A stretch of 64,000 bases of DNA from Sistotremastrum niveocremeum HHB9708 (taxonomy: Eukaryota; Basidiomycota; Agaricomycetes; Sistotremastrales; Sistotremastraceae): positions 433,387 to 497,386 of the forward strand of contig KV419403.1 of the NCBI GenBank assembly GCA_001630475.1. The letters run 5' to 3'. Below are positions 1 through 64,000 of this stretch, in pieces. Below the pieces are notes generated by a model. That model saw only the letters and a program-made list of their open reading frames with translations. It did no database searches and had not been told where the DNA came from. The position numbers and the translations under genes are program-made. Within the stretch, counting starts at the first letter, position 1. Every line of letters starts with the position of its first letter.

Positions 1-373
1 CGCAAGCTATAATCAATGCATCCACTATCTGCAATGTCACATGTCAATTCAACCTTCGATTTGGACGACAGCTTGTCCCTTCATGTTGCGATAGAAGAAT
101 ACCTCTCCCTTGTCTTCGATGAATTGACACTTCCACTTCCACTCTTGCGTCCTTCTTGACCTTGACGCAACAGCTGATCTCTATCAAACACCCAGGTGAT
201 GCCTAATAGAAAGGCATCGCGTCTCCGCGTGGCCTCGGAGGAGAAAACCATTGGAAGGAGAGAAGTGCCAAACCAGGAATAAGAAAATGCCCACATCAAC
301 TCCGATCAACAGTGAATACGAACACCAAGGCTCTAGTAAAATTCTCGGATGCTATCTCAAACTTCTCTAAAGC
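1..373. other. Left edge, no supported gene
   Basis: Only short open frames are present and none resembles a known family. It lies downstream of the first kinase copy on the minus strand and may hold its 3' flank or the edge of another gene. Nothing further can be supported. Confidence 0.4.
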
Positions 374-971
374 TTATTGATACATGAACCACGGATGTTG
401 CACTACATCCTGCATAGTTATTCGTTCCTCGGTATTAATCTTTAACAGTCCCGGATAGACCGAAGGCTGGGCCCCGAAAAGTCAGAGACGAGACAGAGGT
501 GGCGCCCATTGGTGCTTTGTTCTTAAAAATGATTCCGGGCGGCGTAGATGCTTTCTCTGCTTGAGTGATTCGTATGAGCGGCGAATGTACGGATCTTCTG
601 AGGGATGTAGAGGTCGGGCATTGCGGTGAATGGGACGGCCGATAGATCGGCAATCATGATCTTCAGAGTGACAAAGGCCCTTAGGTCGTTCGTCACGGAT
701 AAGTCGTGAGCAAGCCAGGCCGTAGAAGTGCCTCCATGGCCAAGTTTGTTCAAGATCTTATACCTTCCTTCGCCAATGCTTTCTCCTATGGATACTGGGT
801 AATAACCGCCCAACGTGTACCTGTCAAGTCTTTCCACTTCATCATCGATGGAAGGACGCATATACACCTGTGTAGCTGAGGACAACCGCGGAGCTATCAG
901 TGATCTGGTGCTCAAATGTCTCGACAGGGGGTCTGTAAATCGGCAGACTCACGGTCAGTTTGGGCCAACAT
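374..971 (-). pseudogene. SRPK-like protein kinase copy with internal deletion
   Basis: This is a broken relative of the kinase copy just upstream. A short first exon beginning MLAQTD is followed by an intron. The N-lobe then has the glycine loop (IGEGRYKILNKLGHGG) and the lysine strand (FVTLKIM). The reading reaches DFSGPSLRSI, matching the neighbour's DFAGPSLRSI, and then jumps, out of frame, to the extreme C-terminus (LLKINTEERITMQDVV, then HPWFMYQ and a stop). The piece between, including the catalytic loop, DFG and activation segment (roughly 350 codons in the neighbour), is missing. A stop also falls before the EQSTNGRHLC segment. An active kinase is not possible from this copy. The kinase family call is firm; the closest subgroup is inferred from the CMGC/SRPK look of the sister copies. 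Confidence 0.8.
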
Positions 972-1255
972 AGCAGAAGTTGCTGACGATGAATAGAAAG
1001 ACATTGTGACCAGACAGTTGCTCGTTTCTTTGGTACACGGGTAATTACTCGTAGCGACTTGTTGGTGCACGGATGACTCGTAGAATATTGAAGCTCCGAC
1101 AGCGATGGACTTGGGCTCTTCGGACAACTACTACTGGCAGACTCGTATGCTATTGTAATCTGTTCCTTTCCCACAGCGATCAAGCACTATACAACGTGTA
1201 CAAATGCGGATTTGCTGAGTGGATTTTCAAATGCAGTACGAGTGTCATAGGTCCG

Positions 1256-2734
1256 TCAGTCATTAATACTAGTAATTTGATACTTGAACCACGGATGCCG
1301 TACGACGTCTTGCATCGTAATCCTTTGTTTAGGATTAATCTTCAACATCTTTAACAACAAAGCCTCCAAGAGGTCGATCTCCCCCGGATCAATACGTGTA
1401 CCGGCTTCGGCAGCTATAGACCCAAAGTCGGGGCCAACAGGATCGTCGTGCAACCCAACCTGGACCAATCTCTGACGAATTGTGCACATTGAAGCCGGAG
1501 CATACAATGCCGCAATTTCCTGCTCGGATTTTGGGTATTTCCTTAACCACATACTCCACCAGGGCTCAGGAAGCTTCCCCAGGGTATGAACAATGTCCTC
1601 GAGGATTGCATCGTCGCTCGGAAAATACGATTGAAACAGAGGCTTCGTAGTGCGCAGCTCGAAAAGCACACATCCCAGACTCCATACGTCTGAAGCCAAG
1701 CCGGTCGTCGAGCAAAGAAGGTTCTCTGGCGAGGCATATGCCATAGGTATAGGGGGGTAATAGTCCGACGGTAGTGGATCTTTTGCCTCCAAAGCAACGC
1801 CAAAATCAATCAGCAAAATACTTTCTGTCAAGAAAGAGTGAGAACAGAAGCTAGAGGCCGGCACAGGGGCGACAAGTTCTTTTGGAGCGTAGGACAATAG
1901 AAGGCGATTTAGCTGAAGTTTGAGCTTCTCCACATCAGGATCCCCGAACACTTCGTAGATTTTGTGAGGCGACAATTAGGTCTTAGGTATTTGAAGCAGA
2001 ATATTTGAAGGAGTCAAATCTATGAATAAATCAAAGCTGAATGAGCACGACATCACGTAAACCCAAATCATATCGAAAAAGTACCTGCATAGATGATTCC
2101 CGCAGAGTGAACGAGTACCACTGTGTAGGCGAGTTATCGTGCAATCTTTCTACATAGAGTCCCTCGCAACTGTCTCGGAGGAGGTTTGCCTGACTTTATC
2201 CACCTTTTCGAATAAGGATTAGAATTCAGCCAGACTAGGATGGATCGCAGGCTAGGCCCTGCGAAATCGGAAACGATACAGAGGTGGCGGCCGTTAGGGC
2301 TTTGCTCGTAAAAGTAGTCTCGGACGATGCAGACGTTTCCTTTATTAGGATGATGAATGCGCGAGGCGAACGATTCAATTTTTTGCGAGATATAGAGATC
2401 CGGAACATCTGTTAGCGGCGTGGAGGATAAATCGGCGCACATAATCTTCAAGGCAACATACCCTCCGAACTCCTTTGGTTCGCAGAGGTCATGAGCAAGC
2501 CAGACCGTAGAGGCACCACCGTATCCGAGTTTGTTCACGATCTTGTATCTTCCTTCACCTAGGAGGTCTCCTATGGAAACTGGACAGAAGCCACCTGATG
2601 TGTACATTTCAAGGCCCTCCACATCGTCTCGTAATACGAAATAATACACATCTTTAGCTGCAATTTTTGAGTGACAAGGCCTGGCCATAAACCAACTTAA
2701 ACTCACGATCAGTCTGATCACTTTGACGCAGCAT
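1256..2734 (-). pseudogene. SRPK-like protein kinase, probably inactivated by two stops
   Basis: Exon 1 (MLRQSDQTD) splices to KDVYYFVLRDDVEGLEMY, followed by the glycine loop LGEGRYKIVNKLGYGG, VALKI (lysine), EQSPNGRHLCIVSDF, a catalytic loop GIIYADLTPSNILL in place of the usual HTDIKPDN, IDFGVAL (DFG), SPENLL (APE-like), DVWSLGCVLFEL and the C-terminal ITMQDVVRHPWFKYQ. All kinase landmarks are therefore collinear. Two in-frame TAA codons interrupt it: one just before LAYTVVLVHSAGII, where a CAA (Gln) would fit, and one just before LSPHKIYEVFG. No plausible intron removes either. The HRD-type histidine is replaced by tyrosine. SRPK relatives phosphorylate Ser/Arg-rich splicing proteins. The gene lies head to tail with the deleted copy downstream, so this is a tandem pair in decay. 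Sequencing error at both stops is the alternative. Confidence 0.75.
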
Positions 2735-2984
2735 AGCTTTAGGAGTTGTTGAGAACTTGAAGTGTCAACGACGACAACCAAACGAGATGGGGTAGCTTCC
2801 GGACTTAACGGAGATGGTGACCAGCAGCAGGAGACTTTTAGTATTGACTGCTATTCTTTCCATCTCTTACAGCAGGAGGGAGAGTATGCATGCAAACGGT
2901 ACTCTTATACTGAACTAGCACTCTATTCTACCACAAAATTGACTGCTTAACTGTCGCATCGGCTTTGAAAGCGTACTCTAGCGC

Positions 2985-5900
2985 CTAATCATCTTCCCGG
3001 AAGGGATCGTCTACATTCCTGAAGTGACCTACGGGAGCATCCCCACCATCCCAAAGAGAGAGTGACGACATGATGCTAGAAGTTACTGCGACGAAGTCCT
3101 CGCCATTGTGGGTACGTGAGCTGACGTTGGCCACAGTTTCAGATGTATCCCAGTGCGGTTGTACACCCGTCCAAGCACGGTTTCGGTGAAGGTAACTCAA
3201 GAATGATCTCCACGTAGGGTCGAGGGACAAGACTCGAGGATCACCGATCACGACAAGCAATGCTTGAGCACGAGTAATGGCAACTGAGGACGGATAATTG
3301 ATCAGGCGTGATTGGTATCCTGTAAGAAAGGTGCGTACCATTGAGACGGGGCGCATTGGCAAGGAAACCTATCGCTTGACGAATATCAGACGTGATCAAA
3401 TTGGTGTTGCTTCGCGTGGTGGAAATGATTATGACTTTGCGTTCCTGATGACCCAAGTCTCAGTCTACGCATGGCTGTCCAAGTCTGAAGTAATACCTGT
3501 CCTTGGAACTCTTCTACTGATCCTACTTTGATCAAAGGGTCGATGGGTCTGATCAGTTCGCGGATCTTCTTGCACTGCGCGCTATACGGAGATATGATTG
3601 CAATATCGCTGCTGACTATATCGCTATGATTAGCAACAGTCGAGGACACCCAGTTCATAATCGTACCGAGACCCTTTTTATCAGCCCGGATCGCTGTCAC
3701 GTATTGTTTGACGACAGTTGCTTCGATCTTGTTGAAGTACGAAGGGGAGTCTTTCTCTTGCTCGTCTTTTCCGGTGACAGCATGGAACAGAGCAGGGAAC
3801 TGCTTATTGACAAGGACCTCGCAGTTTAGCATACTGTTTACCACAGCCGGATCAGCGGCATATTGCAGTATTCCGCCATAGAAAGCCTGGTTTGAGAACT
3901 CAAGAATGGCGCGGTGAGATCGTCGATTATAGATGAGTTGAACGACGCTATATTCTGAGTCAGCCAAAGTGCACTATTAATATAGGGAGGTATTCATCGT
4001 ACCAGGAAGGATTATATCGCGGTTTTCCGTCCTCTGACCCGGAGTTAAGAGTATAAACTCGCCGTTCCATGAGTCTGTTCAAAAAACTCTTCGCAAGGCC
4101 AAATTGTTTCGCAACAGTTGAGCGCACAATAGGACCCAACTGCTTTGGATCGCCGCTGAGAATAATGTTGGTCGCGGGACCGGTCAATAACTTGACTGCG
4201 ATCATGATTTCCGGTTCCATTGCTTGACCTGCCTCATCGATGAAGATATGAGTGAAGTGACCAGGATCAATCCCGAAAGTCCAAGGTTGGCAAGCAGAAG
4301 CACACGTGGTTACAACGACTCGAAACTTTTTGAGGTCCTCGATAGGCGGACAGATGAAGTGGTCGCCTTCGTCATCGATCGATGGGTCTTTGTAGGTTCC
4401 CTTCGCCGTCTTGGAGTATCGGGAGAAAAGAGACAAGTTACCCCGCTCCTTAAGCTCTTTGAACGCTCGTGAGGGGGCGTTCAATCTAAATAGGTCTCGT
4501 GGCTCTAACACAGCTGCGAGGCGCTCCGTGATAAGATCTGCTGCCGAATTACTTGGCGCGCATGCCAAAATCTTGACGTCGGTCCGCGAACTGACCAGCT
4601 GAAGCATCGCTTCCACGATCGTCACCGTCTTGCCGGTTCCCGGTCTGGCATAACATAATGTCAAAGGTCTGAATATGGCACAGTAAGCTGAACTTACGGG
4701 CCAAAGACTATGAATGGTGGGCTTCCGGACGGCTGATTCTTAATCGCATTGACAGCAAACAACTGGGAGCTGTCACTGGCAATGTTCCGATTGACGAGGG
4801 TCATAGTTTGCGATGACGGTGCGGGAGGGATCACATCTTGAGGTTCAGGAAAGAGCACTCGCGTCGGTAGATTATCGCTCAGGACTGCTTGATGCATGCG
4901 GCGAAGGACAGTCCTGTTGAGTCTGAACTCGATGTTGTACTTTGCCCCTTTATAGGCATGGAAAGATTCGTGGAACTTGAGAAGGACACCATCGCGCTGA
5001 GTTATGTGCACAAATCCTTCAAACCGGCGAGTCCCGTTCGACGGTGTCACGATGAAACGATCACCACGAATCACGCTAGGGCGTCTTTCCAGTAGTCCGT
5101 TGACGGCAAGGCTAACCCGAAAAGATCAGCGAGATTGAAGCTTCATGGCACGGGATGACACACTAATAATAAGATCGCATCGGCGTCATTGTCACATCCT
5201 CCATATTATAGTGTTCGATATCGCGACTAACTGGAATAAATAGGGAAAGTAAATGTAGAATATAAGGCACATACGCGGCTTGTTCCTCTTCAAGATGCAA
5301 AAGGGTTTGGAAATAGGACGCGTAAGTCCGCAGGGACAGTATCCTGGGCATAAACATTCTCGCGGCCTTCGTGAAACTCAAGTTGTTGTCTAACGCTTGG
5401 GTTAATGCATTGGAAAGCTCTTCCGGAATAAGAGCTTGAGGGAGCTTTCGGTCGGGAACGAGGGCGCCCGAATTCAAAAATGGCGGTCGAACACCAGGAA
5501 CCACATCATGGTCATTCGTACGCGGCCGGCGCGGCTTCTTGACATACGGAGTGTTTGTCTGAAATGATTCGTAATCTGCCTTGTTGACATGGACGGCTTG
5601 TACAGGACGCGTAATGTGGAAAGTGGAAGAGGTAAGGAGGTTCTTGAATTGTAATTCCAATTCATCCTCGAAGGTACCCAGCGTCGAGGGAATGTATCTC
5701 AATTGCAGGGAGACGTCTCTCCCCTTGACTAGGAGCAATCCATCACCGATTGAAGACACAATAGAGAACCTAGAGTGGATATTCAGATAGGCCGCAGAAT
5801 GATGCAGGAGAAAGAACTGACATTTTCGGGCCATTCGCTGAGAAAGACGCCGATATGAGAGAAATATTTGATGAAACGAGGTTATTGGTGATTGTTACCC

Positions 5901-6342
5901 TGAGGTAGCGACTGGGGTAACGAGAAGCGGCCCCTTTCAAGTCGGAGGACGCATCGATCGTTCCAAAGTCAAGGGGTCCTGGGGTAACAGCGACCCCTTC
6001 TTTGTCCCGCGCTGCCTCGTCCGGCGTCGCGGCCGTCGGGCGGTGGTCCCTGCGCCGTCTATGCTCGATATTTTGCTGGTGCTCTCTCCATAGATTGGTA
6101 GGAACACTAGCATTGCAGATGGTGCAGAGAACTGTATCGCTGGGGGGGCTTCTCGAGGGAGTTGCATCGTTGTCGGCCGTAGCGAGTTGACGATGTCGTT
6201 TACTGTTCAGGTGTTGGGCCCATTCTTGATTAGCTGGTCTGACGAGGCTACATAGCGAGCAAAATCGGATCTTATGGCTCTTCTGGCAGGAGTCGTTTTG
6301 GCATTTTCCAGTTTCCAGGAATGTTCTGCACCAAACAACCAT
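2985..6342 (-). CDS. SF1 RNA helicase, MOV10/SDE3-like, with N-terminal zinc fingers
   Basis: This is a multi-exon minus-strand gene. The chosen start (MVVWCRTFLETGKC) opens directly on a CCCH finger (C-x8-C-x4-C-x3-H). Two C2H2-type fingers follow (CSLC...H-x5-H and CTIC...H-x5-H), then a beta-rich region of about 350 residues. The SF1 helicase core follows: motif I GTGKT, split by an intron after FGP; motif II IDEAGQAMEPE; motif III SGDPKQLGP; motif V EEFQGQ; motif VI AITRAQALLVVIGD near the C-terminus. The order and the DEAG box place it with Upf1-like helicases of the MOV10/Armitage/SDE3 branch, which act with small RNAs and restrain transposons in other eukaryotes. Zinc fingers in front of this core are not part of animal MOV10. 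An alternative upstream start at 6399 would add about 19 residues. I infer a role in RNA silencing or RNA decay; the helicase family call is strong. Confidence 0.88.
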
Positions 6343-6490
6343 GATGGAGGTATGGGAGAGAGAGGAAAGACGCGCACAACGCCCCTTGTCGTCGTGCAAA
6401 CCATGATTTGAACTCCGCCCGGTGCTACCTCACTTCGAGCCTTCGGGGGGGCTCGGGAAACCCGCCAAGTTGGCAATGCCATATCGGGAG

Positions 6491-7408
6491 TCAGATGCTC
6501 TGCGAATCTTGAATGGGCACTTCGAGAACGTAGTGACGAAGAGCCGCAGTCTGTCCTGGTCGCTCAGAACCTGGGTGGCACGACAGCGCCCTGGATAATG
6601 TGAGTGAGAGCGTGTAGTGCGAGGAGAGATACGCCTCAGTCACTTGTTGGACATACATTCGAACACACTGTGGATGCAGCGAAATCAACCCTGCCAAACC
6701 GTACTTTCCAATGTTGCCGGACTCGAAATGACGCATAGATATGTTGAGATGTGCTGGTCATTTCGCGAACGGCAACCAGAAGAGAATAGAATCCTCTATT
6801 CCCATGGCTGCAACAGAAACACGTGTGACTTGTCAGAGGGCTCTCCTTGATCACAGATTTCAGGTTGTTGAATTTCAGGCTGATGAGGATCGCATACGAT
6901 GTCTCCATGGAATGATCCATTCTTCGACTAGACGACTCACAGGCCAGTCTTGCCCTCGCAACGCAGTTTGTTCCCGGGCTTCGTTGGAGAACGCATGGCT
7001 TGCGGCGCAATGATGGAGCGTCATAAATTCAGTTCGGATGTCATCTCAAGGTCTAATCGACGACGACTGAGAAAGCGATTTTTACGGGCGGCCCAAGTTG
7101 TCCGATGAGTCCTTTCAGAGCGATTGAGACAGCGGCCAAGATTTCTGTATGATCTTCTGCTAAATTAGGGCGACAAGTGCCTGAATCATCGATTGAAAGT
7201 AGGGTTCGTGCATGTATGCAGAAGCTTTGTTCTTAGGGTTGTCATCGTTGAGAGCGAAAAGAGGGTGCCGGTTCCGCGGTCCGACGGAAATACCTTGTTG
7301 GCCATGGTTCTCAGTTGCGACGCCCGTCCCCCAAAAGAAAATGCTGCAAAACATGATTTCCAAGGCCTCAGGGGCAATGCAATGTGATCGGGTTGGTATA
7401 GTCAACAT
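6491..7408 (-). CDS. Unidentified coding-like region
   Basis: Several minus-strand open segments look weakly coding: a first one from 7408 (MLTIPTRSHCIAPEALEIMF...), a middle one around 6640-7010 and a last one from about 6736 to 6491 ending in PIQDSQSI. They could be joined by short introns, but no single splice pattern gives one clean frame; for example, a stop precedes the segment MRHFESGNIGKYG. No domain is recognised. It may be a small orphan gene, a decayed gene or chance open frames between the helicase and the peptidase. Confidence 0.25.
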
Positions 7409-7490
7409 ATTCCTGTTTTCATTGCAAGAAATAATTTAATCTACCAAGAAAGCTTACATGCAACTAGTAATTTCGTGAATATACACAAGA

Positions 7491-10400
7491 TTATACATCA
7501 GTGACGCCAGCTACACAACCCAACAACAATGCATCTACAGAACCTCCGGTTTCATCTTTGAACCAAGCGTCAAGCTTTTCGAATAGGTGCATGGCTGGGC
7601 CAAAGGGACCTGCTGCTCTGGCGTCAGCTACTTTGCCGGGCCACATAGCGTTTTCTTGAATGCCGATATAGTGGATTTTCAAAGGGTACACTGAATTTGA
7701 GGTCCGGTTCTCGGGAAGCTTGATGACCATTGATATAGTGTACTTGTCGACGCCGTAGAAGGAGGCTTCTTTGACGTGATGTCTATCGAATTCGGGAGGC
7801 GGGTTATCGTCGAGACTCCATTCGACGACATGAGCATCAAAAGCGATCACTTGGGAAACGTCAGCTCGGTAGCTACGAGAGTGCTATTGAAAGGAGACAT
7901 ACCTGTCCATATAACACCTGGGTGATGAATGACCAAGTCAAGACTGCGCGTTCCAGCGACTTCGTCGATGACATCATTTTCTGCTGTAAGGCGAAATTTG
8001 GGCAGTTCATCGTCGGAGGGTATCCAAGGCGAGTCATAGCTCTTCAAGACCGCAAGCTCCATCTTGAACGGTGTCAAGAACTGTACATCGCGTTCAGCAA
8101 CGAAAATTATTTAAGCGCCCGGTGTCAGAGACTCACCGAGCTGAATGGATAAATGGGATCCCAGTCAACATTCCATCTGTCCATCTCCACGGGTTCCATA
8201 GAGAACCCAGTCTCGCCTTCTTGCATATTGTGCATTCCGAAAGCAGAAGAGACACGCTCCACAAGTTGGGGGAAGCCAGGTGCACTATCCGCCGCAGCGA
8301 GGTGCAGATGCATCTCATTCGAAGTGATCTACTCGTCGAATGCCACTTAATAAGGGAGAGAGATAGAAAATCAGAGCACTTACATTTTCAATATGCATCA
8401 CGAAGATCCGCTGAGGGTGCATATAATCGAACGGCTTTCGCGAGCTGAAGAGAATCATCACGAAGCCGCTGAGAGCGCTCAGACCTCCGATGATCCGGAT
8501 TAGCTGACGCTTAGGGAAAGTTGCGAAGAAAGGAAGAGCGAGTGGCACTGAAAACGAAGCACTGATGGCTACGATGCTCGCGATTATATGTTCTGCAGGG
8601 GCATCCTACATGGGTACTCATCAGCCTGGTTGCTTCGTGATCGAAATCCGGATCTTTACTTTTCCTATCCGTCCTGTCTGCGAGTGACAATCAGCACAAG
8701 ATCTCTCATAGTAGCAGATATCGTTACCAAAGGCACGAAGAAATCAGCGATCGCGCAGAATATTTGCGTTCCGGTGATCAAAGGCAACGATTGTCCGATT
8801 ACATAAGCAAATGTAGGAACTCGGCCCATCACTGCAATCAGAAGGACAGAGAGGAACAGAGAGGTGGATGACACGTAGAAGGCGTGTGCAGAGCCTATTC
8901 TAAAGAAGGCTTGCATTACGAACATGAGGAAGGACTCGAGGACGAGTATAGAGGTAAAGTAGGTCTTCTCGTCGGGACGGGATGTTGGCAGGATCAATTG
9001 TGAAGCCAGAGCGCCTGAATGCAACGTCGAAATGTCAGTCACCATCGAAGACAAAGGGTGAGAAAGTTTACCTGCAAGAGCGGGTGGGGTATAGATAACC
9101 AGAATTGACATCTCGTCCGAGAACCAACTCATGCCTTTGCCCAGGACACGGTCCATGATGATGGCAACAATGTTGGCTCCTACGAGCGCGCCAACGACAG
9201 AAGAGGATGCTGCGTAGATTCCGGAGAAGATCTTAGGCCATCGAGGAGATTGAAGAACCAATGCCGCCAATAAACTCGAGGATACGAAGACGACGAGATA
9301 TAGAGCATTCGCGGTGGAGAAGGAGTAGAGGAAGAAGAAGGTGCCAAAGAACGAGAAGAAGACTGTTGATGGGGTCGAATATCCTCCGACGAGTTGTGGG
9401 AGAGGTGACTCTGCGGACGAAAGATGCTTGAGCAGGGCAAGTGCATTCTCGGCCATGTGCTGCGATAATGCTTAGATGAGCCATTATCTGTCGAAAGGGC
9501 GGATGACATACCTGTGCGACTCCTGCTTCAATATACTTGACGAGATCCTGTACCCGGCGGATTAGTGCGGTTTTGGCATCAAGTGAAGTGCATCTCTACC
9601 TTCTGAGTATGATATAGGTAGCTGTTGCCAACGATGGCCATCTACGAAATGGTTCAAATAATGCAAGGTAGGATGAAAAGGAGCATCGCTGACACACATC
9701 AAGGCCGGTAACGTTCAGGTACTGTTCAAATTGCCTGAAATCTGTGCTACAATCGACATCTCAACACACGATCTTTGTGAAAGAATCAGATACGCACTCG
9801 GACAATACGATTCCAGAGCCGAAGATCTCGTTGGCTATACACGTTCCATAAGGTCTAAGCTCGTTAGATTCATCGAATCATATCTAGAAATCGCCTACCG
9901 AGGGACATGGCTGTAGGCTGCAATCATCTCCTCCGATGTGGCTTGGAAGAGCAGTTCAGGTCCAGTTGTTCCGGCAGCTGCATCTGATGTCAACAGCGAT
10001 TCTCCCGTTTTACAACGGGCTCACCTTCGAGGTTGATTACAGCTCGCACTCTGTAAACACATCAGTTTTTACTCGGTCATATAAAAAGGGGCAAAGGGCA
10101 CGCACGTAGACGCCGTTTCATGCTGAGTTGAGTAAAGATGCGATCCGTCTTGCAGAGACTCCTCGGCATAGTTGAAGAGGAAAATAATCGAGTGAGTAGG
10201 TTCCCAGTCCGGAGTATGGGCGAGGACACGAATAGACTCTAATAACACGCCGACAGCGACCGCATCATCTCCGGCACCTGACGTCATAATGAGCCAGGGG
10301 AAGGCTACATGGAGGAAACGCGACGAACCGGGACTGGGCAGTGTACTGTCCAAGTGAGCATTGATGAGTATGGCGTGCTCTTTCCCTTCTGGAGAGCCGT

Positions 10401-11028
10401 TAGACATGCGAAGCACAATGTTTGTTAGGTTCGTGTAAGTTTTGTAAAGTCTGATTTTCGGTGAGCGGTGAAAACCGACGAAGCGGTCGAGGCGTACCGG
10501 TGGCCCATCATGTCAAACCTTGGGATTTCATAAAATCAGTCAACGAGCACTAGAGCAATAAAATGAAAAGACGGACCTGTGCAGGCCGCTGCCAACCTGA
10601 TGCCACATTTCGCACTCCAGCTTCCGACCGCTCGACTTGGCGATTTCATTACACTCATCGTTCAATTTCTCCACAACGGAGGTCGTCCACACGTCACCGA
10701 GAGCATGTTCACGAGTTCCAACAGTCCTGTAGCCAATGTCTTCTGAAAGATATTTCGTATACTTCAAGATCTGGGTCTCCGAGAGCTGAGGCAATCCGGT
10801 CACGGGATCATAACTGTTAGGGAAACATCAGAGTCGGAGGGGTTCTTCGGTCTGAACAATCATACAGTTCGGTCACAGGCGCCGGTAGTGCTTTTGATAA
10901 GGTCAATCCAGGTCTTTAGGAAGATGTACGCGTCTCTCACCATAATGGCGTTTGACAGTGATAATCGGCAATCCGATCAGAATAGCGGCGTACAAAACCC
11001 AAGTCAGCTTCGTCCATGGTTGAGACAT
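7491..11028 (-). CDS. M28-family membrane metallopeptidase (ERMP1/Pff1-like)
   Basis: The start MSQPWTKLTWVLYAAILIG opens an N-terminal membrane helix, as in this family. A luminal M28 zinc-peptidase domain follows, in which the ligands are visible: INAHLDST (His and Asp region), SGAGDDAVAVG (bridging Asp) and FLFNYAEESLQDGSH (catalytic and metal Glu), then RAVINLEG. The C-terminal half has many hydrophobic helices (for example TVFFSFFGTFFFLYSF and ILVIYTPPALAG), then a soluble tail ending GCVAGVTDV. The gene has many short introns. Proteins of this type are called vacuolar membrane protease (Pff1) in fungi and endoplasmic-reticulum metallopeptidase 1 in animals; the sequence cannot decide between vacuole and ER. 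The gene looks whole. Confidence 0.87.
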
Positions 11029-11270
11029 GATCAACGCTTGATGTACAAGCGCCTGAGAGACGACGCTGCGCTCGACACGTTCGAAAGAGCACAGAAATTA
11101 GTCACACCACCGTCACAGCAGCGATCCATTCTTTGGCGAGAGTTCGCGAAATTTGTATCCGAATTCCGAAGGATGAACATTGCTCCAAGGGCCTACACCT
11201 TCAATCGGACATCCGGAGATGAGGAATGAACAGATAATATAGTACAAGGTCGAATACATGGACTACTCCT

Positions 11271-12033
11271 CTACTTATTGAGAATCGGTGATTTACTGTC
11301 ATAGCTGTAAATGCTGGAAGACTCTCCCCGGCCTCCAACAGATACAGCTGGCTCGGCGGACAAGGAGAGATTATCAGATGAGAAGTGCGACAGGATTCTT
11401 TGGATTTTGGTCGAGTTGGCAGCATGGAGCTTGTATCTGTGTTGCTTCTCGAGGAATAGCCAAGTCATGATGCACATATCCTGGAGCTCCATTGCTCGGG
11501 GCGCGAAGGTGAGCAACGGAGTTGGGTGGGCTTGCCCATCTCTCGTGACAAGTTCCACGGAGACGATCTTCTCGTCTGTGTCTTTCGCTGTCAACTGAGA
11601 ATGACTTGTGAGTAATGTGGTCAAATGTGCAACGCAGGGACATACCTCGAGTGCGTTTATTTCCTTGTTTCGGTTCCATTCATACCAACGACCTCGAGCG
11701 TCGGCAAAGAGAGCCGTTCTATCCAAATGTCAAGATCAGCTCAGTTCGTATGATCATGGACCAGATCACGCACTCTGTCAACAGCAATTTCCCTTTCTTG
11801 AAATCGATCATCTCGTAGTGCATGGCCCCAATGGTGACCTTGTCGAACGCGCTATTGACCGGATGCCACGATAGCGAAGCCATGAGGTCTCCGGAAGCAC
11901 GGTGTATTGAGGTGACAGGTCTCCCTTTCTTATGACGCTCAGGCCGACTCGTCGATACAGTGTAGACGAGCTCGCCCTCCTCGGAGAAGATGTCGGTGGC
12001 CGTCGGGTCGACCGATGAGAGAGAGAATTTCAT
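11271..12033 (-). CDS. DUF6593-type protein, tandem copy 1
   Basis: This is one of three tandem, same-strand paralogues of a basidiomycete family of unknown function. It starts MKFSLSSVDPTATDIFSEEG, with the family's pattern of a short beta strand, S/DPTAT and an acidic-glycine turn. Then come LSWHPVNSAFDKVTIGA and MIDFKKGKLLL, an intron, and RTALFADARGRWYEWNRN. After another intron comes LTAKDTDEKIVSVELV, then RAMELQDMCIMTWLFLEKQHR, an amphipathic or hydrophobic helix shared by all three copies. The Ser-rich C-terminal tail differs between copies. The start at 12033 is chosen because it aligns with copies 2 and 3; an in-frame ATG lies 27 bp upstream. The function is not known. Confidence 0.8.
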
Positions 12034-12506
12034 GAAGCCGTGAGCTGGTCTGTAGATCATGATTAGGTGGCGATTTCCATAGCCAAGGAAAGGTTAATAT
12101 ACGGCTTAGCTGTTCAATTTCGACCTAGGTGTCAAGGCACAGATCCAAGACGAGAGTAGGGGTAAAGGAGAATCGGCTGCTTTCGGCCCCAGGAATCCAC
12201 ATGACGCATTGAGCCTGCGACCCACATGCTGCGGTGCGACGCATTTGGACGAGCGTTGGTCTCAACTCGCCGCAGTCGTTTTGATACCGCTCCCTTGAGG
12301 TTTTCACTGAACAGAATCGTTTGGATAAAGTAGAAGAAACGAGAGGAGTCGCTCGGGAAGAAGCGACATTGCCAAGCCACCGTCGACATTCAGGGGTAGG
12401 GACAAGGCACAGCCGAAATATAGCCGAAACGAAACCATCAATGTTGTACAATTTGGGAAGTCAAAAACTAGGTGCGCTTGAAAGGAGTATGTACCAATGG
12501 TGTAAC
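12034..12506. other. Spacer between DUF6593 copies 1 and 2
   Basis: No supported gene. A minus-strand open frame at 12125-12451 of about 108 codons has no recognised similarity and overlaps what should be the promoter of copy 1. It is treated as chance. Confidence 0.4.
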
Positions 12507-13288
12507 CTAAGTTGTAGAAGCCCCCACAAGAGTAGTGCTACTGAAATTTCGGAACGTGAGGCCCCTCGTCGGTCTTGAGGTCCTCTCGGAATCCAAGCTG
12601 AACCCAGATACACTGCTTGATACATCATTGGCATCCTTCAACGTTGCATTATATCCCTGGGATGTACCAGGAAGAGAGGACTTGCGGGACCGATGCTGCT
12701 TCTGCAAAAAGATCCAAGAGACGACGCACATGTCTCGCAATTCCGCAGCCTGTTTGGAGAGAACGAGGTATGGAGTAGGGTCTGCTTCTGCCATGAGGGG
12801 TTCGGCGAACTCTACTGTCACCAATCTCTCATGCGTAGAACGTGATGTGAGCTGATAAGGAGGTTATGAAAGGCAATACGTTGACGATGATGGAATCATG
12901 ACGTACCTCCCAAGTATTCAGTTTGCTATCCCTATTCCAAACATAAGTTTGGCCACGAGCGTCAGTGAAAAGCGCTGTTCTGTACCAATCATTAGTGCTG
13001 GACTAATTTTGCATTCTCAAGACAAAAAGCTCACGTATTTAGTCTCAGTTTACCATTCTTGAAGTCTATCATCTGAAATTGTCGCAATCCAATAGTGACC
13101 TTATCAAGTGCACTATTCCACGGATGCCATTGAAGAGTTGCAATCTCTTCGCCTCCGGCAATTCTGACCCTCGTTATCCTCGTCCGATTCAGATCAATCG
13201 TGTCGACGATATAGCAAAGACGCCCGCTGTCATCGACTATGGTTGTCGAGGTCGGATTTGGCGATGTAAGAAAGAGGTTGGTCGTCAT
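12507..13288 (-). CDS. DUF6593-type protein, tandem copy 2
   Basis: This has the same exon plan as copy 1: MTTNLFLTSPNPTSTTIVDD, then LQWHPWNSALDKVTIGLRQ and MIDFKNGKLRLNT, an intron, a TALFTDARGQTY-like segment, an intron, then HERLVTVEF and ELRDMCVVSWIFLQKQHRSR, ending in a Ser/Thr-rich tail (FSSTTLVGASTT). It lies head to tail with the other two. The intron positions match copy 1, so they arose by tandem duplication of a spliced gene. The function is unknown; short basidiomycete DUF6593 proteins of this kind have no assigned activity. Confidence 0.8.
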
Positions 13289-14337
13289 AGACTGCGATGA
13301 AGTTAAGAGCATGTTGAGTGCGTTGAGCGAAGGGGAGTCTTACAGGATAGAGTCGGAGATGATACTAGTTGAGGTAGAAGAGCAGGAAGCCACATGAGCG
13401 CATCATGAGAAGACTTCATTTCCGGGAGAAGCGCTCCAGTTCCAATAGCAAGTCCTTCCACGAGCTGATAAATTGGCAGGAAGCTGGACAGGCTTGAGAG
13501 ATAAGATCAGATTCCAGCCCCATCACTATCGCAGAGCAACACATTGCCGCATAGCAAATTCCGTAAATTTTGAGAACCATTCAAAGGGAGTTGATGAACG
13601 CCAGTACGGGACGAGCAAGATGTCGTGGAGCACATGATCAGTTTGGAATGACGATAGCGCGTTGCATGTCCAGCGTCTCAGCGTTCCTCGCACTTGTCCT
13701 CGCAAGCTCGCAGGAAGAACGTGAGCCGGTTCGGGCTGCGGCTTATTTTCCCGGATGACCCGAGGCCGGCATCGGCAACATCGGCAACACGGTGACATAT
13801 ACATTCTTCCGCCACTGTCCGGCGCTGCATTGTCGATCATGATTTTTTTCGGCGACCTGATGTCATGACGAGAATGTAGAGATGGTATAAAATTCTCACG
13901 ACCTCTTCTCATCTTACCTTTCTCTTAGAACTATTTCTTCTGACGAACGTGTAAATCATCGTGTGTTTGGTGAATAGATTTGTATGCCTGTGAAATCATT
14001 GAAATGGGACCACATGCTGACATCTATAAATAAGGTGTATGTCCACAGAGTGTGTCATTCCAGCCCTCAAACTCCCAGACGCGATTGGATACTTCGACCG
14101 GGGGGGGGGGGGCGGTGTTTTGAGAGAGATGGTGGTCGCTCGTTCGGAACACAATCTACGTGCATTCGTTGGACAGATGTGGTAATATCACGATCGAGCA
14201 GTAGAAGTGTTTTGTGATTGATAATAACAAATATGAGTGTCCGCGTTACAAATCATGAGTCTCTATAAGTGAGATCGGAATTATGCTGGATTGTGATGAT
14301 GCTTCTGGGTCCGCGGAAGGGTAAAGGAAATCTACTC
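13289..14337. other. Spacer between DUF6593 copies 2 and 3
   Basis: A stretch of about 1.05 kb without a supported gene. A minus-strand open frame at 13526-13912 includes a Cys/Arg-rich patch but nothing recognisable. A run of 13 G residues lies at 14100-14112. It is otherwise unremarkable. Confidence 0.45.
14100..14112. repeat. Poly-G run of 13
   Basis: Thirteen consecutive G residues in the spacer between DUF6593 copies. Its length may be uncertain in the assembly, and it could form a G-rich structure in single-stranded DNA. Confidence 0.9.
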
Positions 14338-15092
14338 TCAGTTCTCGGGTTCGGGAGGGGCAAACGGCTTTGAACTTTCGTAGCTTACGAAACTACTAGG
14401 CCGTGGAGAGTTGGAACGTTCTGATGGATATTGGGAAGCGGTTTCACTGTTGAATTGGAGTTCTGGGTTGAACTCCTGGTTGATGCCGGCGGCATTGTGT
14501 CTGTGTCTTCGCTGCTTTTCGAGGAAGAGCCAAGAGATTATGCACATGTCTTGGAGCTGCATTGCTCGGTCGTTCAAGGAGAGCATGGCGGGAGGGGCGG
14601 TTCCGACGAAGGATCCTTCGATGAGATCGACCGTAACGATTTTCTGTCTCGTATCTTTCGCCGTAAGCTGAATAAAGTTAGTAAATGCTATATTATTATC
14701 ATGCAGATGGAGACGCACCTCTAACACGTTCTTCTTCTTGTTCAACTTCCACTCATACGCGACTTGATTTGCATCACAGAACACAGCGGATCTGCTCGAA
14801 ATGTCAGTCAACTGCCATAAGGAATTTGTAAATAAACGCGCTCAGTGAGTAATAATTTCCCCTTCTTGAAATCCAACATGTTAAATTGCCTCCCTCCAAT
14901 AGTAACCCGATCGAAGCTGCTGTTGAACGAATGCCATTGGAGCGATGCGAGCTCAGCTCCATCGATCGCTCGTCTGACAACCGTCAAGGGTTTCCCTCTG
15001 TGCATCGTCGTTGTCACGGCGTAAGCCATTTTGCCAGTTTCAGTGACGATAGTTGTCGCGGTAGGATCTGGTGTAGTTAAATAAAACTTCAT
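14338..15092 (-). CDS. DUF6593-type protein, tandem copy 3
   Basis: The best preserved of the trio. It starts MKFYLTTPDPTATTIVTETG, then ASLQWHSFNSSFDRVTIGGRQ and MLDFKKGKLLLTE, an intron, a segment like SAVFCDANQVAYEWKLNKKK, an intron after the LE codons, then LTAKDTRQKIVTVDLI and AMQLQDMCIISWLFLEKQRR, ending FAPPEPEN. Copies 1 and 3 share the motif LTAKDT-KIV-V exactly, which suggests that they are the closer pair. A TTTTAAG box lies about 40 bp upstream of the ATG. The gene faces away from SMC6. Confidence 0.82.
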
Positions 15093-15501
15093 GGTGATGT
15101 ATTACAAGCGAGTGTGAGCGTTGTAGTGGGGAGCTTTTAAGAGGTAAAAGTAGAACGTCTTGCGCTGAGAGTGGGACAAGAAATGATGGTGAGTACGTCG
15201 TGAGGGATGTTGAAATTTTCGGCGTACCGTCAAAACCCCTCTCACAGAACCACATGCCAAAGAATGAACGCATGATCGCCGGTCCCTCGGGAAGAGGGGC
15301 CATGTTGGTGGAACGCTTCGAAGAGACAGATAACCGAAAATAGCCGTCGGCTGTTGCTAGCCGAGCGTGTGCCGAGCGCTGCCGAAGCATCCCCTGGAAC
15401 CCTGAGAAAAATGTCACTCGCGTGACACAAAAGAAGTCGCTTTGTGTGTACTTGTTGACGCGTCGCGTTCACCCTTCTTTTGTGGCACCATCCATCTAGT
15501 C
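15093..15501. promoter_or_regulatory. Divergent promoter region, DUF6593 copy 3 / SMC6
   Basis: About 0.4 kb between two start codons that point away from each other, so both promoters must lie here. An A/T-rich TTTTAAG box is visible on the DUF6593 side; no clear TATA box is seen on the SMC6 side. Confidence 0.5.
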
Positions 15502-18500
15502 ATGCCATCTAAACGGCGCAATCAGGACAGCAGCGACGTCGAGGAGAGCGCGACGCCTTCAAAGCGAGCTCGCGTCAGCGAAGATCGGGATTCCGAAGAG
15601 CCCGAGTTTACTCAAGGCACCCAGTCTCAACGCGATGAGCCCATCGACATCGACGAAGACGAGGAAGAACCTTCGCAATCGAACAAGCGTTCAAAAGGAA
15701 AGAAGAAACCTGCTCGCGAAGAGGAAGAGGAAGAAGAAGCAGAAGAAAGCAATGAGGAGGAGGATGTCGACGCAAATGAAGAAAACTTCAGAAAGGAGCA
15801 TCTGGAATCCATTCGAAAGTCTATTGCGGAGAAGGCCAATCAACAGGGGGTAGGCCATCGAAGCCACAGTATGTCATCTTTACTGACTTTGCATTAGGCT
15901 CCCGGCAAGGTCGCTATTATCAAGAAAATCGAGCTTCACAACGTAAACTGTCCCCGTTTGCATCGGCTTTTATGCTCATTATAGTGGTAGTTCATGTGTC
16001 ACAAGCGACTTACCGTCAACTTGGGAGAGCAGATTAATTTCATCATCGGTATGCGCTTCTTACATCCTCAGTTAACAATCGCTGACGGATCGGGCACAGG
16101 ACACAACGGCAGTATGTGTGGTCAATTAAATTTCTATCCTTGACTCAAAAGTACTTGCAGGTGGTAAGAGCGCCATTCTAACGGCCTTGGTTCTCGCCCT
16201 CGGCACTAAAGCTTCCATGACTGGACGCGGAAGTGGGATTAAGTCCTTTGTCATGGAAGGCGAAAAGTGAGCATATACACTCCTCCATCGTCTTCGTCCT
16301 AACGTTCTCTTAGGGTAGCCGAAGTTGAAGTCACGATCAAGAACGAAGGCCCCGAGGCATACAAACCTGAAGTATATGGGAAATCTATCGTCGTCAGCCG
16401 TCGATTCACCTCCGAAGGATCCTCCAACTACAAAATACAGACGGAGCATAAGAAGACCGTTTCCACTAAGCGCGAAGAGTTGACTGCTATGTGCGATCAC
16501 ATGCAGCTTCAGATGGACAATCCGATGAATGTACTGACGCAAGGTCAGCTGTCTGTACTCTTCGTACCTTACTTTCAGCTGAGCGATGTGTCAGATTCCT
16601 CGCGTCAGTTCTTGTCCTTCACCCATCCTCGCGAAAAGTATCAAGTGCGTCTCTGATGCCGCTGGTTGACAGTATCACGTTCCTCTAATCATTTGTTATC
16701 TTAGCTCTTTCTTCGTGGAACTCAGCTTGCTCAATTGATGGAGGAGTATGAGATTTGTGCCGAGAACATCGCAAAAGCAAAGCGTCTCATCGAGCAAAAA
16801 CGAGCTATCATCCCAGAGCTTAAAGAGAACATGAACATGTACAAGGGCCGCGTAAAAGAGGCCGAGAAAATGATAGCTCGCAGAGATGGCGTCGAAGCGT
16901 TGAAGGCGGAGTTAGCTTGGGCTCACATTAAAGGGAAGGAACAGGTGAAACTAAGACAAACATTGCCCTAGCCCATCTCTGACTTGGCCTAGGAACTCGA
17001 AAAAGCCATCCGCGACGGTTCCAAACTCCAAGAGAAGATCGCAACACTACGAAAGTCTCTCCAAGAAGCTGAGGTATACAAGGTCCCACTTTCCTGTCAT
17101 CACTCTCAGATCAATCATTTTCAGATCAACTCCGAGAAATCAGCTGAGAACTTGGCGACCATTGAAGCTTTGGTCGCACAGGGCGACGACTTGACGCCAT
17201 TGACGGCTCGCAAACAGGAATTGGGCGATCTGATCAAGGCGAATAAGGAAGAGGTCTTGCAAGCCACGGTGTGTGGAAAGGATTCCAATGGATATTGTTG
17301 TCTGAAATATCTTTAGGCCAACGAGAGGGAGATCAACGAAGCAGTGCGGCGTTGCAACGATACGATCGACTCATTGACCAAGAAGATTGAAGAGGCACTC
17401 GCCAAACTTCGTGAAGATCGCCAAGGCAAAGAAGAAGCGATCCTCGCGAAGATCAAAGACGAAGAGGAGAAGCTTGCGAAGATCACCGAAAGAATACGTG
17501 ACATTCCTGACGAGATCCGCACCCAGAAGGACAGGAAAGCCGAAATCGACAACGTCGGTAACAGCATGAAATCCGACATGGACAGGCTTCGGGGCGAGAT
17601 AGTCGGATGTGAATCCCAGATTACTCAGATTCGGGACACGGCTAGGAACGAGTTGGCCAAGTTCGGTGAGAACCTGGGTCCAGTTCTCGCAGCCATCCAG
17701 AGTGAGTCCTGGACGGGACAAGCTCCTCTGGGCCCCATCGGTAAATACGTGAAGCTCAGAGATGAGAAATGGGCCCCTATTTTCCGAATTATGCTTGGTA
17801 GCCAGATGTCTGGTTTCGTTGTCGAGAACGGTCAAGACCGTCAGAAGCTCTTAAGGATCATGCAACAATACCGCTGGTATGCCTCATCCTAAGATCTTCT
17901 CGCTATAACTGAGTTCCTACTCTAGCTCGAATACTTCGATCGTCGTTGCGAAGTTTGATCTATTCGATTACAGCCGGGGTGAACCAGCTCCGGAATACCT
18001 CACTGCACTTAGAGCTTTGGATGTAAGTGTTTGATTTGTTTCATTTCTAACCGGTATCAAATATTGACGATGTCAAGATTGAGAACGAATGGGTCAAACG
18101 GGTGCTTATCAACGGCTCCCACATCGAAAGTATCTATCTCTCCGATACTCGTGCACAAGGAGAGCATTTGCTCTCGACTATCCCCCGAGGCGGAACAGCG
18201 TGGTCCTTGGATCTGTTCATCGTCCGAAAGTAAGTCTGGTCAATTCCCTTAAGCCTAACCTATCCTAATTACTTTCGCTCAGCTTCGGTGGTGGGAGTGG
18301 GAAATCCACTAACTTCATGGAAAAGTTGAGGCACGAAGATAAAAGGCACCAGTTGTTCATCGGTGGAAGCATTACAGATAATGTCAAGTCAGTATTTACT
18401 TACTGAGTCACGTTTATTTGCCCCTTACTGGTTGTTGACTCCTGTCAGCCGCTGGACAGAGCGGAAAGCGGATCTGGAGCGGCAACTGCAAGAAATCAAT

Positions 18501-20160
18501 CTGCGTGGACGGGGATTCAGGCAAACTCATGACGAAATCACTAGAACTCTGAAAGCGCTCGATGTAAGTGCCATGAAATGATGTGTACCGCCTTGACTAA
18601 CTAGTGGATTCAGGACGAGAACCGTCGACTATCCCAGGAGAAAACTCAGCGTGATCGAAAAATCAGCAATTTCAGGAACGAATTGCATCAAGACGCTCCT
18701 GTGGACTTGACAGTTTTGGAAGAATCAAGAAACGTGAGCGCTCGTGGGGTTGTACGAGTCACTAGTCCTCATCTTGATCTAGGAAACAAAAGAGGAGAAG
18801 CAGTCCTTGCTTGATCAGTTCGTCCCCATCACAGCTCGCAAGCAGGCAGCCAACGATGCGAATCGACCACTCGTGAAGGAGCAAGACGATATTCGCAAGA
18901 AGATACGCGACATCGAGGATAAGAAGCACGAGGTCTCCGTACGTCTTGCCCTCCTCAATTTCGAGCCTGTAGGTATTTACAATGGCGGACGTAGGAACAA
19001 CTCGAGAAAGCCACCATGGATCATCTGAAGGCCAAGAATGCCGTCACTCATTGGACAGGTGCTCTTCAGCGTGAAGAGAAAAAAGTCACCGAGCATCAAG
19101 AGATGCAAAGCGTCCTTGAAACTGAATTCGAAGTATGTCTGCAAACCCCAAGTTAGTGCTGCATATACTAAATGATACTCGCTAAGGAATGGACCGTTGC
19201 AGCGACAGAGAATTTCGCCCTCGTCGAAAATCCTAGAAAGGCACCGTTGGTGAAGAAAGAGCTCGACAGTCTGAAAGCGGCGCTCGAAAAGGGTGACCAG
19301 GAGTACGTCTCACATATTTGTTGCAGCTGCGAAGAATTAAGCTTCTTTAGACGCGGCTATACGCTTGAGGAAGCCGAAGATGACCTGATTCGGGCCAAAG
19401 AGATCTACCGTAAAGCGGGTCTCGAGATCAAGACCATGGACGAATTGACTAAGGTGGCGCTTTGATGTACTTCATAAATGACGGAATTGCTCACTTGGCT
19501 AAACATAGGCGCTCAGCGACGCTCTGAACGACCGAATGCGCAAATGGGCGTTTTTCCGCGATTTCCGCACTCTTCAAACGAAAGAGATGTTTGCCTATCT
19601 TTTAGGACATCGTGGCTACTTTGGTGTCTTGAAAATCGATCATATTAAATGCGAGATGTCACTCAAGGTGATCACCCAACCAGTGGCCCTTCAATTAGGA
19701 AGATTAACCTTCGCCACCAGGTCCGCACCGACGACCAAGCGAACACACAAGGCAAAGATAAGGATCCTAAAGCGCTGAGCGGCGGGGAGAAGAGTTATTC
19801 GACAATCTGTCTTTTGCTTGCTATGTGGAGGTCTATGAGTTGCCCCGTGCGGTGCTTGGGTACGTCTCCCTGATCTTTCTTATTGACATGTACTCATCCG
19901 CCTGTAGATGAATTCGACGTATTTATGGATAGCGTAAACAGACGGTTCGCCTTCTCTCCCCTTCATGCACACGATCAATTCTGACGTCGACATACAGCAT
20001 CAGTATGAAGCTCATGATCAGCGAGGCTAACATCGCGGAGGCTACCCAACACATTCTCATCACGCCACAAGATATGAGTGCTATCCAGCTGGGCTCGACC
20101 GTTCGAGTTCAAAGAATGAATGATCCTGGAAGAAACCAGGGTATCCTGGCAGCGGTCTAA
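15502..20160 (+). CDS. SMC6: SMC6, Smc5/6 complex ATPase
   Basis: Structural maintenance of chromosomes protein 6, an ATPase that with Smc5 guards recombination and replication forks in the nucleus. The start [16 protein letters not shown] opens a basic and acidic N-terminal extension. The head domain follows: [19 protein letters not shown], then the Walker A motif GHNGSGK, which is made exactly by splicing an intron out between GHNG and GK. Then come [12 protein letters not shown], a long coiled coil ([16 protein letters not shown] and others), a hinge around [18 protein letters not shown] and a second coiled coil. At the end lie the ABC signature [16 protein letters not shown], Walker [15 protein letters not shown] and a tail ending [10 protein letters not shown]. 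There are many short introns. Length and order fit the family and the gene looks whole. Confidence 0.95.
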
Positions 20161-20363
20161 TTTATGCTGACGATGTTCCTTTCCGGGCTGATGTTCGTAT
20201 GCTGAACAAGACTATCGGAACAGGAGGAAGGACTAATGGCCTACAATATCTTGGTACTAATGTGACTTACGAGCTTTTTAATGCACACTATGTCTTGGAA
20301 ATTATTATACAGAACTAAGCATGTTTGAAACGACATGTTCGGGAGCGTCGGTGCCTGAAGTCA

Positions 20364-21719
20364 ATGCCGACCCGTGTCTTTTCATGCGGTTCAAATGCTT
20401 GCGGTCAACTCTCCTTGACACACACCGACGATGCGCATACGTTTTCCGAGACACAATGGTCGATGCCACCTCCTCGCGATGCAAAGTTGATCAAAATCGC
20501 ATGCGGAGGGAACCATACCCTGGCATTATTCGACGATGGGGATCTTTGGGGCTGTGGAAGTGGGAGCAAAGGTCAACTGGGCGAATCGGGGAGCCGCACG
20601 GCTTTCAAGAGGATCGAATGGGCAGTGGATGGGATAGAGGCGATGGATCTGTATAGGGTTGTGGACGTGGGATGTACTTGGGAATCCAGCTTCGTCGTTT
20701 TACGGCACTCTGGAAACGACGGCGACGGCGGCACCAACGAAGACGATATTCTCCTGTCTATGGGGTCGAATGACTTTGGCATCCTTGGTCGCGATCCTAT
20801 GCGTTCGCAACCAGACAAACCCTATGGTCGTGTGGACCTTACTCAAGTCGCCTACACTGCGAAGACGTTGACGAGAGGTCGACGGCCACCTATCAAGATT
20901 CGACAACTACATACAGGCGTTAACCACATCATACTCATTCTATCACTATATACTCCTGAAGATCAAAACCATACAGATGAAGAAATAATCGTCGGATGGG
21001 GAGCAGCACGACATGGCCAGCTTGGTGTCCCCCCGTCGTCCAAGTCTCAGACATTACTATCACAACCCACCATCATCCGTGTCCAACCCCCGGACACGAA
21101 GCCAGGACCTGTACGAGTGCAAACCATGGCGCTCGGGAACCAGCATTCAGTTATCCTTGTCGAAGATGGGACTGTCCAATCATTCGGCTCGAATCGAAAA
21201 TCGCAGCTCATGCAAACACCATCCACCAATCCAAGCTCTCATATTCGCGATGTCGCATGTACGTGGAATGGGACATATATCCATGCGCAGAGCCCGCCCG
21301 AACCCGAAGACTGGTCTAGGTGGTCGATAGAAGGATGCGGAAGCAACACGCATTGTCAGCTGGCGACTCCGGACACCTCCGTCACTTCTCGAATAGTCGA
21401 GTTCCCATTCAGTCAGTCTTCGCGGCGACTGGTGAAAGTTGTCTGTGGCTCCGAACATATACTGGCTCTCTTTGAGAGTGTCCAAGAGGCAGGAGCGGAA
21501 GGCGAGACCGAAGTGTGGGGTTGGGGTTGGAACGAACACGGCAATCTTGGCTTGGGACATACGAAGGACGTCTCCGAGCCCGTGTGTATCTGGCCCCAAC
21601 GCGACAGCAAAGGTCAGGATGTCGAGAAAGGGAGAGTGGTGGGGGTATGGGCAGGATGTGGAACGAGCTGGATCGCCGTTGAAAGCAACCAAGAAAGCTT
21701 GCCAAGCTCTTTGGCTTAA
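20364..21719 (+). CDS. RCC1-repeat protein (ATS1-like)
   Basis: A single uninterrupted frame. The start at MPTRVFSCGSNACGQLSL is preferred because the first RCC1 blade begins there; an in-frame ATG at 20325 would add 13 residues. Repeats carry the family pattern of GSN/GCG-x-GQLG and a following IACGGNHTLAL-like strand: for example GCGSGSKGQLGESG, GSNDFGILGRD, GWGAARHGQLGVP, ALGNQHSVILVEDG, GCGSNTHCQLAT, VCGSEHILALFE and WGWNEHGNLGLGHT. This makes a seven-bladed propeller. The size and the lack of other domains resemble fungal Ats1 and animal SERGEF, but RCC1 propellers serve many roles, so the partner is not known. Confidence 0.85.
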   Translation: MPTRVFSCGSNACGQLSLTHTDDAHTFSETQWSMPPPRDAKLIKIACGGNHTLALFDDGDLWGCGSGSKGQLGESGSRTAFKRIEWAVDGIEAMDLYRVVDVGCTWESSFVVLRHSGNDGDGGTNEDDILLSMGSNDFGILGRDPMRSQPDKPYGRVDLTQVAYTAKTLTRGRRPPIKIRQLHTGVNHIILILSLYTPEDQNHTDEEIIVGWGAARHGQLGVPPSSKSQTLLSQPTIIRVQPPDTKPGPVRVQTMALGNQHSVILVEDGTVQSFGSNRKSQLMQTPSTNPSSHIRDVACTWNGTYIHAQSPPEPEDWSRWSIEGCGSNTHCQLATPDTSVTSRIVEFPFSQSSRRLVKVVCGSEHILALFESVQEAGAEGETEVWGWGWNEHGNLGLGHTKDVSEPVCIWPQRDSKGQDVEKGRVVGVWAGCGTSWIAVESNQESLPSSLA

Positions 21720-21828
21720 TCCCCTTCGCACATGAGTCCGTCTGCCTACGCCGAGTCAAAGACATCAGCGTCTGCAGTGGTGTCAGTACTTGGCTGGCTT
21801 GCTGGACGAGGGCGCACGAACCTGCAAA

Positions 21829-23446
21829 TTAATAATCCTCGAGCCACTTGTGTCTGAGGAGGGTGGATGCATCACTTCGATCGGCGGGACGAAGATGAAG
21901 CATTTCTCTTAGAAAGCTTCCGCATTCGTACAACTCTTGGCCCTTGATGGGGATGTACTTCTGCAGGATCTCCTCGACCGGGAGAGAATCAAACTCTGTG
22001 ATTCTTCTGAGACGGCCTAAGAATATGTCTCAATGTTGCATCGCAGCGACAATGAGGAAGCACGAACCTCTCTCGAAATATTGCTTGGTCCTCCCCGTAC
22101 TCCGGCCGTCTTCGCCCGTCATCTCATCAGGAAACGACTCCCCGGTGTACTCGATCATCTTTGCCAGCGCATCATCTTCTGTTGTCCATCCCTTCTCCGC
22201 TTGAGGATTGAACAGCCAGGCTCCTGTCAGGAGCTCGAATGTGCAACAACCCAGACTCCATATATCCACTGGAGTAGACCAGGGCAATCCAAGAATGACT
22301 TCAGGAGCTCGGAGTTCAAGTGGTTGGACTGTGTGGGTGGAGTGAGGCTCGGACGGGCATGCTATATGCTAAATGAGTAAATGTAGGATGAACTGAACTA
22401 TAAAGGGCTCACAATGTCCGAAGTCTATGAGCTTTATCTGGATGGATGAGGAGGGCGATGATGGGGAATACTTCAGTGGTTGGGAGGTATGTTGTTGAAT
22501 CTTACGACCCAATGAATCTATTACTGGGCGAGACGACGGAGGTTCGGTCGTGAGTGAGTGTTCAACGAATGAGTCGAGGTCTTGTGGAATTGTCAGCATA
22601 TTGTCGGGTTTGATGTCTGTTTTCAAATTGTGTTTAGCATGTGCGTAGCGATAAGACGAATTGACGTTCGGCACGTACCAGTATGCACGATACGACATTC
22701 CCGATGCACATAGTCAAGTGCCTGAAGCACCTGTCTCAATATCGTCTTCACCATTCCTTGTGGCAACATCAAGCCTTCAGAGCGCCTTCGAATGCTGCCT
22801 ACACCTTCCCCAAGTACTTCAGATACAAGACATAAATGGCTGACATCTTCTCCGGCCTCTTTCCCTGTGATGGAAAAATGATCCAGAATTGACAGGATGT
22901 GCTTGTACCCTGGATGTGCTGGGTTCGTATTCTTGAGACGATGCAGAAGTTTGAGCTCGAGCTCGAGGGAAATATGGTGCGTCTTCGTGGCATGCGCCGA
23001 TAAAATCTTCAGAGCGACGTATCTCTTTTCCCTATCAGAAGGCGAAGAACATCAGTATCAACATTTCTGATACGACAGAGCATTCGAAAGCATAAAGCAT
23101 ACACAAGATCTCTGGCCAACCAAACGTTTGAATCTCTTCCCCAACCTAGCTTTCTCACTATGTTGTATCGTCCGTCACCAAGATGTTCGCCGACTCGAGC
23201 AGCGTAATATCCATAGCCCTCATTAGCAGGTATTTCTAGAGGCTCTTCTGAGCGTCCAGCGAGTCTGGATGGTCGGTTGGCCGTGCTCTTTGGAGCAGTC
23301 AAGCTGAACTTGCGCTTTGCTGGAGAGTTGAGACCGCTTGAGATAGGCTGCACTGCTTTGACCTGTTCGAGGACGTTTCTGCGACATCTCCTTAGCCCAA
23401 TGTTGAGCATTTTAGACCGTCCACAGAGCAAGACGTGTGGAACCAA
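21829..23446 (-). CDS. SRPK-like serine/threonine kinase
   Basis: A spliced minus-strand gene with all kinase landmarks in frame. After an N-terminal extension of about 75 residues come GYYAARVGEHLGDGRYNIV (glycine loop) and VALKILSAH (lysine). Then come CRIVHTDIKPDNML (catalytic loop with the HTD form typical of SRPK kinases), LIDFGH (DFG), RAPEVILG (APE), DIWSLGCCTFELLTG, and the C-terminal RPADRSDASTLLRHKWLEDY before the stop. Between catalytic loop and DFG is a Ser/Pro-rich insert of about 50 residues, as in SRPK split kinases. Family members phosphorylate SR splicing factors. Unlike the two copies at the left edge, this one looks whole. An internal start at 23410 is also possible. Confidence 0.85.
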
Positions 23447-24043
23447 GCGTTGAGCTCGTCCCAGTGCTGGTGAGGTGAAAGCATCGTCATGGGTGCGGCG
23501 GTATCGGCGTATTCTCCGGATTTCTTGACTGAGCCCGCAACTTGGTCAATTGACGAGCCAGCGTGTTTCAGGTTTCAACCTATGTTCTTTCATTGATGCA
23601 AAGTCTGCATTTTTCCCTGGCCATTAATTCCGGTAGGTTACTCCCACTGCATTCTTGGTTTGTACATGTTACAACGGTGCCGATGCGAATCATTGATATT
23701 ATCGCATTCATTAAGGACCTAATCTTCACGTACTCTTCTGTACGGTCCTTATCGAAGTCAGGGTTTTCTAGGAGCAACATGTGGTGAATGTGGTTCACGG
23801 CATCCAAACGTCTTCGCCAATGTGGCACCGTGGTAAATGGCTGGGATAACGAGCCTATCATCAAGGCTCTCGCGGAACGGCGCAGGGTTTTCTTGCTCTC
23901 GACTCTATAAGGTCAACGAGGAGTATCGTCGAACATCTAGAGCACCCCGGGAGAGATAGGGCATTCTCGCCGACGGCCTCGTTTTCCCAACTGTATTCGT
24001 CGCATGTTCTACCGTGACAAAGGTTTCCCTCAGATGGTAGCCT
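23447..24043. other. Spacer, no supported gene
   Basis: Short open frames occur on both strands (for example minus 23580-23864) with no recognised similarity. The region must hold the promoters of the kinase (leftward) and the first desaturase (rightward). Confidence 0.4.
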
Positions 24044-24050
24044 ATATAAT
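24044..24050 (+). promoter_or_regulatory. TATA box of desaturase 1
   Basis: TATATAA lies 48 bp before the ATG at 24098. The spacing fits a TATA element with a short leader. Confidence 0.5.
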
Positions 24051-24097
24051 CAGTCCTTGGATCTCAACGTTCTGCCACTACAGACTACTCTGCTGAG

Positions 24098-25631
24098 ATG
24101 GCTGTCGTCCATTCTAAGCCCTTTGAGGAGGGTACGCCTGCTTTCGTGCCAATCGAATAGTGAGTTTCAGATAACACATAAGCTAAGTAAGCTCACCCCA
24201 TAATACAGTTCCGTTGAGGACATCAGAAAGAGTGTCCCACCCTCCTGTTTCCAGAGAAGCGCATTACGCTCTTTTCTCTACATGCTCAGAAACGTATTTG
24301 TCTTCTGTGCCCTTGGGTGAGCGGTTTGCGTTCTTCAAGATGTATCTGCTGAGCATTTCGCTCGAAGGTTTGCTGCCAGTAAACTTGATTCTTGGTCCCA
24401 GAGCTTGGGACGTAGCTCTGGTGTCACTGACGCTGGGATCAAATTCATCAAGATCTGTGGTTGGATTGCCTAGTGAGTTCAGCGTGCGGGCGTCATAAAT
24501 TGTTGGCTAATCAGATGACTCTAGCTGGTGGTTCCAAAGTCTGACCTTGACGGGGTTCTGGATCCTTGGTCACGAATGTATCCACAGATCATTCTCTTCT
24601 AGTGCACTTCTATGCGAAGTGGTCGGATTCATCCTGCACACCATCACATGGGCTCCTCACTGTGCCCATCAAATCGCTCATGTTCGTCATCATTCTGGGC
24701 GAGCACATATGGAAAGAGAAGAAATGTAAGTCTTTATCTCCCATTGAAGAGTCGTCTTGCTGATAATATCCAATCCTTAGATTTGTGCCTCCGACTCGAC
24801 CCCTAGATTATGCAGAAGGAAATTCTTCGACCTCCCCAACCGACAGTATCGTCGAATATCTCGAGGACACACCCCTGTACACACTCTGGATGCTCCTTGT
24901 TCAGCAGACTATCGGATATCCGGGTTATGTCCTTTTTAATTGCACAGGCCAGCCTGCTCGTCCTATGGGCACAAGTCAATTGAATCGTGAGTTATCGAGG
25001 CCCGACGAATCACCGATGAATTTCTCACGATGAACGTAGCATACTCTCAACCGTTCAAGCATCGTTTCTACGGAGTCATGGTCTCCGACTTGGCTATCTT
25101 GGCGATGCTGTGCATCGTCCGCAAATCTGTTAAGGTTTTCGGGTTCGTAATTGTCGTCAAGTTTTAGTACGTTCAAATTTCAGGTGCTGACTGCAACGAG
25201 GTTGTCTAACCTCTTTAATTCATAGTGGCGTTCCATGGATCGGACTCAACCACTGGCTTGCTCTAATCACATATCTACAACATACCGGCCCAAAGTTACC
25301 TTTCTACCGAGGCAAAGCCTGGAACCTCGCGCGCGGTGCATTGTCAACCATCGACCGACCCTTCCTAGGCTGGCAAGGCCGTTTCTTCCTGTTCAATATC
25401 GCACATTGCCACGTTGCGCATCATCTATTCCCTCAAATCCCTTGGTATCATCTTCCCGAAGCTACGGAGCATATCAAGGAATTTCTTGGTGATCATTACG
25501 TGTATTCGGATAAACCACTTCTTAACAGTCTGTGGAGAACGTACGATTCGTGCCGATTTGTGGATGCGGAAGGGGATGTAGTGTTTTACCGGGACAAGAA
25601 AGGAAAGGCGGAGATGGTCTGCACATCATGA
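24098..25631 (+). CDS. FAD2-type fatty acid desaturase 1
   Basis: A membrane di-iron desaturase of the delta-12 (oleate) superfamily. Exon 1 begins MAVVHSKPFEEGTPAFVP; next come VEDIRKSVPPSCFQRSALRS, a hydrophobic region, then SWWFQSLTLTGFWILGHECIH. The three histidine boxes are present: HECIH (HxxxH), HVRHH (HxxHH) and, near the C-terminus, HCHVAHHLFPQIPWYHLPEA (HxxHH). ALSTIDRPFLGWQGRFFLFN precedes box 3, and the protein ends KAEMVCTS. In classical delta-12 enzymes box 1 is HECGH; here Gly is Ile. Family members act in the ER on acyl lipids, and relatives include conjugases and acetylenases, so the exact product cannot be read. The gene is tandem with desaturase 2 and strongly similar to it. 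Confidence 0.9.
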
Positions 25632-26631
25632 CGAATGGATTCAGCAGTAGCAAATCACAATTTCAGAGACGTAGTTGAACGTGTTCCGCATAGTCTCCAG
25701 CTCTAGGGTCATTTCCACATGGTCTCTTTCCAGACCAATCCGCTTTCACACATGCCATCACACCAAACTTGATCCGCGATAGTGATGAGGTTGTTACGTG
25801 TATTGAGCTCGTTTAGAGAGGTACCTTGTTGATAGGAGAGTACTGAAGGCCGATCAATCCCTCGCACTCTACGTCTTATCTTAGGTCACGAGCTCGAGGC
25901 AGGGTCACGTCGACCTGACTTGATGGCGGGCCGCTTCTGATCGATATCTGAAGTGAGAGACTCCGAGTCTGCCGCTTTCAAATTTGCTTGCGCTGTCCAA
26001 TCATCGCGGAAACTCCGTTCAAAGCTTCGGATTCTCGCGCACGTAGTGATGTGGAGATTGATAAAGTTTGATGTAGATACCGGCGATTCTTGACTTTGTC
26101 GTTTTCGAGGTGTGCGGTGGCAGCTCGTCTCGTCACTCTTCTTCTTCAAGACGGCACTAGGAGCCTCGTGATGGAATTTAGATGCATAAGTATGTACTAT
26201 TGGTCTCACGTTTCTCATGGGAAGACAAGTGTGATTTATTCAACTCAGCCGAAAGAATGTGCTCCGTGTCCGTCTTGCTGTAAAGTCTGGTTCAGCGGCA
26301 TGCATCGTCATAATCAAATGCGCTTCGTATCTGATGGGCTGATTAGATCTGATCAGAGTTTGAGATTTATTCATCTAGATGTCCCGTTAAGGAGTAGTTG
26401 TCGGTATAGACGGGCATCATGTCTTGGAGTATTCTCGTCGAATTTTTATTACAGCTAAGCCTTTTGGGCAAAAGTCAGACTGGCTGCTGTCGCGAAACTG
26501 GAGCGTAATCTGAGTGATAAATTCATATTCGATTTAACATAGATAAGTAGATCACGAAAAGTTCTGATCGTCCTGTCTCCTAGATCGGTTTCCTCGCGGT
26601 CTGTCGGTGAGTTACCCAAGGCTTTCGGGCG
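25632..26631. other. Spacer between desaturases 1 and 2
   Basis: One kilobase with no supported gene. A minus-strand open frame at 25886-26218 rich in Arg and Ser has no recognised family. It must contain the promoter of desaturase 2. Confidence 0.4.
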
Positions 26632-28208
26632 ATGTCGTTCGCAGATACTTCAGTTTTCTCGCCAATCCCTTGGTCTGTCCTTCGATATGCTATGGAAGAA
26701 TTCCTCAACTCATGTAGGTGGTCCACTATCAAAGCTCGCTACCAGAAATTAGAAAGTGCATCCCGGCGCGATGCTTCGGAAAGAGCACCATCCGTTCTTC
26801 ATTTTATCTTCTCAGGCATCTTCTCGTGGCAATTTCATTGATGTAAGTAGGTTTTATCATGGTTGAATGACTCAGTCTGTTGATTGAATATACTTCTAGC
26901 GGGTTCGCCACTGGGATCGACATTTTCGGACGATATCTCCGTCAACTTCCGATGGTCCCTGATGTTGTCGCTGCACCCTTGAGTTCATCTGTCCAGATCG
27001 TTGGTTGGCTATTCTAGTTCGTATTTTGATCTACTTGTGCATGGGTTTCGTAACTGAAATGGGACATGGGTTAGCTGGTGGTTCCAGAGCCTCGTCTGGA
27101 CAGGATTTTGGATTCTAGGACACGAATGTCTACACAGGACATTCTCTCCCAATGCATTGCTCAGTGACTGTATAGGACTCATCTTGCATACCTTCTGTTG
27201 GACTCCCTATTTTTCTCATCAAATTTCGCATAACCGGCATCATTCTGGCAGAGGCCATGCCGAAAGAGAGGAGCTGTAAGTGATTCGCGCTTTGGTCCTC
27301 TTTTGTTTGCATTGAGCATGAACAGGTTCGTACCTCCAAAACGTTCCACTACAGTCTTGAAAGATGATGATGAAAATCCTCCATCCCTCGAGGACGAGCA
27401 TACAAGCTACTTCGAGCACACCCCGATTCACGATCTCTGGATGTTGTTTCTTCAACAGACAGTAGGATATCCCTCCTATATATTGTTGAACTATACCGGT
27501 CAGCCTACTTTACTACCCGGAACCAGTCATGTCAATCGTATGTGTCTTGCAAGCTCGATCCGGGAGAATTTCATTTACACACTGGTCAGCATGGTCTAAA
27601 CATTTCAAGCATCGGTCCAACGCGGTCGTAATTTCTGACTTGGCAATCCTGATCATGGCCTACCTGGTCTATAAATCCGTCCGCGTTTTCGGTCTGCTCG
27701 CAGTCATCAAATACTAGTAAGTCTGCATGTCATGCGACGCCATGAATCTCTGGACACTGGGTTTCATAGTGGCATTCCGTGGATTGGACTCAATCACTGG
27801 CTCGCGATGGCCACCTATCTTCAACACACAGGCCCGAGGCTTCCTTGGTACAGAGGCAAAGCATGGAACCTACAACGAGGCGCCCTATCGACCGTCGATC
27901 GACCCTTCCTAGGCTGGCAGGGTCGCTTCTTCCTCTTCAACATATCCCACTGTCACGTCGCCCACCACCTATTTCCTCAGATCCCTTGGTATCATCTGCC
28001 TGAAGCGACCGAACATCTGAAAGAATTCCTTGGTCCTCATTATTTATACTCGGATGAGCATATATTCATGAGTTTGTGGAAGATCTATAATGGCTGTCAG
28101 TTTGTGGATGGGGAGGGAGATGTGGTTTTCTATCGGAATAAGAAGGGAGAAACTGTAGTGAAATATGTATATAGTGAGAGTTTCTCAGGAGGGCGCGATG
28201 TACAATGA
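26632..28208 (+). CDS. FAD2-type fatty acid desaturase 2
   Basis: This is the closest relative of desaturase 1. The start MSFADTSVFSPIPWSVLRY is followed by ISGFATGIDIFGRYLRQL and YSWWFQSLVWTGFWILGHECLH (box 1), HNRHH (box 2) and HCHVAHHLFPQIPWYHLP (box 3). SYFEHTPIHDLWMLFLQQTVGYP and HWLAMATYLQHTGP are conserved with the other copies. The C-terminal part GCQFVDGEGDVVFYRNKKGE extends to FSGGRDVQ. All eight box histidines are present, so an active enzyme is expected. The promoter is independent, with about 1 kb between copies. Substrate and bond position are unknown. Confidence 0.9.
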
Positions 28209-28589
28209 AAGTAGATGAACGGGTGCAAATATCGCACAGTTGTAATATCCTCAGTGTATTGGGCTGCAAGGGTAGAATTGGATACGGGAATATGCAGGAA
28301 TATTTATTCCAGAGTGCTCGGAATCCGGTTTGGAGAAAATATTTCTCTCGAATGTAGCCCATTTATGCATGACCAGGAGATGCTGCAGAGTGCAGACGGA
28401 CAGCAATTATGCCCATGACGGCTGCCAGTGTCTGGCCATTGAAAATGAGGTCACCCGCGATTAATCGGATAGCCCCAAAAAGTTCGTCCTTTTCGTAAGT
28501 CCTCTCAAGCATGACGCTTCATTCTATTCCGATACACCAGACAGCTGCTTCGCGCTATTGGGGGCAATCATTGCCACAGAACCGAATTA
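28209..28589. other. Spacer between convergent desaturase 2 and BTB gene
   Basis: About 380 bp between two 3' ends. It should hold both terminators. Nothing distinctive is seen. Confidence 0.4.
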
Positions 28590-29420
28590 TCAATTTTCTG
28601 GCCAAAACAGGGGCAAGTCATTAATGGCCTTGCTGATTTCGGCTCTCCATGACGCATGTATGGCATTACAACCACTGGCCTTGATATCCGGGATTGCATC
28701 GCTTACAGGCCATCTGCGTAAGGCCTCGCATGCTAGCGTTCTACGCGGCTGTAGTCCTTGGCATGGTACTTTTTCGCAATAATTGCACCGGTGATAACCA
28801 AATGAGCCAAGCCTGGAGGCTATGTCCTCCGCGGCATCAGCTCTCCGACTTTTGTAATGAGTGATTCGGTAAAATTCGATAGTCGTCAAATGTTCGCCTC
28901 CCAGCCTGATGAACTCATTTGGCGACTGCAGGAAGTCGAGTGAAAGGCATTTTATGAGTACCGCTCGATGGGCGCGGGCTAACTTGTTGCTCTCGGCGAT
29001 GTGATAAAGATATAAAGGTTGTTGGTCGAGGAAAGGGCTTTGGATGATCGCATCTTCTATCGCGTCTTTCGCAGCTTCAACACCGTAGCACAGGACGGCA
29101 TTGACGAATGAGTGAAGCTGCTTTGCATCCTGGAACTCGAGCGTGGGGTTCTTGTAGGGATACATGAATTGAAGAATGAGAGAGAAGACGTGACTCGACT
29201 CCGGGACTGGTATTCTGTTCTCAATATCGAGAACAGTTGACGGCGCCGTTCGCCTGTCAATGCCCAGAGTTTCCCGGAAGTGGTCTGCTCCAAGCCTTAA
29301 AATCAAGCTATGGACACGGAACAACACGTTATCCGACGTTACAAAGAGAAGGTCTGCAGTTGGGTCGTTGAACATTGGCGAACTTTCGGGCAGAGCGGTC
29401 GGAGGGGTAGAGGTCGACAT
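28590..29420 (-). CDS. BTB/POZ-domain protein
   Basis: A single-exon minus-strand gene of 276 residues starting MSTSTPPTALPESSPMFNDP. The N-terminal BTB fold shows ADLLFVTSDNVLFRVHSLIL, the family's D-x-x-F...H-x-x-L strand and helix, then ILQFMYPYKNPTLEFQD and an alpha-helical back half. A C-terminal Cys-containing patch (HRCNYCEKVPC) follows. Such short BTB proteins are widely expanded in mushrooms and may recruit cullin-3 or form dimers; no partner is shown here. It shares a 111-bp head-to-head promoter with VPS28. Confidence 0.85.
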   Translation of the reverse strand: MSTSTPPTALPESSPMFNDPTADLLFVTSDNVLFRVHSLILRLGADHFRETLGIDRRTAPSTVLDIENRIPVPESSHVFSLILQFMYPYKNPTLEFQDAKQLHSFVNAVLCYGVEAAKDAIEDAIIQSPFLDQQPLYLYHIAESNKLARAHRAVLIKCLSLDFLQSPNEFIRLGGEHLTTIEFYRITHYKSRRADAAEDIASRLGSFGYHRCNYCEKVPCQGLQPRRTLACEALRRWPVSDAIPDIKASGCNAIHASWRAEISKAINDLPLFWPEN

Positions 29421-29531
29421 GTCTATGCTTCAATGGGAATCGCGAAGATGGGATTGAGTGTCAGTAATGATACCAAGTGGATGATATGTCGATGGATGCG
29501 TCGATGGATGCGGTATAGTTGCAACAGAGCA
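29421..29531. promoter_or_regulatory. Bidirectional promoter, BTB gene / VPS28
   Basis: 111 bp separate two divergent ATGs. It contains a 12-bp unit, GTCGATGGATGC, repeated twice in tandem at 29489-29512. Confidence 0.6.
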
Positions 29532-30490
29532 ATGGCAAGTCCCGACGTCCTGGAAGAAACCATGTCACTGCCGATTTCACTGGACGAAGAAGTCAGACTC
29601 TATACGACGAATAACGAACGAGAGAAATACGAGTCTCAGGCCACACTTTACGGTATCATTGTAGCCCTAGATTATCTCGAAAGAGCATACGTACGCGATA
29701 GCGTAACCGCAGCTGAGTGAGTCCATATCTCATCCCTCCAGAAACATGAGAGGAAAGCTACTGACTGATCCAAGAGAATAGATATTCGCCGGCATGTACG
29801 AGATTACTATCGCAATACAAGACGATGATGAAGCTTGTGGGGGACAGTGTGAGCGATGTGGAGACGTTCATGACTCGATATCGAGTGAGGACGATAGCGC
29901 TCTCTGCAATTACTGATGGGCTGACTGAAGGCCAAGATGGATCATCCTGCTGCACTGCACAGACTCAAGGTTGGGGTGCCAGCGACTGTGGAACATTCGA
30001 CGGAGGCTGGCGCAGAGACTGGAAAATGGATCGCTGAGACGACGCAGGTACGTTCGCTTATACCGTATCCATCGTTTCATTGATCTAACAACGTCTATCG
30101 TCCCATCTAGGCCTTTATCACATTCATGGATGCACTAAAGCTAAATCTCCGAGCCAAAGATCAACTTCATCCAATACTTCAGGATCTCATGACAGGCTAT
30201 GCTCGATTTAAAGGCAGCAAAGATCTGGAGGGGCGAAGTAAAATCGTTGCTTGGTACGCTACTGCTCTTTTCGCTGTATGTCTAATCTGACGATTCCGAT
30301 GATGCCAGGCTGATCACCCTGAATGGTATGAAAGCGTCGGACGAGATAACGGAGGAGCAGGCGAGACAGGTATGTCGCTTATGCTATGCAACAGGAATCT
30401 AAGCTTAAGATTGGCCAGCTTTTGTTCGACGTGGACCATGCGTATGCCGAATTTTTCCGGAGTCTTGGAACTGGAAAAGGAGGGGACTGA
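29532..30490 (+). CDS. VPS28: VPS28, ESCRT-I subunit
   Basis: Vps28, a core subunit of ESCRT-I, which sorts ubiquitinated cargo into multivesicular bodies on endosomes. The start MASPDVLEETMSLPISLDEE is followed by VRLYTTNNEREKYESQATLY and ALDYLERAYVRDSV (the N-terminal helical region that packs with Vps23/Vps37). After introns come TRLLSQYKTMMKLVGDSV, MTRYRMDHPAALHRLKVGVP, and the C-terminal four-helix domain FITFMDALKLNLRAKDQLHP, with LQDLMTGYARF, IVAWLITLNGMKASDEITEE and LLFDVDHAYAEFFRSL, ending GKGGD. Every block matches the family in order and the length is normal. About five exons are joined by short introns. Confidence 0.95.
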
Positions 30491-30764
30491 GCAATATATC
30501 ACAACCTTATCGCACAACGTCCGTCGCACTGATCCGCCTATCCCAAGGTGTGACTATCGGATCGAAGCATTATGTTCTCCTGACGACAGAGGTCCTCTCG
30601 AGAGCATATAGAGCTCGCGGTCGCTCTAGGGACTAGTACTAGGCTCAAAGCCGTAAGACTGTAAAATAATAAATCGAGCATGTATCGTTGAATACGACGA
30701 AATATACCCACGTTATACCACCAGACATCCTGCTGTATAAAAGAAGATTGATGCAAAAATCAGC
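30491..30764. terminator. Convergent 3' region, VPS28 / Nop8-like
   Basis: A gap of 274 bp between two converging stop codons must contain both polyadenylation regions. An AATAATAAA stretch near 30664 could serve VPS28. Confidence 0.4.
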
Positions 30765-32599
30765 TCATGAGTCATCGTCAGCCCTTCCTCCAGCACGCCG
30801 TCGCCTTAACTTGACAGCCTCGCGATGTCTTTTCTTCCACTCTCTCGTCAAATCACCTCTCTGTTTCTCCCATCTTTCTCTGATCTCATCCCTAAAGTCA
30901 TAGCTGTAGTCAATATAAATTACAAACAACGTCATAATGCTCACGATGTATTCGTCCGATGAAAAGGTTCACTCCGTTGTTTGATCCTCGAGAGAAGATC
31001 TCTATGAACATCCTTTCCGCGTCGTGATGGGTCGAGGATGGGGAAGAAGAAAGGTTGTGTCGCGTCCAGTTTGAATTCAGCATAATGGTGCGTCACGACC
31101 GTAGGTTCGATAAGAACTTCTTCGTCTACTGGCGCGAGAGGTGTAGAAGCAGGCGCAACGCCGAAGACTTCTTCCATTTCTGGATCCAGCTCCATGTCGA
31201 GATTTGACATCAACGTGAAGCCACCTATATCATTGATAAGTAAGAGGAAGACCGTATCGTGAGAGTAGACTTACCTTCGTCTTCGTGAGGTTTGAACATA
31301 TCTTTCAAAGTAATTGTCTGATTCCGGGTAGATGGGGCTGATGCCGCTGGTGGATGATCCTTCGTGCCTGCAGAGACTGACGGCTCGGCCGCATCGCCTT
31401 CCACGTCTGAATCTTCATCGTCGCTATCCTCTTCTGAAGAGTATTCGCTATCTTCTTCCTCGCTACTAGGTGTCTGTTCTTTCTTCGCCTTTTCAGGCTG
31501 CGTATCCTCTTCCTCCTCTTCCTCATCCGATTCGAGTGCCTTTTGTCTCTCGATGAGATCCTTGAAATCATCGACACTCTCCCTTCCATCCCATTTATCG
31601 GCTGATCCGAATAGACCTGATAACATCGATAGATTTTTCTTCTTTTCTGCGTCTATCTCGGCAGCGATGTCGGAGGCGAGTCGAACGGGCTCTGCAGAGC
31701 TCGCTGTAGGTTTTGATAGTGTAGGGGTGGATACAGCAGAAGCTCCATTGTGGATAGGCGGAGGAGAGGGGGGAGGAGCGGGTGCCTTCTCTTTCTTCTG
31801 CTTCTTCTCCTTGGTCTTCTTCGGCGTGAGGTCCACGAGCGGAGGATCAGAATCGACCTCCATAGCTTCAAAGGTCGTTGTTTGTGTTGGAAGGGTGTCG
31901 TATGCCACGATCGTATTTTCGAGAAGAGGACCTTTGAGATGAGTCGGTTGCCATAATCTAGGATCGATAAGCTTCCGTCGAGCTTTCACAGGCGAATCGC
32001 GCTTCTTCTTCTTCTCTTTGACTTTCTCTTTCTTCTTTCCATCAATAGGAGCAGAAGTAGACGCAGAAGGTGGTGGAAGAGGGTGCGCAGGACGCATCCG
32101 CATTGGGCGGACGAGATGCGAGAGAGCAGTCGTATGCCACCCAGGATGGGCAGATGCATTCTCCAAAGTGACGGGGGTCATATCAGGAGCTTGAACGCCG
32201 TCTATGCCTCTCAATTTCTTCCGTTTCTTCTTCCCAGTCTCGTCGCCACCAGCAATATTTTCCCGTTCTTTCGCAAGTCTTGTCGACTTTAGCACTTACC
32301 ACAGAACGAACAATGAACACGTACCTCTCGTTCCAGTCAGGTTTAGCTTCTCCAATTCTCAGTTTAGCTCCCTTCCACATCGTACCACTCATACTCATCA
32401 TACATCGCGCCAACTTGTCCTTCGAAGTCTCCAAGGTCAGATATCCAAATTTTCGAGGATCGCCATTGCCGTCGACTGCAGCAAAGCCAGATACGTCTGT
32501 GACCTTTCCAAAGGAAGAGAAACGATTCTGAATATCAGTGACAGAGAGAGAAGGCGTGAGTCCTGAGATATGCAGTCGTTTCGTGACTGTCTCGCTCAT
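30765..32599 (-). CDS. Nop8-like nucleolar RRM protein
   Basis: The start MSETVTKRLHISGLTPSLS opens an RNA-recognition motif: LHISGL (RNP2-like), then a region ending KFGYLTLET (RNP1-like). WKGAKLRIGEAKPDWNERY follows, a block characteristic of the Nop8/NOL8 family. The middle is low-complexity, with Lys-rich tracts (KKKEKVKEKKKKRDS) and acidic tracts (SDEEEEEEDTQPEKAKKE) suiting nucleolar location. It also contains the family block LIDPRLWQPTHLKGPLLENT. The last exons carry SLFFFPILDP-like residues and end EWKKRHREAVKLRRRRAGG, then DDDS, a typical Nop8 C-terminus. In yeast Nop8 acts in 60S ribosome assembly. An ATG at 32635 in the same frame is a less likely start. Confidence 0.85.
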
Positions 32600-32768
32600 T
32601 TTCCAAGGGGCATGCACCGGGAGATGCCGAGACATCGGGTATCCGGGTTCGGGCCTGAAGAGCCCTTAAATAAATTTTTCGACATATATTTTCGACACTT
32701 TCCTGGGCCTCACACCGGGATTTCCAGGTTGTCTGCTGCTCAAAAAGGCATATGCGCCTCCGCGACAT

Positions 32769-32868
32769 NNNNNNNNNNNNNNNNNNNNNNNNNNNNNNNN
32801 NNNNNNNNNNNNNNNNNNNNNNNNNNNNNNNNNNNNNNNNNNNNNNNNNNNNNNNNNNNNNNNNNNNN
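32769..32868. other. Assembly gap (100 N)
   Basis: Exactly 100 Ns, a conventional placeholder length, so the true distance is unknown. Confidence 0.98.
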
Positions 32869-32945
32869 CGTGACGTACGTCACCGGAGTGACACATGGTC
32901 ACGCTTTCGCGCCGTCACACTTCCGGTCACTCTTGTGACACAAGA
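32869..32945. repeat. GTGAC/GTCAC-rich tract at the gap edge
   Basis: Seven GTGAC or GTCAC words lie within about 75 bp immediately right of the Ns, in mixed orientation. Such a tract would be hard to assemble and probably caused the gap. Confidence 0.7.
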
Positions 32946-33504
32946 GTACCCTCGCTCAAACTGTGCCTCAAACAATGTTTGAGGGCGTTATAGCAATCTC
33001 CGTAGGCATGTAGTCTTAGCTGGATAAGACTTCAGAGGTCAAATTAATATATTTATTATTTATCGGAATTTAAATATCGGGATCCGGTCCTCAGAGGCCT
33101 TAAATAAATTTTTCGACGTGATGTCGGAAAATTTTATCCTGCATGCCCCTTGTCATTTTCTTGAATTTCCAAAAGACGAGGATGCGGATATAGCGGGTTT
33201 ATCACCGAGCTACTTCGTTTCCGCGATTGTTTACAATTTGGTTTACGGCAAGAACACGAGAAAAACATGATATAAGAGCTGATGATAGTTCCGCGCCAAT
33301 CTCTCTAGGGTAGGTTATGATTTCAGGGTGGACAAGCCCTCCAAGCTTGTCTCTCAAATCGTCACGAATTCTTGGGTCGGGGCGAACTTGCGAAGAGTCT
33401 GCTTTGCTATAACGAAACCCAATTGATTCAAAGCGACATGTATTGATGAAAAAGAGTAGTCATGATGGTTTTGGTATGAAGCCACGTGAAAATTCTGGGA
33501 TCTT

Positions 33505-36500
33505 TCATGCCAAGGCAGCAGGACTAAAATCGATGCACACCACCGATTGAGGGTCTCGATCCGGCACTGGAATGACGCATTTAGCGAGAAAGTGGAAGCA
33601 TTGGAATATGCCCATACTGGTATAGTCAGCTTTTGTGTCCCAAACAAACCAAAGGCCCTCGTCTGTCAATGACATCCAGGAGATCTGCATTCTCTTATCG
33701 GCCCAAAATGTGAAATAATTCAGGCGCGCGACGGAGCTGAAAGGACCCTCGTGTTCCACATGGGGTGATTTTGTTCCATGATCGCCTCCAAGTAGAGAAT
33801 TTGAGTGCTTCGAGAGTGTCAAGATATAGAAACAGCTTTCCTGATGCCGAAAACGGTTAGTCATTACGGTTGCTCACACAGGCATGGTAACTAAGAAAGT
33901 ACATAATAGCCCAGGTACTTGCCTAAGTTCGAGGTAGATAATAGCTGGCATAACATGTATCTACCTTGAGATAGATAGCTGGTATATCATGGGATGAGGA
34001 TAGGATATGGAATGGCCGAAAGGAAAAAGATGTACTCACAGATGTATCGGGTTAAGAGTATGGATGGATGAGCGGGGATAGTATAATATCTAGAATAGGA
34101 TAGGGAATGGATAATAGATTGAGATTTCGTATGTCGTCGTTGCCGAGCGTAGCCCTGAGCATCGGCAGAAGCAGTGAGAGAAGCGTCGGTGGGTTCCTCG
34201 ACGGTTTGTCCCGACGGCGCAGGCATTAGCACCGACGCTTCTCATCGGCATCGTCGCCAATGCCCGAGCCATTCCCGGCGCATCACTCGGCTATCGCGCT
34301 CGCTGTGCTCCACGACGAGGACGATGTAGGATGTCTGCCGGACCTCATACCCCAACATGTATATATATTTGAGAAGCTACAGATGAGTAGAGTACGAATA
34401 TACAATCATATATTAACTGTTACTGATTACTCTAGTCAATCGCGTACACAATAGCATGAGGCAATGTTCTCGATTTTGTCAGTCATAGATGCGATTGCCT
34501 CACAAAGACTAAAACCGAAGGTCAGTATCTCAACCAAATAGCTTAGTAGTTAGTGTGTGACGCTGAGACTTTCCGATCCCGCTTTTGACCCGTGTTCGAA
34601 TCCTTGGCAGTCTTTTCTTTTCTTTTTTCCCCTTCGAAATCTTTAAAAGCCTCCAGCACGCATTCGTTCGTGTGCTCCAGGCCCGTTGGTTCATATTTTT
34701 GCGCGAATAGCTCCAGTAAGATATTTAGCATAACGTAATGAATATGTAAGAGACCCTTGTCTCGATGTCGTTGAGAAATCGTTAGTACGGATACTCGACA
34801 TTTCAGACTCGGACACAACGAGTTTTTTTTCAAAGTCTATTTCTGACGTTCTGGCGCCTGTATTGTATTGAATACAACATGTTATACCCAAAGATAATCA
34901 TTTCTGAAGACTGGCATAGGTCTACGAGTCTGTAAATTGCAAACGGTGGCTGTCCGATGACATCATTCTTGTTTGTGTCTCTCGCGTCTCTGATTACTCA
35001 CGTTTGAGACATGCAATTCATTGTTACCACAATCTAGTCGATATAATACATTGCCTGAAACCATACACGATGCTCTCAAACTCGTGTGGTCACGTCTATA
35101 TTCCTTTCGTCTGCACACTTCAATAAGCGCTCTGCCTGTGCCGACCGTCCTTGCAATCGCCTACATTTTGCTAAATCCTTCAACTTAATCGGCACATACA
35201 CTCCCTACGAACAACTGATGCATCCGCCTCGACTCTCAGTCCCTCAGAACATCCTCCCGTCGCGTCCCTGCCACCCGTTGAATTTGACCGCGATCACGGG
35301 CACTTTTGTCACGTCACGGTCACACGGCGCCTCGCCAACTGTGTATTTTGTTGAATGCACGCTCTTGCTTCTCGAACTGTCTATTCAATGCATGAGAACC
35401 TTGGGAGACTCGAAAATAGAGACTCTATCTTCTGACAGTAACGTAGTGAAACATTTTCAGGTAATTTTGGCAATTTTTCAGATTTTTTTCTCAAATTTTC
35501 GCTCGCATTTTTCGATTTTTCCGCCGGGGCTTCGCCCCGGACCCCCTACGGTATGTATCTACCCAATAAAATGTATGACAGCTGTCATTTTACTCGAAGT
35601 TTCCCATACGCCATCCAGAGCCCTGTAAAGCCTGCCGTCGTGCTGTCCATCCCGTCCCTGACAGATATCCGATCGGCTCTTCTTGATCAGGGTTATCTTG
35701 TTTGCCGGTTCCTGAGCCATAGTTTTGGATGAACCGTAGCCTTGGTTCAGCGCCCTTTGCCGAACGAAGCCCAGGCGGAGGAACCCGTTCGGTTCTTTGC
35801 GGAAGATTGTGCAGAAGACGTCTTCATATGCGCTCGCTAGCCTACATCTCCAACTCAGCCTAAAGACTTCTCTCGTCTATAGCGTTAGAAGTCTGCTATG
35901 GCGGTTGCGGGTTCAATTCTCGCAGGTAGTCTTTTTGAGGTTAACGACTTAACATCCAAGAATCGGCCACTTGGCTGGTCTACACCCATTGGATGCATCG
36001 GTGGGTAGTTATTGGATGCATCGCGGACCTCAGTCTGCGATGCACCCAAAGGGCGGTCAGTAGATAGAGTTTGGGTTTGGATGCATCTGTTGCAGGGTGT
36101 GAGATGCATCCGGGAGAGTGGATGCGGATACTACAGTCTTAAAGTTATATATTATCTCGATAGCCAGCTAAAATGCACCCCGAAAATGTACAGTTAGCTG
36201 GAAAATACATTATCTCCTAAGCTGCCAGCATTGGCTCACAATTCTTCACAACAATTGCTTCACAAGTGGGTTGGAATACTTACATTCGTGGCAAGAACAA
36301 TCCTTTTCCCATCAAATGCGATCGCTTGAATCTCGTAGGCAATGTTGACCCAGTATGCGATTTCGTCAAACGTTTTCTCGCCGAGGATCAGCCGTTCGAA
36401 ATGCTCGAGGTAAAGCAAATAATCGCTGTTACCATACAGAACTAGATCTTTCCCATCAGGAGAAACAATAACTGGACAGCAAGAATGAGACTACGATCTT

Positions 36501-38065
36501 CCATATAAGGAACAGAACAATTGACCTTCGTAATATTCTTGCCAGCTAGGTCCAAGACAAAACACATCGCCGAGATGACCGGTGCCTTCGTCGATTTTAC
36601 TCAGCCGCGCGTTCGACTCATTCGATTCAATCTGCATATGGACAAGTGCATTGGTGACCTCTCGGGTGGACAGATGAGGCCCTTGAATAATTGCATCACG
36701 ACTCTTGTAATCCAAGTCTCCCTCAAAGAACCCTTCATGGAGGTCACTACGGTCCGTGAGTGCATACTTTGGCCACGCAAGCCCTTCTTTTAGACCGAAG
36801 GAGCCATTTTCTCCTATGTCCCAGACCTTGGAAGGGACTGGAGAGTAACTGAGAGCATCTCCCGAGTGAAGCAGATCTGCCCACTTGTGGGCGTGCATCC
36901 CTCGTGCCGTGTAAAAGTCCGATTCTTCGAAGTCAAGTCCATGTCGGAAGATCAACAGTCTCTTACGGCAGACGAATAGATAAGTTTGATTGAAGTCAAG
37001 ATGGACGACCGGAGATGGCCGTCCTTCGCTGACTTTCGGATCTTCTATCGAAATCGTTCTGACAAGCAAGCCTGGCCTTACGTCCCAGAACAAGGCCTCT
37101 TTGGAATTCGCGGAGACTTCAACAACATAGGGATAGATGAAGCGAAATGTGTAGCCAGCACCCTCAGGGCTTAATACGGACCACGGCTCGAAGACCCCTC
37201 TAGAAGGTGTCACTGGCGGACTGTCGGGGAGTTTATTCCCCGAAGATCTCAGATTCTCTGAAAGTCTTTTGGCACGAATCTGTAGTTCATCTGGGCCATT
37301 CCGAGGACGTTCCTCTGGATGGGTATTAAAATCTGAGGCCCGTCTCCACACTTCAAGAGCGTTCTGCGAACGGCGAAGGATCAGAAAGCCGTTGGAGAAC
37401 TCGCAGCGTGCCCTTGCGTTCACGTGGCTCTACGAAGACGTATCAATAGTAACACACAATCGGAGACTTTCAAGTGGAATGTCTTACTTTGGGTAATTGG
37501 AATAATGTCCGTCCGGTGTCCATACACAGAACAGTCAAACCACCCGTTAGACTACTGGTGGATATTAGAATCCTTTCTTCTGAATCCACTGCGCCATAAT
37601 AACCGAGTGCTAGAGGCTCACGCTCCCGCTGAGAATTTAACGAAAGATTGTCCGGATCGTAGACACGAATAGACGTCCGGCCTTGTCCCAGCCAGCCCTT
37701 CTCCATGCGGAATCTCTGCGAACCTACCAAGTTTGTTACATTGTAACCTTCGTAGCGATAACGGTGAGCTTACAGTAGTCTTTCCAAGTTCTCACGCCCT
37801 TCATCCAGAGCGGACTACCCAATCGTTGAGTGAGAGCTTCGATTGTTGATTCGGTGTTTAGGGAGATGCCATGAGACACAGCCACGTCATGAAACACGTA
37901 TGACTCATTTTTGGATAAAAAACGATGCCATGCTTTGGAAAGAGCGTATAGTTGGAGAATCTCTGGGAGTGATAGATAGGAAATGATCTTGATGATTGTC
38001 TCGGGAGCAAGTTGGCCAAAAGGCAAGACTTTTGTGGGTGCAGAATCGGCTTGAAACGCTTCCAT
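33505..38065 (-). CDS. F-box protein with beta-propeller-like C-terminus; long last intron
   Basis: The start MEAFQADSAPTKVLPFGQLAP opens an F-box (LAPETIIKIISYLSLPEILQ, then ALSKAWHRFL), the Skp1-binding motif of SCF ubiquitin ligases. After introns come short WD-like strands: GLTVLCMDTGRTLFQLPK, FSNGFLILRRSQNALEVWRR, KEALFWDVRPGLLVRTISI, YLFVCRKRLLIFRHGLDFEE, PVIVSPDGKDLVLYGNSDYL and FDGKRIVLATN. The donor after ATN is GTAAGT at 36283-36278. A phase-compatible acceptor (CAG) at 33843-33841 joins it to ESCFYILTLSKHSNSLLGGD, which continues the strand pattern and ends CIDFSPAALA. That makes the last intron about 2.44 kb, when others are near 50 bp. The 5' part is well supported; the last exon is inferred from frame and fit. 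The substrate is unknown. Confidence 0.7.
34178..34243. repeat. 14-bp inverted repeat (hairpin)
   Basis: GAGAAGCGTCGGTG at 34178-34191 is perfectly complementary to CACCGACGCTTCTC at 34230-34243, with a 38-nt loop. Confidence 0.8.
34540..34612 (+). repeat. Degenerate tRNA-like segment (pseudo-tRNA or SINE head)
   Basis: A TAGCTTAGTAGTTAG segment resembles a pol III box A, and GTTCGAATCC about 45 bp later matches box B. A T-rich run follows. The T-stem does not pair properly and no clean acceptor stem can be drawn, so it is not called a working tRNA. Confidence 0.4.
35524..35540. repeat. GC-rich short hairpin
   Basis: CCGGGGC-TTC-GCCCCGG forms a perfect 7-bp stem with a 3-nt loop, in sharply AT-rich surroundings. 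Confidence 0.8.
35880..35930 (+). repeat. Second tRNA-like 3' half
   Basis: GCGGG-TTCAATT-CTCGC forms a perfect T-arm, followed by AGGTAGTC and a T run, as at the end of a pol III tRNA transcript. No convincing 5' half (acceptor strand, D-arm) is found upstream. Confidence 0.35.
35992..36110. repeat. Cluster of GATGCATC palindromes
   Basis: The 8-bp palindrome GATGCATC occurs four times, at 35992, 36015, 36080 and 36103, usually inside GGATGCATC. A fifth copy lies at 35217. Spacings pair up as 23, 65 and 23 bp. Confidence 0.8.
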
Positions 38066-39397
38066 GGTCGAATACTTGAGCGTTCAGGCTTCTGTAGAAC
38101 GAGTCAGTGACCGCAAGAGTGTGGATGGAAAGTCCAAGCTCCTGCTCCCCGTGTTGGACCCCGCTCGGCCTACTCGGGTTACCTAATTGCAATGCTCCTC
38201 GCCTGCAGCGTCAGTACGTATTCGAAGCTGGAGGACATACTGCCCACTATGTCATGTTCTAGCGCACACGGAAGAGGAGAAAATGACAAAGTTCGAAAAC
38301 AAAGGAATCATTCATCTGCGAAGAGAATAATAGATTGGACCATACTAGCTTGGAAAGACGTTTGCTGACAAACAAACAAACACAGGGAGATGAAGGGTTT
38401 CGGCAAGCTCCGAAGCTTCATTTAGGTTCAGTTCTGCAGTCGACAACCTGTGCCGGCCGGCGGGGAAGGCGACATCGTCTCCTCAAGTTCGTGCTTTTGC
38501 GGACCTTAACCGTGCTGGAATCTATGGAAAGCCCCTCAAAGAAAGGCATTGCTTTCAGTGCCATCTTGATTACGATCTGGTTTCGAAAACCTTACCTGAA
38601 AGGCTGAAACCCGCCCGTGGTGTCTCTACATGTGCTGTCAACTAAACTGTACTGCCTTGAGCGAAACCGACAGTCAAGCTTGAAGACTCGTACCCCCTGC
38701 TTCCGGCTGCAGGAACAAATTCCATTCTCTAGGATTTATTGCAAAAGGGGCTTGGATTGTGGTTTTTGTGTTACGATAGTCGAGTTGTCCCCCAAATGCG
38801 AATTCAAGTAAAGGTGGGCTTTGCGTGCTCTTTCCAGCTCGTCTCGATACTCATGGAACACAGTCGCCATACTAGCAGCGCTACCTACAGGCGACGCGCC
38901 TTGGCAGGTACCGTTAGCGCTCGATACCACCACCACCACCCCTGGCCGCAGTGAATACCCTCATGCCTATCTGGTTGGCTTGGATCTGGTGTCGTGAGTG
39001 GAGTTCGTATAATCATTTTGGGCGCTCTATTGAAACTCACTGAATCGTCGTTCGCAGATGGCTGTTTCCTGAACAACCGGCAGACCCGTACTTGGATGCA
39101 GGGCAGGGTATTGAGACGATGAAACAATCTGCCCCCTTAATTGTGACATGCCGAGAATGGATGCACTCATTCAATCGACGTAGAATGCGATGCGGCTCAC
39201 AGCTTTCACTGGCGCCCCGTCACAAATGCTACAAATTGCCAGAAACCTTAGCGGGATAATTATCAAGATTCCAACGCCTCAGCTGTAACCATTCATGACC
39301 TCCGCCCAACGCGCGATCTATCATAGGACCGATGCCTCCGAAGACTGTTCAACAGACCTTACTCCTGGGCAGAGAGTTGGAATGACGGTTTGCAGTA
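38066..39397. other. Spacer, no supported gene
   Basis: About 1.3 kb between divergent F-box and receptor genes. Open frames on both strands are short and overlap each other; none is recognised. Confidence 0.4.
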
Positions 39398-40601
39398 ATG
39401 GTCACTCGATCTTCTATGAGCTCTAAATACGCCTTGTTCAAGATTGTGTCGGAGGCTGCTATGCTATCGTTGTTCTCAGTTCTTCTCGTCTTGGGATACA
39501 TCGGCTTGTCGGCCCTGCTGCATCGACGACGTCATCAGAAAAAGCTCTCATTGTTCAACAACGCTCTTGACGTCTATGTGGTCCGTTTCCCTTCAGTATA
39601 TGGGTGGATGAGATTCTAACGCGATCGCCTCAGTTCTCTTTGATCTGTTTCGACTTGATACAAGCCATAGGAGGTGTCTTGAGTATTCGATGGGTCAACG
39701 ACGGGATCGTTCGGTGCTCAGATTATTGCACGACGCAAGGCATTCTCAGGAGTATAGGAGACACCGGTGCTTCTATGGCAACCATTGTGAGTTTAGAAGG
39801 TCTTCTTCTTTTGTTCAGACCGCGCTGATCAATGCTTCACAGGCCATTGCGTTCAATACATTCGTCGTCATAGTCTTCCGACGACAGCTCGCGAGACTCC
39901 GGTTATCAATTCTCGTAGCAGCGGTAATCTGGGGATTCTGTGTATTTTTCCCTGTCATAGGATTCCTCGTCAATCAAAATGGACCGAACCCTTTCTTCAC
40001 ACCTACACCGTGAGCCCAAACCTTATTTACCGCTGTCCGCGTTCCTAACAGTGCCTCTAGATATTGTTCGTACATGACGTTTTCCAAAAACGGCAGCGGT
40101 TCGCTCAAAAACTGAATTTCCAGGGTGTTGGATTGGAAGCAACTATTCTAATGCCAGGATAGGTGGTTTATATATCTGGCTATGGATCGCGGCCCTCGAG
40201 TCATTTGCACTCTATGTACCCCTCTTCTTTATTCTTCTCTCAGGGACAGCGGCGGGACAGCGAAGGTGGTGGGAATTAATTTTCCTTTCCAATACCGATG
40301 GAGAGGACAATATAGATGGCACGGATGATGTTCGGGCTGCCAGTTTCAAGATGCTCTTGTGAGCTCATTCCAATCTCCCGATCTCAGCATGTGACCCTTG
40401 CTGAGTCGTCGCATTAGGTTCCCATTCTCTTATAGCGTTCTCGTGGTCCCGTTATCGGTCTGCCGATTCATATCATTCCACCATCCGAACGCCATATCAT
40501 CGCAAGCTATATTCATTGCCAACTCTTTGTTTTCATTGACAGGCTTTGTCGATGTCCTTCTGCTGATCAATCTAAGGCGAGATCTCCGTGTGATTGGATA
40601 A
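39398..40601 (+). CDS. Seven-helix receptor-like membrane protein
   Basis: A spliced gene with several short introns. From MVTRSSMSSKYALFKIVSEA the protein shows about seven hydrophobic helices: LSLFSVLLVLGYIGLSALL, FSLICFDLIQAIGGVL, IAFNTFVVIVFRRQL, LVAAVIWGFCVFFPVIGFLV, GLYIWLWIAALESFALYVPL, VLVVPLSVCRFISF and IANSLFSLTGFVDVLLLINL, ending RRDLRVIG. Between helices 2 and 3 is a Cys-containing loop (RCSDYCTTQG), and YCWCIG-type residues follow helix 4. This matches fungal GPCR-like proteins related to cAMP/glucose-sensing receptors. A second start 18 bp downstream is possible. Its ligand is unknown. The transposon sits 275 bp beyond its stop. Confidence 0.75.
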
Positions 40602-40868
40602 TACAAAACATTTTTCTGGAGGATTGAATATTCATAATAAAATTCTCACAAATCAATGCGCGCTCTGTTAAAGGGGATGGCTTCCAACATGCTGAAATTG
40701 GAATCGAGAATTCGAACAGCCTGCAAGACAGTGCGAGCGCTGCCACTATTCACTATTATGACGCATTGCAATTGCAAGTAGTATATTGTAGGGGAGCATG
40801 GGCGCCAATTCTGCTGCACCGCCCATTTTCTGCCAGCCGCAAGCAAACGTCGCCGCTGCTTCATTACA

Positions 40869-40875
40869 TGTAAAG
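40869..40875. repeat. Left target-site duplication (TGTAAAG)
   Basis: The 7 bp directly outside the left inverted repeat are TGTAAAG, identical to those outside the right one at 51906-51912. Confidence 0.85.
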
Positions 40876-40900
40876 CCCAGTCAGAAGTGTCGCTATGCGG
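40876..40900 (+). repeat. Left terminal inverted repeat
   Basis: Starts CCCAGTCAGAAGTGTCGC and matches the reverse complement of 51881-51905 at 24 of 25 positions. Confidence 0.88.
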
Positions 40901-41346
40901 AAAAATTCAGCACTATTCGGCTACAGGACGATAGGTTTCAATAGCGTTGAATTTAAAATGCGTCTGGTGAATAGTTGTTCTGATATTCAGACCTATTCAA
41001 ATAAATCGTCGTCTATCAAAATAACTTCCAATAGTTCTGAATTGATGGGTGCGACCAAAGTCCATGTCAATAAATCGAGATATGATTGAATAGACTGGGA
41101 TATTCACACATTGAGGGGGCCAGCTCATCCACGGACAAAAATCACTATTGTGAAGACAAATGCACCATTTCTCGTGGTGCGAACAGTTTCCGATAGACAC
41201 AGATGAAAGAATAAGACCAATATATACAAAATAATGTAATTAGAGGGGGCAGTCGAGGCGAAATCGAAAATAAGAGGGAAAGAGCCAATTCGGCGAGCCA
41301 AACGAGTGACAGCAAACAAGAGCGGAATGCACGAATGAGAAGATTT
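40901..41346. other. Left subterminal region of the transposon
   Basis: Non-coding. It has many short related words such as GAATAG, CAATAG, GATATTCAG and ATTCGGCT, several repeated in the right subterminal region; these are candidate transposase-binding sites. The 3' flank of the coiled-coil gene also lies here. Confidence 0.55.
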
Positions 41347-43955
41347 CTAAGACAACTGGGGGGCATCCGACGGTGACGCGATGACCTTTTCCTTGGTTTT
41401 CGCGAGCTTCTTTGCTTCCATAGACAAATTGTGCCAGTACTATAACATTGAAAGAGGACATTAGCAAGCACTGATAAAATGCATATCAAGGACGCACCTT
41501 CTCTTTCCCATCAATCTTTTTCTCTGCAGCCCAGAGAGAGTTGAATTCAGATTTTGTTAACGTTTCCGTCCAGATCGATCGTTTGAACGATTCCCTAATA
41601 AATGATTAATCGGTGGTGTATGGCACAACGGAGATGCAACTTACTTCCCAGAAAAAACGTCCAATAGTGTTTCATATTTACTGTTATTCTTCCGTTTGGG
41701 TGACGAGGGGGGGGCGACATTGGCAGCGATTGGCGGGGGAGCTTGCGAGATGGGTGGGGCGGGCGAAACATGCGCATCGGGGGCGCTGGAAGCAGAATCT
41801 CCCGTTGCATCAGATGACGCAGCTCCATGATCTTCTTGCGCGTTTGCGGTAACCACAGGACTCTGGGAGTTTTGCGTACCTTTCGACGGAGCAGCGATTG
41901 GCTCTGCAATAACTGGCCTTGACGCGTTCGGAAGAAATTGTATATCATGGCTGTGTTGATTTGATTAGCTATGGAGGAGAAGTAGTCTCAAAAGAATGTT
42001 GTCGCCTTACCGAGAGTCACTATACTGTGGTACAACCATTTCTTTGGGGGGATTTCCGGCTGCCAAAGAAGATTCTTGCGCTCCGCTATCACGCACCGGC
42101 TCCGGACGAAGAGCGGGGATGTCGTTTGCATTCTCATCTAAACGATTGAGCGCGCGGGGGGCATCATTGGCATTGCGCTCATCAACGTTGGACATGCTGT
42201 GACAGACCTCCGCTTCTGGCGTAGGGATACGAGGTACGGCAGGGGCATAGAGGGAGTCGGAGGTAGGAGCTGGAGAGATCTCCGGAGAGGGGACTGCTTG
42301 AACAGGAGCACAAGGGGGAGCTGCCGGGAGCGCTGGGGTACCAACACGAAGGGGGGAAGGTTGTTCCGCAGACGCGTTGCGTTGGCGAGTTGGATCAGTA
42401 TGAGAGGGCGGAAGAGTATTCGAAGAAGATGCGGATTGTCCGCTGCCGTTTTCAGACGCATCGGAACGGCGCTTTTTGGGAGGACCGTCCGGCACCGGCG
42501 TGCCTGTGGAAAGCTTTCGGGCACGTTTCGAATGGACGGGGACAGGGAGGGAAAGATCGACCAACTGAAGTGAGGCATCCATGAGTACGTCTGCAACCTC
42601 CTGCTTCGGCTCGATCTTCGTCAGCTTCTCCGCAGCTCTCTTTGCAGTGTTTCGACGCGATTGCTTCCAGCTGTTGAAAGTGTCTGATCCGTGTTTGATC
42701 ACCTTCCAGCGGTTGTTGCAGTAGCGTAACTCTTCGTGGAAGGTCTCCATGCCGTCACAATACATCTCGGCAGCAGCGGGAGGGAAATTCGAGAAGGAGG
42801 TGAGGACGAATTTGCAGGATAGGGAATCAAAGATCTCGCGAGCAGTGTTGTTCATGTTACCGACTTGCTTTCCGCTGACGGGATTGCCTTTGGCATCGAC
42901 AATCCACGGCTTAGAATTGACCGTCCCGCGCTGCCAAGTCTTCTCCCTTTTCTTCTTCTTTCCTTTGGTGCGCGAATCTGTAGCCGCGTCGGCATCGCTC
43001 TCGCTGTCGACGTCGATTCGCACGACATCCTCCGGCCTCATATCGGGTGCCACCACAATGGCCGTATTCCCGTCATCCTCCACTTTTTGCTCACCACCCT
43101 CCATACCCATCCAGTTTTGGACCAGGGGATAGTCCTTCCATCGGAGGCGAGGTTGCTTGACGTACTTCGAGAAATGCATTTCAGCGGCTGCGGCTTCCGC
43201 TTCTGATACACCTTCGATGACAACATCTTTCATTTGTCGTGATCGCTCCAAAACTTGGACCTGCCCTCGCAGCTCCGTCACTTCGGTTTGGAGGCCAGTC
43301 AAATGCGTGCTGACGGATTTCATTTCCGAGACGAGATAATTGATCCCGCGCAGAATTTCGGAGCTGTGAAGGGGTCGTAAATCAGCGTACACCACGAGTA
43401 GAGAAGATAAAATACGTACATATCACCTTGGTGATCACTTCCAAAGCTGTCACTCTCGCCCTGGCTCGAGTAGCCCCGGGTCAGCGAGCGCCTAGAAGAC
43501 ATGGGGGAGTCTGGAGTACTCGAGAGCGACTCTCGTGGACTGCTATACGACGATACGGAGGAATGAGGTTGAAGACGGGGATGAGGGGATGCTGTACGGC
43601 GTAACAACTTGTTGCCTTCATTGAGACCCAAAGACTGCACCGTTCGTGGGTGCAGGAAACCCAGATTCCGATTGCCAGGATTGTCGAGGTTGTCGAGGGA
43701 CACGGCGCGGTTCATGACTACGCGCTGGGAAGGCGGATTTCCGGCTTGCGGACCTTGTGGTGAGATCTGGTTATGCTGGATTTGCTGGAGATGGGATCCC
43801 AATGAGTTAAAGATTGAATTTTGCTGCGAATGCGAGCCTGCATTCGCCGAAAATTGGGGGAAGGAGGCAATGAATTGCTGAAGACTGCCCTCCTGGGGTT
43901 CCAGATCTACTTCATCCGCTTCAAACATGGCTCCAGAGGGAGCGAAGCCTTCCAT
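41347..43955 (-). CDS. Large transposon-encoded coiled-coil protein of unknown function
   Basis: A minus-strand gene of at least five exons, opposite to the other three transposon genes. The start MEGFAPSGAMFEADEVDLEP leads to a Gln/Ser-rich region and a Ser/Arg-rich stretch. An intron is followed by a coiled coil (LVSEMKSVSTHLTGLQTEVT, then ELRGQVQVLERS). A likely folded, basic segment follows: KYVKQPRLRWKDYPLVQNWM, KPWIVDAKGNPVSGKQVGNM and REIFDSLSCKFVLTSFSNFP, then NRWKVIKHGSDTFNSWKQSR. Then comes a long Pro/Ser/Ala-rich linker. The last exons read SIWTETLTKSEFNSLWAAEK and end VIASPSDAPQLS. No known domain is recognised. Aromatic and basic residues in the middle could bind DNA, which would fit a transposon accessory factor, but this is inference. 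It looks whole. Confidence 0.75.
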
Positions 43956-44581
43956 TGGAAGAGACCTTCTTCTGTCTCGCAGACACAGCGCAGGTTGCTT
44001 GCGACGGTGAGGTGATGGTGCTGTGTGGGCGGAGTTGGAATTTTCGCTTCCGATTTACCACCAAGTGCGTGTAGCGAATGTCAACTTAATGTTTGTTCTG
44101 TTCTGGCGACTCCCCACGTCCTGATAGAAATGGACTGAGTTCCGAGTCAGCTTGTAAATTTATTTATTCTCGATGGACCACAGGATAAGGAGATAATTCG
44201 AACCACGTCCCCCGACAATATTCGATTTATCTGTGATACCAAGCAACGCCGACTCCAAAGTACATTCTGTACAAGACTGTCAATCACACAAAGCAGAAAT
44301 ACTGTAACACAGAAGCCGCGTGTCGTATATTTTAGTTCATTATGTTCTTCGCTAGCTGACTCACGAACTGCATGCCGTTGCAGCATACATTACCTGATCT
44401 ACCTCTTATACATTGAATGAAAGATGCGTTAGAAAGTGCTGGTAAGCATACCATCAAGGTGTGTCCTCTAGAGACACAGTGCGCGCATTAGAAGCATTTT
44501 TTCTAGGCTGATTGTGGTCCGACCCTACTCACCCGAGGATCGGATGCCACTAAGACATCAACATAAAAGGGAATAGCAGAT
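43956..44581. promoter_or_regulatory. Internal divergent promoter region of the transposon
   Basis: About 0.6 kb between the start codons of the coiled-coil gene and the transposase. No gene is seen; both promoters should lie here. Confidence 0.5.
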
Positions 44582-47500
44582 ATGTCGAAAGCCCAGACCT
44601 TACCGAAAATGCCTTCTCATATGACCACACAGAATTCTCCACAGAATCCTTCCGCAGACGACCGTGTCTGGTGCGAATGCGATGTCTGCACCAAACGCGG
44701 GAAACTTGGTGCGTTTTTGACCAAGGCTGTCGCTGAAAAGCACGCAAGGGCTACTGCCCGAAAGAGGGTTCAGGACTTCGTCTCAGAACGACTCGAAGGC
44801 GTACGCGATCTCGTCATTACTCGGAAACTGCATGTGCACGATTAGCTGACCAAACCTACTAGCATGATTTTGCTCAGAATGTACGATACTCACCTTATGG
44901 GACTGCGGGTGCATCTTCGCAGAAACCAGACGCCAACTACGCACGTGGACGGGGAAACGAACCTTGAGCAACTCGTCCGCCCCCTCCGCCCCCTCCGCCC
45001 CCTTCGCCACCTCCGCCACCGTCACCGCTCCTGGTAAATGAAAGCATGGAGGCCAGCCATATCACTCTCCTGGACTATTCATACATGGATGTTGACGAGG
45101 TCAGCCTATTTTACGATCCTGTTTTGCGAACCAAGCTTCTAAGAATACTGACCATCTCCTTCAGGATGAAGAGGACTCCCAGCGGGCAACTGACGATATC
45201 GTCGGCCAGTTTTTCTCTGATGATCAGGGAACAGGATTAAATCAGTTTGATGATTCCGAGTCTTGGGACCCGCCCAGGGCCGAACAGAGCAGCATACCAG
45301 GTGCTACTGGGTCCAGTTCTCCGTCAACCAGTCAACTCCCAACATCTTCCACATCGCCTCCTCCACCTTCGCCGCAGAATCCCGTCACAAATCAAGTACC
45401 ACTTCATTCTCAGCAGAGACCTGCAGCCACCGTAGAGGACGACGACGAAGAGGAGGAGGAGGCAGACGACGACGAAGAGGACGAGAACGTGAACCAGACC
45501 CCAGAGCGTCTAGCCGAACAGTCTGCCACCCGAAGAGCGATGCATGGATCCCCTGTGGACAGAGATCGGGGTAATCCTACATTTACCCCGATAATGCCGG
45601 ACGTCCGTCGAGCCCGGGAGAATATCGAGCTCCTGCAATCAGCCAGCCTTACGAGCGACGTCGAGCCACTCAATAAGCAGCTCATTCACCTTCTCAAGAA
45701 TCCACCGACAAACCCGCGTGTTCTCACCCCTGATGAGATGCTAGCCATGCGATTGTTCATGTCGTCCTTGGGGGCATCGGAACAGAATTACAACTCGAAT
45801 CGTGCGGCCTGTCTTGCACGCCATCCGGAGGACGATATCCTCAGCTTCGATCAGGCCAAAAGAAAGTTAGCAACTATGACCGGCGTCAAGCCAATTGTCC
45901 GGGATATGTGTATCAATTCCTGTGTCGGATTCGCAGGAGCTCTGAGAAATGCGACCGCTTGCCCTATCTGTACCGAAGGTCGATATGTTCCGGGCACTGA
46001 GAACTCAGAAAAACCTCGACCGAGACGTACCTTCGATACATTCCCCGTTGGTCCCCAGTTTCAGGCCCTTTGGGGATCCCCAGAAGAGGCAAAGCGCATG
46101 TCGTACTTGGCCGAGGCAACGAAGAAAGTCCAGGCATCCGCTGCCGCTGACAAAGAACGACACAGAACGCGCACCCGTCCTTACAGCGACTTTTGTGACG
46201 GGAAGGAATGGATTGACGCTGTGGAGAAGAAGTATGTCGACCCAGCCCATGATGTCGTCGTCATGATGTCTCTCGATGGCGCTAAGCTATATCGGGATAA
46301 AGACTCAGATTGCTGGATGTATATATGGGTAGTGATGAATCGCGATCCCAAGATACGATACAAAGTACGATACGTTCTTCCAGGTGGGTTCAATTCCATT
46401 TCCAAGCGGTGCAGTTATTCATACTCTCCCAGGTGCTGTCATTCCAGGTCCTGAAAAGCCCAAGGACCTCGACAGCTTCCTCTTCCCCGGTCTTTATCAC
46501 CTCGCCGCTCTTCAGAGAGAAGGTTTCCAAGTTTGGGATGCTTCCAAAAATGAAGAGTTTACATCAAATCCGTTCCTGACGATGGAGTGCGGTGATGGTC
46601 CCGGACTCGCCTGCCTGAGTGGCACGGTCGGACATACAGGCAAAGTCCAGTGTCGGGTGTTCTGTCCATTCAAAGGAAGACGAAAAGAGGGACTGGGTCA
46701 CTACTACGCTGTGATGCTGAAACCCGATTACAGGGGGCCAGTGCCTGGGAGTGATTTTGAGGATTCTAACATAAGACAAGCGATGCTCGACTTTACGACG
46801 GAGGAGAGCAAGAGCCGTTACGAAGCCAACGTTGTCAGGATCTGTCAAGCAAAAACTCAGGCCCAATTTCGAAAGGAACGCTTAGAGACAGGTCTGTGTA
46901 AACCTTGCATTCTGACTGGAATGCCGGAGAATCACAGATTCTGCATTCCCCGCTGCTTCCCTCTCGATATCATGCACCTACCCTGTCTCAACTTCCCCGA
47001 TCTCTTTGTCGCACTCTGGAAGGGTCAAAAAGGCAGCATTGCCTGCGAACGCCCCGACCGCTATGAAGACTGGCCGTGGATATGTTTCAAAGGGGACGCA
47101 TGGACAGCTCATGGGTTGACAGTCGAAGCGGCGAAAGAATACCTCCCTGGTTCTTTCGATCGCACCCCGAGAAATCCCGTCCTTAAATTGAACAGCGGAT
47201 ACAAAGCCTGGGAATATCTCATTTGGTTCTTCGGGATGGGGCCTTGCCTCTTCTACAGGCTGCTTCTCGAACCATACTGGAGTCACTATTGCCTGGCTGT
47301 TCGTGCATTTCGTCTTTGTATGCAGGAGTCCATAACGCCCCAAGAAGTGACCGAAGCGATCCAGTGTATGACAAAGTTTGTGGAAGATTTTGAACACATC
47401 TACTCCCAACAGAAGGTCGAGCGCATACATTTTTGTAGGCCATTCCTCCATACGTCAGCCCATGTTCCATGGGAGATCCCCGCACTTGGACCTCTGATGA

Positions 47501-48338
47501 TGTATGCTCAATGGACGATGGAACGCACCATTGGAAATTTGGGACGCGAGATACGTCAGCATTCCAACGCTTTTGCAAATTTGTCGCAGAGAGCCCTCCT
47601 TCGTTGTCAGGTTAATGCCCTGAAAGCACTTATTCCGGACCTCGATCCGTTGGAGGCCAAACTACCGAAGGGTGGAAAAAGATTACAAGATGGCTATGCT
47701 CTTCTTCCAAAGCGTGCCAAGAAATCGACTTTTGCTAACCATGCTGAGCTTACCGCGATCAACGAATACGCGATGTTGCAGGGTTCTATTTATCGGTGGA
47801 CTTCGTTCAGGATCCGGAAATGGGCGAGGCTTGCATTGCCTTCAGGACAGGTTGCTCGATCGATCTGGAAAGAAGTTGACCTGCGAACGGAGAAATCAAA
47901 ACAATATCGTCGATCCAGAAACGTTAAGGTACGTGGAATCAATGAATGACTATATCCGCTTTCGCTAAGCTCAGCAACCAGTACGTCGAAGATGGTTTCA
48001 TGAAACTCGCGGAAGTCAAGTACTACTTCGAATTGACTTGGCCCAGAGAACAAGAACCGGTTGTCCTCGCAATGGTCTCCACTTACGGACCTCGAGACGA
48101 GCAACTATATTCCGAATCTTGGAAAACCTACGACAGCAGAATTCTTTTCCAAAACCATCGTATTATCGAAGCAAATTCAATACAGTCCGTGGTCGCAATG
48201 ATACCAGATACTCAATACAGTGAAGGTGGGGTTGCCTCGAACCGGTGGTTTCTGGTTGAAAAACCTGGGTTGAAAATGGGAGTGATGACAGGCGTTACAG
48301 AGGATCTTCGTGGAGATAGGGATGATCAAGCAGACTGA
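44582..48338 (+). CDS. Plavaka/TNP2-type transposase
   Basis: The likely transposase of the element. Exon 1 carries a Cys-rich N-terminal motif (WCECDVCTKRGKLGAFLTKA, then EKHARATARKR), typical for this group. A Pro-rich tract and an acidic region follow. The core shows MMSLDGAKLYRDKDSDCWMY (first catalytic Asp region), YVLPGAVIPGPEKPKDLDSF, which is created by removal of a 49-nt intron, LFPGLYHLAALQREGFQVWD, MECGDGPGLACLSGTVGHTG, CRVFCPFKGRRKEG and RCFPLDIMHLPCLNFPDL (TNP2-like DIMH). C-terminal exons read VKYYFELTWPRE, then LAMVSTYGPRDEQL and NRWFLVEKPGLKMGV. These blocks recur in many Agaricomycete Plavaka transposases. After splicing I see no stop, so it looks functional. A second ATG lies at 44618. 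Confidence 0.88.
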
Positions 48339-48518
48339 ACAATTCCGAATTCTGATATTTATTCATGTATTGATAACTTGATATGAATTCTTATTGATCT
48401 TATTCCAAGCATACGTCGACGTCTATATATGCTGTTCAGCTATTTTCTCCAGCCACCGTTTTTTGCATGCGTCATTTGCTTATCAAGCAACTTCACCCTC
48501 GCAGCGGCCTCACTTCAC

Positions 48519-50424
48519 ATGCTTCACATTCCGCCGTTCTCAAACACCAACAACTCTGCCAGCGACAATGACAATCATTGTCTTGAGACGATGTTCGAAG
48601 CGATGTTATACTGCTTCCACCGAAATTCCGAATTAACGTCATACGGCTCGCTTAGAGACTGCCTGCGTCAAACTCTATACACTTTCCTCCGGCCACGACC
48701 ACGCCAGCAAGCTTTACTCTCTCAACAGCCTTTGCATCGAATCGCCTGAAACATGGGTCTGTTGCACAACTCGAGAATTAGAAGATTCCCCTGACCTGTG
48801 AACATTGCCTAGGATTGGATTCGGAAGTAACAATCACTCAGACTAGTGCCCTTCAGAGCACTGGTACTATTCGAGCTGTTGCCAAACAGTGCAATGAGAA
48901 AACGCCTGGAAAGGATTCGACAGAAGGAGGGCTATCACATACCTCACAGGACGACACCATCCTGCTCGCCGTATCATTTTATCAATATACCTCCCCGTGC
49001 GTGGATGCATTCTCGGCCATCAAATAACTTCACTCAAACATGACAGGAGGATTCAAGACATTGGAACTGGGCATCATGCGCCTGAAGTCGCAGACAGAGA
49101 CTTCCACGAACCTCCCAGTCTCAATACACTAGTGACTCGTTCGGGTTTGTCGGCTAATGCATACGCCATAGCAAGGCTGCCCAGGTTGGACTTATGCTCT
49201 ATATTGGAACTCCATTGACGGAGTGTATTTTAGTGAATTGCGTTCAAAGATAGAAGCCTCTTTTGTCATGTTCCTAGTCAGCGATGGGACGGTTCCCGGA
49301 AGTCCCCGTCGCCCCCTATTTGAAGCCCTTCGTGCCATCGTACAAACAGTAAGTCGCTCAAGCCTAGACGGAATCATAATGATGGATCTCTGGCAGCTCC
49401 GAGCGGATAATGAAGCCATGAAGATCTTGAATCCGTCGGAGGTTCCGGATATCGCCGCCTGGGACGCCGTGCTGCAGTCTCCACAGTCTCGTGTCGACGG
49501 TTCAGCAAGGAGCTATGCTCACGGTATTGTGTCCTGGGTGGCCCGTAATCGAAGTGTGAGTTGCTAAAAAACTCAATGTGGGCTCATTCCTGAACACAAC
49601 ACAGGTGGTGGACCAATTCCTGGACATTCGCTCTAGCGACTACGGGAACCGGTCGTGGGACGAGATCGAGGCGATTCGATTCTTGTTCCAAGTAAGGTCG
49701 TCTCCGGACATGGGGGTATGGCTTGACTGACTTCCATTGTCCAGATGGCCCGTTATGTGATAGCTATGTGCCTCGCCCGACCCCAGGATATCGGCGACTC
49801 TATTGAGGCAATTGAAAAACTGATCATGTTGTGCAAGCTCAAAGTCCTCGAGCTGCCTAATGACTCTTCCGTCCGACTCATGTGCCGTCACCTCATGCAA
49901 TGGCCGCAAGCTCTTTCGTGGCCAGAAGCGGCTTGGATCGCAACCTGTGAGTTACATCACGAGTTGTCCAGCTGTATACTTATTTATCTTTCCAGACGTC
50001 TCTACTAATATTCCTCATTCCCTCAAATGTAGGGCCTTGAATGAACGGTGGAACAATGAGGGACGCGAACAAGCATCAGAGTATTTGCGCGCGGTGGTGA
50101 GCCGGACGCACCCTCTGAATGCGCAGCGACTAACGACACCCCAGGGCACCTCCGCGTACCATAAACTCTACAAGGATCGCGACGACAGCCACCTCGACCC
50201 GTTCGAAAGCTTCAGCCGTGAAGTGAATGAATTTTCGATTTTCATGCGGGACTATTCATATCCGCGTCCGATTGAGTTCTGGGAAGTGGGTGATCTCATC
50301 TCTTCTCGTCAGCTTCTTCATTTATTTTGATAAGGAATTCAAGGGAGCCGCCCTCTTCCCCATAATGCAGCAATTTGCGAAATATTTTATAGATCCACTA
50401 ATTGCAGACCCCCACGCATCCTGA
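48519..50424 (+). CDS. Uncharacterised multi-exon transposon gene
   Basis: Several short exons must be joined; the 5' end is uncertain. A plausible path is an exon near 48640-48790 (ACVKLYTLSSGHDHASKLYS, then LCIESPETWVCCTTRELEDS), LDSEVTITQTSALQSTGTIR, then GTGHHAPEVADRDFHEPPSL. The well-supported core is WTYALYWNSIDGVYFSELRS, SFVMFLVSDGTVPGSPRRPL, DQFLDIRSSDYGNRSWDEIE and RYVIAMCLARPQDIGDSIEA, then LNERWNNEGREQASEYLRAV. The last exon ends KYFIDPLIADPHAS. It is helix-rich and without signal peptide or known motif. The FWE...LFPIMQQFAKYF ending weakly recalls the C-terminal dimer region of hAT transposases, but the similarity is too faint to use. The function is unknown. Confidence 0.55.
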
Positions 50425-50900
50425 TGACAAGGTCGAAAGCAGCAGCGCGATCTCACGTGTCTGTGAGGTCGAAACCTGCTTTCTAATTACGATATTACCT
50501 TCCTGCAATGTCCACCTCTATGCCTGCACCTATCCTGGACCATACATGTTTCAATTTGATTTGTGTGTCTTTCCATCTGCGTGATTAAAGAAGTCCATAT
50601 CTTCAAGTTCGATCAACCATTTTTTCAACATTCACAGATCTCTCTAGAAGCTCAACATGTTATTCAATAGAAATCTGCAAAAAAGCGAATAAAGGCAAAG
50701 GAACAGACACAGGTACGCTGACATATTGCACACATCACAAGGCATTCTATTCACTGACAGAACTCTTCCTACATTCCGAGGCCATTGATCAGACTGAGCC
50801 CGACGGTCGAACCAACACGCCCCGAAGCACCGTTTGCGCGCGACACACGATCTCCGACAGCACGCTCACCGTCTCCCGACCACTTCACTCACCTCAAAAT
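50425..50900. promoter_or_regulatory. Spacer before the Zn2Cys6 gene
   Basis: About 0.48 kb within the transposon without a gene. It should hold the terminator of the preceding gene and the promoter of the Zn2Cys6 gene. Confidence 0.45.
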
Positions 50901-51526
50901 ATGGAATTCGCAGCTGTGGACATCGATAACGTTGACGGTGTTCCCCCTACAAAGAAAAAGGCCCGATTAGCATGTCAAGGATGCCGCAGTAAGTCCATAT
51001 ACATCGACTAGAAAATATGATTACTGACGTTCTATTAGAAGCTAAGACGCGATGCGACGAACATCATCCTTGTGGGAGGTGCTGGAAGAATAGGTTGATC
51101 TGTGAATATGACGCTTTGTACGTGGACCTCCCAAGTTTCTTCATCTTTCATTTTACTCTTCCTCTTGTTCTCTACTCTCAGTATAAAACGTCGTGGCCCC
51201 GCGAAACAACCCCGCGAGAACAAGCGTAAGCTGTTCGCGAAAGGTTTGATATCTTATCTGATTTGTATGTGGTACGAAACTAATATGAATCAGGTAACAC
51301 AAATGACCCATCCAACGTCGTCATCTCTCCCACCCCCGACGTTTTCAATGCCGTAGCGGAGCCAAGAGCTCGCTCAGAGTCTCCAAAGATCCCTTCTCTG
51401 CCTATCGAGGCCAACAAACTTCCTCCCATACGATTCCATCGCCTACAGGAAGAGGCAGGATTCAAATCCCTTCCCTCATTTGCACAGTTGATGGAGGAAT
51501 TGAAAGCCTCGTCTCAACCTAAATAA
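50901..51526 (+). CDS. Small Zn2Cys6 DNA-binding protein carried by the transposon
   Basis: The start MEFAAVDIDNVDGVPPTKKK leads into a binuclear zinc cluster, ARLACQGCRKAKTRCDEHHP followed by CGRCWKNRLICEY. The spacing is C-x2-C-x6-C-x5-C-x2-C-x6-C, the standard fungal Gal4-type pattern. An intron falls inside the cluster after CQGCR, and another follows CEYDA. The rest is a basic linker (IKRRGPAKQPRENK) and a Ser/Pro-rich tail that ends AQLMEELKASSQPK. At about 150 residues it lacks the fungal transcription-factor middle domain, so it is a bare DNA-binding protein. It may bind the element's own ends or promoters, or host promoters. The cluster is certain; the role is inference. Confidence 0.85.
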
Positions 51527-51880
51527 TCCAGATAATGTATACAGTGTTATCCATCTTATTTGACCGTTCAATTCAAACAAAGCAAGATATATAATGGGGG
51601 TCGTTGAAATCTTATTCGTATTCGTACTGAGACGGTGAGCGCGCGAAAACGGCCAAGTCATTCGGCGGCAACGCCCGAACATACCAATAAATGAAAGAAA
51701 ATACAGCAAGATATTTGGATAAATAAACGAAAATACAGCAGGATATTCAGCTCGAAGGCCGTTAAAATGAACATGAGGCGAATTTTGTGTCGAGAGTCCG
51801 GTGAATAGTTTATTGGCACCGAACATAGTTTCAAATACTTCGCTTGCTAGCCGAATATATCTGAGTTGTCCCGGATTGAA
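51527..51880. other. Right subterminal region of the transposon
   Basis: Non-coding. It repeats words seen at the left end, for example GGTGAATAGTT, GATATTCAG and AGCCGAATA, plus a near-tandem AAAATACAGCA(A/G)GATATT pair at 51698-51745. Candidate transposase-binding sites. Confidence 0.55.
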
Positions 51881-51905
51881 CCGGATAGCGACACTTCTGA
51901 CTGGG
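51881..51905 (-). repeat. Right terminal inverted repeat
   Basis: Reverse complement reads CCCAGTCAGAAGTGTCGC and pairs with the left end. Confidence 0.88.
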
Positions 51906-51912
51906 TGTAAAG
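51906..51912. repeat. Right target-site duplication (TGTAAAG)
   Basis: Identical to the 7 bp at 40869-40875. Confidence 0.85.
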
Positions 51913-52240
51913 TCTACTGCTCCAGCTCTCCCATCTGAAACAATTCAGTGACGTCTCAGTCGGACCCATTGAAGGATCACATTCTCGGAACAAATTCTCG
52001 TCCGTCTAAAGATCGATGTGCTATAGCATGCCCACGTTCGATGCATGTCCTACCACGGCATGAGGATCCTGATATGGCCTCAATGGTTTGCATCAGAACT
52101 ACCCCTCACTTCTCAGATCGTACCTTGATGTGTTCCATGTGACCCAAATCGTTCCGCCCAAGCACCACGATTCGCAGGACCCCCAAGTGCGGAGGCAGCT
52201 TGCCTGACATCAGTGCAAGCATCAGCGGACGAGCTCAGTT

Positions 52241-52250
52241 CCCTTTAAAA
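52241..52250 (+). promoter_or_regulatory. TATA-like box of desaturase 3
   Basis: CCCTTTAAAATG lies about 45 bp before the ATG at 52291, the same spacing as the TATATAA box of desaturase 1. The transposon ends about 335 bp further upstream. Confidence 0.4.
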
Positions 52251-52290
52251 TGCGGCAGCTAAACGTTCTGCATCTTTCACCTCCGCCAAC

Positions 52291-53813
52291 ATGGCATCTC
52301 GCAAATCGACCTCTGCTTTCACTCCATTGCCATGGTAGGTGTTCGTCTTCAATCGTGTTGCAATCGATTCGCTGACAGGAGTCGATAGGAGCCTTTCTGA
52401 GCTCAAAGCAGTGGTACCAGAACGATGCTTTGAGCGTGATCTAAGTGTATCGCTCCTGTTCATTGGCAGACATGTCCTCATAAGCGGAGCAGCAGGGTAC
52501 CGAGCCTTTGATTCGTACGACTATCTGAACTATCTGAACTGACCCGAAATCCAATTTTAGGTACATGGCGGCACACATAAACGACTTTGCGAACAGCTAT
52601 TTTGTCCCTCAGCATCTTCCAAATCTGTACATAAACATAACACGTTGGGGTTTATGGTCCTTCTAGTGGGTCGATGCTTTGCCAAAAGTTTTGCCTTCGC
52701 TGATCGCAATCTTAGTTTCTTCTTCCAAAGTCTGATGTTCACTGGCTTGTGGTTCTTCGGTCACGAATGTATTCACAATGCGATTTCTCGATATCGCCAA
52801 GTGGATGATGTCATAGGATTCCTCCTCTTGAGTTTTGTGGGCACACCCTATTATTCCTGGCAATTTTCTCATGGGCTCCACCACGCTCATCGTGCCCACG
52901 CCGAAAAGGAACCAGCGTGAGTCTCTGTACCTTTGGTACCGTCGTTTCACTAATCGCTTGGCGATATCAAGGTACGTACCCGAGACTCGGTCCTCGATCG
53001 CCGTTCCGGGGGGTCATGATCACGCAGAATATATTGAGCACTTCGAAGACGCACCGTTATATACACTGGGGACGCTCATCATACGTCAATTCATCGGTTT
53101 CCCTCTCTTTCTTCTCGGCGTTCGGACCGACAATCGGAAGGCCGATACCTTCATCTGTCATTTTCTTCGTATGTCGTGAATCGTGAACCATCTTGGTTGA
53201 GAGCTGAATTTTTGGCCTTAGCTCCTCGCGGCGTCTTCAAGCATCGTTATAACGGAGTCATTATCTCGGATATCGGACTTATAATCATGGGATACCTCTT
53301 ACTCAGGACCTCTCAAGTCTATGGCCTATCAGTCATTGTGAAATATTAGTGAGTTTTGTCGAATGTCCTATCCAACGGTTTCTCGTACTGATCGGAATCG
53401 GAAGCGGGATTCCGTGGGTCCTATTGAACAACTGGATCGTCCTCATTACGTATCTGCACCACACCGCGCCAAAAATCCCTTATTATCGCGGTAAAGCTTG
53501 GAGCTTCCTACGAGGTGCCCTCTCGACTGTTGACCGGAATTTATTAGGCGAATGGGGCCGTTTCTTCTTCCTCAACGCCGCCCATTGCCATGTTGCTCAT
53601 CATCTTTTCCCACAAATCCCATGGCATCATCTCCCCGAAGCGACGAAACATTTAAAGGCATTCCTGGGCGATCACTATGTCTATTCGGACGAACCTGCTT
53701 TCAAGGCTTTGTGGAGATCGTACACTCAGTGTCAGTATATCGATGATGAAGGAGACGTAGTCTTCTATCAAAACACGGCGGGTGAGAGTGCCATGAAAGT
53801 CGCAATGGAATAG
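52291..53813 (+). CDS. FAD2-type fatty acid desaturase 3
   Basis: Exon 1 is MASRKSTSAFTPLPW. Then come SLSELKAVVPERCFERDLSV (the family's N-terminal block), LLFIGRHVLISGAA, MAAHINDFANSYFVPQHLPN, and TGLWFFGHECIHNAISRYRQ with box 1 (HECIH). HGLHHAHRAHAEKE is box 2, and HCHVAHHLFPQIPWHHLPEA box 3. AFLGDHYVYSDEPAFKALWR and DDEGDVVFYQNTAGESAMKV end the protein. All box histidines are present. It forms a pair with desaturase 4, sharing NAISRYR and GTPYYSWQFSH, and is more distant from 1 and 2. Its promoter is now short, with the transposon 379 bp upstream of the ATG. Confidence 0.9.
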
Positions 53814-55098
53814 TCAAATTCCGTGATGAGAGGCGCAGTCTGGACACGTGGTGTCAGTCAAATGTACTTGTATCTGTCAGGTTCTATCCCTTATCTGAAC
53901 GCGTCTGAACATGCAGTCTTCGAGCTCTGTCCAGATTCGCCCATCAAGCCCCTGGGATCGGTCGCAATTTCGGCATCAAGAATAGATTTTCAACTCCGCT
54001 ATTCGAACGCAGACCTCGCCTCTCGTCAGTCGCTTCCAGTCGTCTCCTTTCGTACACCACGTCATTACTCTCGCCGGGATACTATCTTGTAAACTTTGTC
54101 GTGACCATGTCTGCGCCCCTGTGTGCAATTGCAAATCTAATTTGCGACTGCCGTCTGCATCTTTTGGCACACTAAAGGCACGCTTCCCAACGGTTCCGAT
54201 GAGTACCCGCACGACGATGCACTCCTTTAAATCATAATTCTTGATGCTGTCTTTTACTTGCGACAATCTGAGGACAAGTTTCCAAAGAAACTGCCACAGT
54301 TAATCGTTGCCTCAGAGCTCCGTTGTCAACTGGTCATTCAGCTCAGCCGCTATCTGATCAACTTGTGGACTGATTGCACGAATTCGACTTCGTCATCATC
54401 GCGTCGCTCTATGAATTGCACCTCCTTCGATTATGCATTGAGTGTCCAAACAAATCTGACGAATTCCGTCATCAGTGGTCTAAGCTCTGCCGCTTCAGCC
54501 AGAGCTTTTCTCTCACATTGTCATTAGCCGTCATTAGCCGTTATCTAGAATTTGGATTCTTACAATCACTTCCATATACAGCCTTTCAATGACATGATGA
54601 ACACGGCTTCTGATCTCTAACCTCTCTTGGAGTCAGTTTACCTCGAGAACGAACTTTGCTTTGTCCTTCCTTTTGTGAATCTGGGCTCGCTGGTCTAAAA
54701 AAATTCCAGTCAATTCCGAGTTCAATCATATATGATTGAAGAGTTTTCTTTTTCCTATGTCGATTTATGTCTGATTGCGCAAGGAACTAAAGGCATTGAC
54801 AGATCACAACGGCAAGCCCCGACTCGGAGATTCCTCTCACGCGACGACACCGAGTCGGATTCTCCAGTCGAGGCTTTCGTCTCGAAGCCAGACATGATGC
54901 ATGATGCATTATGGATCGCCTGTCTCAGCTTCCCTCGAGTGCCGTATGCATCGTCCTGTAATCTCTCTAGTGTATGCTGATCAGGTCCCGCGGTTCCTAC
55001 TCGTACCCCTGATATTTCGAGCCTGAGATTCACACCGATTGTTTCGTTGATAAAAGCAGAGCTCTGGCCCAGGATGCTTTGCGCAGTGCTCTCCTGTT
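53814..55098. other. Spacer between desaturases 3 and 4
   Basis: About 1.3 kb with no supported gene. A CATTAGCCGT word is repeated in tandem near 54523. A GATAAAAG box about 48 bp before the next ATG is a possible TATA element. Confidence 0.4.
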
Positions 55099-56585
55099 AT
55101 GACAGCTTTGACTGAAGAAACTAAACCGACCTTTACGCCATCACAATGGTAAGAAGTCGTTTAATGTTGCGAAAGCACCGTCTGGGCTCGTCATCAATGG
55201 GCTCATATATCAGACTACAGGACCCTTTCCGACCTCAGAGCTGTCGTCCCGTCTCGGTGCTTTGACCGTAGTCTGCCAGTGTCGCTACTTTACATTGGGA
55301 GACATATCATGATATGTGGGATAGCGGTGTAAGCAGTCACCCTCTCAGGTTGTTATGGTCCGTCCTGCTAACCCAGAGCTTAAATTAGGTACATTGCGGC
55401 ACACATGACCGACATAGCCAACGACCCTTCCGTCTCGCAATATCTCCCAAATTCGTACATGACCGTGATACGTTGGGGCTTGTGGTCACTTTAGTGGGTT
55501 GACGCTTCCCGTTAGCTCAGCATTAATTGACCATAATCCTAGTTTCTTCTTCCAGAGCCTTATTTTCACTGGGATGTGGTTCTTCGGTCATGAAGCCATC
55601 CACAATGCAATTTCTCGATACCGCCGAGTGGATGATATCCTAGGATTTATCCTCTTGAGTTTCTTGGGAACTCCCTATTATTCCTGGCAATTTTCCCACT
55701 CGCTTCATCACGCACATCGAGCTCACGCCGAGAAAGAGCTAGCGTAAGCCCTGTTTCTTCTGTGACCTTTATTAAACTGATTCACAGGCAATCTAAAGGT
55801 TCGTTCCGGAAACCCGTGCTTCGCGTGGTATTGCAGAAGACCAAGAGCATGTGGATTATACCGACCACTTCGAGGACGCACCATTATATACCTTAAGCAT
55901 GCTCATTCTGAGACAGTTTCTTGGTTATCCGCTTTTCCTTCTTGGCGTTCGGACGGACAATCTATCATCAACGTTAGTTGAACCCTTACTAGCTCCTTCG
56001 TCTACCTTCAAGAATCGTTACAATGGTGTGATAATCTCGGATATCGGACTGCTCGTCATGGGATGTCTTCTGTTCCAAGCCTCACAAATCTATGGCATGT
56101 TGGATGTGTTAAAGTATTAGTGAGTCCTACTACGGATTCTCTGCACACCTTCTCCTGATATTGATGCTCAAAGTGGGATCCCGTGGATTCTGTGCAACAA
56201 CTGGATCGTCCTCGTTACTTATCTCAACCACACCGCACCGAATATCCCATATTACCGCGGTAAAGCCTGGAGCATTCCGCGAGGCGCACTGTCAACTGTT
56301 GATCGAGACATCTTTGGAGGAATAGGCCGCTTCTTTTTCCTGAACGCTGCACATTTCCATGTTGCCCATCATCTTTTCCCAAAAATGCCGTGGTATCATC
56401 TGCCGGAAGCAACGAAACATTTGAAGGCGTTTCTAGGCGACGGATACATTTACTCAGATGAACCCACTTTCAAAGCCTTGTGGAAATCGTACACTCAATG
56501 TCAATTTGTTGACGACGAAGGAGATGTGGTGTTCTATCGAAACTCCCGGGGAGAGACCGCAATGCGTGTGGCAACCGAATCGTAA
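55099..56585 (+). CDS. FAD2-type fatty acid desaturase 4
   Basis: Exon 1 is MTALTEETKPTFTPSQW; then TLSDLRAVVPSRCFDRSLPV, SLLYIGRHIMICGIAV and IAAHMTDIANDPSVSQYLPN. TGMWFFGHEAIHNAISRYRR holds box 1 as HEAIH, where Cys of HECxH is Ala. HSLHHAHRAHAEKE is box 2 and HFHVAHHLFPKMPWYHLPEA box 3. It ends GETAMRVATES. The di-iron histidines are all kept, so activity is expected, though the two changes near box 1 and FHVAHH (HCHVAHH elsewhere) could alter specificity. It is the sister of desaturase 3 and converges with an acyl-CoA ligase gene. Confidence 0.88.
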
Positions 56586-56840
56586 CTTTTCTTTGATACG
56601 ATTCGCCTCGTCGCATCCTTTCGCGCACTGAGTTTGCTGGGTCATTTGCATTGATATCTCAGAAATCACCGTGTCGCATAGCTTGAACAATTTTGGACAA
56701 CGTGCATCTTCTTGCAACTGATTTTCCATCGCTCGACCTTACCTTGGAATGAACAGGTCGAACAAGCGAGTATTTCGTTTGTGAGACTTGATTTGACATG
56801 ACGCATCCGAAAGCGGATTGCAATAGACACAGCTGAAACA

Positions 56841-58865
56841 TTACTGTGCGATCAACTTGGGCAGCTGAGCCCTCAAACTACTCCTGAGAATTTTTCCGGT
56901 AGCATTCTTCGGATTCGATTTGACGAATTTGATGCCGCCGGTCAAATGTTTGAAGGATGCAAGGCGCTCATTGATCCAGGTATGGATAGACGCTGCTGTT
57001 ACGTCCGTGTTAGACCTCACAATGAAGGCTTTTGGTTGTTCGCCTCCGTATTCGTTACTTTGGAGATATCTTACGTAAGCAAGGCTTGCGATTAGAACAT
57101 CACATCAACCTACCTGGTAACACCAATGACTGCGGCATCCAAGACATCCGGGTTTAGCAGTAGAGTTGCCTCAAGTTCTGCAGGTGCCACTTGTGAACCT
57201 TGTATCTGACGATCCGTCTCTTGGCTATTCACGGCAGAGAACCGAGCGCCTATAGGGGTACCTTGATCATTTCCTGCATACCCGACTGAGCAACTTGATC
57301 GCACGGCATAAGAGGAGAGTCACCTTCTTCCGATCCACGATGAAGAACATTCCACGATGGTCAACTTTGCCGATATCCCCAGTTTTTAGCCATCCCTCAG
57401 AGGTGAAAGCATCGGCCGTCGCTTTCGGGTTCTTCCAATATCCTTTGAACAGGAACGGTGCTTTCAACCATATTTCCCCAGGTTCTCCCTGTTTTATCTC
57501 ATTTCCATCTTCGTCGACAATCTTGGCTTCGACACCAGCCAATAGTTGACCAACGCTCAGTCTTTGCGTTTCTTCGTCGCAGTCGCCAATGTCAAAATTC
57601 GTGGCCACACCGAGCTCGCTCATGCCCCAAGCTTGACATAGCCTGACATTCTTTGAACCATCGGGATCCACGATCTTCTCCACCGCCAATGCAACTTCCG
57701 TACCCAACGGGGCACCTGAACAAGCGATTTGAATAATGGAGGACAGATCATAGTCTTTGACCTGAGGGGACTTCATCAAAAGCACAGCGATAGAGGGCAA
57801 AATATAGATATGGGTGATGCGATGCTTCTGTATAGAGTCGAGGATGTCGGTGAAGGTGGGAGCTTCGACTATGTAAGTCAATTGTCCCAAACGAGAAGTG
57901 GCAAAGATAAATATTTGTAGGCCGACTTGATCGCGAGGTCAATATTGCTTGAGGATTAGATTGAAAAGCGATGCACAGGCTCGATGGAATGGAGGAAACC
58001 CAAGAGAAATGGGTTCGACATATTTTCTTCCGTAATTTCTTGGCTTGGCAACAAGTTGGCGATCACTCGGGAGGAGCGACGTTTCATGGGAGACCAACTG
58101 CCAATGGGTGAGTTCACAGCCTTTTGGAAGTCCAGTAGTTCCGGAGCTGTAAACCAACGCTGCCGTACTGCACTGAAATTGAGGCACGTGCGCCGCAAGG
58201 AAAGAAAAGTGGAACCGACGTCGAGACAGCCTCTTGGTACGTCGAAAGTCTTGGCCAGTCTTGACCTTCGTAGGCGAGAAGATCCTCTAGCCCTTGATAT
58301 CCATCTCTCGCTCCGTCGATAAGAAAGACATGTGTCTTCGGGATAGCCAACTCCTCGGCACACTCCGAGACGACCGGTAAAGTCATAGCAGACGCAAAGA
58401 TGACTCTCGCGCCGCAATCCTTCAGGAGGTCCATGAGCTCTAAAGAGTGCCTCAGAAGGATCCAAATGACACAGGTCAGATCACTCACCAAACTTCGTAT
58501 AAGCCGGGCCCGAGCCTGTGAAGATAGCACCCGCACAAATGATTCCAAAAACTATCGCTGGATAGTGGAAATGATTTTGAGCCGCACATAGAACTACGTC
58601 TCCTGGCTTCACTCCTGCCAGCTCACGCAAGCCGTGGCCAATCTTCCTGGTCAAGATACGAAGCTGGTCTCGGCTGACTTTTTGCTCTGGATTTGCGCCA
58701 TTGATGTAGAGTGGCTTTCCTCCATCATATCTGGATGCCTGGTCATCTAGATCAACTTATCTAAGTACCTGGGATCAAAAAACGAGGAGGTATCTCACCA
58801 AAGATCCAGGTTAGCACATCTACTTCGGAGTAGTTAGGCGTTGGTCCTGGTGAACGAAGTGTCAT
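56841..58865 (-). CDS. 4CL-like acyl-CoA ligase (AMP-binding)
   Basis: An adenylate-forming enzyme that activates a carboxylic acid with ATP and CoA. The start MTLRSPGPTPNYSEVDVLTW is followed by YDGGKPLYINGANPEQKVSR, VLCAAQNHFHYPAIVFGIIC and GARVIFASAMTLP. The phosphate-binding loop is ALVYSSGTTGLPKGCELTH. Later come ITHIYILPSIAVLLMKSPQV, LCQAWGMSELGVATNFD, and GEIWLKAPFLFKGYWKNPKA, then GWLKTGDIGKVDHRGMFFIV (hinge Asp). The C-terminal domain has GTQVAPAELEATLLLNPDVL and GIKFVKSNPKNATGKILRSS, with the catalytic Lys in TGKILRS, ending LIAQ. Fungal 4CL-like enzymes accept aromatic or fatty acids, often in peroxisomes, but no clear PTS1 is seen here. Its placement next to desaturases suggests an acyl substrate; that is inference. 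Confidence 0.87.
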
Positions 58866-59956
58866 GCTGGAGCGTTGAGGAGCGTCTGCCGCAGGATTGC
58901 GACAGCTCATTGGTTGCTAGTTATTATGCACGACTGACTGAGGGAACTGAGCCGCCGCCGTGGTATGCGAAGGAATCTCGGCGTCTGAGCAATTTAGTGC
59001 CTGGAAGAGTGGGAGATCAAGTTGCAGGCCCTAATTACGACTCAAACATGTATAGGAAGCCCATGTTAGTAGAGCTTGAATTGGCCTGGGAGCGACTAGG
59101 ATAGGGACTGGTGCCGTGTTCAGTGTTCAGTGTTCAATGTTCATAGAATGAAAAAGAACGGGGATGACGACAGCTCGACGTGCGCTTCATAGTGAAGCCA
59201 GATCCAAGCAAATTCGAATGAGGATATGGCCGTATTTGCATGCAAGGCGCATCAAGGCTCGCAATCTGAGAGCTGAAAGCCTTTTGGCCTGCTGCAATGC
59301 CTGCTTTCCGAATGATCGGTGGGTCGCGGTAACACTGTCATAACGGAGACGAGAGCAGCGGGCTCAGCCTATACGGATGAATTCATGAAGTATGACAAGA
59401 CCATCTCCATTGGAAGAAAGACCAAACCGTTCAAGATGGGTGATTATTGATGCTTGGGTGGATGGTGCGCTCTGGGTCAGCTGCAGATGCAAGATGATTG
59501 ACGGTGAGCCGAACGGTTGGACAATGCTGTAAAAAGAAAATATTAGACCGTTTGTCCCTTTTAGAATATTTATCAATGTCCTCACTCCCATAATTTCGAT
59601 AATCTCTCTTGGTAGCTCAGCGCTCAGCGCTCAGCCTCGTAGTCGGTAGGTTGCTGACAAATCGTCGACCTTGCCCCTCTTGTCAGGCTGCCCGGGCGAT
59701 GTCTCGTTTCAGTCTCAAAATGGCCCTCCATCTTGATTCACACCGACACTAATGTCTCAACTCCTTTGACGCATTCCCGTGCAAATACCATTTGGCTCTG
59801 TCTTTCCTTTCAACACCATCGAGAGCGGTTGAGGACCCCGAGGGGCTCGCATCTTGAAAGAGTATTGTTCAGTTGAGTCTCGAGTTCCACTATTCGACGC
59901 AGTAAGAATCCTTCATCTCTTACACGGTACTCAGTTTTCAAACCAATCTATCACCT
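58866..59956. other. Spacer with short tandem repeats
   Basis: No supported gene. A TGTTCAG-type unit repeats in tandem near 59115-59141 and a GCTCAGC unit repeats near 59615-59635. The divergent promoters of the ligase and the first MYND gene lie here. Confidence 0.45.
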
Positions 59957-61292
59957 ATGGCTTTGTCCGCGCGTCGTGAAGACATGTTACATGTCTTGGA
60001 ATCACTAGGCATGGAGCTCCCGTCCAGCACGAAAATGTCTGAGGAGCGTTTGAAGTCCAAGATATCAAAAGCCCTTGATTATGCACAACTCTTCTCTAAG
60101 CGTTTGCCGTCCTCGACCTTGGAGGTGGCATCCCTGGATACCTGGAAGGGCCAGCTTGGAAGGGCTTTTCATCCCGGGAATGCGATGGAGGGTATGAGGA
60201 TGTTTCAAGTCTTTCAGTCCACCGGAGAAGCTCCATCTCAAGAGAAGAACATCCTTCTTAATCTTCGAGAAACGCTATCTGCCATGGGCCAAATCCAGGA
60301 TGCGGGGGAGGCAGTGTTAATGATTAAAGACGCAGATGAGCAATCCGTGATACTTGTGCGGGTAAGTTCTTGATCTTTTTCTGCGCTGCCACCAGCTTTG
60401 CTCATCTAAATCACAAGATCTTGGATGTCTTCGAACTCAATGCCAAAACTCCCGTTATGATCTTGCTCTATGATCGCACTCTCCCAGGCGAATCGAAGTC
60501 GAGCAACTTCGAGTTCGTTGCAGCATCACCCGCCGAGCGCATGGCAGTCGTTGTCATGTCCATTCCGAGTCAGCGCCTCTTACTCCGTCTTCTCTCTCTA
60601 AACTCGCATCGGATTGCATCTTCATACAAGCCCATCCGTCAACCCTACGAAAAGGACTATCAGCTTTCGTTCGTCATGCCCACCGGGCCCCTTTCCATGA
60701 GAGATCTAGGGACTCTCAACGAGGAAAAAGGCTGCGAGCTTTGCGGGAAACACGCAACGAAGAAATGCACGGGCTGTGAATCTGTGACCTACTGCTCGAA
60801 AGGTAACCCCCACTTCTCCGTGGCCAGAATCTCGACTCATTTTTAAACGTAGCCTGTCAAGCAGAAGCTTGGCCCTTGCACAAGCAAACATGCAAAGACT
60901 TATCCCAAGGCACATGGACGACAATGAGATTTCTAACAGGCGCCGAAGCTCTGCCTCTGGCTGGAGAACGCAATATAAACCGATTCAGTCGATTTGACGA
61001 CGTGGACGAAGAAACCACATTGCCCATCGGACCTCCCCAGAATGTTCACGGTGGAAAAAGATTCGTCGTGAAAATTCAGGTCAATATGGGTTCTAGTCGA
61101 GTATATGACCGACGTCTCAGTTTGGACTTCTTTTTATCGGCGCAACGAGATCCCGTCAATTACATGAAGTTGTGTATAGCGGCTGGCACGGGCTTCAAAG
61201 GGCTAAAATGTTATCGATGGGCGAAGAGAGTTTCAGATTGGGAGCTTTCAATTTGCCTTGATAGGCCCCTGCCACAAGATCCGAAATGGTGA
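59957..61292 (+). CDS. MYND zinc-finger protein, tandem copy 1
   Basis: Start MALSARREDMLHVLESLGME. An N-terminal helical region (LKSKISKALDYAQLFSKRLP) is followed by a middle domain (LDVFELNAKTPVMILLYDRT, then SQRLLLRLLSLNSHRIASSY). The MYND finger is CELCGKHATKKCTGCESVTY followed by CSKACQAEAWPLHKQTC. An intron splits the finger between YCSK and AC, and another lies before LDVFEL. A conserved tail follows (VHGGKRFVVKIQVNMGSSRV and FKGLKCYRWAKRVSDWELSI). MYND fingers bind proline-rich peptides. The architecture is common in Agaricomycetes but its role is unknown. All zinc ligands are present. Confidence 0.87.
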
Positions 61293-61597
61293 CGCTTTGT
61301 TATCGAATGCTCTATTTATTTCTTGGGTCTTGACTTTGAATCGTGGTGTATACTTATTGCCCTTATCTTCCTCTTCTGACTCCTCCTAAGCGTCGGGTTG
61401 TCGCTAATACATGTCACAGTACGCTTGAGCCTCTCCACTCAACGATATGATCGGCCCCTATCGGCGATCTCCGATCACCCCTATTGGCCCCTGACTCAAC
61501 CTAATAAAGGGTTTTGAGCTAGCTTAAAGCGTGAACGTCTCCGACTCGCTCCCGGCCATTGTTTCTCGTCTTGCTATCCTACGACCCCCCGCCACAA
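61293..61597. promoter_or_regulatory. Spacer before MYND copy 2
   Basis: About 0.3 kb. An AATAAAGGG stretch near 61501 could serve as a TATA-like box; nothing else stands out. Confidence 0.35.
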
Positions 61598-62947
61598 ATG
61601 GCGCCCTTGGAACGTCGTGAAGATATGATTAACGTCCTGGCGGCATTAGGAATAGACATCCCTCGTGACAGTAAAATGAGTGGCAAACGCCTCAAACAGC
61701 GGATTGCCAAAGCTCTCAATCGAGCACAGCTGCTATCTAAACGTTTGCCTTCACCACCTTTGAACCTCCACGAGCTCCCGCCATGGACTGGACCTCCTCT
61801 CGAGGATGCATTCAGTACCACCAACATGGCGGAACTTGCTAAAGGAATGCAAGTTTTAGCCACCGGCACGCCTGTGCCAGGGCATCCGAATGAGGAGAAC
61901 GTTTTTAACGGACTTCGAGCGACGATACTTGCTATCGCGTCCTTGAAAGACAAAGGATTGAATGCACTTGTTATTCAAGACAAGGATCAACAAGCCGCTA
62001 TGTGCATTCGAGTCTGTCAATTTCATCTGCCAGTCTCACGCTTGCGCCTGACTGATATACAGGTCTCAGAAGTCTACCAGTTAGACCGTCGAGCGCCGGT
62101 TATCATTCTTCTTTACCAGTGGTATTTTCGTGGCAATGACAATGAGGAAATGTTTGGCTTCGTCTCCCAAAATATGAGAGGGGAGGATCTTTCGACTACC
62201 GAGGCGACTGTGGAAGAGCAACGCCTCCTTATGCGATTGCTCTCACAGAACTCACTGCTCGTTCCCTCTTCCAATCGTGTCGTTCGTCAGTCTTACGAAA
62301 ACGGCTTCCGAGTGTCATGCGTCATGCCCATCGGCCCTCTGTCCATGAAAGACTTAGGCGCCCTCAACGCTGAAATGGGGTGCGAGGTCTGTGGTGATAA
62401 AGGCCGACTACGCTGTCCGAGATGTGAATCTGTAATTTATTGCTCGGAAGGTGAAATAAGCTTAACCGTACTCCTCTTACTGACCCGTACTGATTTTTTT
62501 TCTGTAGCGTGCTCGATCAAAAATCAGCTTTCCCACAAGTCACAATGCGATGACTTGTCTCAAGGGAACTGGAAAACAATCACAGTCCAGACGAGGGATG
62601 AAGCTGCTCCTGGGACCACGAATTACAACCGATACACCCGGATAGATGCTTTCGGGTCAGACCTGGACATGGAAACCACCGAGGGACCCTCGCCCAATAT
62701 ACACGGAAACAACCCTTTCGTTGTCAAAATCCAGATGCGGGATGACGATGTTTATATCTATGACCGACAAGCTAGTATCGACTTCTTCGTCATGAGAAGT
62801 AAGGATCGGGAGCATTACATGATGTTGTGTGCCGCAGCTAGAACGGGTCTCATCAGCGGTAAATGTTACCGATGGGTAAAGAGGGTCTCAGATTTGGAGT
62901 TGTCAGTTTGTCTCGATAAACAACCGCCACAAGATCTAAAGTGGTGA
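61598..62947 (+). CDS. MYND zinc-finger protein, tandem copy 2
   Basis: Start MAPLERREDMINVLAALGID, aligned with copies 1 and 3 (an in-frame upstream ATG at 61559 is less likely). It has the same layout as copy 1: LKQRIAKALNRAQLLSKRLP, VSEVYQLDRRAPVIILLYQW, EEQRLLMRLLSQNSLLVPSS and GPLSMKDLGALNAEMGCEVC. The MYND finger is CEVCGDKGRLRCPRCESVIY followed by CSEACSIKNQLSHKSQC, with the intron at the same place inside the finger. The tail has NIHGNNPFVVKIQMRDDDVY and SGKCYRWVKRVSDLELSVCL. Both introns can be read through in frame, so a longer unspliced frame also exists, but splicing restores the motif. Confidence 0.87.
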   Translation: MAPLERREDMINVLAALGIDIPRDSKMSGKRLKQRIAKALNRAQLLSKRLPSPPLNLHELPPWTGPPLEDAFSTTNMAELAKGMQVLATGTPVPGHPNEENVFNGLRATILAIASLKDKGLNALVIQDKDQQAAMCIRVCQFHLPVSRLRLTDIQVSEVYQLDRRAPVIILLYQWYFRGNDNEEMFGFVSQNMRGEDLSTTEATVEEQRLLMRLLSQNSLLVPSSNRVVRQSYENGFRVSCVMPIGPLSMKDLGALNAEMGCEVCGDKGRLRCPRCESVIYCSEGEISLTVLLLLTRTDFFSVACSIKNQLSHKSQCDDLSQGNWKTITVQTRDEAAPGTTNYNRYTRIDAFGSDLDMETTEGPSPNIHGNNPFVVKIQMRDDDVYIYDRQASIDFFVMRSKDREHYMMLCAAARTGLISGKCYRWVKRVSDLELSVCLDKQPPQDLKW

Positions 62948-63334
62948 AGTCGGACAATCCAATATCTATCATATGACAAGTCACATGTAGATTTTTTTCT
63001 ATATATCGCTACTCACACATGTGATGATATGTTATATTCCCGAATGGATTCAACAGGGACTTTCGATACCAGCCGTTTCTGATCATTTATCTGACACCGG
63101 AAAGGGTCAGATCCAGAAATGGGAAGCCGGTGCGGAGCTGAAAGCCGGCTAGGACATCCGGTTTCAGATTCGGTGACATCTTGGTTCAAAATGATTCAGT
63201 CTTCTCAATTGACCGTGCATTGATCATTGTACATTGACCCCGCACTTGGCCTCTTTCATCTCTGATTTCTCTGCCTCATATTTGTCTCAACCCGCCGAGG
63301 AAGTTTTGGTCCATTCCGTAATCCAACGTTCGCG
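62948..63334. promoter_or_regulatory. Spacer before MYND copy 3
   Basis: About 0.39 kb without a gene. It must contain the promoter of copy 3; no clear element is seen. Confidence 0.35.
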
Positions 63335-64000
63335 ATGGCACCGAAGATGGTACGGGAAGAGGTGGTGAATGCGTTGGTGGCCCTAGGGATAGATTTACCT
63401 CCTGGCAATAAGATAACAGAAGAACATCTCAAGAAACGACTATCAAGAGCCCTCGATTGCGCGCAGTTATTCTCTCAAAGACTACCCTCAGCAACCCTAG
63501 ACCCAGCAGCTCTATCGGCTTGGACTGGCTCTCTTTATGCCAAATTCACCCCGGGGAGTGTGATGGAGAACACTCATCTGATGTCGTTGATGCAGTCCGA
63601 TAGACGACCGTCGGAGGAGAGAGATGTGTTTTACGACATGCGCGAAGCCATCGCTTGTCTTGGGCATGTATTCGATCAGGGAGGACGGTTTATTGTGTTG
63701 CAGGATGAGGGTCAAATGTCGGCGATATGTGTTCGGGTACGCTCATTATTACCTCTTTATTTCTGTATCGACTGCTCACCGTATGATCTAGGTAATCGAT
63801 GTCTTGAAACTTAATGATCGAACCCCTGTCATGATTCTCTCATACGATCGCTCCCTTCGAGGAAGCATGAAGCCAAGCATGGTTCAATTTCTCGACACGC
63901 ACTTCGGTAGAGGTCTTGTCGACATCACCACAAGTGTTCGGGGACAGCAGCTTTTGCTGCGACTTCTTTCGTTGAACTCACTCAGAATCCCTGCGTCGTA
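63335..64000 (+). CDS. MYND-family protein, tandem copy 3 (cut by window end)
   Basis: Start MAPKMVREEVVNALVALGID. The first exon aligns with copies 1 and 2 (LKKRLSRALDCAQLFSQRLP and FYDMREAIACLGHVFDQGGR). After the shared intron, VIDVLKLNDRTPVMILSYDR and GQQLLLRLLSLNSLRIPAS run to the window edge. The MYND finger itself would lie beyond the edge, so it is inferred from the sister genes. No break is seen in the part present. Confidence 0.82.

Follow-up and report, generated by a model that had tools for sequence, protein, structure and literature searches.

A complete cut-and-paste DNA transposon of 11,030 bp, allied by its sequence to the CACTA/EnSpm lineage, is very probably present in this fungal genome, within the 64,000-nucleotide stretch of DNA that was analysed (the window). 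The element extends exactly from position 40876 to 51905 and is bounded by terminal inverted repeats of 25 bp, which are identical at 24 of the 25 positions (left end CCCAGTCAGAAGTGTCGCTATGCGG, 40876-40900, forward strand; right end, 51881-51905, reverse strand, reverse complement CCCAGTCAGAAGTGTCGCTATCCGG). The heptamer TGTAAAG is exactly duplicated on the two sides (40869-40875 and 51906-51912), and the duplication could not be extended by a single base in either direction. According to an arithmetic estimate, an inverted pair of 25-mers with at most one mismatch and an adjoining exact 7-mer would occur by chance about 1e-8 times per 64 kb. Together with the four gene models described below, all the structural features announced in the preliminary description, i.e. 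the matching ends, the perfect TGTAAAG duplication and the four genes, were found. No Rfam match was obtained in the 64-kb window, and a search of the assembly with the 216 bp left of the element returned only the self-match.

In the search of the assembly for the inverted repeat, a pattern of 18 letters distributed across the 25 positions of the ends was used with at most two mismatches allowed. Six sites were recovered in the whole genome, and none with the backwards control. Two of these are the ends of the element itself, two bound a copy at C34:339243-342525, one belongs to a partial copy with one matching end on C64, and the remaining one forms the left terminus of another element with two ends at C10:279687-293135 (the second element), whose more diverged right end is missed by the pattern and was found separately. 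The interpretation of the unit as a single transposon was supported, since the ends are specific, the other copies with the same ends hold subsets of the four genes, and the second element agrees with it in the type of its ends and in the length of its duplication. The same four genes were seen elsewhere only piecewise, over several loci; the full set is present at no other single locus of this genome.

The ends of the second element are similar to those of the 11,030-bp element (matched at 20 of 25 positions), and it is flanked by an exact 7-bp duplication of its own, TTTAAAC. Thus in two separate elements the duplication stops at exactly 7 bp. The transposase of the second element contains stops and shares 59% identity over 657 aa with that of the 11,030-bp element, and a homologue of gene 1 is also carried (E = 1.5e-31). 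Genes 3 and 4 were searched for in this element and were not found; a 129-aa stretch considered as a gene 3 homologue was not supported (E = 0.23). In the C34 copy both ends are kept and no duplication is recognisable (GAGTACT versus CACATGT), therefore the 7-bp length rests on two of the three end-bounded copies. The possibility that the C34 copy is a working non-autonomous type retaining genes 3 and 4 was rejected: in this copy gene 3 is altered in length and interrupted by a premature stop, and the end of gene 4 is missing.

The transposase is encoded on the forward strand (44582-48338) and matches PF02992 Transposase_21 (tnp2, the CACTA/EnSpm side) with E = 1.4e-12. Its exons were placed at 44582-44833, 45165-46383, 46433-47928 and 47982-48338, with an uncertain exon 2 reaching up to 45099. 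Three acidic residues are candidates for the catalytic triad: D371 in SLDGA (codon 46275-46277) and D461 in GDGPG (46594-46596), both invariant in an alignment of three transposases and in the row of the second element, and E770 in MERTIGNLG (47521-47523), invariant in the three-row alignment. The profile match and the invariant D, D and E columns point to a DDE-type transposase between the ends. The same alignment contains an invariant H(3)H and a cysteine pair, C(3)C, the latter present also in the protein of the second element. With a pattern derived from this alignment 45 matches were obtained in viral contigs and 12 in bacterial and archaeal genomes, none of which was confirmed.

The element had been described as Plavaka-type, and this classification had to be abandoned. 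A Plavaka element, for which the fungal host, the multi-intron transposase and the similarity to EnSpm transposases reported in the accessible part of PMC12730594 could be cited, appears highly improbable: the genome contains 38 stretches with a match to the Plavaka profile PF18759, 37 of them above the cut-off, and the transposase of the 11,030-bp element is not among them. A profile was built from four related transposases (those of the 11,030-bp element, the second element, C59 and C8) and compared with CMC proteins from this genome alone. Against one canonical CACTA transposase the probability was 100% (E = 1.4e-42), while against a profile of three Plavaka stretches it was 0.3% (E = 0.17). 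The published PlavakaA (ends TGT..ACA, 2-bp duplications) and PlavakaB (CATCA..TGATG, 2-3 bp), as far as they are described in the available text of PMC12730594, are fungal and belong to the same broad clade, but their ends and duplication lengths do not fit the 11,030-bp element. Regarding the two further relatives, the C8 transposase gave a DUF4218 match below its cut-off and no ends were found within its 5.3-kb locus; in the C59 relative CCCAGTCAAAA is separated from the transposase by about 700 bp, and no partner end was found as far as C59:61900.

It was also considered that this is an ordinary CACTA/EnSpm element with a 3-bp duplication, flanked by a 7-bp identity of accidental origin. 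The tnp2-type transposase and the C34 copy lacking a duplication would be in line with this, but exact duplications ending at precisely 7 bp in two separate elements would not, nor would ends of the CCCAGT type in place of CAC..GTG. Canonical CACTA ends of the same genome were used as a control: eight copies were fetched, two were unreadable at contig ends, and all six readable ones had duplications of 3-4 bp; these six are short and share their ends with the copies that carry a transposase. This explanation is thus very unlikely. Since the second element has the same features and the canonical CACTA control gives 3-4 bp, we assign the 11,030-bp element to a lineage allied to CACTA, in which the ends are of the CCCAGT type and the duplications measure 7 bp.

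CACTA/EnSpm elements (CMC supergroup, e.g. Cryptococcus CNIRT6) resemble the 11,030-bp element in the tnp2/Transposase_21 transposase and in the D, D, E residues with a histidine pair before the E, whereas they have CAC..GTG ends and 3-bp duplications in the portions of PMC12810828 and PMC12730594 consulted, against CCCAGT..ACTGGG and 7 bp here, and the cysteine pair of the present element is C(3)C. The ESTA and CNEST elements are likewise fungal with EnSpm-like transposases, but in their descriptions they duplicate TA (2 bp), and CNEST ends start with CACGG. Duplications of 7 bp are given for Kyakuja and hAT7 in the accessible sections of PMC12730594; these are set apart by their descriptions, which place them in the KDZ and hAT transposase families and give Kyakuja CA..TG ends and no inverted repeats. 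The CMCT clade (CACTA, Mirage, Chapaev, Transib, Plavaka, ESTA, Lanisha) has C(2)C and H(3-4)H between the second D and the E, a cysteine spacing that differs from the CRxxC of this lineage, if the two correspond. In the part of the 2025 survey available to us (PMC12730594) this clade is characterised by 2-5 bp duplications and mostly CA..TG ends, which fits neither the 11,030-bp element nor the second one.

Gene 1 (41347-43955, reverse strand) was modelled as a protein of 794 aa with four introns. No Pfam family was matched at the cut-off, and its main exon gave chance-level matches among solved structures (best E = 0.21). With its homologue in the second element, gene 1 and the transposase look like the core of the element. 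Gene 3 (49268-50424, forward strand) has six exons and encodes at least 302 aa, its true start lying probably further upstream; it matched no known family, and its structure matches were at chance level (best E = 0.26). Gene 4 (50901-51526, forward strand) has four exons and encodes a 153-aa protein with a Zn2Cys6 cluster (PF00172, E = 7e-10).

The search of this genome for genes 3 and 4 recovered them in the 11,030-bp element and on C57, C64 and C34, and nowhere else. This distribution, their absence from the searched second element, and the disruption of gene 3 in C57 and C34 and of gene 4 in C34 would agree with the view that only the transposase and gene 1 constitute the element, genes 3 and 4 being host genes captured by one sub-family, passengers and not working parts. 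However, dN/dS was below 1 in all seven comparisons made (0.32 for gene 3 versus C34, bootstrap 0.22-0.45; 0.47 for gene 4 versus C64, bootstrap 0.30-0.77), gene 4 on C64 is open with all four exon lengths preserved, and gene 4 adjoins the right end in C64 and C34, both of the other copies that keep that end. On the other side, between the element and C64 the exons of gene 4 (0.786) are overall not better conserved than its introns (0.799) and 3' flank (0.838). We consider the passenger origin of the two genes plausible, though less likely than not.

The suggestion that the element is recent and possibly still mobile could not be substantiated. Beyond the ends of the C34 copy (93% identity over 59 bp) and a 43-bp stretch on C42 (88%), all other copies are at most 84% identical to the element, which is the value of the closest long match. 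The exact duplication is no proof of recency, because the second element also has one even though its transposase contains stops. The N-terminus of the transposase is doubtful: with the simple intron 44834-44922 an in-frame TGA is reached ahead of the proline-rich stretch, and the splice that best fits the protein of the second element, as judged by eye, also arrives at it. These observations and the low identity of the other long copies would suit a dead or dying element, its transposase already null by a stop in the N-terminal linker. On the other hand, alternative GT..AG choices avoid the TGA (two solutions with one intron and 46 with two; the acceptors are weak in those listed, which include 39 of the 46), so that an open frame depends on the splicing of a weak intron, and the three exons from 45165 onward are open. 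That the element is dead seems to us somewhat less probable than that it is not.

As for the mechanism, the transposase would cut at the CCCAGT ends and transfer them to positions 7 bp apart on the target strands. Plant CACTA elements have a second, end-binding gene, TnpA, and by analogy the gene 1 product may help to bind or pair the ends. The Zn2Cys6 protein of gene 4, coded by the element, could bind CGG-type sites near the ends and regulate the element, and gene 3 may be accessory. TTCGG/TCCGG is enriched in the right end of the 11,030-bp element (7 versus 1.1 expected), and in the second element its left end is enriched for this motif (8 versus 1.9 expected); the left end of the 11,030-bp element is enriched for TATTC (6 versus 0.9 expected). 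Since these motifs were picked post hoc (four patterns in seven segments) and many segments are near expectation, the enrichment is a hint only. We propose tentatively, at almost even chances, that these elements represent a lineage of superfamily rank, placed inside the CMCT clade or next to it, with CCCAGT..ACTGGG ends, 7-bp staggered integration, the C(3)C pair and a conserved second gene, one sub-family of which would have acquired a Zn2Cys6 regulator of its own that acts on TTCGG/TCCGG near the ends.

The length of the duplication mirrors the spacing of the two strand-transfer points, and for the clade containing CACTA, Transib and RAG1 the 2025 survey, in its available part, gives 2-5 bp (PMC12730594). 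If an allied transposase joins 7 bp apart, the spacing rule of this clade becomes testable, and the transposase family would be no guide to the duplication length. A transposon with its own Zn2Cys6 protein would offer, in addition, a simple test case for self-regulation.

The bounded unit of the preliminary description (40876-51905; the window is C10:433387-497386 of an assembly of 34.7 Mb in 111 contigs) proved to be real: its ends agree at 24 of 25 positions and an exact, not extendable TGTAAAG duplication flanks it on both sides (40869-40875 and 51906-51912). The introns, the Plavaka matches and the Zn2Cys6 gene point to a fungal genome, probably that of a basidiomycete. Nothing else in the assembly matched the 216 bp that adjoin the unit on its left. 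A genome search with the end 20-mer, allowing up to 3 mismatches, gave 8 places (2 in the backwards control), five of which were ends of the unit or of the copies on contigs C64 or C34; in the other three, on C49, C1 and C8, no element sequence was found within their 3-kb loci. An 18-letter pattern over 25 end positions was found at 6 places in the genome with up to 2 mismatches, all of them element ends, and at none in the backwards control; the second element's right end escaped it. These searches therefore indicate that the end repeats are not scattered independently through the genome, and the claim that the unit is one transposon stands. A lone end-like sequence with 2 mismatches lies at C49:88948-88967, and the surrounding 9.9 kb hold no other element sequence.

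The Plavaka-type label, on the other hand, had to be given up. PF02992 (Transposase_21) was the sole match of the unit's transposase (E 1.4e-12) and remained so at a cut-off of 10, and none of the 38 genome stretches matching the Plavaka profile PF18759 (37 above cut-off) overlaps this transposase. A profile was made of four transposases, those of the unit, of C10:289073-291115 and of the relatives on C59 and C8. It matched one CACTA transposase of the genome with a probability of 100% (E 1.4e-42), versus 0.3% (E 0.17) for a profile of three Plavaka stretches. PF02992 matches were also present in both relatives and in that CACTA transposase, and the C8 relative had a sub-threshold DUF4218 match. 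These relatives (C59:54567-57375 and C8:225479-228228) are about 41-43% identical and have long open frames; the sequence CCCAGTCAAAA stands approx. 700 bp past the C59 transposase, and no partner was found when looked for. Plavaka transposases are themselves abundant in this genome (e.g. C19:378598-379620), many of them without stops.

In the transposase (+) the exons 45165-46383, 46433-47928 and 47982-48338 are all open. In the stretch from exon 1 (44582-44833, +) to 45099, simple splicing retains an in-frame TGA, which is avoidable by other GT..AG choices, the acceptors being weak in those listed. A segment of the transposase gene recurs at C42:208454-208496 as 43 bp with 88% identity. Gene 1 (-) encodes 794 aa and matched no family at the cut-off. 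Gene 3 (+), of at least 302 aa, also matched no family; its true start is probably further 5' than modelled, because the C34 copy has no ATG there and the similarity extends upstream. The product of gene 4 (+), 153 aa long, contains a Zn2Cys6 cluster (E 7e-10).

The second element (C10:279687-293135, 13,449 bp) is bounded by CCCAGTGAGAATGCCCACTATCCGG and CCCAGTGAGAACACCCAATAGTCGG, which agree at 20 of 25 positions, and is flanked by an exact TTTAAAC duplication, the length again being 7. Its transposase is 59% identical to that of the unit over 657 aa, with stops further along, and exon 1 has a weak homologue there (39% over 49 aa, E 8.5e-4). A gene 1 homologue was detected (36% over approx. 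315 aa, E 1.5e-31, and E 2.7e-31 in a second comparison whose sequence differed by one letter), on the same strand as the transposase, whereas the two are on opposite strands in the unit. Genes 3 and 4 were looked for in the second element and were undetected. It contains repeat-like inserts, and short repeats, 84-87% identical, are common to it and to the insertion next to the C64 copy (C64:100181-102457). The C34 copy (C34:339243-342525) has both ends and broken genes 3 and 4 (about 66%), with no similarity to the transposase or gene 1, and the duplication looked for at its two ends was absent. The 7-bp rule is thus borne by two of the three end-bounded copies, and C34 counts against it.

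Canonical CACTA ends (CACTG/CTCTG) gave 27 pattern matches in the same genome with up to 3 mismatches, and none in the control. The flanks of 8 copies were fetched; since the 2 transposase-bearing ones were unreadable, at contig ends, the control rests on 6 short copies (about 1.6-1.7 kb) with the same ends as the long transposase-bearing ones, and their duplications were 3 bases in four and 4 bases in two. The family includes C29:439290-444878, C60:133431-139019 and C2:53197-54879; its copies on C6, C29 and C60 are identical over 4,310 bp, with contig ends nearby. Kojima 2025 (PMC12730594) gives 2-bp duplications and TGT..ACA ends for PlavakaA, 2-3 bp and CATCA..TGATG for PlavakaB, and 3 bp and CAC..GTG for EnSpm; its figures for the clade as a whole are 2-5 bp, the ends being mostly CA..TG. 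PMC12810828 gives duplications of 3 bp for CNIRT6 and 2 bp for CNEST among fungal CMC elements. The literature was searched for 7-bp CACTA/EnSpm elements of fungi, for CMC or tnp2 elements of basidiomycetes and for DNA transposons with Zn2Cys6 genes; in the titles and abstract starts among the matches listed (Repbase and subscription papers being outside this search), we found no description of an element like this one.

Two further relics were found: C57:376-3110 (82-84%) holds the final exon of the transposase together with a gene 3 that is broken, while in C64:99013-100180 (78%) gene 4 is open and the right end is present. The two adjoin at 50717/50729 in window coordinates and probably represent a single copy that another insertion has split, at contig ends. 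The dN/dS values (Nei-Gojobori, 500 bootstraps, codons with gaps or stops removed) were below 1 in all seven comparisons: 0.32 (0.22-0.45) for gene 3 against C34, 0.33 (0.18-0.50) for its first four exons, 0.37 (0.24-0.56) for gene 3 against C57, 0.47 (0.30-0.77) for gene 4 against C64, and 0.34-0.43 in three pairs for the first two exons of gene 4, with upper limits of 0.75-0.93. Against constraint, the exons of gene 4 are overall not better conserved between the unit and C64 (0.786) than the introns (0.799) or the 3' flank (0.838).

In the transposase alignment the D, D, E and H(3)H columns are invariant, and the transposases carry a C(3)C pair. Transposition would proceed by cut and paste, the two points of strand transfer lying 7 bp from each other. 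Gene 4 may act as a regulator, at which the TTCGG/TCCGG sites near the ends, recognized post hoc, give a hint. In plants TnpA is the end-binding partner; gene 1, the only non-transposase gene found in both complete elements, might play a comparable part here.
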